Positions 1-32,221 of a stretch of DNA of 32,221 nt are shown in pieces. Every line of letters starts with the position of its first letter. Position 1 is the first letter of the stretch. Under the pieces are notes generated by a model. That model was not told the DNA's origin and did not search any database. It saw only the letters and a program-made list of their open reading frames with translations. The DNA is from Aurantimicrobium sp. (GTDB taxonomy: Bacteria > Actinomycetota > Actinomycetes > Actinomycetales > Microbacteriaceae), in the NCBI GenBank assembly GCA_024644865.1, contig JAHEGZ010000007.1:83677-115897 (forward strand), read 5' to 3'. A program made the position numbers and the translations under genes.

Positions 1-227
1 AAGAGATTACGGTGCCATTCCTCATCACTCACGGGGCAAACGACCGCCAGATCAACGTCAAGTACGCTCAGCAGTCCTATGACGCGGCGATCAACAGTCC
101 CAAACGCGAACTTCGAATCTTTGACGAGCCAGAGGGTGGCACGGAGCACATCAGCATCGATCACATGCCCTATGTCGCCGGCTACATCGCCGACTGGGTG
201 GCCGAGACTTTTAGCGAGATGAACTAG
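1..227 (+). CDS. alpha/beta hydrolase, C-terminal fragment (DUF1100/FrsA-like)
   Basis: Only the last ~75 residues are in the window; the reading frame is open from base 3 and ends at TAG 225-227. The fragment has the C-terminal signature of alpha/beta hydrolases: a strand leading to THGANDRQI, where the Asp is the likely catalytic acid, then LRIFDEPEGGTEHIS, where the His is the likely catalytic base, and a final helix IADWVAETF. The EGG-x-EH arrangement resembles the DUF1100/FrsA-like group, which includes the C-C hydrolase acting on 2,6-dihydropseudooxynicotine. The nucleophile Ser lies upstream of the window. It is followed after 12 bases by an SDR in the same direction, so it probably opens or continues a catabolic operon. 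The hydrolase fold is well supported; the substrate and subfamily are inferred. Confidence 0.75.
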   Translation, partial: EITVPFLITHGANDRQINVKYAQQSYDAAINSPKRELRIFDEPEGGTEHISIDHMPYVAGYIADWVAETFSEMN

Positions 228-239
228 GCAACCGATTTC

Positions 240-1040
240 ATGACGACCTACGCACAACAGCTTTTTTCGCTCGAGGGCAAAGTGGCTGTGGTCACCGGCG
301 CGACTCGAGGCATTGGCCATGCCGCCGTCCGCGCTCTGGCCTCGGCTGGAGCACACACCGTGTTGACAGGGCTGAACCGCGAAAATCCTGTTGCCGTTGC
401 CCAAGAACTGCGCGCCGAAGGGCTGAACGTAACGGGGCGAGTTCTGGACGTCACTGACTCCCCTGCTCAAGCCGCCCTTATCGCCGACATCGCTCGTGAG
501 CACGGTCGGCTCGACACCCTGGTTTGCAATGCAGGATTAGTCAGCGATCCTGTAGCGGAACCAGGAATCCCCCAGCGGGGAGACGCCGAGGGAATGGCGG
601 CGCTCGATGCCATGTTTGACGTCCACGTGAGAAGCGTTGTCGACTTATGCGACCACGCATGCCCCCTGATGAGTGCGAGCGGTGGTGGATCCATCATCAT
701 CATGTCGAGCCTGGCCGGAGTACGAGGTAATTCCGCCATCGGTCTCTACGGAATCACCAAAGCAGCCAACGCTCAGATTGCCCGCAACCTTGCCGTCCAA
801 TGGGGCGCCAGCAATATTAGAGCCAATGCGATTGCGCCTGGCGTGATTGACACAGCCTTCGCAACTCCGATTACGGGCGATGAAAACTTAGCCTCACGGC
901 GCCTTGAGAAAACACCTTTGCGACGCTTTGGCTCGGTCGACAACATCGCCGGAACCATTTTGTATTTGGCGAGCCCGGCTGGCTCATTTACTTCTGGTGA
1001 GACCATCGTCGTTGACGGTGGAACATTCGCCAAAGACTGA
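240..1040 (+). CDS. SDR-family NAD(P)-dependent oxidoreductase (266 aa)
   Basis: This is a classical short-chain dehydrogenase/reductase of normal length. The cofactor motif TGATRGIG is at residues 19-26, CNAG at 96-99, the catalytic Ser is in MSSLAG at about 156-157, and Tyr170 and Lys174 form YGITK. The C-terminal IVVDGG motif is also present. The ATG at 240 is preceded only by a weak ribosome binding site, but the protein starts normally relative to the Rossmann motif. Such enzymes oxidise an alcohol or reduce a ketone with NAD(P). The gene lies 12 bases after the hydrolase and 15 before the SnoaL-like gene, so co-transcription is likely. The substrate is unknown. Confidence 0.9.
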   Translation: MTTYAQQLFSLEGKVAVVTGATRGIGHAAVRALASAGAHTVLTGLNRENPVAVAQELRAEGLNVTGRVLDVTDSPAQAALIADIAREHGRLDTLVCNAGLVSDPVAEPGIPQRGDAEGMAALDAMFDVHVRSVVDLCDHACPLMSASGGGSIIIMSSLAGVRGNSAIGLYGITKAANAQIARNLAVQWGASNIRANAIAPGVIDTAFATPITGDENLASRRLEKTPLRRFGSVDNIAGTILYLASPAGSFTSGETIVVDGGTFAKD

Positions 1041-1055
1041 AAGACAGGTTTTTCG

Positions 1056-1490
1056 GTGGCTAAATATCCCCAAGAGCGCTTCGACTCGTACATCGCTCGG
1101 TTCAATGCTGAAGACGACACTGCATTTGACGACTTCTTACACCCACACATGCACATGAAGAATGGCACGCTCGAGTTCGACGGCATCGAGGGCATGAAGC
1201 ACCACTACCGCGACCTCATCTGGCCCGACTTCAACGAGAAGCTCATCGTGCCGCGCTTCGTTAGTAGCGAGAACCGCATCGCCATTCAGATGCAGACCAT
1301 CTTCTCGCCTAAGCACGATGCGCCTGACTCTCTGTTCGGCCCGGTCAAGGTCGGAGAGACTTTCGAATTCAACGGCGTCATCATGTACGAGGTCGAAGAC
1401 GGCCTGTTCCGTGACATTCTGGTTGCCTACAACTCCTTCGTGCACACTGCCCTGAACGGAAACAAACGAGACCTTGGCATCCCTCACTAG
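1056..1490 (+). CDS. SnoaL/NTF2-like protein (144 aa)
   Basis: This is a small single-domain protein with the layout of the NTF2/SnoaL fold: an N-terminal helix (ERFDSYIARFNAEDD), then FLHPHMHMKNG, a helix containing GIEGMKHHYRDL, and a curved sheet with EFNGVIMYEVEDGLFRDILVAYN. SnoaL-like proteins include isomerases, hydrolases, dehydratases and cyclases that act on small hydrophobic molecules, and also non-catalytic binding proteins. The GTG at 1056 is chosen because it starts just before the first helix and sits 15 bases after the SDR stop. Its place between an SDR and a transporter suggests a step in small-molecule degradation. No specific reaction can be assigned. Confidence 0.75.
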   Translation: MAKYPQERFDSYIARFNAEDDTAFDDFLHPHMHMKNGTLEFDGIEGMKHHYRDLIWPDFNEKLIVPRFVSSENRIAIQMQTIFSPKHDAPDSLFGPVKVGETFEFNGVIMYEVEDGLFRDILVAYNSFVHTALNGNKRDLGIPH

Positions 1491-1497
1491 TCGCGCA

Positions 1498-1791
1498 ATG
1501 GTAAGCATCGAACGCCCTACCCGCTACGGAAAACAGCTCGCCGGGCACATCGGTCACCGCGTACAGGTTGACGAGCTCGACATCGGATGGGCGCTTCACA
1601 TTGGCGACGGAATGGGTCATGTGCTGCCACACGAATCTGAAAGCAACCCCTTCCTTGAGCTGACCGCGGAGGCGGAAACCGAAGAGATGCTGGAGCGAAT
1701 CAAGAACGTACTGGGCAAGCACCTCCTCCAGTTCACAACCAAGTTGCCGTCAGTGACAATTGACTGGGTTGATTCGTCAGTAGCCTCATAG
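1498..1791 (+). CDS. DUF2218 domain protein (97 aa)
   Basis: This small protein has the DUF2218 pattern as I know it: an initial PTRYGKQLAGHIGHRV segment, a short sheet containing GDGMGHVLP, an acidic stretch in which EAETEEMLERIKNVLGKHL forms a helix, and a closing VTIDW. The family has no established function. I use the ATG at 1498, 7 bases after the preceding stop; an in-frame TTG at 1474 would add eight residues and overlap the SnoaL-like gene. The stop is followed one base later by the GTG of the MFS gene, so translational coupling is likely. Confidence 0.65.
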   Translation: MVSIERPTRYGKQLAGHIGHRVQVDELDIGWALHIGDGMGHVLPHESESNPFLELTAEAETEEMLERIKNVLGKHLLQFTTKLPSVTIDWVDSSVAS

Positions 1792-1792
1792 C

Positions 1793-3031
1793 GTGACAAC
1801 TTCGTCTACGCAGCCAGGGGCTCCGGCTCAGCTGACTCGCGCCATGCTTTTCTGGCTCGGTTTCATCGGGATTTTGGGCCCCATGGCCATCGATCTCTAC
1901 CTGCCCGCGCTGCCGGCCATGGCCAAAGACTTTGGCACCAGTGCAGCCACGGTTCAATTTGGACTGGCTACAACGACCATCGGCATGGCTATCGGCACGT
2001 TCGTCGTTGGTGCACTCTCTGACCGACTCGGACGCCGCCGCCCCCTGATCTTCACCGGGTTCCTCATGGTTGCCGGAGCGAGTCTGGCCTCGGCCTCGAC
2101 CGGCGTTTATTGGTTCTTAGCGTGCTGTCTGATTATGGGCATCTCCGCCTCTGCCGTTCAGGTCTCCGGGCGAGGCGTTATTGCCGATCTCACCCGCGGC
2201 AACGACTCGACCCGCGCTTTTTCGTTCTTCAGCAGCATTGTCATGGTCGGCCCCATCTTTGGACCGGTGGGCGGCGTGCTGATTCTGTCGTTTGCCGGAT
2301 GGCGCGGAATCTTTGTTGCTCTGGCCGCGTTCGCGCTCGTCGGCACCATTGCAATCTGGTCATTCGTGCCCGAGTCACTCGCGCTCGATAAGCGACACAC
2401 TGATGGCTTGGGCACAACGCTGAGGTCGATGTGGGCAATGTGGAGCAATCGAGTTTTCACCTGGTACGCGCTGGTCAACTTCACCTCGTACGCACTGATG
2501 TTTGTCTACCTGGGCACGTGCTCTCTGACCATTCAGGTTGAACTGGGTGCACCACCCTGGGTTGCGGCGCTCGCGTTTGCCGTCAACGGTGCTGGAATCG
2601 TCTTCGCCGGAATATTTGCGGCTTGGTTGGCCAAGTACTGGAGCAGTGTCGCCATCGTGTTCCTGAGCATTGCGGGTCAGGTCGCAGGCATCCTGTTCTT
2701 GACCTTCACCGTCGCAACCGGATCACTCAACATCGTCAGCATCTTTGTCATCTACTTGGTGATTTGCTTCAGCCTTGCCATCAGTTTTGGCGCCGTGACT
2801 TCCTTGGCACTGACGCATGTTCGCAATCAGTCAGGAACAGCCCTGGGGCTGCTCGGCTTGGTGCAGTTCATCATTGCGGCAGCAACCTCTGTGTTTGTGG
2901 GCACCATAAATCCGAGCCCGGCTATGTCGATGCTCATCGTTGGCGGAACGATTGTGGCAATCGCGGTCATTACGGCCCTTGGCGGTCAGCGCGCCCTCAA
3001 GCGAGATCCTGACCTCGAGCCGGCGCACTAG
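1793..3031 (+). CDS. MFS transporter, Bcr/CflA-like (412 aa)
   Basis: The protein is strongly hydrophobic with about 12 predicted membrane segments. The first loop has the drug/H+ antiporter pattern GALSDRLGRRRPLI after helix 2, and helix 1 contains GPMAIDLYLPALPAMA, which is characteristic of the Bcr/CflA group. Length is normal for that group. Known members export drugs or sulfur compounds by proton antiport; in this setting it could import or export a pathway compound, which is inference. It starts with GTG one base after the DUF2218 stop. Its TAG overlaps the TAG of the opposing aldehyde dehydrogenase in a shared CTAG, and no terminator hairpin separates the two. Confidence 0.88.
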   Translation: MTTSSTQPGAPAQLTRAMLFWLGFIGILGPMAIDLYLPALPAMAKDFGTSAATVQFGLATTTIGMAIGTFVVGALSDRLGRRRPLIFTGFLMVAGASLASASTGVYWFLACCLIMGISASAVQVSGRGVIADLTRGNDSTRAFSFFSSIVMVGPIFGPVGGVLILSFAGWRGIFVALAAFALVGTIAIWSFVPESLALDKRHTDGLGTTLRSMWAMWSNRVFTWYALVNFTSYALMFVYLGTCSLTIQVELGAPPWVAALAFAVNGAGIVFAGIFAAWLAKYWSSVAIVFLSIAGQVAGILFLTFTVATGSLNIVSIFVIYLVICFSLAISFGAVTSLALTHVRNQSGTALGLLGLVQFIIAAATSVFVGTINPSPAMSMLIVGGTIVAIAVITALGGQRALKRDPDLEPAH

Positions 3032-4485
3032 ACGGTGCGGTGGATGGATTTCAGCTTGGTGTAGGCGCTGATTCCCTCGGGGCCGTACTCAGTTCCAATG
3101 CCAGAGTCTTTCCAGCCGCCAAAGGGCGCAGCCTGGTTGTTCTGAAAGAAGTTGATGCCCGTCGAACCGCTCTCGATGCGACGAGCCAACGCCTCGGCAC
3201 GATCGACATCCTTCGTGTAGATGGTGCCGCCTAGACCGTACTGGGAGTCGTTTGCAATCGCGACGGCGTCATCCTCGTTCTTGTAAGGAATGACCACGAG
3301 CACCGGACCAAAAATCTCTTCTTGCGCCACGCGCATCTTGTTATTCACGTTGGCAAACACCGTCGGCTTTGAGAAGTAACCGCGGTCAAGCCCCTCGGGG
3401 CGACCTGAACCACCCGTGGCAACGCTCGCGCCTTCATCTTGACCGATGCGAATGTAGTCGGTGACGGTGCCGAACTGCTTCTTGGACGCCGATGGGCCAT
3501 AGACCGTGCTCGGGTCGAAGGGGTCACCCTGCTTAGCATCGCGCACGGCGGAGGCCACGGCCTCGACGACCTCGTCATAGCGAGATTCCGGGGCAAGGAT
3601 GCGCGTCGAGTTGTAACAGGTCTGTCCCGTGTTACGCAGGCAGGTCTTGTTGATCATCGAGTTGAAGTGGCTCAGGTCAGCGTCTTCGAGCACAATGCTT
3701 GCCGACTTACCACCGAGCTCAAGCGTCACAGGCTTGAGCAAGCGACCGCACTGCTCCGCCAGAAAGCGACCCACCTCGGTCGAACCGGTGAAGGCGACCT
3801 TGGCGACATCGGGGTGCTCGACCAAAGCACCCACGCTGTGGCGCGTGCACGTCACGAGGTTGATCACACCGGCCGGAAGGCCGGCCGCAACAGCAGCCTC
3901 CATGAGGACACGAAGGTCGAGCGGGGTCTCTGATGCCGGTTTGATGACGACCGTGCATCCGGCGATAAGCGCAGGTGCGAGCTTGATCATGACCAGAGCG
4001 ACGGGATAGTTCCACGGCGCGATCAGAGCGGCAACACCTCGCGGCATGCGCAGCACCTGCGAGTATTGCTTCGGGTTGCCCGGGTAGGGCCGCTTATCGT
4101 CTTTGTCGACAAAATCGGCCAGTGAGGCGTAGTACCTCAGCAGACCAGCACCGTGTTTTGCGGCCTGGCTCGACTCCATGACGGGAGTACCGTTCTCGCT
4201 GGTGATGATTGCCGAAAGCTGCTCGGCGCGAGCCTCAAACTCGTCAGCCAAAAGATTGATGTACTCAGCCCGAGCGGCCGCCCCGATGTCACTCCAGCCC
4301 TTACCCCGGAAAGCAGCACTTGCGGCAGCGACGGCGCGGTTGATGTCTTCTTCGTCGGCCGCCGGAACACGCGCCCACAGTTCTTCGGTTGCCGGGTCGG
4401 TCACGTCAATGTAGGCACCCGAGTGAGACTTCACCCATTCGCCCCCAATGAAAAGGTCATCGGTGTACATCTCAAGTGCAGTCAT
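3028..4485 (-). CDS. aldehyde dehydrogenase (485 aa)
   Basis: This is an NAD(P)-dependent aldehyde dehydrogenase of standard length. Asn159 lies in APWNYP, the cofactor-loop motif FTGSTEVGR is at 232-240, the general base Glu256 is in LELGGK, and the nucleophile Cys290 is in NTGQTCYNSTR. The family oxidises an aldehyde to the acid through a thioester on that Cys. It is the last gene of the minus-strand catabolic string, 52 bases after the second HD gene, and plausibly carries out the final oxidation after P450 hydroxylation and SDR oxidation. The ATG at 4485 has only a weak ribosome binding site. The substrate is unknown. Confidence 0.93.
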   Translation of the reverse strand: MTALEMYTDDLFIGGEWVKSHSGAYIDVTDPATEELWARVPAADEEDINRAVAAASAAFRGKGWSDIGAAARAEYINLLADEFEARAEQLSAIITSENGTPVMESSQAAKHGAGLLRYYASLADFVDKDDKRPYPGNPKQYSQVLRMPRGVAALIAPWNYPVALVMIKLAPALIAGCTVVIKPASETPLDLRVLMEAAVAAGLPAGVINLVTCTRHSVGALVEHPDVAKVAFTGSTEVGRFLAEQCGRLLKPVTLELGGKSASIVLEDADLSHFNSMINKTCLRNTGQTCYNSTRILAPESRYDEVVEAVASAVRDAKQGDPFDPSTVYGPSASKKQFGTVTDYIRIGQDEGASVATGGSGRPEGLDRGYFSKPTVFANVNNKMRVAQEEIFGPVLVVIPYKNEDDAVAIANDSQYGLGGTIYTKDVDRAEALARRIESGSTGINFFQNNQAAPFGGWKDSGIGTEYGPEGISAYTKLKSIHRTV

Positions 4486-4537
4486 GATTGGTCGCTTTCG
4501 TTGCTCAGTCGCGTGAAACGGATGTGAGAAGTGTCGA

Positions 4538-5191
4538 TTACAGAATGTCGAGACGCAGAATGCGCATCGACTGGTTCAGCTCTGCCTCGGCCATAGCTTT
4601 TCCGGCAGGTGTGATCATCTCACCCATGACACGACCGGTCAGGTCACCCAATACCCACTGCGGAGTTCGGCCAAACCACTCGGCAGAAAATCCGAGCCCG
4701 GTCGGGTGGAAACGCCACAAGCGGTCGGCGTCGCGCACAATCGAGTCTTCGATCGAGTAGCTCACCGGGCGAGTGTCGTGGCCGTCAATGATGTCGGTGA
4801 CTTTCTTGATGAATTCATCGTCAAAACCGCATCCGGGCAAAATTTCGCGTGCGATGTCGCATCCGAATATTTCGTGCTGAACGCGAATGTCGCTCGTCAA
4901 GAAGTTGTCGCTGCGAAAGCCCTCTTCGAGAATCTTTGACTCATCGACGCGAGACCATCCCACGTCGTGCAGCATGGCAGCCACACGAGTGACCAGCTCA
5001 TCGGCCTCCGGAATGGTGTCGAGAATCAATTCCGCGTAAAGCAGTGTCATCGGTAGGTGCACGTCGTTCATGCGCGTGCGCATGAACGGCTCAGCCGCTA
5101 ACCAGACGTGGTCGACGTTGGTGTACTCGCGAACTGGCAGTGCGCCGTTTCCGAGTGTGCGGGTGTTCTCCATTGTGTGAGTGAAATCCAC
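4538..5191 (-). CDS. HD-domain metalloenzyme, paralog 1 (217 aa)
   Basis: This HD-superfamily protein has metal-ligand candidates H45, H75-D76 (LHDVGW), H106, H138 (DGHD) and D154 or D156 (RDADRLW). The set H...HD...H...H...D is the pattern known for two-metal HD proteins, including di-iron oxygenases of the PhnZ/MIOX type and some phosphohydrolases. The single-metal HD pattern lacks the two middle His. Ligand spacings match the second HD protein at 7516-8247 exactly (30, 31, 32 and 16 residues), so the two are paralogs. GTG at 5191 is preceded by AGGAGA about 5 bases upstream; an in-frame ATG six codons later is possible. It follows the ferredoxin reductase by 8 bases. Its activity could be hydrolysis of a phosphoester or oxygenation. 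Confidence 0.85.
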   Translation of the reverse strand: MDFTHTMENTRTLGNGALPVREYTNVDHVWLAAEPFMRTRMNDVHLPMTLLYAELILDTIPEADELVTRVAAMLHDVGWSRVDESKILEEGFRSDNFLTSDIRVQHEIFGCDIAREILPGCGFDDEFIKKVTDIIDGHDTRPVSYSIEDSIVRDADRLWRFHPTGLGFSAEWFGRTPQWVLGDLTGRVMGEMITPAGKAMAEAELNQSMRILRLDIL

Positions 5192-5199
5192 GGGGTCTC

Positions 5200-6435
5200 C
5201 TAGTCCTGAACCATGTCTTTGAGCTTCACCGAGGTGTCGCTCGCTGTGTCTGAGGGGATAGTCTGCCCGGCGCCGAGCGCCTTGCGCACGGCCATGTAGT
5301 CAAGCACCTCGTTGACCGAATCAATCGCGATCAGTCGCCCGTCGCGATAGTAAATCACCGAGAACTTCTCTTCGTCGGGGTTTCCTCGCAGAACCGTTTC
5401 GTCGTATCCGGTTGAAATTCCGGCCATCTGCAGCTTCATGGTGTCTTGGTCCGACCAGAACCACGGCACGGCCTTGTACTCGTGGTCAACGCCCATGAGC
5501 GTGCTGGCAGCAACCTTTGCTTGGTCAACCGCGTTCTGCACTGACTCGAGAGCAACCTGGCCCTCGCCGGTTAGCGGGTGCGGCATCACAACGGCGTCAC
5601 CGGCAGCCACAATGCGGGCATTCGAGGTGCGGGCGAACTCATCGACGACGATGGAATCGTTCTTGAGCTCGAGCCCGAGTTTTGCAGCGAGGTCGCCACG
5701 GGGAATCACGCCAATACCAATCATCACGATGTCGGCCGGGATGACCGTTCCATCGGCCAGTTCGACACCGGTGACTTTGCCGCCGCCGCCGACAAAGCGT
5801 GAGACCTGAGTGTTGAGCAACACGGTGGTTCCCCGGCGCTCGTGTGCTTCCTTGAAGAACTTGCTCGTAGTCGGGCTGACCACGCGCGACATGAGTCGCT
5901 CACTTCGATGAACAATGGTGGTCGTCTTACCGTTCTTTCGGGCTACGGCAGCGACCTCGAGTCCGATGAATCCTCCACCGATGACAACGACGTTGGCGGC
6001 AGCATCCCAACGGCTCTTGAGTGCCTTGGCGTCGGCAAGTCCGCGCAGGTAGAGCACGCCATCGAGGTCAACTCCCTCAACGTCCATGGGTCTTGCATCA
6101 GCGCCCGTTGTCAGTGCGAGCTTGTCAAAGGCAACCTCGCGGCCGGTGTTGGTGATTGCGGTTCCGTGAGCGGCATCCCAACGAACATCCACGACTCGTT
6201 CGTCGGTGATAACGACAATGTTGTTCTCGACATAAAAAGCTGGTGAGCGCAGTTCGAGCGACTCTTCGTCAGACTCCCCCGCCAGAAACGCCTTCGACAA
6301 CGGTGGACGCTGGTAGGGACCGTGGGCCTCCTCACCAATCATGGTGATGGTGCCGTCAAACTCGGCGTCCCGCAGCGAGACTGCAATCTGCATGCCGGCT
6401 TGCCCTGCACCGACAATCAGGATGCGCTCGCCCAC
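5200..6435 (-). CDS. NAD(P)H-dependent ferredoxin reductase, FAD-binding (411 aa)
   Basis: This is a two-dinucleotide-domain flavoprotein like putidaredoxin reductase. The FAD motif GAGQAG is at residues 9-14, YQRPPLSK at about 41-48, the second nucleotide motif GGGFIG at 153-158, and AAGDAV near 295 is the C-terminal FAD contact. Length is typical. It would pass electrons from NAD(P)H to the adjacent [2Fe-2S] ferredoxin and on to the P450 encoded upstream. The start is GTG at 6435, two bases after the ferredoxin stop, and there is no in-frame alternative before the FAD motif, so translational coupling is likely. Confidence 0.93.
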   Translation of the reverse strand: MGERILIVGAGQAGMQIAVSLRDAEFDGTITMIGEEAHGPYQRPPLSKAFLAGESDEESLELRSPAFYVENNIVVITDERVVDVRWDAAHGTAITNTGREVAFDKLALTTGADARPMDVEGVDLDGVLYLRGLADAKALKSRWDAAANVVVIGGGFIGLEVAAVARKNGKTTTIVHRSERLMSRVVSPTTSKFFKEAHERRGTTVLLNTQVSRFVGGGGKVTGVELADGTVIPADIVMIGIGVIPRGDLAAKLGLELKNDSIVVDEFARTSNARIVAAGDAVVMPHPLTGEGQVALESVQNAVDQAKVAASTLMGVDHEYKAVPWFWSDQDTMKLQMAGISTGYDETVLRGNPDEEKFSVIYYRDGRLIAIDSVNEVLDYMAVRKALGAGQTIPSDTASDTSVKLKDMVQD

Positions 6436-6437
6436 GA

Positions 6438-6761
6438 TTAGACCTGTTCTGAAGCGATTCGAACGCGAAGACCGTCGAGGTCAGCGTTCATCTTGATCTG
6501 ACAGGACAAGCGGCTGCAGGCGTTGCGCTCTTCAGCCGAACCGTCGAGCATGTCGTCTTCGAGGGGTCCAGGCTCGCCGACCTTACCCATGAATGCCTCG
6601 TCCACAAATACGTGACAGGTGGCGCAAGCGCAGGCTCCACCACACTCGGCGATGATTCCCTTGACTCCGTTGCGAACCGCAGTCTCCATGACAGAGTCGC
6701 CATCGCGAGCTTCAATGGTGACCTCTTTGCCGTCGGGCTGAATGTAAGTAACGTTAGGCAT
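6438..6761 (-). CDS. [2Fe-2S] ferredoxin, adrenodoxin/putidaredoxin type (107 aa)
   Basis: Cluster ligands fit the CX5CX2C...C pattern: C40, C46 and C49 within ECGGACACATC, and C87 in RLSCQI. An extra Cys at 44 is common in this group. The N-terminal PNVTYIQPDGKEVTIE strands and the acidic segment around 63-78 (EPGPLEDDMLDG) match vertebrate-type ferredoxins that dock on P450s. The start ATG at 6761 has AAGGAA 7 bases upstream. The gene sits directly before its reductase and in the same string as the P450, so the three form a complete class I electron-transfer system. Confidence 0.95.
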   Translation of the reverse strand: MPNVTYIQPDGKEVTIEARDGDSVMETAVRNGVKGIIAECGGACACATCHVFVDEAFMGKVGEPGPLEDDMLDGSAEERNACSRLSCQIKMNADLDGLRVRIASEQV

Positions 6762-6785
6762 TTTCTATTCCTTGTTTGGTGTGAA

Positions 6786-7538
6786 CTAAATGAATTGCTT
6801 GCCACCGTCGACGATGAGCGTCTGACCGGTGATGTACGAAGCGTCGTCGCTTGCCAAGAACAGGGCGGTGCCCACCATGTCGTCGGGCGTGCTTGCACGC
6901 TTGATGGCGCGGCTAGAAACACCGTAGCTGGCTGCGTCATCCATGATGCTCAGGCTCGCTTCGGTGAGCGTGAAACCCGGAGCAATTGCGTTGACGGTGA
7001 TGTTTTTCACGCCCGCCTCACGGGCCATCACACGAGTCATGCCAATGACGGCACCCTTGGATGCGACATAGTGCATCCACAATGGCGACCCACTGAATAC
7101 GGTGGCGGAAGCGATGTTGATGATCGAGCCACCGTCGCTCATGCGCGTGTAAGCAGCGCCCGAGGCAAGCCAAGCGCCCTTGACATTGACGGCCATGACC
7201 TTGTCCCACTCGTTGGGGTCAATCTCCCAGAAGTTGGCGCGCTCGATGGTCGCGTAGATGGCGGCGTTGTTGACTAAAACGTCGAGTGATCCAAAAGTCT
7301 TTATGGCGGCGTCAGCGACAGCCTCACAGGATGCCTTGTCGGTCACGTTTGTCTGCACTGCGATGGCCTTGCCACCGGCGGCTTCAATGAGCGAAACCGT
7401 CTCGGCAGAGCCGGCCTCGTTCATGTCGGCAACCACGACGTTTGCACCGCGCTGCGCGAATCCCAACGCAAAAGCACGACCGAGACCGCCAGCGGCACCG
7501 GTGATGATGACCGTCTTACCACTGAGTTGTTGTGACAT
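6786..7538 (-). CDS. SDR-family NAD(P)-dependent oxidoreductase (250 aa)
   Basis: This classical SDR has TGAAGGLG at residues 13-20, NNAA at 90-93, and the catalytic residues Ser144, Tyr157 and Lys161 (YVASK). The C-terminus has LIVDGG. It probably oxidises the alcohol formed by the P450 or another hydroxyl in the pathway, feeding the downstream aldehyde dehydrogenase. Its first 23 bases overlap the end of the upstream HD gene, which argues for coupled translation. It differs clearly from the plus-strand SDR at 240-1040, so the two probably act on different intermediates. Confidence 0.93.
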   Translation of the reverse strand: MSQQLSGKTVIITGAAGGLGRAFALGFAQRGANVVVADMNEAGSAETVSLIEAAGGKAIAVQTNVTDKASCEAVADAAIKTFGSLDVLVNNAAIYATIERANFWEIDPNEWDKVMAVNVKGAWLASGAAYTRMSDGGSIINIASATVFSGSPLWMHYVASKGAVIGMTRVMAREAGVKNITVNAIAPGFTLTEASLSIMDDAASYGVSSRAIKRASTPDDMVGTALFLASDDASYITGQTLIVDGGKQFI

Positions 7539-8247
7539 TTGCGCGTCCTCTTTCTTGCATGTCGTCCATTTGCTGGCTCAAGTCCATAGATTCAATTGCC
7601 ATAATCGCGAGCGACATGGTCTTTGCTTGCTCGGTAAACAAAACCTTTTCGTAGGCGCGTATGCCGTTAATGCGCAGCGACTCCTCGCGGGTCAGCCCGA
7701 AGCGAGGCATTGCCACGTCAATGCCATGGGGCGTGATGCGCCAGAGCTTGTCTGCGTCTTTGACCAATGAGTCGTTCAGGCTCGTGCTGGTCAGGCGAGT
7801 GTCATGACCATCGATGATGGCGCAAATCTCGTCAATGTCATCGGGTGCGTAATCGATCTGCTCGAGAATCTCGCGAGCAATTCGTGCACCCTCTTTTTCG
7901 TGCTGGGTGATGGCCCAGTTGTACGTGCCGTCCCGCCCGGGAGCAATTGCCTGAAAGGCAATGTCTTCGTCAACCGTGGACCAGCCACTGTCGTGCATGA
8001 TGATGGCAGGCAACACGATGTGCTCATCCGCCTCGGGGATGAGACGGCACAGTTGCGCGGCCATGCTGAACGAATACAGCGAGTGCACATCGTTATCGCG
8101 GGTCTGCAGGTAGGGAGTTACCAACTCCCAGATACGCGCATCCCGCTCCCCCATCTTGACCAGACCGGGAACGTCATCCCACACAGGAATCTTGTCGGTG
8201 ACGTCTCGACCAAGGTGGTTGATCGGGGAACGGGATACGCGTTTCAT
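7516..8247 (-). CDS. HD-domain metalloenzyme, paralog 2 (243 aa)
   Basis: This HD-superfamily protein has ligand candidates H55, H85-D86 (MHDSGWS), H116 (TQHE), H148 (DGHDTR) and D164 or D166 (KDADKLWR). The spacings are the same as in the protein at 4538-5191, and blocks NDVH, IPEADE, REIL, DGHDTR and DAD-LWR are shared. Compared with that paralog it has an N-terminal extension of about 10 residues (RSPINHLGRD) and a longer C-terminus. It lies directly after the phosphotransferase subunit gene, so a phosphorylated intermediate could be its substrate; a di-iron oxygenase is the main alternative. The ATG at 8247 has no obvious ribosome binding site, so the start is less certain. Confidence 0.85.
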   Translation of the reverse strand: MKRVSRSPINHLGRDVTDKIPVWDDVPGLVKMGERDARIWELVTPYLQTRDNDVHSLYSFSMAAQLCRLIPEADEHIVLPAIIMHDSGWSTVDEDIAFQAIAPGRDGTYNWAITQHEKEGARIAREILEQIDYAPDDIDEICAIIDGHDTRLTSTSLNDSLVKDADKLWRITPHGIDVAMPRFGLTREESLRINGIRAYEKVLFTEQAKTMSLAIMAIESMDLSQQMDDMQERGRANVTTTQW

Positions 8248-8268
8248 CTGAGTTGTGTCGAGACTGTC

Positions 8269-10089
8269 TTACTTCGACAGAATCTCGACGGTGCCGTTCG
8301 TACCGTCAACACGAAGCAGCATGCCCGTCTTGATGGTCGTCGACGCCTTACCGGTACCGGTCACAGCCGGCAATCCGTACTCGCGGCAGACGATGGCAGC
8401 GTGCGACATCATGCCTCCGATGTCGGTCACGGTTGCCGAGATCTTGCCGAAGACCGGACCCCACGAGGGTGCGGTAACCGGGGCAACGAGGATCTCGCCC
8501 TGGATGAGTTCGCCGAGCTGGTCAGGGCTGGTGATAACACGAGCCTTACCCTCAACGACACCACCCGAAGCGGCCATACCCTTGAGTCCGTTCTTGAGAC
8601 CCGAGTCGGCACCAAGCCACTGCTGAACCTGGTCGGTCGTGATACCCCACAGCATGACGGTGAAGGGCTCGACGATCTCGGCCGGCGGCTCGTTGAACGC
8701 GGGCGCCGGGCGCTGCGTTGCGAGTGCGTTGATGATTTTGGTGCGACGTGCAACCTCGGTCGGCCAGTAGGTCGGTCCAATGGGCTCGGTGCCCACGGCC
8801 CACGCGTTGGCGTAGTCGAACATTGCCGGACGAACCTCATCGCGGCTCAGGTACAGGATGTCGTCAGCGTTGGCCCAGAAGCCCTGGTCAGCAAGAAGCT
8901 GTCCGAGCTGACGAACCTTGCGCCAGAACACACCCATGGTCCAGTGCTCGATGTAGAAGTTGTGGTCTTCCACGTAGGGGTAGACAACGCGAGCCAGGCC
9001 AAGCTTGCCCATGAAGGTTTCCTTGGCTTCGCCGTCGAGTGCGTCTGCATAACCCTCGGTGATGCGGTCGCGCTCAGCGATGAGCTCGTCCTTCGGACGG
9101 TGCAGGCGCTCGCCCTTGGCGGCACGTGCAACGTAGTCGGAGATGTATCCGACCGGAAGGTCGAGGTTGTCACGCCAGTAGACGTCGGTTCCATAGAAAC
9201 CGTTACCTACGGTGTAGTTGAACCACGGGTCCTGTGCCTTCTCGAACGCAGCGAGCCACTGCGCGCCGTTCGAGTGGCCCTCGACTGCGCCAAGAACCTT
9301 GGCTGCGTCGTCACCGGTGAACAGATCGGTCAGACCAAGCTTGACCGCGAGGTCAGCGAGGGTCTTGAGCTCGTCGTCCGGACGGAAGAGAACCGAGTCC
9401 ACACCCATAACCATCTTGGCGATGGCGAGGTCGGGGATGCCGGGGAAGGCCTCTTTACAGAACATGAACAGGTCGAGGTACGCGACGTAACCCAGGTTCA
9501 GGAACTCGAAGTGACGCTCCCAGTTCTTGTAGCACAGCGAGATGAGACGGTCGTAGTCGTCGAAGAGCTGAACCGAGGGGTCCATGCCCTTTCCACCCTT
9601 GATGTCCTCGATCGGAACCATGTCGGGCAGAGCGGTGAAGTTGATCGCGTCGATCTCGGCAATGTTCGAGAGAACATCCTTGCGCCAGTTCTCGAGCAGC
9701 TCAGTCCAGTTCTGGAAGTAGTGACCAGCGCGCTCCATGAAGTGAGGAACGCGGTCACCGATGAGCTCGGGAGCGACACCGACAGGGCTGAAGTAGTTGT
9801 AGCCCATGTGGATACGGAAGTCGATACCGTTTGCCGGAGGAATGATGTAGTGACGCGTGTTGTATGCACCGAGGCAGCGTGAAGCGAACTCCACACCGAT
9901 GACCTCAAATGGCTTGAACACGTTCGGCCAGTGCTGGCTGTCACAGAACCAGAACTTTGCTTCTTCCTGCTTCTTCAGGTTGTCCTGGAAGGTCAGGTAG
10001 TACGGATAGAGCTCCTGCCAGCCCTCAGCACCCTTGGGGGTTTTCATGCTGTAGGGCGAAGGGAAGCTTTTTGCGGCTTTAGGCGCCAT
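8269..10089 (-). CDS. Split dikinase-like phosphotransferase, substrate plus phospho-His subunit (606 aa)
   Basis: The C-terminal ~95 residues are the PEP-utilising mobile (swivelling) domain. The phosphohistidine motif TDIGGMMSHAAIV places the phospho-acceptor at H563, followed by GLPAVTGTG. Nothing follows it, so the PEP-binding TIM barrel of PEP synthase and PPDK is absent. The ~500 residues before it, including FWFCDSQHWP, YNTRHYIIPP, EDHNFYIEHW and ADDILYLSRDEV, resemble the substrate-binding part of the phenylphosphate synthase 70-kDa subunit and of rifampin phosphotransferase. With the ATP-grasp protein encoded just upstream, it should transfer the beta-phosphate of ATP through His to a hydroxyl compound, giving a phosphoester, AMP and Pi. 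The acceptor is unknown. The ATG at 10089 has GAAAGG about 9 bases upstream. Confidence 0.82.
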   Translation of the reverse strand: MAPKAAKSFPSPYSMKTPKGAEGWQELYPYYLTFQDNLKKQEEAKFWFCDSQHWPNVFKPFEVIGVEFASRCLGAYNTRHYIIPPANGIDFRIHMGYNYFSPVGVAPELIGDRVPHFMERAGHYFQNWTELLENWRKDVLSNIAEIDAINFTALPDMVPIEDIKGGKGMDPSVQLFDDYDRLISLCYKNWERHFEFLNLGYVAYLDLFMFCKEAFPGIPDLAIAKMVMGVDSVLFRPDDELKTLADLAVKLGLTDLFTGDDAAKVLGAVEGHSNGAQWLAAFEKAQDPWFNYTVGNGFYGTDVYWRDNLDLPVGYISDYVARAAKGERLHRPKDELIAERDRITEGYADALDGEAKETFMGKLGLARVVYPYVEDHNFYIEHWTMGVFWRKVRQLGQLLADQGFWANADDILYLSRDEVRPAMFDYANAWAVGTEPIGPTYWPTEVARRTKIINALATQRPAPAFNEPPAEIVEPFTVMLWGITTDQVQQWLGADSGLKNGLKGMAASGGVVEGKARVITSPDQLGELIQGEILVAPVTAPSWGPVFGKISATVTDIGGMMSHAAIVCREYGLPAVTGTGKASTTIKTGMLLRVDGTNGTVEILSK

Positions 10090-10145
10090 TGCTTACTGCC
10101 TTTCGTTGTTTGTCTCAGATGGATTGGTGGTGCGTTTTTTCGGGT

Positions 10146-11213
10146 TTAGCTACGGTTCATGGAAGCGAGCATCGACTTAGTGATGGCTTCGATTCCGGAA
10201 CCAGCGGAGGCAATCTTTGTCTCCACCTTTTTCTGCGACCAAACCGTCTCGGGACGGCTCTGCAGCAGAAGTACATTCTGACCTTCGGGAAGGTCGGCGT
10301 CGATGGCCCACTCGACGTCTTGAACTGTGCCGTAGTGCTTCTCGGCAGCCTTGGCCAGCTTGGCCACAGCCATGATCTCGTCCTCGCTCAGGCTCGACGA
10401 GCTACGTCGGGGTTCTTCGACCTCCTGGCGCGCGATGGACCCGTGTCCGGTGGGAACGAGCTCCTCGTGCTTGTCGGAGATGATTCGGTTAACAACCGAC
10501 ATCATGATCTTGTCGAGAACGAAGTTGTCAGGGGTGACCTCACCCGAGACCACCATCTCGCCCAGTCCCCAACTGGAGTCGATGACAATCTTGGTGCGGT
10601 CACCATTGGCCGGGTCGATGGTCATAGCCACGCCCGAAGAGCGAGAGTTGACCATCTTCTGAACGGCGACCGCAATCGAAAGACCTTCGTCGGCGATGTT
10701 GTTCGCCAATCGATACGTGATGGCACGGGCGGTGTACAGGGATGCCCAGCACTCACGAATCTTCTGCAGAACGTGCTGCTCACCAATGATCCACAGGTAG
10801 GTGTCCTGCTGACCGGCGAAGCTTGCGTCAGGAAGGTCTTCAGCAGTTGCGCTCGAGCGCACCGCAACAGGAACTTCGCCGCCACACAGCTCCATGAGCT
10901 TTGCGTACGCGGTGTGCACCTCGGCATAAACCTCTTCAGGAACCGGTTGCGTGAGGATCAGTTCACGAATCTGAGCCGAACGGTGGTCAAGGTCGGCCAC
11001 GTTGTCGGGGTCAAGCCCGGCAAGAATCTCTTTGATGTGCGCTTGCAGCTTGGGGTCGTTCACCACAGCGTCGTACGACTCAGTGGTGACGGCAAACCCG
11101 GGAGGAACCGGCATACCGGCACCGGTCATGATGGCCAGGCTGGTGCATTTTCCACCGAGACGGTCGTGCTCAGGCTTCTCGGCGCTGTCGAACGGGAAGG
11201 TATAAAGCGACAT
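10146..11213 (-). CDS. Split dikinase-like phosphotransferase, ATP-grasp subunit (355 aa)
   Basis: This is a stand-alone PEP-synthase N-terminal (ATP-binding) domain. It has the Lys region LGGKCTSL at about 19-26, GMPVPPGFAVT at 33-43, the signature AVRSSATAEDLPDASFAGQQ at 117-136, DVEWAID near 299-305, and LLLQSRPETV at 315-324. The His and PEP domains are missing; the His domain is on the adjacent gene. The sizes 355 + 606 aa match the 40-kDa and 70-kDa subunits of phenylphosphate synthase. It would bind ATP and phosphorylate H563 of the partner. The ATG at 11213 is preceded by AAAGGAA. It lies between the P450 and the partner subunit in the operon. Confidence 0.87.
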   Translation of the reverse strand: MSLYTFPFDSAEKPEHDRLGGKCTSLAIMTGAGMPVPPGFAVTTESYDAVVNDPKLQAHIKEILAGLDPDNVADLDHRSAQIRELILTQPVPEEVYAEVHTAYAKLMELCGGEVPVAVRSSATAEDLPDASFAGQQDTYLWIIGEQHVLQKIRECWASLYTARAITYRLANNIADEGLSIAVAVQKMVNSRSSGVAMTIDPANGDRTKIVIDSSWGLGEMVVSGEVTPDNFVLDKIMMSVVNRIISDKHEELVPTGHGSIARQEVEEPRRSSSSLSEDEIMAVAKLAKAAEKHYGTVQDVEWAIDADLPEGQNVLLLQSRPETVWSQKKVETKIASAGSGIEAITKSMLASMNRS

Positions 11214-11257
11214 TGCTTTCCTTTGGTGTTGAAGGTGCGGTTTTTTCGAAGTGGGTG

Positions 11258-12502
11258 TTACCAGGTGACCGGCACGGTCAGCGGAACGCGGAACGAGAGG
11301 TTGTCGCCAAACTCGATGTTGACGCCTTCCTTGAGTTTGAGACCGGGCAGCTTTTTGCTCAGCTCTTCGAGCGCCACGCGCGTCTGGAGCTTTCCAAGCA
11401 TGTTTCCGATGCAGTAGTGAATACCGAAACCGAACGACAGGTGGTTACGAGCGTTCTCGCGCTCGATATCGAACTTGTCGGGGTTCTCGAACATCTGCGG
11501 ATCGCGGTTAGCCGATCCCATGACCAGCAGAATCTGCGAGCCCTCGGGGATGTCGACACCGTTGATGACCGAGTCCTTCATGGCGGTGCGGCGCCAAGCG
11601 AAAATCGAACCAGCAGAGCGGAGAACCTCTTCGACAGCACCAGGAATCTTTGACGGGTCGGCCTTGATTGCCTGCCAGGCATCCTGGTTGATCATGAGCT
11701 GACGAACTGCATTCGAGATGAGCGTCGTCGTCGTCTCGTGACCGGCAAAGAGCAGGCTGTATAGGAACGAGGCGATCTCGTGGTCGCTAATCTCGTCTCC
11801 GGCGGTCTGCAGGTTGACCAGGTCGGTAACCAGGTTGTCACCGGGGGTGACCTTGGCGTCAGAAACGAGCTTCTGGCAGAAGTTCCAGTAGTTCACCATG
11901 TTGCGGGCGTGCGGGAGCTGCTCGTCATCAGAGAGATCTGCCCAGGTCAGTGTGGCGCGGCTGGTAGCCCATTCCTTGACCAGATCGATCATGTCGTGTG
12001 GAACACCGATGAGCTCGAAGATGGTGAGGGTCGGCAAGTCGTAGGCCAAGTCGGGAAGAATGTCGGCCGAATCGGTTCCTTTCGCAACCATGGCGTCAAT
12101 CAAGTCATCCGCGTTCTGGCGAATCAGCGGCTCAAGCACTTTGTAGCGGCGAGGAGTGAATGCCTTGGTGGCCACCGCACGAATGCGGGTGTGCTCCGGT
12201 GGGATGCGGGCCGAAAGGCCAGAGTAAGCAGTGAAGCCGCCATCGGCCATGATCTTCTTGGCCTCGGCACACAGCGGGCGAATGGGCGACTGTGCGTCTT
12301 TCGACGAGAAGCTCTCCCAGTCTTCAAAGACTGCCTTGACGTCTTCGTAGCGGGTGACGACAAACATGTTGATGCGGTCGTCCCACATGACCGGGGCTTC
12401 TTCGCGAAGCGCCTTGTACGAGTCGAAGGGGTCGGTCAGCTTGAACGGTTCGAAACCGTGGTAATCCTTGCCGAAAGTTTTTGATTCAACAACAGTGCTC
12501 AA
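11258..12502 (-). CDS. Cytochrome P450 (414 aa)
   Basis: This is a soluble bacterial P450 of normal length without a membrane anchor. The I-helix motif AGHETT is at 253-258, the K-helix ExxR at E292-R295, and the heme-binding loop FGFGIHYCIG gives the thiolate ligand C364. It is the first gene of the string and would hydroxylate the starting compound using electrons from the reductase at 5200-6435 through the ferredoxin at 6438-6761. The start is TTG at 12502, decided by an AAGGAGG ribosome binding site 7 bases before it and by the natural N-terminus. The gene stands 65 bases downstream of a 17-bp palindrome next to the IclR gene. The CYP family cannot be named from sequence alone. Confidence 0.95.
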   Translation of the reverse strand: MSTVVESKTFGKDYHGFEPFKLTDPFDSYKALREEAPVMWDDRINMFVVTRYEDVKAVFEDWESFSSKDAQSPIRPLCAEAKKIMADGGFTAYSGLSARIPPEHTRIRAVATKAFTPRRYKVLEPLIRQNADDLIDAMVAKGTDSADILPDLAYDLPTLTIFELIGVPHDMIDLVKEWATSRATLTWADLSDDEQLPHARNMVNYWNFCQKLVSDAKVTPGDNLVTDLVNLQTAGDEISDHEIASFLYSLLFAGHETTTTLISNAVRQLMINQDAWQAIKADPSKIPGAVEEVLRSAGSIFAWRRTAMKDSVINGVDIPEGSQILLVMGSANRDPQMFENPDKFDIERENARNHLSFGFGIHYCIGNMLGKLQTRVALEELSKKLPGLKLKEGVNIEFGDNLSFRVPLTVPVTW

Positions 12503-12509
12503 AACTGTT

Positions 12510-12516
12510 CCTCCTT
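12510..12516 (-). promoter_or_regulatory. Strong ribosome binding site deciding the TTG start of the P450
   Basis: On the minus strand the bases read AAGGAGG, a perfect match to the anti-Shine-Dalgarno core, with a 7-base spacer to TTG 12502-12500. It is the strongest ribosome binding site I noticed in the window and fits high expression of the first pathway enzyme. Confidence 0.8.
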
Positions 12517-12567
12517 GAACGCGAATAATTCAGCATCCACCCGAAAAGAAGGTTCGCCTACGATTTG

Positions 12568-12584
12568 TTCTCACTCAATGAGAA
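12568..12584. promoter_or_regulatory. Palindromic operator, probable IclR-family binding site (site 1)
   Basis: The sequence TTCTCACTCAATGAGAA is a 17-bp dyad centred on 12576 with 7 of 8 arm pairs matching. Outer arms GATTTG (12562-12567) and CAAATC (12587-12592) extend it further. It sits in the only sizeable gap around the IclR gene, between its stop and the P450 start. A palindrome with the same core is found at 32068-32084. Binding by the neighbouring IclR protein is inferred. No convincing -35/-10 pair could be placed. Confidence 0.7.
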
Positions 12585-12591
12585 AGCAAAT

Positions 12592-12609
12592 CTAGGTGTT
12601 TTGACCTAG
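12592..12609 (-). terminator. Short inverted repeat over the IclR stop codon, possible weak terminator
   Basis: CTAGGT (12592-12597) and ACCTAG (12604-12609) are perfect inverted arms around a 6-base loop, and the iclR TAG lies in one arm. On the minus strand the hairpin is followed by ATTTGCTTTCTC, which is T-rich but not a clean U-tract. It could reduce read-through from iclR into the P450 operon or be part of the operator region. Confidence 0.35.
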
Positions 12610-13388
12610 CTGCCGATGCGCGTGGGGGTGCCCACCATGGCGGCCTCGATGCGCTCAATAGTTCCGCGCAACAGCGGCATGAGGCGCTGCACCTCGCGGT
12701 ACCTGAAAACTTCGAAAACAAGGCCGACCGAGGCAACCACCTGGCCGTTGTAGTGCACGGGAAGGGCCATCGACAGAACACCCATGCGCATCTGCTCCTG
12801 AGTAACGCAGTAGCCGTCGCGACGAACGTCTTCGATGATCTGGCGCAGAATCTTGGGGTCGGTCACCGTTTTGGGCGTGGGTGCCTCGAGCTCGCGTTGC
12901 AGGTAGGCATCGACGAACCAGTCGGGCTGGTCGGCGAGCAGAATGCGCCCCACAGCGGTGGCGTGCATCGGCAGGCGACCACCGATGCGCGAAACCACGG
13001 GCATCTTGCGCGAGCCATAAACCTTGTCGACGTAGAGGGTCTGCATGCCGTCACGAATAGCCATGTGAACGTTCTCGTGCGTCAGGTCAAACAGGTCTTG
13101 CAAGAAAGGATGCGCGCGGTCACGCAAGCGGCGCCCGGCAAGCTGCCCGAGCTCCCAGATGCGGAATCCGATTCCATACTTTCCATCTGAGCCGCGTCGA
13201 AGTCCGCCCCACTCCTCAAGCTCACGCACGAGTCGATACGTGGTCGACAGCGGAAGATGGGCGCGCTGCGCGATCTTTGCTACCGAGAGGGAGCCGGTGG
13301 AGTTTTCGAACGACGCGAGAATGGCAAGCGCGCGTGAGGTGACGCTGGCACCGGCCGATGCGTTCTCTTCTGCGTTGGATTTCGCCAT
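12606..13388 (-). CDS. IclR-family transcriptional regulator (260 aa)
   Basis: The N-terminal winged helix-turn-helix covers roughly residues 14-75: SRALAILASFENSTGSLSV, then IAQRAHLPLSTTYRLVRELE as the recognition region. The C-terminal effector domain shows IclR-type features: MPVVSRIGGRLPMHATAVGR near 130-150 and the final VLSMALPVHYNGQVVASVGL. Length is typical. IclR proteins bind dyad operators next to their own gene and answer to small aromatic, terpenoid or organic-acid ligands. It starts 6 bases after the mutM stop, so its transcription may come from the mutM operon. It probably controls the P450 string and, through a second operator, the oxidoreductase at 30394. Confidence 0.92.
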   Translation of the reverse strand: MAKSNAEENASAGASVTSRALAILASFENSTGSLSVAKIAQRAHLPLSTTYRLVRELEEWGGLRRGSDGKYGIGFRIWELGQLAGRRLRDRAHPFLQDLFDLTHENVHMAIRDGMQTLYVDKVYGSRKMPVVSRIGGRLPMHATAVGRILLADQPDWFVDAYLQRELEAPTPKTVTDPKILRQIIEDVRRDGYCVTQEQMRMGVLSMALPVHYNGQVVASVGLVFEVFRYREVQRLMPLLRGTIERIEAAMVGTPTRIGS

Positions 13389-13394
13389 GTTTCC

Positions 13395-14276
13395 CTACTT
13401 CTTTGTCGAGCGCTTAATAGTCTCACGCTGACAGGCCGGGCAGAAGTGTGACCCTCGATTCATAAACGAGACGCGCTTGATCGCAGTGCCACAGCGCGGG
13501 CAGGGCTTTCCCTGCTGTCCGTAGGCGTTGAGGCTGTGCGCGAAGTAGCCGGCCTCACCGTTGACATTGAGATACTGGGCGTCGAAACTCGTTCCACCCT
13601 CCGTCAGGGCCTTACTCAAGACAGCGCGAACCTCCGCCAGCAGCGTCTGCGCCTGCGCTCGCGAGAGCTTGACCCCCGCCTTGTCGAAGTGAATCTCGGA
13701 TGCCCACAGCGACTCATCCGCATAAATGTTGCCTACTCCGCTGATGAGGGTTTGGTCGAGCAGAGCGCGCTTGACCCCGGTGTTCTTCTTGCGCAGACGC
13801 GCAACGAAGGCGTCATCGTCAAAGGTCGGCTCGAGGGGATCGGGGGCGATGTGCGCAACCTGGCTGGGAACCCGGCGTCCGTAGGCCACGACCAGCTCGT
13901 CGACGGCCATGGATCCAAAAATGCGCTGGTCGACGAAGTTGACCAGAACATCGGGCGAACCGGGACGGCGCACGAGAAACTGGATGCGCAGGTGCCGGTC
14001 GGCGGGCGCATCCGTACTTCGGAGCAAAACCTGCCCACTCATACCTAAGTGCGTCACGAGCGCGTCGCCCGAATCGAGCTCGAACCACATGAACTTGCCA
14101 CGACGCTGTGCGCTAATCACTGTGGTTCCGGTCAGCATTCCGACGAAGTCGCCACGGCGAGCGTCGTGCCGCTTGAGCGAACGCGAATCAAACACCGTGA
14201 CCGAGGCAATGGATGCGCCCACCATCGCCGGCTCGAGGCCAGCGCGAACCACCTCAACCTCGGGCAGCTCGGGCAC
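13395..14276 (-). CDS. mutM: Formamidopyrimidine-DNA glycosylase (293 aa)
   Basis: The enzyme excises 8-oxoguanine and formamidopyrimidines from DNA. The mature N-terminus PELPEVE provides catalytic Pro2 and Glu3. The H2TH region contains LLDQTLISGVGNIYADE, and the C-terminal zinc finger uses C259, C262, C279 and C282. Length is normal. The start is GTG at 14276, directly abutting the rnc stop, so the pair is translationally coupled. In many actinobacteria smc follows mutM; here an iclR gene and a catabolic operon follow instead. Confidence 0.97.
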   Translation of the reverse strand: MPELPEVEVVRAGLEPAMVGASIASVTVFDSRSLKRHDARRGDFVGMLTGTTVISAQRRGKFMWFELDSGDALVTHLGMSGQVLLRSTDAPADRHLRIQFLVRRPGSPDVLVNFVDQRIFGSMAVDELVVAYGRRVPSQVAHIAPDPLEPTFDDDAFVARLRKKNTGVKRALLDQTLISGVGNIYADESLWASEIHFDKAGVKLSRAQAQTLLAEVRAVLSKALTEGGTSFDAQYLNVNGEAGYFAHSLNAYGQQGKPCPRCGTAIKRVSFMNRGSHFCPACQRETIKRSTKK

Positions 14277-14963
14277 TTACTTACCGCTCAGTTGAGTCCA
14301 CGCGGCAAGCGCGGCAGCAATCTCGGCTTGTTTCTTGCTCGATCCGGTTCCCGTGGCAGAAGCGAGTTCGCCGACACGAACGGTTGCGGTGAACTCGCGA
14401 GCGTGGTCGGGGCCGGAGTGCTCCACCGAATAAACCACGGTCTCGTCGTGCGCCGCGGCTAGCTCTTGCAGGCTCGTCTTGGGATCCATGGCGGCGCCAA
14501 AACGATCGGCGTCGTTGAGCAGCGGTTCAATCAGGCGCAGAACCAGGTCGCGGGCGTCGTCCGGTCCGCAGGCGACAAACGTTGCACCGAGTAACGCCTC
14601 AGTGGTGTCGGCAAGAATCGAGTCTTTGTTGCGCCCGCCGGTGAGCTCTTCACCGTTGCCGAGCAACAGAAAAGCACCCAGCTCAATGCTTCGGGCGACC
14701 TCGGCAAGCGCGACGGTCGAGACCAGTGCCGCACGACGCTTAGCCAGTTCACCCTCATCGAGTTCCGGGTTATCCGAAAACAGCTTGACGGTAACCGCAA
14801 GTTGCAAAACGGCGTCGCCCAGAAACTCCAAGCGCTCATTATGTGCGACGCCACCGTTCTCGTACGAATACGAACGATGAGTCAATGCTTGGCGCAGTAG
14901 CTCCGGCTCAATGTCGACGCCCAGAACCGCTACGAGAGCAGAAACGTCAGGATGCTCGGTCAT
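14277..14963 (-). CDS. rnc: Ribonuclease III (228 aa)
   Basis: This is a double-strand-specific endoribonuclease for rRNA maturation and mRNA processing. The catalytic signature NERLEFLGDAVL gives Glu46 and Asp50, and the later DTTEALLGA supplies the second Asp/Glu pair. A dsRNA-binding domain fills the C-terminus, with DPKTSLQELAAAHDETVVY and GSSKKQAEIAAALAA. It is located between rpmF and mutM as in many actinobacteria and starts with ATG at 14963. Confidence 0.97.
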   Translation of the reverse strand: MTEHPDVSALVAVLGVDIEPELLRQALTHRSYSYENGGVAHNERLEFLGDAVLQLAVTVKLFSDNPELDEGELAKRRAALVSTVALAEVARSIELGAFLLLGNGEELTGGRNKDSILADTTEALLGATFVACGPDDARDLVLRLIEPLLNDADRFGAAMDPKTSLQELAAAHDETVVYSVEHSGPDHAREFTATVRVGELASATGTGSSKKQAEIAAALAAWTQLSGK

Positions 14964-14983
14964 GAGCGTGACGAAAGGTGTGA

Positions 14984-15187
14984 CTAGACGTCAGCGACCT
15001 TGCGGCCCTTGTACTCCATGAACAGTGGGGTTCCAGCGGAGTCTTCAACAACCTTGGCGCGGTGAGGAAGGCTGTAGACAACCTTGCCGTTCTCAATCGT
15101 CTTGACCAGCGTGGGGGCCGAAGCCTTCCACGCCGAACGACGGGTGCTGGTGTTCGAGCGGGATGATTTGCGCTTGGGTACAGCCAT
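14984..15187 (-). CDS. rpmF: 50S ribosomal protein L32 (67 aa)
   Basis: The N-terminus MAVPKRKSSRSNTSTRRSAW is the conserved L32 signature. The protein contains no Cys, so it is the zinc-independent form and lacks the CXXC pairs. The ATG at 15187 follows an AAAGAGA ribosome binding site. It sits between the DUF177 gene and rnc, the usual arrangement. Confidence 0.97.
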   Translation of the reverse strand: MAVPKRKSSRSNTSTRRSAWKASAPTLVKTIENGKVVYSLPHRAKVVEDSAGTPLFMEYKGRKVADV

Positions 15188-15217
15188 GATGGTCTCTTTC
15201 GTTAAATCTGCGTAATG

Positions 15218-15751
15218 CTAGGCATCTTTGTCGTCGGAAGCCGAAAACTCACGCAGAGCTGCCCACCGCGGATCAGCCGATCCCGATGATTCCTGCTGGA
15301 GTGGTTCAACCAAACGTTCACCGGTCTCAGGATCAAGACCTGCGCAGTCTGGCCGGCACACCGGCTGGAACGGAAGTGCAAGCACAACCGCATCCCTGAT
15401 TAGCGGTTCACAATCCACGTGGTCGTCGTGAACCTCATAGTCAAAGGCTTCGTCAACAGAATACGCGAAAAGTTCTTGGAATTCGACTTGGAGGTCTTCG
15501 GTCAGGGGCTCGAGGCACCTGCCGCACTCTCCTGTGGCCGTCGCGTCGACCTCGGCGGTTGCCAAAATGCCCTCGTGAATTGCCTCTAGACGAAGCTCGA
15601 CGTGGATGTTCGATCCGGCGGCGACCGCGATCAGACCCTCGCCGAGCTTCTCGGGGGCGCTGATGTCGAGGGTCAGTTCACGCTGCTCACCGGGACGGTG
15701 CATGAGGTCGTGCACATTGACGGTGAAGGGAGTCTTGACGAACTTGGACAT
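15218..15751 (-). CDS. DUF177/YceD-family protein (177 aa)
   Basis: This is a conserved partner of L32, almost always encoded directly upstream of rpmF; the plant and bacterial family is linked to 23S rRNA accumulation. The protein shows the family features: an N-terminal VNVHDLMHRPGEQRELTL, GECGRCLEPLTEDLQVEFQE with the CxxC pair, and a second Cys pair in CRPDCAGLDPETGE. It has an acidic C-terminus (SASDDKDA). It starts at ATG 15751, 22 bases after coaD. Confidence 0.9.
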   Translation of the reverse strand: MSKFVKTPFTVNVHDLMHRPGEQRELTLDISAPEKLGEGLIAVAAGSNIHVELRLEAIHEGILATAEVDATATGECGRCLEPLTEDLQVEFQELFAYSVDEAFDYEVHDDHVDCEPLIRDAVVLALPFQPVCRPDCAGLDPETGERLVEPLQQESSGSADPRWAALREFSASDDKDA

Positions 15752-15773
15752 GACTCAAGTCTAGGTTGAGCGA

Positions 15774-16262
15774 CTACCCCGAGTGAGCGTCGAGGTGCTC
15801 GGCCACGACGTGCGGAACATAGGGACGAACATCCCCACCGAGGGCAGCGACCTGGCGCACGAGCGAGCTCGAGACATAGGCGTGACCAGGCTCAGGAAGC
15901 ATGAACAGCGTCTCGATACCAGCGAGGTTTCGGTTGACCAGTGCCATGGGCGTCTCGTAAGTCACGTCGGCCTGATTACGGATGCCCTTGATCACGACTT
16001 TGGCGCCTACCTGGCTGCAGTAATCGACGAGCAAACCCTCTGACCACGAGGAAACAACAATGTTGCTGGGCAACCCGGCGGCGTGAATGGCCTTTTCGAT
16101 GAGCATGACGCGCTGCTCCACCGGAATCAACGCGCTCTTGCTCGGATTGTGAACGACGACCACGTGAAGGGTGTCGTACAGGTCGGCCGCGCGCGCGATC
16201 ACGTCAATGTGACCAAGGGTTACTGGGTCGAATGATCCGGGAACAACTGCAATCCTGCTCAT
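15774..16262 (-). CDS. coaD: Phosphopantetheine adenylyltransferase (162 aa)
   Basis: The enzyme catalyses the penultimate step of coenzyme A synthesis, joining ATP and 4'-phosphopantetheine. The nucleotidyltransferase motif [10 protein letters not shown] gives His18, [12 protein letters not shown] follows mid-protein, and the C-terminal [15 protein letters not shown] is present. Length is typical. Start ATG 16262 follows recG by 46 bases, and a hairpin lies in that gap. Confidence 0.97.
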
Positions 16263-16282
16263 GCGTCGAGCCTATTGCGTCT

Positions 16283-16303
16283 GGGGTGGGCGTACCCAGC
16301 CCC
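16283..16303 (-). terminator. GC-rich hairpin in the recG-coaD gap
   Basis: GGGGTGGG and CCCAGCCCC can pair as an 8-bp stem with one bulged G around a CGTA loop, between the recG stop and the coaD start. No U-tract follows on the minus strand, so it may be a weak or U-less terminator or an mRNA stem. Another strand-independent role is possible. Confidence 0.35.
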
Positions 16304-16308
16304 GAGAC

Positions 16309-18507
16309 CTAGTTTTTATCGAGGAATTCAGCCTCGGTCGCCGAAAGCCTGCGAGCGATAGCCTCGCGCAGGCTCGGGTGCCCGTCGAGCTTGGGGTCGG
16401 CATCCAAAATTTCGGATGCGGCCTCGCGGGCTTGGGCGATGAGGTCTCCGTCGCGAACAACCCGCAGTAGCTTGAGCGACGATCGACCGCCTGACTGCAT
16501 CGCACCGAGCACGTCACCCTCCGCACGCAGTTCGAGGTCGATGCGGGCCAGTTCGAAACCGTCGGTGGTGCTCGCCACGGCGTCGACCCGCTCACGGGCG
16601 AGCGACTGCGCGGGCGCGTCGGTCACAAACAGAGCGAGACCCGCGTGGCCACCACGACCCACGCGACCGCGAAGCTGGTGCAGCTGCGAGACGCCGAAGC
16701 GGTCGGCATCCATGACAACCATGGTCGATGCGTTCGGCACGTCGACGCCGACCTCGATCACCGTGGTGGCGACAACGACGTCAATCTCACCCGCAGCGAA
16801 CGCCTGCATCACCGCGTCTTTTTCATCGGTCTTCATACGGCCGTGTAGGCCGGCAATGCGGCGCCCGGCAAGCACGGGAAGGTTCTGCAACAAAGCAAGA
16901 ACCGCTTCGACCGACGCGCGCTCGCGAGGTTTCTCTCCGGCAAGTTCCGGGTCGTCAACCAGGCCACGCTCATCATCCGAAGCTCCCGCAGCGTCAATCG
17001 CGGGGCACACGACGAAGGCCTGCCGACCGTTGGCGAGCTCTTCACTGACACGTTCCCAGACGCGGTTCATCCATCCGGGATGATCGGCTAAAGCCACGGT
17101 GTGACTCGTGATTCCGGCACGACCAGCCGGAAGCTGCGCAATCACTGACACGTCGAGGTCTCCAAAGACCGTCATGGCGACAGTCCGCGGAATGGGAGTT
17201 GCGGTGAGAACCAGCGTGTGCGGCGTGTTGACCGCCTTGAGCCGCAGCGCCTGACGCTGTTCCACTCCAAAGCGGTGCTGCTCGTCGACGACCACGAGAC
17301 CCAAATCAAAGAATTCGATTTTGTCGGTCAGCAGAGCGTGAGTGCCGACAACGATTCGAGCCTGCCCCGAAACCACACGCAACAAAGCTTGGCGCTTGTC
17401 GGCGGCACCCAGTTGACCAGTGACGAGCGTTGGCACCAGTTGAGCTGAGAGGTCAGGGCCCAAGACTTTGACGATCGAGCGCAGGTGTTGGGCCGCCAGC
17501 ACCTCGGTGGGCGCGAGCAGGGCAGCCTGTCCCCCGCTTTGGGCCACTTGGAGCATGGCGCGCAGAGCGACAAGAGTCTTACCCGAACCGACTTCACCCT
17601 GAACGAGTCGGTTCATGGGAACCGTTTTTTCGATGTCGGCCGAGATCTCTTGACCGACCTGGCGCTGGTCGTCGGTGAGAGTGAAGGGCAGACTCGCATC
17701 GAACGATTCCAGCAACGCGCCGGCCTGACGAGGGGTCGCCGTGAGAGTGAGTGCCTCCGCCCGGCGAGACAGCAGTGCTGACTGCAACACCAGTGCCTCT
17801 GAGAAACGCAGGGCATCTCGTGCCTGCTGCCATTCGGTGTCAATGCTCGGTTGGTGCACCCACGTGAGGGCCGTCGCGAAATCAACAAGTTTGCGCTCGG
17901 CGCGCACACTCTCGGGAATCGGGTCACGTGCCCCTGCAGCCAACGGCAAAACGAGGTCGACAGCCTTAGCAATCTGCCAACTCGCGAGAGTGCTGGTTGC
18001 CGGGTAAATCGGGATGGGTTGCAGCGCCCAGGCGACGGCATCAGCATCCGACTGTTGGTCATTCTCAAATAGCTCGTAGTCGGGATGCGCGAGCTGCAGC
18101 GCATCGCGGTACCGGCCAACTTTGCCTGCAAAAATTCCGCGCACACCGGGCTTGAGGTCGCGAGCGCGCCACGCCTGGTTGAAGAAGGTCAGCGTGAGGA
18201 TTCCGCCCGAGCGACCGTCGGTGATGCGCACCTCAAGAATCGAGCCCCGACGCTGACGCATCGGGCGCTCGCGAACGTCGAGCACCTCGGCCACGATGGT
18301 GACGTTTTCGTCGACGGGGATGTCGCTGATGGCAGTGAGTTCACCACGACGGGCATATCGACGCGGGTAGTGCTCTAGCAGGTCGGCAACCGTCACCAGT
18401 CCGAAAGCCTTCTGCAGGGACGCGGCGGTCTTGCCGCCGATGAGACCTGCCAGCTTGCTGCCAAGCCCGGGCGTCGAAACGGGGGCGTCGAGGGGGCTGG
18501 AGGTCAC
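16309..18507 (-). CDS. recG: ATP-dependent DNA helicase RecG (732 aa)
   Basis: RecG reverses stalled replication forks and branch-migrates recombination intermediates. An N-terminal wedge/OB region (ELTAISDIPVDENVTIVAEV) precedes the helicase core, which has GEVGSGKTLVALRAML (Walker A), DEQHRFGVEQR (the RecG-type DEQH box), TATPIPRT, and the C-terminal QLHQLRGRVGRGG. I take GTG 18507 (VTSSPLDAP) as the start. An upstream in-frame GTG at 18537 would add ten unconserved residues and overlap the start of the divergent rsmD gene. Confidence 0.95.
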   Translation of the reverse strand: MTSSPLDAPVSTPGLGSKLAGLIGGKTAASLQKAFGLVTVADLLEHYPRRYARRGELTAISDIPVDENVTIVAEVLDVRERPMRQRRGSILEVRITDGRSGGILTLTFFNQAWRARDLKPGVRGIFAGKVGRYRDALQLAHPDYELFENDQQSDADAVAWALQPIPIYPATSTLASWQIAKAVDLVLPLAAGARDPIPESVRAERKLVDFATALTWVHQPSIDTEWQQARDALRFSEALVLQSALLSRRAEALTLTATPRQAGALLESFDASLPFTLTDDQRQVGQEISADIEKTVPMNRLVQGEVGSGKTLVALRAMLQVAQSGGQAALLAPTEVLAAQHLRSIVKVLGPDLSAQLVPTLVTGQLGAADKRQALLRVVSGQARIVVGTHALLTDKIEFFDLGLVVVDEQHRFGVEQRQALRLKAVNTPHTLVLTATPIPRTVAMTVFGDLDVSVIAQLPAGRAGITSHTVALADHPGWMNRVWERVSEELANGRQAFVVCPAIDAAGASDDERGLVDDPELAGEKPRERASVEAVLALLQNLPVLAGRRIAGLHGRMKTDEKDAVMQAFAAGEIDVVVATTVIEVGVDVPNASTMVVMDADRFGVSQLHQLRGRVGRGGHAGLALFVTDAPAQSLARERVDAVASTTDGFELARIDLELRAEGDVLGAMQSGGRSSLKLLRVVRDGDLIAQAREAASEILDADPKLDGHPSLREAIARRLSATEAEFLDKN

Positions 18508-18530
18508 GCATCCAGCGTACGCTTTGAAGC

Positions 18531-19097
18531 GTGACACGCATCATTGCCGGATTCGCCGGGTCGCGCGAGCTCAAAGTTCCCCCGACCGGCACGCGCCCCA
18601 CCAGCGACCGTGTTCGAGAGGCAATCTTCAGTGCTCTCGAGTCCCGCGATTCGATTGCAGGCGCCGTGGTGGTCGATCTTTACGCTGGCAGCGGTGCGCT
18701 CGGGCTCGAGGCGTTGAGTCGCAGTGCGTCCCGCGTCGTTCTCGTCGAAAAGAATCCCAAGGCAGCCGCCATCGCCGTCAAGAATGCCGAGCTCATACGC
18801 GCGGCGGGCAAGCTTGGCGTGTCCACAACTCGAGTGGTGACCGGGTCGGTCGCGAGCTTTCTGGGCAGTGCAACCGACACATTCGACCTGGTCTTTATTG
18901 ACCCGCCGTACGACCTGCCCAACGCCGAGATTGAAGCGTGCCTGCGCGCACTCGTGCCGCTCTTGAGCGCCGAGGCCGAGGTCGTACTCGAACGCTCGAC
19001 GCGGGATGCCGCACCCAGCCTTCCCGAACAACTTGAGCTCGTGCGCACCAAGGCCTACGGCGAAACCACGATCTACTGGATCGAGCCGGCTAGCTAA
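18531..19097 (+). CDS. rsmD: 16S rRNA (guanine(966)-N(2))-methyltransferase (188 aa)
   Basis: This is a SAM-dependent methyltransferase acting on 16S rRNA G966. The N-terminus TRIIAGFAG followed by TGTRPTSDRVREAIFSALE is the family signature. DLYAGSGALGLEAL is the SAM-binding motif and IDPPYDLP the catalytic DPPY motif. The GTG start at 18531 lies 23 bases from the chosen divergent recG start, so both promoters must fall in or near that short space. It converges with the glycosidase gene, with 31 bases between the stops. Confidence 0.95.
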   Translation: MTRIIAGFAGSRELKVPPTGTRPTSDRVREAIFSALESRDSIAGAVVVDLYAGSGALGLEALSRSASRVVLVEKNPKAAAIAVKNAELIRAAGKLGVSTTRVVTGSVASFLGSATDTFDLVFIDPPYDLPNAEIEACLRALVPLLSAEAEVVLERSTRDAAPSLPEQLELVRTKAYGETTIYWIEPAS

Positions 19098-19128
19098 TTA
19101 AGTCGACGGAGCGCTGAGAGCCTGGAAC

Positions 19129-21579
19129 CTAGAGCGTGACTGAGGTCGTTGCCCAGGTGTCGGTGACCGACAGGCCAACCGTAAGGGTGAACTCGCCAGG
19201 CTCGTAGACCCAGTCGCCGTCCCAGTAAGCCAGAGAGCGCTTCGAAACGGGAATTGAAACCCGGGCAGATTCTCCGGCGGCGACGTTCACTGTTGCGAAT
19301 CCGACGAGCCACTTGACGGGGCGGTCGACGCTCGAGTGTGGCCGCTCGGCATACACCTGTGCAACCTGCTTACCCGGGCGCAAACCCGTATTAGTCAGGG
19401 TCAGCTCGATGTGAGCATCTGCATTCGACCCCTCGCTGAAGTCGACGGTCGCCTCGTGCGTAACGTTCCACGACGTGTAGCCCAGTCCGAAGCCGAACGG
19501 GTAAGCCATCTCAGTGCCCTTTTTCAAGAAGCCGCGGTAGCCAATGTGAATTCCCTCATCGTAGGCAACCACACCGTTCTTGGGTGCTGTGTCGAGCACG
19601 GGGACATCAGCTTCGGATGCAGCCCACGTGGTGGGCAGTCGTCCACCCGGTTCGGCTCGGCCGAGCAACATGTCAACGATGGCATCGCCCATTTCTTGAC
19701 CGGCAAAGTACGTGAGGAGGATGGCGCGAACCTCATGGCGCCACGGCAAGAGAACCGGTGATCCGGAATTGACAATCACGACGGTGTTTGGATTCGCTGC
19801 AGCAACGGCGCGCACCAGATCATCTTGACGCCCCGGGAGAGTCAGATTCTTGCGGTCAAAGCCTTCGGACTCGACACGAGAGTTCGTGCCAACAACGACA
19901 ACTGCGACCTCCGCAGAGGCGGCCTGTGCGGCTGCAGCGGCGATGAGTGCATCCGAATCGGCAAGGTTGCTCTGGGTTCCCACCACCAACGCCATTGCAG
20001 GCGGCATGTGCTCTCTGATGTGTGGAGAAATCTCCAGACGAAGGTCGACGCTCTGGCCAGCAACAACATCAACCGGAAAAGTGACCTCGTTGGGTTGAAA
20101 AATGTCTGCGCCCGGGTCTTCACTGACCTGACCGGTATCCCCTTCACCAACGAGCTTGTCGTTGATAAACAGGCGCAAAGCGCCCACTGTTGCAGCGCCA
20201 ATGAGTATGGTGCCGGTTTCCTCGGGCTTATAAATCGTCTCGTAGAGAATCGTTTTGGTCTTCGCCAGAACGTGGGGCGAGTCGAGGAGCATGACCGTGC
20301 CTGCAAATCGATCTTCTGACAGCAAAATTCCGCCATCGTGCCCAACCATGGTTACTCGAACACCGTGCCCTCCCGTCTTCGGGTTGGTGATTCGTTCGAG
20401 ATCGAATTCGACCACTCCCTCTTGAACAATCGCTCCGGTCGAATAGGTAACATTTTCGCTCCCAAATTCCGCCTGTATGCCCGCAAGGGGCGTTACGACA
20501 TGCTCGGGAATGACGGTGGCACTTCCGCCGCCCTGTGAACGGGCTCGTCGCGCATTGTCACCAATAACAGCGATGGACGTTGGTCGACTCCTCCACGGCA
20601 ATGCCTGCCCCTCGTTCCGAAGCAGCACCGAACCCTCGCTCGCCAGGGCACGGGCGACGGCGATGTTGTCGACCTGGCGCAGGCTGAAATCGGGACGCTC
20701 CACCCCAGCCAGTGCGCCAACGCGGCCAGCAAGCCGAAGAATGCGAAGTACCTTGCGATCGAGAGTTGACTCGTCGATATCTCCGGTGCGAATCGCATCA
20801 ACAAGGGCTTGTCCCCACGGACCAATGGGGCCGGGCATCAGCAAATCTTGTTCGGCACGGGCACTGTTGATGCTGTGTGAGGCGAACCAGTCGCTGACAA
20901 CGACACCATCAAAGCCCCACTCGCTCTTGAGCGGCGTTTCGAGCAGATCGTTTTCACTCGAGGGAACACCGTTGATGAGGTTGTAGGAGCTCATGACCAT
21001 CCACGACCGAGCTTCGACTACTGCTTTCTCAAAGGCCAGCAGGTAAAGCTCGCGCAGGGCACGCTCGCTCACGACCGAGTTGGCGGTGAACCGCTCTTCT
21101 TCGTAGTCGTTAGCGACGTAGTGCTTGAGGCAGGCGGCAACTCCCTGTGATTGGATGCCGTCAACCAGAGCATCCGCCATGAAGGCAGTTAGATGCGGGT
21201 CTTCACTGAACGCCTCGAAGTGGCGGCCACCCAGCGGCGAGCGGTGCAGATTGATGGTCGGGCCGAGAACGGCGTGCACGCCCTTGCGGCGAGCCTCTCC
21301 GGCGACGGTCACGCCGGCGAGGTGGGCAGCGTCTCGACTCCAGGTCGAGCTCAGCGACGATGCCGACGGTAGGTTCAGCGAGGGGCTGCGTTCATCCCAC
21401 GTGACGCCGCGGACACCGCTGGGACCGTCGGAGACAACGAGCTCGGCCAGGCCGATTCGCTCGATGGGCGTCAGCGACCACATGGTCATACCCGTGCACA
21501 AGTGCACTTTCTCTTCAAGAGTCAACTCGCCCAGTTTGGCGCGCAGAATCTCTTCGGTTCGGTCCGTCTCACTGGTCAC
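19129..21579 (-). CDS. Glycoside hydrolase family 3, beta-glucosidase-like (816 aa)
   Basis: This is a GH3 enzyme with the long domain layout. The N-terminal (beta/alpha)8 domain contains KHYVANDYEEER near 152 and the nucleophile in VVVSDWFAS (about Asp230). An inserted PA14-like domain lies around 370-510 (GTILIGAATVGALRLFINDK). The alpha/beta C-terminal domain and a fibronectin-III-like end follow (FGFGLGYTSWNV ... TGLRPGKQVAQVY). No signal peptide is visible, so it probably acts on imported oligosaccharides or glycosides in the cytoplasm. I choose GTG 21579 because AAAGGAG lies 6 bases upstream; the longer open frame runs into thiL. The sugar specificity is not certain. Confidence 0.92.
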   Translation of the reverse strand: MTSETDRTEEILRAKLGELTLEEKVHLCTGMTMWSLTPIERIGLAELVVSDGPSGVRGVTWDERSPSLNLPSASSLSSTWSRDAAHLAGVTVAGEARRKGVHAVLGPTINLHRSPLGGRHFEAFSEDPHLTAFMADALVDGIQSQGVAACLKHYVANDYEEERFTANSVVSERALRELYLLAFEKAVVEARSWMVMSSYNLINGVPSSENDLLETPLKSEWGFDGVVVSDWFASHSINSARAEQDLLMPGPIGPWGQALVDAIRTGDIDESTLDRKVLRILRLAGRVGALAGVERPDFSLRQVDNIAVARALASEGSVLLRNEGQALPWRSRPTSIAVIGDNARRARSQGGGSATVIPEHVVTPLAGIQAEFGSENVTYSTGAIVQEGVVEFDLERITNPKTGGHGVRVTMVGHDGGILLSEDRFAGTVMLLDSPHVLAKTKTILYETIYKPEETGTILIGAATVGALRLFINDKLVGEGDTGQVSEDPGADIFQPNEVTFPVDVVAGQSVDLRLEISPHIREHMPPAMALVVGTQSNLADSDALIAAAAAQAASAEVAVVVVGTNSRVESEGFDRKNLTLPGRQDDLVRAVAAANPNTVVIVNSGSPVLLPWRHEVRAILLTYFAGQEMGDAIVDMLLGRAEPGGRLPTTWAASEADVPVLDTAPKNGVVAYDEGIHIGYRGFLKKGTEMAYPFGFGLGYTSWNVTHEATVDFSEGSNADAHIELTLTNTGLRPGKQVAQVYAERPHSSVDRPVKWLVGFATVNVAAGESARVSIPVSKRSLAYWDGDWVYEPGEFTLTVGLSVTDTWATTSVTL

Positions 21580-21585
21580 CGTCGG

Positions 21586-21592
21586 CTCCTTT
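21586..21592 (-). promoter_or_regulatory. Ribosome binding site fixing the GH3 start
   Basis: The minus strand reads AAAGGAG with a 6-base spacer to GTG 21579. This sets the GH3 N-terminus 32 codons inside the longest open frame and removes an otherwise implausible 68-base overlap with thiL. Confidence 0.75.
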
Positions 21593-21607
21593 GCTCGTCG
21601 AGCCAGC

Positions 21608-22615
21608 CTAGTAGATGAAAGGATTCCACCCACGAATCGGCAGTGAACGATTTCCGAAATAGACAGGCTCGGCACTCTGCTTAATCACTAAGCCAATCGG
21701 TGTGAATCCCAGCGGCAGCACCTGATCGGCCGGAAAAGTCGTGAGCAGGGCGTGCGATTCACCCGAGTAGAGCACGTGCTCGACGATGTCTTCGTCACTG
21801 AAACCACGGTTAGTGGCTTCCGGGGCGATGGCGGCGGCGGCGCGAGCGATACCCAGTTCGTCGAAGACCATTGAGACGCCACTGGCCTTGGCCATGCGCG
21901 ACGCGTCGAGAACAAGTCCGTCGGAGACATCCATCGCGGCAGTTGCGCCCGTGGTCGATGCACTCACCCCGAGGGCGATGGGCGGATGCGGTCGAAGCTG
22001 TGCGGCAACGAGGGACGAGCCCTTGATGGACTCGACCTCGTCAGCGTTCTCGGTCGCAAACAGCAGCTCAAGCCCCATACCCGCGGAGCCCAACTGTCCA
22101 GCAACCGCGATGACATCGCCAGGCTGTGCTCCTGAGCGGGTCAGTGGCGCGCGACCACCGAGGTCGCCGAACGCGGTCACGGTCAGCGTCAATGCTGGGG
22201 CTGACGAGAGGTCCCCTCCGACAACACCGCAACCGGGAGCGAGCTGCTCGCAGGCCAAGCGCAGGCCGTCAGCAATTCCCTCGAGCACGTCGATGTCTGT
22301 TTCAGGCGGCGCTCCAAGTGCAACGACGAGGGCGGTCGGGGCTGCCCCCATTGCGGCGACATCGGCCAGATTGACGGCACCGATTTTGAAGCCGATATCT
22401 TCGGGGCGCGACCATTCCTGGCGAAAATCAGGTCCCTCGACCATCATGTCGGTCGTCACGACAAATCGTCCGTCGGGTGCAGCGAGCACCGCAGCGTCAT
22501 CACCCGGACCCAGCAGCGTGCTGGCGGATTCCGGCAGTCGGGGAAAAATGCGCGCGAGAACATCCGCTTCGGCCATTTCGCCGAGGCTCACACCGTTCTC
22601 GAAGTCAGGAACCAC
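21608..22615 (-). CDS. thiL: Thiamine-monophosphate kinase (335 aa)
   Basis: The enzyme phosphorylates thiamine monophosphate to thiamine diphosphate. Family motifs in order are LGPGDDAAVL, TTDMMVEG, KIGAVNLADVAAMGA, GVVGGDLS and AAMDVSDGLVLDASRM, the PurM/ThiL-type ATP and Mg sites. The GTG at 22615 leaves the usual short lead (VSLGEMAEADVLARIFPRL). It is divergent from the DUF3515 lipoprotein gene with only 23 bases between starts. Confidence 0.95.
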   Translation of the reverse strand: MVPDFENGVSLGEMAEADVLARIFPRLPESASTLLGPGDDAAVLAAPDGRFVVTTDMMVEGPDFRQEWSRPEDIGFKIGAVNLADVAAMGAAPTALVVALGAPPETDIDVLEGIADGLRLACEQLAPGCGVVGGDLSSAPALTLTVTAFGDLGGRAPLTRSGAQPGDVIAVAGQLGSAGMGLELLFATENADEVESIKGSSLVAAQLRPHPPIALGVSASTTGATAAMDVSDGLVLDASRMAKASGVSMVFDELGIARAAAAIAPEATNRGFSDEDIVEHVLYSGESHALLTTFPADQVLPLGFTPIGLVIKQSAEPVYFGNRSLPIRGWNPFIY

Positions 22616-22638
22616 AGCTCCACGCTAGCCTGAATGGG

Positions 22639-23106
22639 ATGTCTGTTCGCTCCCTTGCCCCCGTTCTCGTGCTCAGCACGTTACTTCTGGCTGGATGCGG
22701 GGCAATTGTGCCAATGACTCCGGCAAAAGAGGCGAACGACGCTGCCTGCGCAACCGTGACCGTGCGCCTGCCGTCGACGGTGGCCGATCAGGGTAAGCGC
22801 GAGACGAACGCTCAGGCGACCGGCGCGTGGGGAACGCCCGCGAGTATCCTGTTGCACTGTGGCGTGGCAGTACCGGGCCCCACGACACTTCCGTGCGTTG
22901 AGGTCAACGGTGTGGACTGGATTGAAGATGATGCGGACAAGCCGCTGTATCGCTACACGACCTTCGGGCGGGTTCCCGCGGTCGAGGTGGTCGTCGACTC
23001 GAACATAGTCAGTGGCACGACAACTCTGGTCGACCTGGCCGGGTCACTCTCGCAGATTCCTGCGACGACTCACTGCACAGATCTGAGCGACGTCTTCAAG
23101 AACTAG
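22639..23106 (+). CDS. DUF3515 family lipoprotein (155 aa)
   Basis: This is an actinobacterial envelope protein of unknown function. The signal sequence SVRSLAPVLVLSTLLLAGC ends in a lipobox (LLAGC) with lipidated Cys20, so the protein is anchored outside the cytoplasmic membrane. The DUF3515 blocks are visible: CATVTVRLPSTVADQ, QATGAWGTPASILLHCGV, CVEVNGVDWI and YTTFGRVPAVEVVV. I use ATG 22639; the open frame continues upstream antisense to thiL, but a signal peptide begins here. Its stop shares a CTAG with the stop of ddl. It is commonly found between ddl and thiL in this group. Confidence 0.9.
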   Translation: MSVRSLAPVLVLSTLLLAGCGAIVPMTPAKEANDAACATVTVRLPSTVADQGKRETNAQATGAWGTPASILLHCGVAVPGPTTLPCVEVNGVDWIEDDADKPLYRYTTFGRVPAVEVVVDSNIVSGTTTLVDLAGSLSQIPATTHCTDLSDVFKN

Positions 23107-24194
23107 CCGCGGTGTGCCAGTGCAACATCTATGAGTTCGTCGATGAGGTCTGAGTAACCGAGCCCACTGGCCTGCCAGCACTGCGGGAACATCGAAATCG
23201 GCGTGAAGCCAGGCATCGTGTTGATCTCATTGAACACGAAGCCGTCATCCGTCAAGAAGAAGTCGACGCGAGACAGGCCCGCTCCGCCAATGGCTTCGAA
23301 CACACGGATCGACAGCTGCTGCAGCTCGCCCAGCTCTCCCGGAGTGAGGTCAGCTGGACAGACCGTCTCGATTCCGGCGGCACCCAGGTACTTAGCGTCA
23401 AAGTCGTAGAAGCCCGAACCGTGAATGACAACCTCACCGGCGACGGATGCTCGGGTCGGCTCCCCGGGGCGTCCCTGAAGCACAGCGCACTCCACCTCGC
23501 GACCGACGATTGTCGTCTCGACAAGTACCCGGTCATCTTCAGCAAACGCCTTGGCCATGGCCGTTGCCAGATCGTCCCAGCGCTCAACCTTGCTCACGCC
23601 AACACTTGATCCGGCGCGTGAGGGCTTGATGAACACGGGAAGACTCATCTGCTCGAGAACGGCGCGAACCGCCTGCGGCTTGGAGAGCCATTCCTCGTGA
23701 GCGATGGTCCGCCACGGCGCAACCGCGATGCCTGCGCGCTCAACGATGGTTTTGGTGAAGTGTTTGTCCATGCCCAGGCTCGAGGCCAGAACGCCACAGC
23801 CGACATAAGGCAGACCGTACAGTTCGAGCATTCCTTGCAGCGTGCCGTCTTCTCCAAAGGGTCCATGCACAATGGGGAATACGATGTCGACCTCGCCAAG
23901 GGAGCGCTCCGAGCCGCCCTCTGAGACGCGTAGCTCGCGGGAACCGGCCTGGTCGGGCCAGATGATGCGCGAGCCGTTGTCTTCGACTTCCGGCAAGGCA
24001 TTTGCGTCTAGCGTGTAGCCGCTGACGTCGGCCGTGGCGAGCGTGAAGGCACCACCACGAGTGATGCCCACTGGAATAACTTCGTACCGCTGCGGGTCGA
24101 TTGCCTCAAGGACTCCCCGCGCGGTAGCGCAGCTAATCGAGTGCTCGCTTGATCGCCCGCCAAAAAGAACCGCGACTACGAGCTTGGTTGTCAT
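23103..24194 (-). CDS. ddl: D-alanine--D-alanine ligase (363 aa)
   Basis: The enzyme makes the D-Ala-D-Ala dipeptide for peptidoglycan with ATP. The N-terminal VAVLFGGRSSEHSIS, central HGPFGEDGTLQGMLEL, LPVFIKPSRAGSSVGVSKV (ATP-grasp) and C-terminal INTMPGFTPISMFP are all family signatures. Length is normal. The ATG at 24194 lies inside the end of gpsA (62-base overlap), indicating translational coupling. Confidence 0.97.
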   Translation of the reverse strand: MTTKLVVAVLFGGRSSEHSISCATARGVLEAIDPQRYEVIPVGITRGGAFTLATADVSGYTLDANALPEVEDNGSRIIWPDQAGSRELRVSEGGSERSLGEVDIVFPIVHGPFGEDGTLQGMLELYGLPYVGCGVLASSLGMDKHFTKTIVERAGIAVAPWRTIAHEEWLSKPQAVRAVLEQMSLPVFIKPSRAGSSVGVSKVERWDDLATAMAKAFAEDDRVLVETTIVGREVECAVLQGRPGEPTRASVAGEVVIHGSGFYDFDAKYLGAAGIETVCPADLTPGELGELQQLSIRVFEAIGGAGLSRVDFFLTDDGFVFNEINTMPGFTPISMFPQCWQASGLGYSDLIDELIDVALAHRG

Positions 24195-25227
24195 CGGAGG
24201 CCCTTTCGCCCTGAGGCTCTTCGGTATCGGTCAGGTGTGGAGCAATGTCTCTAGGGTCGAGCGTACCGGCGAGAACCTGGTTGACCTGTTCCACAATCGG
24301 CATATCGACTTCGCGCGCCTTGGCCAAGGCCAGAATGGGCGCAACCGAAGACAGGCCCTCGGCGGTCTGCTGCATCTGCTTGACGACCTCGTTGAGGCTG
24401 TATCCCTCACCCAGCAGGCGACCAGCAGTGTTGTTGCGCGAGAGCGGCGACTCGCAGGTGGCGATGAGGTCGCCGAGACCGGCGAGGCCTGCCATGGTCT
24501 CAGGCTCGGCGCCGTATGCCACAGCAAAGTCGGTGATTTCAACGAGACCACGGGTAATGATGGATGCCTTGGTGTTGTCTCCATAGCCCACGCCGTCGAC
24601 GATGCCTACAGCCACGGCGATGAGGTTCTTGAGAACACCACCGAACTCGGTGCCGATGACGTCGTTGTTGATGAAACAACGGAAATAAGGGTTTGAGGCC
24701 GTAATCGCCACGGTTTGCGCTGTTTCGGTACTGGCGCTGGCAACGACCGAAGCGGTCGGCTGCTGCTTGGCAATCTCCAGAGCGAGATTGGGGCCACTGA
24801 TGACGGCGATGTTGTCGGGGTCGATGTCGAGCTCTTCGGCGATCACCTCGCTCATGCGAAGACCCGTCTTCTTTTCGACGCCCTTCATTAGGCTCACGAT
24901 GATGGTCTTCGGACCGACCAGAGGCGCCAACGCAATGAGGTTCTCGCGCAGCGACTGGCTCGGCACCGAGATGTAAATCTGCTCCGCACCCTTGACCGCC
25001 TGGGCTAGGTTGCTCGTGGCAGAGATTGTGTTGGGCAGCTTGATTCCCCGCAAATAGTCACTGTTGCGGTGCGTCGTGTTGATTTCTTGGGCCAGTTCCT
25101 CGCGACGGGCCCACATCGTGACAAAGTTTCCGCCGTCAGCAAGAACCTTGGCGAACGTTGTTCCCCAGCTGCCCGACCCGAGAATCGCTACTCGACGAGC
25201 CGGTGCGCTTACCTGTGTGCGGCTCAA
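24133..25227 (-). CDS. gpsA: Glycerol-3-phosphate dehydrogenase (NAD(P)+) (364 aa)
   Basis: The enzyme reduces dihydroxyacetone phosphate to sn-glycerol-3-phosphate for phospholipids. The nucleotide loop GSGSWGTTFAKVLAD is at 17-31, GPNLALEIAK lies mid-protein, and the C-terminal domain has GGVLKNLIAVAVGIVDG and ARGL-like GLVEITDF. A basic C-terminal tail of about 30 residues (RARSRGSFWRAIKRALD) extends beyond the usual end and runs over the ddl start. It begins with TTG 25227 overlapping the plsC stop (TTGA). Together with plsC it forms a phospholipid precursor pair. Confidence 0.95.
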   Translation of the reverse strand: MSRTQVSAPARRVAILGSGSWGTTFAKVLADGGNFVTMWARREELAQEINTTHRNSDYLRGIKLPNTISATSNLAQAVKGAEQIYISVPSQSLRENLIALAPLVGPKTIIVSLMKGVEKKTGLRMSEVIAEELDIDPDNIAVISGPNLALEIAKQQPTASVVASASTETAQTVAITASNPYFRCFINNDVIGTEFGGVLKNLIAVAVGIVDGVGYGDNTKASIITRGLVEITDFAVAYGAEPETMAGLAGLGDLIATCESPLSRNNTAGRLLGEGYSLNEVVKQMQQTAEGLSSVAPILALAKAREVDMPIVEQVNQVLAGTLDPRDIAPHLTDTEEPQGERASDDNQARSRGSFWRAIKRALD

Positions 25228-25958
25228 AATTTACCTGTTTCGGATTGGTTGTTTTCGCTGGGGTCCCAGCGTACCGCCGGTGCCTTTTCGTTTCTCAAGT
25301 CTTCCAGCAAGGCTGTGATCTCGTCCATGACCTTCGACGTGGCAGCAGCCAGGAGCTTGCCCTCGAGGGGCTTGCCACGGAACTCACTGAGATCGACCGG
25401 GTCGCCGACCGAGATGTGCACGTCGTGACGCGGAAAGACGTTGATCTTCTTTGAGTAGCGAGCCATCACCGCTTGAGTTCCCCAGTGAGCAATAGGAACG
25501 ATCGGGATGTTCAGCTCGAGGGCGAGACGAACAGCTCCCGACTTTCCGCGCATTGGCCACAGGTTCGGCTCACGTGTAAGTGAACCTTCGGGGTACACAA
25601 TCAGTGCGCGACCTTTCGAAACCAGCTCACGAGCCGCCTTGAGTGACTGCGCGCTCTTGGTCGAGCCTCCTCGTTCAACCGGGATCTGACCCGAGAGCCT
25701 CAGAAGCCACCCCAGAATGGGGATGCGCAGAATGCTGGCCTTGGCCATAAAACGCGGTGCGCGCTTGAGGTACCAGACGCCCACACCCACGACGACGGGG
25801 TCGATGTTGGTGAAGTGGTTCGGCGCAATGATGACCGCCCCGTTCGGCGGCATCTTCTCGCGGTTGTGAAAGCGGTAGCGCACCATGATTCCCACGAAGG
25901 GCATGGCGATGGTGGCAAAAATCCAGAAGATGCTGGGGCGACCGCGTTCACTCAACAT
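25224..25958 (-). CDS. plsC: 1-acyl-sn-glycerol-3-phosphate acyltransferase (244 aa)
   Basis: The catalytic HX4D motif is NHFTNID (H48, D53), the substrate-binding YPEGSLTR lies near 122, and IVPIAHWG near 157 is the fourth acyltransferase block. A hydrophobic N-terminal segment (FWIFATIAMPFVGIMV) suggests membrane association. It acylates lysophosphatidate in phospholipid synthesis. The gene follows murA by 7 bases and overlaps gpsA by 4 bases. The protein could be specific for another lysolipid acceptor. Confidence 0.92.
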   Translation of the reverse strand: MLSERGRPSIFWIFATIAMPFVGIMVRYRFHNREKMPPNGAVIIAPNHFTNIDPVVVGVGVWYLKRAPRFMAKASILRIPILGWLLRLSGQIPVERGGSTKSAQSLKAARELVSKGRALIVYPEGSLTREPNLWPMRGKSGAVRLALELNIPIVPIAHWGTQAVMARYSKKINVFPRHDVHISVGDPVDLSEFRGKPLEGKLLAAATSKVMDEITALLEDLRNEKAPAVRWDPSENNQSETGKF

Positions 25959-25965
25959 GGCAGAT

Positions 25966-27336
25966 CTAGTTCTCGATGGTGAAGTCGGCGCCCAACTGTT
26001 CGAGCTTGGTCAAGAAGTTCTCGTAACCACGGCTGATGATGCCGACGTTGCTCACCCGTGAAGTACCTACGGCGGTAAGAGCCGCGATCAGGTGCGAGAA
26101 GCCGCCACGAAGGTCAGGAACCTCGATGTCAGCTCCGTGCAACTCCGTAGGACCAGAAATGACAGCCGAGTGCAGGAAGTTGCGCTGGCCGAATCGGCAG
26201 GCGTGAGAGCCCAGGCACTCGCTGTGCAGTTGGATGTTCGCGCCCATCTTGACTAGTGCATCGACGAACCCGAAACGCTGCTCGTAGACCGTCTCGTGAA
26301 CGATAGAAACTCCGGTGGCCTTCGTGAGGGCAACCACGAGAGGCTGCTGCCAGTCGGTCATGAAGCCTGGGTGAACATCCGTCTCGATGACAACGGGCTT
26401 GAGCTCACCGCCGGGGTGGAAGAAGCGAATTCCGTCGTCTTCGATCTCGAAAGCACCGCCCACGCGACGAAACACGTTGAGGAAGGCAGTCATCTCGGGC
26501 TGGCGAGCACCACCACAGAAGATGTCGCCGTTGGTGGCCAGAGCGGCTGCAGCCCAGCTGGCGACCTCGTTGCGGTCGAACAGCGCGCGGTGCGAGTAAC
26601 CCTCGAGACGATCGACACCCTCGATGCGTATCACGCGGTCGGTGTCGACAGCGATGATGGCGCCCATCTTTTGCAAGATGTTGATCAGGTCCATGATTTC
26701 TGGCTCAATCGCGGCGCCCGAAAGCTCAGTCTTACCCTTGGCGCGAACGGCCGTGAGCAAAACCTGCTCGGTCGCTCCGACACTCGGATATGGCAGCTCG
26801 ATCTTGGCGCCCGAGAGCCCCTCCGGGGCAGACATACGAATGCCCGAGGGCAGCTTCTCAATGACTGCACCAAAGCGGCCGAGAACTTCAAGGTGGTAGT
26901 CAATCGGGCGGTCACCGATGCGGCATCCGCCGAGGTCAGGAATGAAAGCCTCACCCAAACGGTGCAGAAGCGGGCCACAGAACAGAATCGGAATACGGCT
27001 CGAACCAGCGTGGGCATCGATGTCGACCATGTGAGCCGATTCCACTGCGCTGGGGTCAAGACGAAGCGACCCGGGCTCATCACCCTCAGTAACCTTGACG
27101 CCGTGCACTTCGAGCAGACCGCGAACGACCTGAACATCAGAGATGTTGGGCACATCACGAAGGATGCTCGGCGACTCACCCAGTAGGGCAGCAACCATGG
27201 CCTTGGTTACCAAATTCTTGGCGCCCTTAATTTCGATACGACCCGTCAGCGGGCGACCGCCGCGAATAGTTAGCGTGTTGGCGTCGAGACCAACCTTGGC
27301 GCCAGCGTTACGAGCGTCGTTCTCGAGTGCGGTCAT
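25966..27336 (-). CDS. murA: UDP-N-acetylglucosamine 1-carboxyvinyltransferase (456 aa)
   Basis: The enzyme catalyses the first committed step of peptidoglycan synthesis, adding enolpyruvate to UDP-GlcNAc. [15 protein letters not shown] near 38-52 is the N-terminal signature, and [12 protein letters not shown] holds Cys138, the residue attacked by fosfomycin in Cys-type MurA. The length is slightly above average because of ~20 extra N-terminal residues. It overlaps leuD by 4 bases, so cell-wall and leucine genes are co-transcribed. Confidence 0.96.
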
Positions 27337-27935
27337 GACTGCCTCGCCGGAATCGTCTGAGGAAGCCAGGCCGGGCGCTTGGCTTCAAAGTCGGTGATGG
27401 CCTGCTCGTCACGAAGCGTGAGAGCGATGTCATCAAGCCCTTCGAGAAGACGCCACTTGGTGTACTCGTCGATGTCGAACGAAACGCTCAGGTCACCTAC
27501 GGTGGCCGTCTGACTCGGCAGGTCGACGGTGATTTCAATGCCGGGATTCGCCTCGACAGCATTCCACAGCTTTTCGCAGTCCGCCTCGCTGATCACACCG
27601 GTCAGCAGACCCTGCTTGCCCGAGTTGCCGCGGAAAATATCGGCGAACTTCGGGCTGAGGACTGCCTCGAAACCGTAGTCGCGCAGGGCCCACACCGCGT
27701 GTTCGCGCGAGGAGCCGGTGCCGAAGTCGCTGCCAGCGATGAGAACTTTTGCTCCCTTGAATTCAGGCTGGTTGAGCACGAACTCGGGGTCGTTGCGCCA
27801 GTTGGCAAAGAGTGCGTCGTCAAAGCCGGTCTTGGTGACGCGCTTGAGGAACACCGCGGGGATGATCTGGTCAGTGTCGACGGCGTTGCGGCGAAGTGGC
27901 ACGACGATGCCGGTGACCCGAGTGAACTTATCCAT
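27333..27935 (-). CDS. leuD: 3-isopropylmalate dehydratase small subunit (200 aa)
   Basis: This is the swivelling subunit of isopropylmalate isomerase in leucine synthesis. [16 protein letters not shown] near the N-terminus, [16 protein letters not shown] mid-protein and the later GLLTGVISE are family signatures. It lies 2 bases after leuC and pairs with it. Confidence 0.97.
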
Positions 27936-27937
27936 GG

Positions 27938-29356
27938 CTAGTTTCCGCCTTCCAGGTCGGAGGGGCTGGAGAGCGTTCCGCGCACTGCAGTTGCCGCGGC
28001 AACCAGCGGAGACACCAGGTGGGTACGACCGCCCTTACCCTGACGTCCCTCGAAGTTGCGGTTACTCGTCGAGGCGCAACGCTCACCGGGTGAGAGCTGA
28101 TCGGGGTTCATGCCCAGGCACATCGAGCATCCTGCGAATCGCCATTCGGCACCGAACTCTTCAAAAATCTTGTCGAGACCCTCGGCTTCTGCCTCGAGTC
28201 GTACGCGTGCCGAGCCAGGAACGACCATGACGCGAACCCCTTCGGCCTTCTTGCGGCCCCTCACAATGGATGCGAACTGACGCAGGTCTTCGATGCGCGA
28301 GTTGGTGCACGAGCCCATGAACACTGCGTCGACGGGAACCTCTTTGAGTGGGGTGCCCGGCGTGAGGTCCATGTACTCGAGCGCTCGCTCCGCAGCGGCG
28401 CGCTCGCCTGCGTCGGAGAAATCGCCGGGCGAGGGAACGACGTCGCTCAGGCTGACGCCCTGACCCGGGTTGGTGCCCCAGGTGACGAACGGCTCGAGAT
28501 CATTGGCGTCAAGGAAGACTTCGGCGTCGAAGGTCGCACCCTCATCGGTGGCAAGCGTGTTCCAGTAGGCGACCGCGGTCTCCCAGTCGGTACCCTGCGG
28601 CGCGTGCGGGCGGCCTTGGAGGTAGTCGTACGTGGTCTGGTCGGGCGCAACCATACCGGCGCGAGCACCAGCCTCGATGGACATGTTGCAGATTGTCATG
28701 CGACCCTCCATGGAGAGCGCACGAATGGCAGAGCCTCGGTATTCGAGGACATAGCCCTGACCACCGTTGGTGCCAATCTTTGCGATGACGGCGAGAATGA
28801 TGTCTTTCGCAGTGACACCTGAACGCAGTGTTCCCTCGACATTGATTGCCATCGTCTTGAACGGCTTGAGCGGTAGCGTCTGCGTGGCCAGCACGTGCTC
28901 GACCTCGCTCGTTCCGATGCCGAAAGCCATGGCGCCGAAAGCACCGTGAGTTGACGTGTGGGAGTCTCCACAGACCACCGTGATACCGGGCATGGTCAGA
29001 CCGAGCTGTGGGCCGACCACGTGAACGATTCCCTGCTCGATGTCACCGAGCGAGTGGATGCGCACACCGAACTCAGCGGCGTTCTTGCGCAGAGTCTCGA
29101 TCTGGATGCGGCTCGTCTCGTCGGCAATCTGCTTATCGATGTTGATGGTCGGAGTGTTGTGGTCTTCGGTCGCGATGGTCAGGTCGAGACGACGAACCGG
29201 TCGATTGGCCAAACGGAGGCCATCAAATGCCTGCGGGCTCGTGACCTCGTGCACCAAGTGCAGGTCGATGTAGATGAGGTCGGGGTTGCCGTTTTCGCCC
29301 TTGGCGACCAGGTGGTCATCCCAGACTTTTTCTGCAAGCGTGCGCGGGGAAGTCAT
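27938..29356 (-). CDS. leuC: 3-isopropylmalate dehydratase large subunit (472 aa)
   Basis: This subunit carries the [4Fe-4S] cluster that isomerises 2- to 3-isopropylmalate. Cluster ligands are C350 (MGSCTNSR), C410 and C413 ([10 protein letters not shown]). Other signatures are [14 protein letters not shown] and [10 protein letters not shown]. Length is typical. The ATG at 29356 lies 9 bases after the TerC gene, so the leucine genes may share its transcript. Confidence 0.97.
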
Positions 29357-29365
29357 CCCACCATT

Positions 29366-30367
29366 CTACTTGGCAGGCTCGGTCTTCTCGTTGTCTGCAA
29401 ATCGGCGCATCTTGACCAGGCTAGCCACGGTCGAGACCACCATGGCCAGAATGATCACGACCAGCGATAGCCACGTAGGAATGTCGGGCGCCCACTCCAC
29501 GTGGTGACCTCCGTTGATGAACGGGAGCGTGTTCTCGTGAAGCGCGTGCAACACAAGCTTGACTCCGATAAACGCCAGAATGAACGCGATTCCGTACTTG
29601 AGGTACTCGAGTTTCTCGAGCAAGCCACCCAGCAGAAAGTAGAGCTGACGCAAACCCATCAACGCGAAGACATTCGCGGTGAAAACAATGAACGGGCTTG
29701 TCGTAATTCCGAAGATGGCTGGAATGGAGTCGAACGCGAAGATGGTGTCAGTGATGGCGATTGCCGCGAAGACGACCAGCATCGGAGTGAACATGCGCTT
29801 GCCGTTGTAAGTGGTGCGGAGCTTTGCCCCGTCGTACACCGGCGACATTGTGACGCGCTTGCGCAGACCCGCGATGAGCTTGTTCTCGGTCTCTTCTTCG
29901 TCATCGTGCGAGCGGAATGCCTGGTGAAAAGCGGTGTAGATCAGGAACGCACCGAAGATCCAGAAGATCCAGGAGAAGTTCGCAATGAGCGCGGCCCCAG
30001 CAAGAATAAAAATGCCACGAAGAACAAGGGCCATGATGATGCCCACCATGAGCACTTCCTGCTGGTACTTGCGGGGAACCGAGAAACGCGCCATGAGAAT
30101 GACAAACACGAACAGGTTGTCAATGCTGAGGCTGTACTCGGTAAGCCAACCGGCGTAAAACTCGCTCGCGTGCGTGACATCGCCCAAAAGCAGTATGGCC
30201 ACACCGAAGAGCACCGCGAGCGCGGCATAAACGCTGACCCAGATTGCGGCCTCGCGCATCGAGGGAATGTGCGGTCGCTTGAAAATGATCAGCAGGTCTG
30301 CCACCAAAATCAAGGTGAGAACGACCAGTGAACCTATTTCAAACCACGCCGGGAGTGCACCATCCAT
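29366..30367 (-). CDS. TerC-family integral membrane protein (333 aa)
   Basis: This polytopic membrane protein has about 8-9 hydrophobic segments. The family motifs are YSLSIDNLFVFVILMARF and AFDSIPAIFGITTSPFIVFT, in which acidic residues sit inside the membrane. TerC-like proteins (Alx, MeeF group) are associated with Mn2+ export and tellurite resistance; a role in metal handling or loading of exported metalloproteins is likely but not shown here. It lies between the FAD oxidoreductase (27 bases) and leuC (9 bases), all in one direction. Confidence 0.9.
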   Translation of the reverse strand: MDGALPAWFEIGSLVVLTLILVADLLIIFKRPHIPSMREAAIWVSVYAALAVLFGVAILLLGDVTHASEFYAGWLTEYSLSIDNLFVFVILMARFSVPRKYQQEVLMVGIIMALVLRGIFILAGAALIANFSWIFWIFGAFLIYTAFHQAFRSHDDEEETENKLIAGLRKRVTMSPVYDGAKLRTTYNGKRMFTPMLVVFAAIAITDTIFAFDSIPAIFGITTSPFIVFTANVFALMGLRQLYFLLGGLLEKLEYLKYGIAFILAFIGVKLVLHALHENTLPFINGGHHVEWAPDIPTWLSLVVIILAMVVSTVASLVKMRRFADNEKTEPAK

Positions 30368-30393
30368 AGTGCTATCAGCTTAGATGTTCGGAA

Positions 30394-32049
30394 CTACTCC
30401 GCGACGGGGTTGAGGTCTGCCTGTGGGTCAATTCCAAGGTCGGCAGCAATCTGTTGCCAACAGTTGTAGCTACTACCGCGCCCAATGCCCGAGCCAGCGT
30501 GCACGTTGGCTGAGCAGTTGTAGAGGTTCGGCAGAATCGTCTGGTAACCGGCGAGCTCCGGAATGGGGCGGAATCGACCGAGCTGGCTGGCTAGGTGAGC
30601 GCCCTCAACGTATCCGCCCTCGATCATGTCGGGCTTGGATGCGTTGACCGTCTCGGGCATGAAGAACTGCATCGCGAGAATGTTGTCGTCGGTCATGTTC
30701 TTGGCGTACTTCGGCCACTGGGCACGGATGCGCTTCTCGAACTCCTTGGCTAGCTCGGCGCGCTGCTCCTTGTCGAACATGCGAATGGGAGCGGTGAACT
30801 CCTCGATACCCGTGATGTGCATTCCCTCGGGGGCACGCGTGGTGTCCCACTGCGAGTCGGTCGAGCTGAGCATCATCATGTGCGGCGAGATTCCCTCGGT
30901 CATGATGTGAGCCTGGTAGCGCGTGGCAAACCAGTCGGGGTCTTTCTTGCCCCAGTACAGGCGCGGCTGCTGACCGACCTCGTCGCTGCCGACGGTTCCT
31001 GCGTAATCGGGGGCTTCTTTGGTGACGACATTTGCCCAGACCAGCTGTCCACGGTCGTAGACGATGTTCTTGAGGCGGTGACGAATTTTCTCGGCGACCT
31101 CACCATTTCGCAGCAGCTGCAGCACGGTCTGCGGCAGGCCCAAGTCGCTAACCACGATCTTGGCGCCGACGAACGTGCCATCAGCCAGGCGGATGCCCGT
31201 GGCCTTGCCGTTTTCCTGAACGATCTCATCCACGCGCGACTGCGTGAAGTACTTCACGCCACGCTTTTCGCCCGCCTTGACGAGCGCCTTCGATATTTGA
31301 CCAGTACCGCCGATGGCGATGGCGGCCGGCTCAAGCGACAGCACGAGTGCCAAGTTGTGCACGAATCCCTGAAGTCCCATGACATCGTCGGGGTAGCAAC
31401 CGGTCGAGGTGACACCGGCGCGCATGAAGAGCGTGCGCAATTCATCCGACTCGAACAGGTCGTAGGCGAGCTGGCGCGAGCTCATGAACTGGTGCACCGG
31501 CTCAATCATCGATTCTTCGATGGTGAGCAACTGCTCGAGCGCATCCGGAGTGCCCCACGGGGTGGGGGCACTGAAACGCTGCTTACCAAAAGCACTCTTG
31601 ACGTGCTTCTCATACGCGTCACGGAACCGCATGTAGGTGTCGGCGTCGCGCTTGCTGAAAGCCTTGATGTTGTCGTGCGTGCGCTGCACGCCCTCGGCCC
31701 AGGGTTCCTGCTTGCCGTTGTCGTCAATGACCTTGTTCGAGGAGTAGCCGACGAAGTACGAACCGTCGTCGAAAATCATGACCTCGTTGCCCTCGGGGAA
31801 GACGTATTCGAGGCCCTCGGCCTTGAGGTTGAAGTCTTTGTACGCCGGGTGCGAATAGAACCGCGTCCAGTGCGCACAGGGATTCTGCGTGACGCCAGGG
31901 ACGGGCCCAGGGATGCTGTGTGCAGAGCCGCCGATGTAACTGTGTTGCTCAAACACAGCCACAGACATGCCCGCTCGAGCAAGGTACGGCGCAAGGATGG
32001 TGGCGTGGTGTCCGCCACCGACGATTACGGCATCGTAAGAATTGGTCAT
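30394..32049 (-). CDS. Phytoene-desaturase-like FAD oxidoreductase (551 aa)
   Basis: The N-terminal FAD site is YDAVIVGGGHHATILAPYLA and continues to VFEQHSYIGGSAHS, with HH in place of the usual HN. The C-terminus has a glycine-rich flavin loop, SANVHAGSGIGRGSSYNCW. The overall pattern is the phytoene dehydrogenase/carotenoid isomerase superfamily. No carotenoid gene is nearby. The same superfamily includes the terpene-hydroxylating CtmA and CtmB of Castellaniella, so oxidation of a hydrophobic catabolic substrate is a reasonable but unproven guess. A palindrome like that before the P450 operon lies 19 bases upstream of the ATG. Confidence 0.85.
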   Translation of the reverse strand: MTNSYDAVIVGGGHHATILAPYLARAGMSVAVFEQHSYIGGSAHSIPGPVPGVTQNPCAHWTRFYSHPAYKDFNLKAEGLEYVFPEGNEVMIFDDGSYFVGYSSNKVIDDNGKQEPWAEGVQRTHDNIKAFSKRDADTYMRFRDAYEKHVKSAFGKQRFSAPTPWGTPDALEQLLTIEESMIEPVHQFMSSRQLAYDLFESDELRTLFMRAGVTSTGCYPDDVMGLQGFVHNLALVLSLEPAAIAIGGTGQISKALVKAGEKRGVKYFTQSRVDEIVQENGKATGIRLADGTFVGAKIVVSDLGLPQTVLQLLRNGEVAEKIRHRLKNIVYDRGQLVWANVVTKEAPDYAGTVGSDEVGQQPRLYWGKKDPDWFATRYQAHIMTEGISPHMMMLSSTDSQWDTTRAPEGMHITGIEEFTAPIRMFDKEQRAELAKEFEKRIRAQWPKYAKNMTDDNILAMQFFMPETVNASKPDMIEGGYVEGAHLASQLGRFRPIPELAGYQTILPNLYNCSANVHAGSGIGRGSSYNCWQQIAADLGIDPQADLNPVAE

Positions 32050-32067
32050 GCCGTCAGCCTAAGTGGC

Positions 32068-32084
32068 TTTTTACTCAGTGAAAA
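32068..32084. promoter_or_regulatory. Palindromic operator, probable IclR-family binding site (site 2)
   Basis: TTTTTACTCAGTGAAAA is a 17-bp dyad centred on 32076 with 7 of 8 arm pairs matching. It shares ACTCA(A/G)TGA and the TT..AA ends with the site at 12568-12584. It lies in the 71-base gap between the partial upstream gene and the oxidoreductase start, 19-35 bases before the ATG, where it could block the promoter or early transcription. Confidence 0.65.
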
Positions 32085-32102
32085 GGTTTTTCGCTGGTGT
32101 GA

Positions 32103-32119
32103 TTCTCACTGAGCGGGAG
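32103..32119. promoter_or_regulatory. Degenerate half-site of the same operator
   Basis: The left half TTCTCACT is identical to the left half of site 1, but only 5 of 8 arm pairs match. Its centre is 35 bases from the centre of site 2. Two regulator dimers could bind side by side. Confidence 0.35.
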
Positions 32120-32120
32120 G

Positions 32121-32221
32121 TTACCGACCGACGGGCGCGACGCCCCAGTCGAGCACTCCGGGAGGAACCTGACCGTCCCACTGGTTGATCCAGTAGAGGT
32201 CATCGGGGTCGAAGTGGCGAA
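32121..32221 (-). CDS. Unrecognised protein, C-terminal 33 residues only
   Basis: Reading from the window edge, the minus strand is open and ends with TAA at 32121-32123. The last residues are RHFDPDDLYWINQWDGQVPP followed by GVLDWGVAPVGR. They are rich in Trp, Asp and Gly and do not match a family I can name. The gene lies 71 bases upstream of the FAD oxidoreductase and on the same strand, so it may be a functional partner. Confidence 0.55.
   Translation of the reverse strand, partial: RHFDPDDLYWINQWDGQVPPGVLDWGVAPVGR

Follow-up and report, generated by a model that had tools for sequence, protein, structure and literature searches.

Two paralogous HD-domain proteins, probably both phosphohydrolases, in a cre-type operon of Aurantimicrobium sp.

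Gene content and order of the operon

The window, i.e., the whole stretch of DNA analysed here (32,221 nucleotides of Aurantimicrobium sp., assembly GCA_024644865.1, contig JAHEGZ010000007.1, positions 83,677 to 115,897), carries the genes listed in Table 1. From creC to creJ the intergenic gaps range from -23 to 56 bases and form one tight operon, the start of the CreG gene overlapping the end of the HD-A gene by 23 bases. Two of the encoded proteins match the Pfam HD family PF01966 (HD-B with 36.9 bits and HD-A with 36.0 bits, for a cut-off of 22 bits). Their genes are separated by those of the short-chain dehydrogenase, the ferredoxin and the ferredoxin reductase, and the two sequences share 39% identity across residues 28-181 of HD-B, which bears out the initial annotation in describing them as paralogs held in one operon.

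Table 1. Genes of the cre-type operon and of the adjacent regulator (positions are those of the window).
Feature	Position	Strand	Basis
CreC-type aldehyde dehydrogenase	3028..4485	-	PF00171, position
HD-B, CreD-type HD phosphohydrolase (putative)	4538..5191	-	217 aa; PF01966, gene position
CreE-type ferredoxin reductase	5200..6435	-	PF07992 + PF14759
CreF-type 2Fe-2S ferredoxin	6438..6761	-	PF00111
CreG-type short-chain dehydrogenase	6786..7538	-	PF13561
HD-A, accessory paralog, second HD protein	7516..8247	-	243 aa; PF01966
CreH-type swivel/substrate subunit, aryl dikinase	8269..10089	-	PF00391, NF006150 above cut-off
CreI-type ATP-grasp subunit, aryl dikinase	10146..11213	-	PF01326
CreJ-type cytochrome P450	11258..12502	-	PF00067
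IclR-type regulator	12606..13388	-	PF01614 + PF09339

The regulator that closes the table is presumably CreR; of the 70 related loci that extend far enough, 67 have an IclR gene upstream of the P450 gene at a distance of no more than 1 kb. HD-A apart, the gene order is that of the 4-cresol cre operon of Corynebacterium glutamicum (creC-D-E-F-G-H-I-J), with HD-B at the place of creD; the window differs in having one more HD gene, placed between those of CreG and CreH. In C. glutamicum, according to the part of the article available, creC encodes an aldehyde dehydrogenase, creD a phosphohydrolase, creG an alcohol dehydrogenase, creE/F/J a P450 system and creH/I a 4-methylbenzyl phosphate synthase (PMC7764795). 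The table in that part gives creD as the one phosphohydrolase, but it holds induced genes only and skips cg0643, and is therefore no proof of a single HD gene in C. glutamicum (PMC7764795). The kinase genes agree with this assignment: the excerpted source describes a kinase motif T/SxxGGxxxH and a serine before the catalytic histidine in CreH and PpsA (PMC12167813), and in the window CreH the motif reads TDIGGMMSH, with Ser preceding the catalytic His. The features of a CreHI-type dikinase were thus all found, namely a two-gene PEP-synthase-like kinase, the T/SxxGGxxxH motif and the Ser before the His.

The position of HD-B is strongly conserved. Its gene follows that of the ferredoxin reductase (creE) in all 82 related loci and precedes that of the aldehyde dehydrogenase (creC) in 80 of them, the contig ending in the remaining two. 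Of 201 confirmed loci, the contig scan retained the best 80 in order of similarity to HD-B, so that these locus counts lean to its close relatives. Three clusters (L173, L174 and L175) have HD-B only, in the C. glutamicum gene order and at the creD place, and in the tree their HD proteins group with clade B. From gene position and this grouping, we read HD-B as the putative CreD orthologue. At a larger scale, the HD family is present in 28 of 398 Microbacteriaceae genomes and a CreH-like kinase in 30, which include all 28 (Fisher p 5.6e-41, uncorrected for kinship). As for the downstream metabolism, the genome encodes a 4-hydroxybenzoate 3-monooxygenase above the subfamily cut-off; the beta subunit of protocatechuate 3,4-dioxygenase was not found in the genome, and a class III extradiol type is present instead, with its beta subunit on the same contig.

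A six-ligand motif common to hydrolases and oxygenases

The two HD proteins have the same set of candidate metal ligands: H45, H75-D76, H106, H138 and D154 in HD-B, and H55, H85-D86, H116, H148 and D164 in HD-A. Counted from ligand to ligand, the HD pair being counted at its H, the spacing is 30, 31, 32 and 16 in both, exactly as initially annotated. All six ligands are kept in the alignment (41 of 41 HD-A and 83 of 83 HD-B rows) and in all 134 proteins once ten more sequences are added to these 124, so that the shared pattern is no product of chance. Spacings of 30, 32 and 16 hold throughout the family, the first being 34 in one row of the 124. The second ranges from 29 to 32 in related proteins, and the exact equality of the window pair at this spacing is therefore partly incidental.

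What the motif means can be judged from known HD proteins. In the accessible part of a review, H..HD..H..H..D is the sign of a possible two-metal site (PMC8177086), and the six conserved residues of this sequence pattern are present throughout our family. The same text assigns the motif to the YqeK phosphohydrolase as well as to PhnZ, TmpB and MIOX, describes YqeK as a diiron phosphohydrolase, and gives polynuclear phosphodiesterases a similar motif with an extra His (PMC8177086). From the ligand pattern, the initial annotation had argued for a dinuclear site like that of PhnZ and myo-inositol oxygenase, and had suggested that the proteins could be oxygenases. The first part stands, in that the motif is conserved and of the dinuclear type; the second does not follow, because YqeK, PhnZ and MIOX all have the motif and it is no mark of an oxygenase.

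Beyond this shared motif, little suggests that the two proteins are diiron oxygenases working in a mixed-valent state as PhnZ and MIOX do. The YxxE loop of PhnZ and TmpB, sought within 25 residues upstream of the first ligand His, was found in 0 of 41 HD-A and 0 of 83 HD-B sequences. At E up to 1, 51 members matched 16 Pfam families, MIOX not being one of them, and the PhnZ-type family model of NCBIfam matched one of 38 members at the noise level (E 0.09). Profile searches of the PDB, read to E 10, showed neither PhnZ nor MIOX, and neither was among the structure matches listed (at most 50 per search), although absence from such lists does not exclude a relation. The gene context differs too: the operon has its own oxygenase, the P450 with its ferredoxin and reductase, and with a kinase producing aryl phosphates the pathway needs a phosphohydrolase; the C. 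glutamicum creD is annotated as one in the available text (PMC7764795). On the absence of the YxxE loop, the family models and the gene context, we rejected the oxygenase reading, which is now very hard to credit, and a two-metal hydrolytic site is probably present in both HD-A and HD-B.

The nearest solved folds among the matches listed are mostly hydrolase-type HD proteins, several of the nearest structures being uncharacterised proteins. The predicted hydrolase 2pq7 gave Z scores of 18.2 and 16.9 for the two HD proteins and the YpgQ phosphohydrolase 16.0 for both, and YpgQ, 2pq7 and YedJ-type proteins are also the closest PDB profile matches among those listed, at only about 20% identity. 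With single sequences, the PDB search found 2pq7 weakly for HD-B (E 0.051) and nothing useful for HD-A, and profile searches were needed. The yeast cyanamide hydratase Ddi2, an HD lyase, is the seventh Foldseek match for HD-B (E 2.3e-3), and the YqeK entries 8wmy and 2o08 are among the Foldseek matches listed. YqeK is a dinuclear HD Ap4A hydrolase with the same motif, but it has another substrate and, by the residue numbers in the available part of the review, a spacing of 29/33/26/18 against 30/31/32/16 here (PMC8177086); 38 members matched 17 NCBIfam families at E up to 1, and no model named for YqeK was one of them. In the same part of the review YpgQ, which acts on dNTPs, is mononuclear, so that two metals are not assured in the window proteins, and the HD monophosphatases YfbR and YGK1 are mononuclear as well (PMC8177086). 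The Arg that it places three residues before the first His of typical phosphohydrolases (PMC8177086) is replaced by Asn in all 124 sequences, which have an Arg five residues before that His.

Clade, distribution and gene position of HD-A

In the tree, HD-A forms its own clade (support 100), separate from HD-B. It is seen in 40 of the 82 cre loci, a count with the same lean to close relatives of HD-B, and its position is of four kinds. The window and 17 relatives have it inside the catabolic operon after creH, and in three loci of Georgenia it follows creC. Outside the operon, it has an IclR gene within 300 bases in 24 of 28 loci; these comprise 27 loci that include all 24 and one further locus (L115) with no such neighbour. 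Because of these other gene positions and the separate clade, HD-A is not classed as CreD, and by homology we read it as a putative second aryl-phosphate phosphohydrolase. When 296 genomes of the phylum were searched with a single sequence, six weak matches (E 1e-3 to 2.5e-6) turned up in genomes other than that of the window, and scans of viral contigs yielded no confirmed relative. In a literature search covering few subscription journals, we recognised no description of a second HD protein.

The distribution also bears on how the two proteins may work together. Whole genomes were followed up for 23 of the 42 loci without visible HD-A, and 20 of these 23 genomes contained a single family match, HD-A being missing; it is therefore not essential to the pathway in general. 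Conversely, one genome (G318) carries HD-A without HD-B, in a hybrid cluster beside a cre-type P450 module (locus L104). The initial annotation had proposed a heterodimer of the two paralogs, and at least two family members do occur in 22 of the 28 family-bearing Microbacteriaceae genomes, but since each paralog is found without the other, an obligate partnership is highly improbable and we rejected it on this distribution. Action of HD-A and HD-B on two different intermediates is possible.

Another reading would make HD-A mainly regulatory: by hydrolysing a phosphorylated inducer to which the adjacent IclR regulator responds, it would switch the operon off or hold stray aryl phosphate at a low level. 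The frequent IclR neighbour outside the operon fits such a role, as does the dispensability of HD-A for the catabolic route. So do two Sinomonas genomes, in which the HD-A/IclR pair lies apart from HD-B, at 131 kb (G680) and 65 kb (G683), and the Sinomonas cre loci L075 and L083, which have no IclR gene beside the P450 gene. Against it stand the positions of HD-A after creH, inside the catabolic operon, and after creC in Georgenia, and the IclR adjacency could equally be inherited gene order. We consider a mainly regulatory HD-A unlikely, and about as improbable the broader proposal that it clears the phosphorylated inducer of IclR as a form of aryl-phosphate control and makes up, with CreD, a two-metal group of HD proteins acting on aryl monophosphates.

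Proposed pathway and significance

Gene content and order identify the operon as cre-type. We think it likely that HD-B is CreD, that HD-A is most probably a second phosphohydrolase, and that both have two-metal hydrolytic sites. Ligand conservation, the clades and the distribution are observed; catalytic activity, the two metals and all substrates of both proteins are what we infer. Du et al. reportedly gave in 2016 the order of the cre pathway steps, from phenol phosphorylation through 4-hydroxybenzoate release. By analogy, the window operon would degrade 4-cresol, or a close 4-alkylphenol, via phosphorylated intermediates. CreI and CreH would phosphorylate the phenol hydroxyl, and the P450 CreJ with CreF and CreE would then oxidise the methyl group of the resulting aryl phosphate. 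CreG and CreC would help to complete the oxidation to the carboxylate, and HD-B would remove the phosphate to give 4-hydroxybenzoate. HD-A, with the same six ligands and different pocket residues, would most likely act on a different aryl phosphate within this route; Arg38 and Arg103 of HD-B have no counterpart in the HD-A of the window.

Two Rhodococcus routes offer points of comparison. The Hpe pathway of Rhodococcus rhodochrous GD02 has a homologous two-component aryl dikinase and also phosphorylates the phenol first, but it continues with a carboxylase and the phosphatase HpeD (characterised homologue NagD, 24%), which are not HD proteins. For Rhodococcus opacus 1CP another p-cresol route has been proposed, and the available part of that article mentions no creD, creH, HD domain, phosphohydrolase, phosphorylation or kinase (PMC13101518).

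The analysis places a pair of proteins that looked like oxygenases in a known route, in which the phenol is phosphorylated and then oxidised by a P450, a strategy that matters for alkylphenols from lignin or pollution. It also brings out HD-A as a conserved and apparently uncharacterised second HD paralog; some cre genomes lack it, others have it at a different place and one has it alone, which makes it a practical target. Finally, an oxygenase should not be read from the six-ligand motif by itself, and should CreD and HD-A prove to bind two metals, the dinuclear HD class would extend to aryl phosphomonoesterases.

The cre operon and the outlet for its expected product

In the ten-gene operon that carries HD-B (the HD protein at the creD place) and HD-A (its accessory paralog), the first nine genes are spaced by -23 to 56 bases, and 103 bases separate them from the IclR regulator. 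Without HD-A, its gene order is that of creC, D, E, F, G, H, I, J in Corynebacterium glutamicum. For that species, PMC7764795, whose gene table gives only indole-induced genes and lacks cg0643, describes creD as a phosphohydrolase, groups creE/F/J into a class I P450 system and assigns the 4-methylbenzyl phosphate synthase subunits to creH/I. Phosphorylation of 4-cresol by CreHI is reported in PMC12167813 and PMC9618137.

A scan with a five-row HD alignment, covering 84,980 species by one genome apiece, confirmed 201 loci; the best 80 of these and two Rhodococcus plasmids form the 82-locus set used here. The window CreH presents the motif TDIGGMMSH, with a Ser directly before the catalytic His, as reported for CreH and PpsA, and of the 76 CreH stretches found at 75 cre loci, 75 have this Ser; the one lacking the motif comes from L046, where the gene is in two pieces and this is the front one. 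The system belongs to the known cre pathway and is a variant with two HD proteins.

The same contig carries, 14 to 19 kb ahead of the window's first base, a 4-hydroxybenzoate 3-monooxygenase (NF006091, 446.7 bits against a cut-off of 351, though it does not reach the threshold of the stricter model TIGR02360) and the beta subunit of a class III extradiol dioxygenase (NF009903, 442.1 bits against 317), which is probably a protocatechuate 4,5-dioxygenase. A search of the genome for protocatechuate 3,4-dioxygenase beta found none. These two genes thus provide an outlet for 4-hydroxybenzoate, the expected product.

Positions of the operon, the HD genes and related loci (window positions unless a locus is named)
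Feature	Position	Strand	Content
Operon, ten genes	3028-13388		First six: aldehyde dehydrogenase, HD-B, ferredoxin reductase, ferredoxin, short-chain dehydrogenase, HD-A; last four: PEP-utiliser-type protein, ATP-grasp PPDK_N-type protein, cytochrome P450, IclR regulator
HD-B gene	4538-5191	-	Matches Pfam HD
HD-A gene	7516-8247	-	Matches Pfam HD
CreI-like ATP-grasp	10146-11213		Only match in the window's genome
4-Hydroxybenzoate-side genes	L112 631-5253 (G000:C28)		Both genes; before the window
Second dikinase swivel gene	L144 8521-10347 (G000:C73)		HpeH type, window's genome
Hybrid cluster	L104 3941-16355 (G318)		cre-type P450 module with HD-A

Metal ligands, fold and type of reaction

Both genes lie on the - strand at the place that the initial annotation had given, and its sequence observation on the pair was right: the ligands of HD-B (H45, H75-D76, H106, H138, D154) and of HD-A (H55, H85-D86, H116, H148, D164) are spaced identically, by exactly 30, 31, 32 and 16 residues. 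Among relatives (124 rows) the spacings 30, 32 and 16 are kept, the first being 34 in a single row, and the second varies from 29 to 32. All six ligands are conserved in 41/41 HD-A and 83/83 HD-B rows, and in 134/134 after the addition of ten proteins.

PMC8177086 treats this six-residue motif as diagnostic of a capacity for two metals and assigns it to the diiron Ap4A hydrolase YqeK and also to MIOX, PhnZ and TmpB; by itself it thus favours neither a hydrolase nor an oxygenase. The two-metal site read from the pattern is plausible, and since the same paper lists the fold relative YpgQ as mononuclear, the second metal is putative. The accompanying suggestion that the pair might be oxygenases is not supported: the YxxE loop that marks PhnZ and TmpB was found in 0/41 HD-A and 0/83 HD-B, MIOX is absent among the Pfam matches of 51 family members, and of 38 members only one matched a PhnZ-type model, at E 0.09. 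The typical phosphohydrolase Arg stands three residues before the first His (PMC8177086); HD-A and HD-B appear to carry this mark only approximately, because they have Asn at that position and an invariant Arg five residues before the His.

The AlphaFold2 models are confident (HD-A, pLDDT 92.8, pTM 0.90; HD-B, 95.9 and 0.92) and their top structural match is 2pq7, a predicted hydrolase (for HD-A, Z 18.2 with an rmsd of 3.0 across 165 residues; for HD-B, Z 16.9 with 3.2 across 163), which also came first in profile searches of PDB sequences (E 2.2e-5 and 3.5e-5). YpgQ (5dqw), likewise among the best matches, gave Z 16.0 in both cases (rmsd 3.6 over 169 residues and 3.1 over 167, respectively). 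Many top matches are uncharacterised proteins, and the near ones are not phosphohydrolases throughout, the yeast cyanamide hydratase Ddi2, an HD lyase, being seventh for HD-B in Foldseek (E 2.3e-3).

The two paralogs split cleanly in a tree of 124 rows (support 100, quick method), and the split was kept after ten further rows joined. Arg40, Asn42, Asp43, Asp156, Trp159 and Arg160 are invariant in both clades, and Arg141 is found in 119/124 rows of the two together. Arg38 and Arg103 are kept in 83/83 HD-B, whereas Arg38 occurs in only 12/41 HD-A and position 103 is Val in 38/41; the window HD-A has Gln and Ile at these places. Because the clades differ at residues 38 and 103, we infer that their substrate pockets differ.

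Genomic distribution and the link to the aryl kinase

Throughout the 82 loci (best 80 of 201 plus two plasmids), HD-B comes after the ferredoxin reductase gene; in 80 it is in turn followed by the aldehyde dehydrogenase gene, and in the other two the contig ends before any further gene. HD-A is present in 40 of these 82: 17 have it between creH and creG, 14 have it upstream of the IclR gene in the same direction, 6 have it upstream but divergent, and 3 carry it behind creC. Where all eight genes and enough flank are available (n=58 of the same set), 30 loci have HD-A and 28 do not. Genome-wide checks of 23 of the 42 HD-A-less loci gave a single family match in 20 and a second match elsewhere in 3; three HD-A-bearing loci, taken as positive controls, gave two matches each. 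In the family of Williamsia (401 genomes), the HD family occurs in 17, with two matches in 10, a single one in 6, and a match in two pieces with stops in the last. At L161 and L172 (G1332) an HD-family match lies in two neighbouring pieces with a stop in each frame, apparently broken. On the two Rhodococcus plasmids (L016 and L017) the cre cluster adjoins toluene monooxygenase-type genes, and HD-A is on one of them.

Among 398 Microbacteriaceae genomes, the HD family (E up to 1e-8) was found in 28, all within the 30 that have a CreH-like protein (E up to 1e-60; Fisher p 5.6e-41, uncorrected for kinship). The kinases of the other two (G965, G968) are only 48% and 42% identical; G829, whose assembly is 87% complete, has an HD match and a kinase match of only 47%. 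In a class-wide sample the HD family occurs in 4/394 genomes, the window's included, all four with a cre or cre-like cluster. This co-occurrence fits HD enzymes that act on the kinase products.

A second gene for a dikinase swivel subunit is present in the window's genome, with the motif SDIGGIMCH of the HpeH type (the swivel subunit of the Hpe pathway of Rhodococcus rhodochrous GD02), accompanied by carboxylase, HAD phosphatase and AMP-binding genes. Since this genome and two sampled same-genus relatives (G735, G802) each show two matches to H but a single match to I, one ATP-grasp subunit may be common to both swivel proteins, in draft assemblies that may have gaps; in G769 and G695, H and I are each matched twice.

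Role of HD-A

Outside the operon position, HD-A has an IclR gene within 300 bases in 24/27 loci (24/28 with L115, where no counterpart of the window's IclR gene turned up), a count that leaves out the HD-A loci of the Microbacteriaceae (398 genomes) and Williamsia-family (401 genomes) surveys. In Sinomonas the HD-A/IclR pair lies apart from HD-B, by 131 kb in G680 and 65 kb in G683, and among the 70 cre loci whose sequence extends past the P450, the only 3 that lack an IclR gene beside it are all Sinomonas. This frequent adjacency to a regulator gene speaks for a possible role of HD-A in clearing the inducer. In G318, a cre-type P450 module with HD-A adjoins biotin carboxylase-type genes and a kinase that has the Cys-His found in HpeH; this hybrid cluster may be a route for longer 4-alkylphenols. 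By its distribution HD-A is not essential to cre, and since this module carries it without HD-B, it does not depend on HD-B either. Judged from sequence, HD-A would most likely be a second aryl-phosphate phosphohydrolase.
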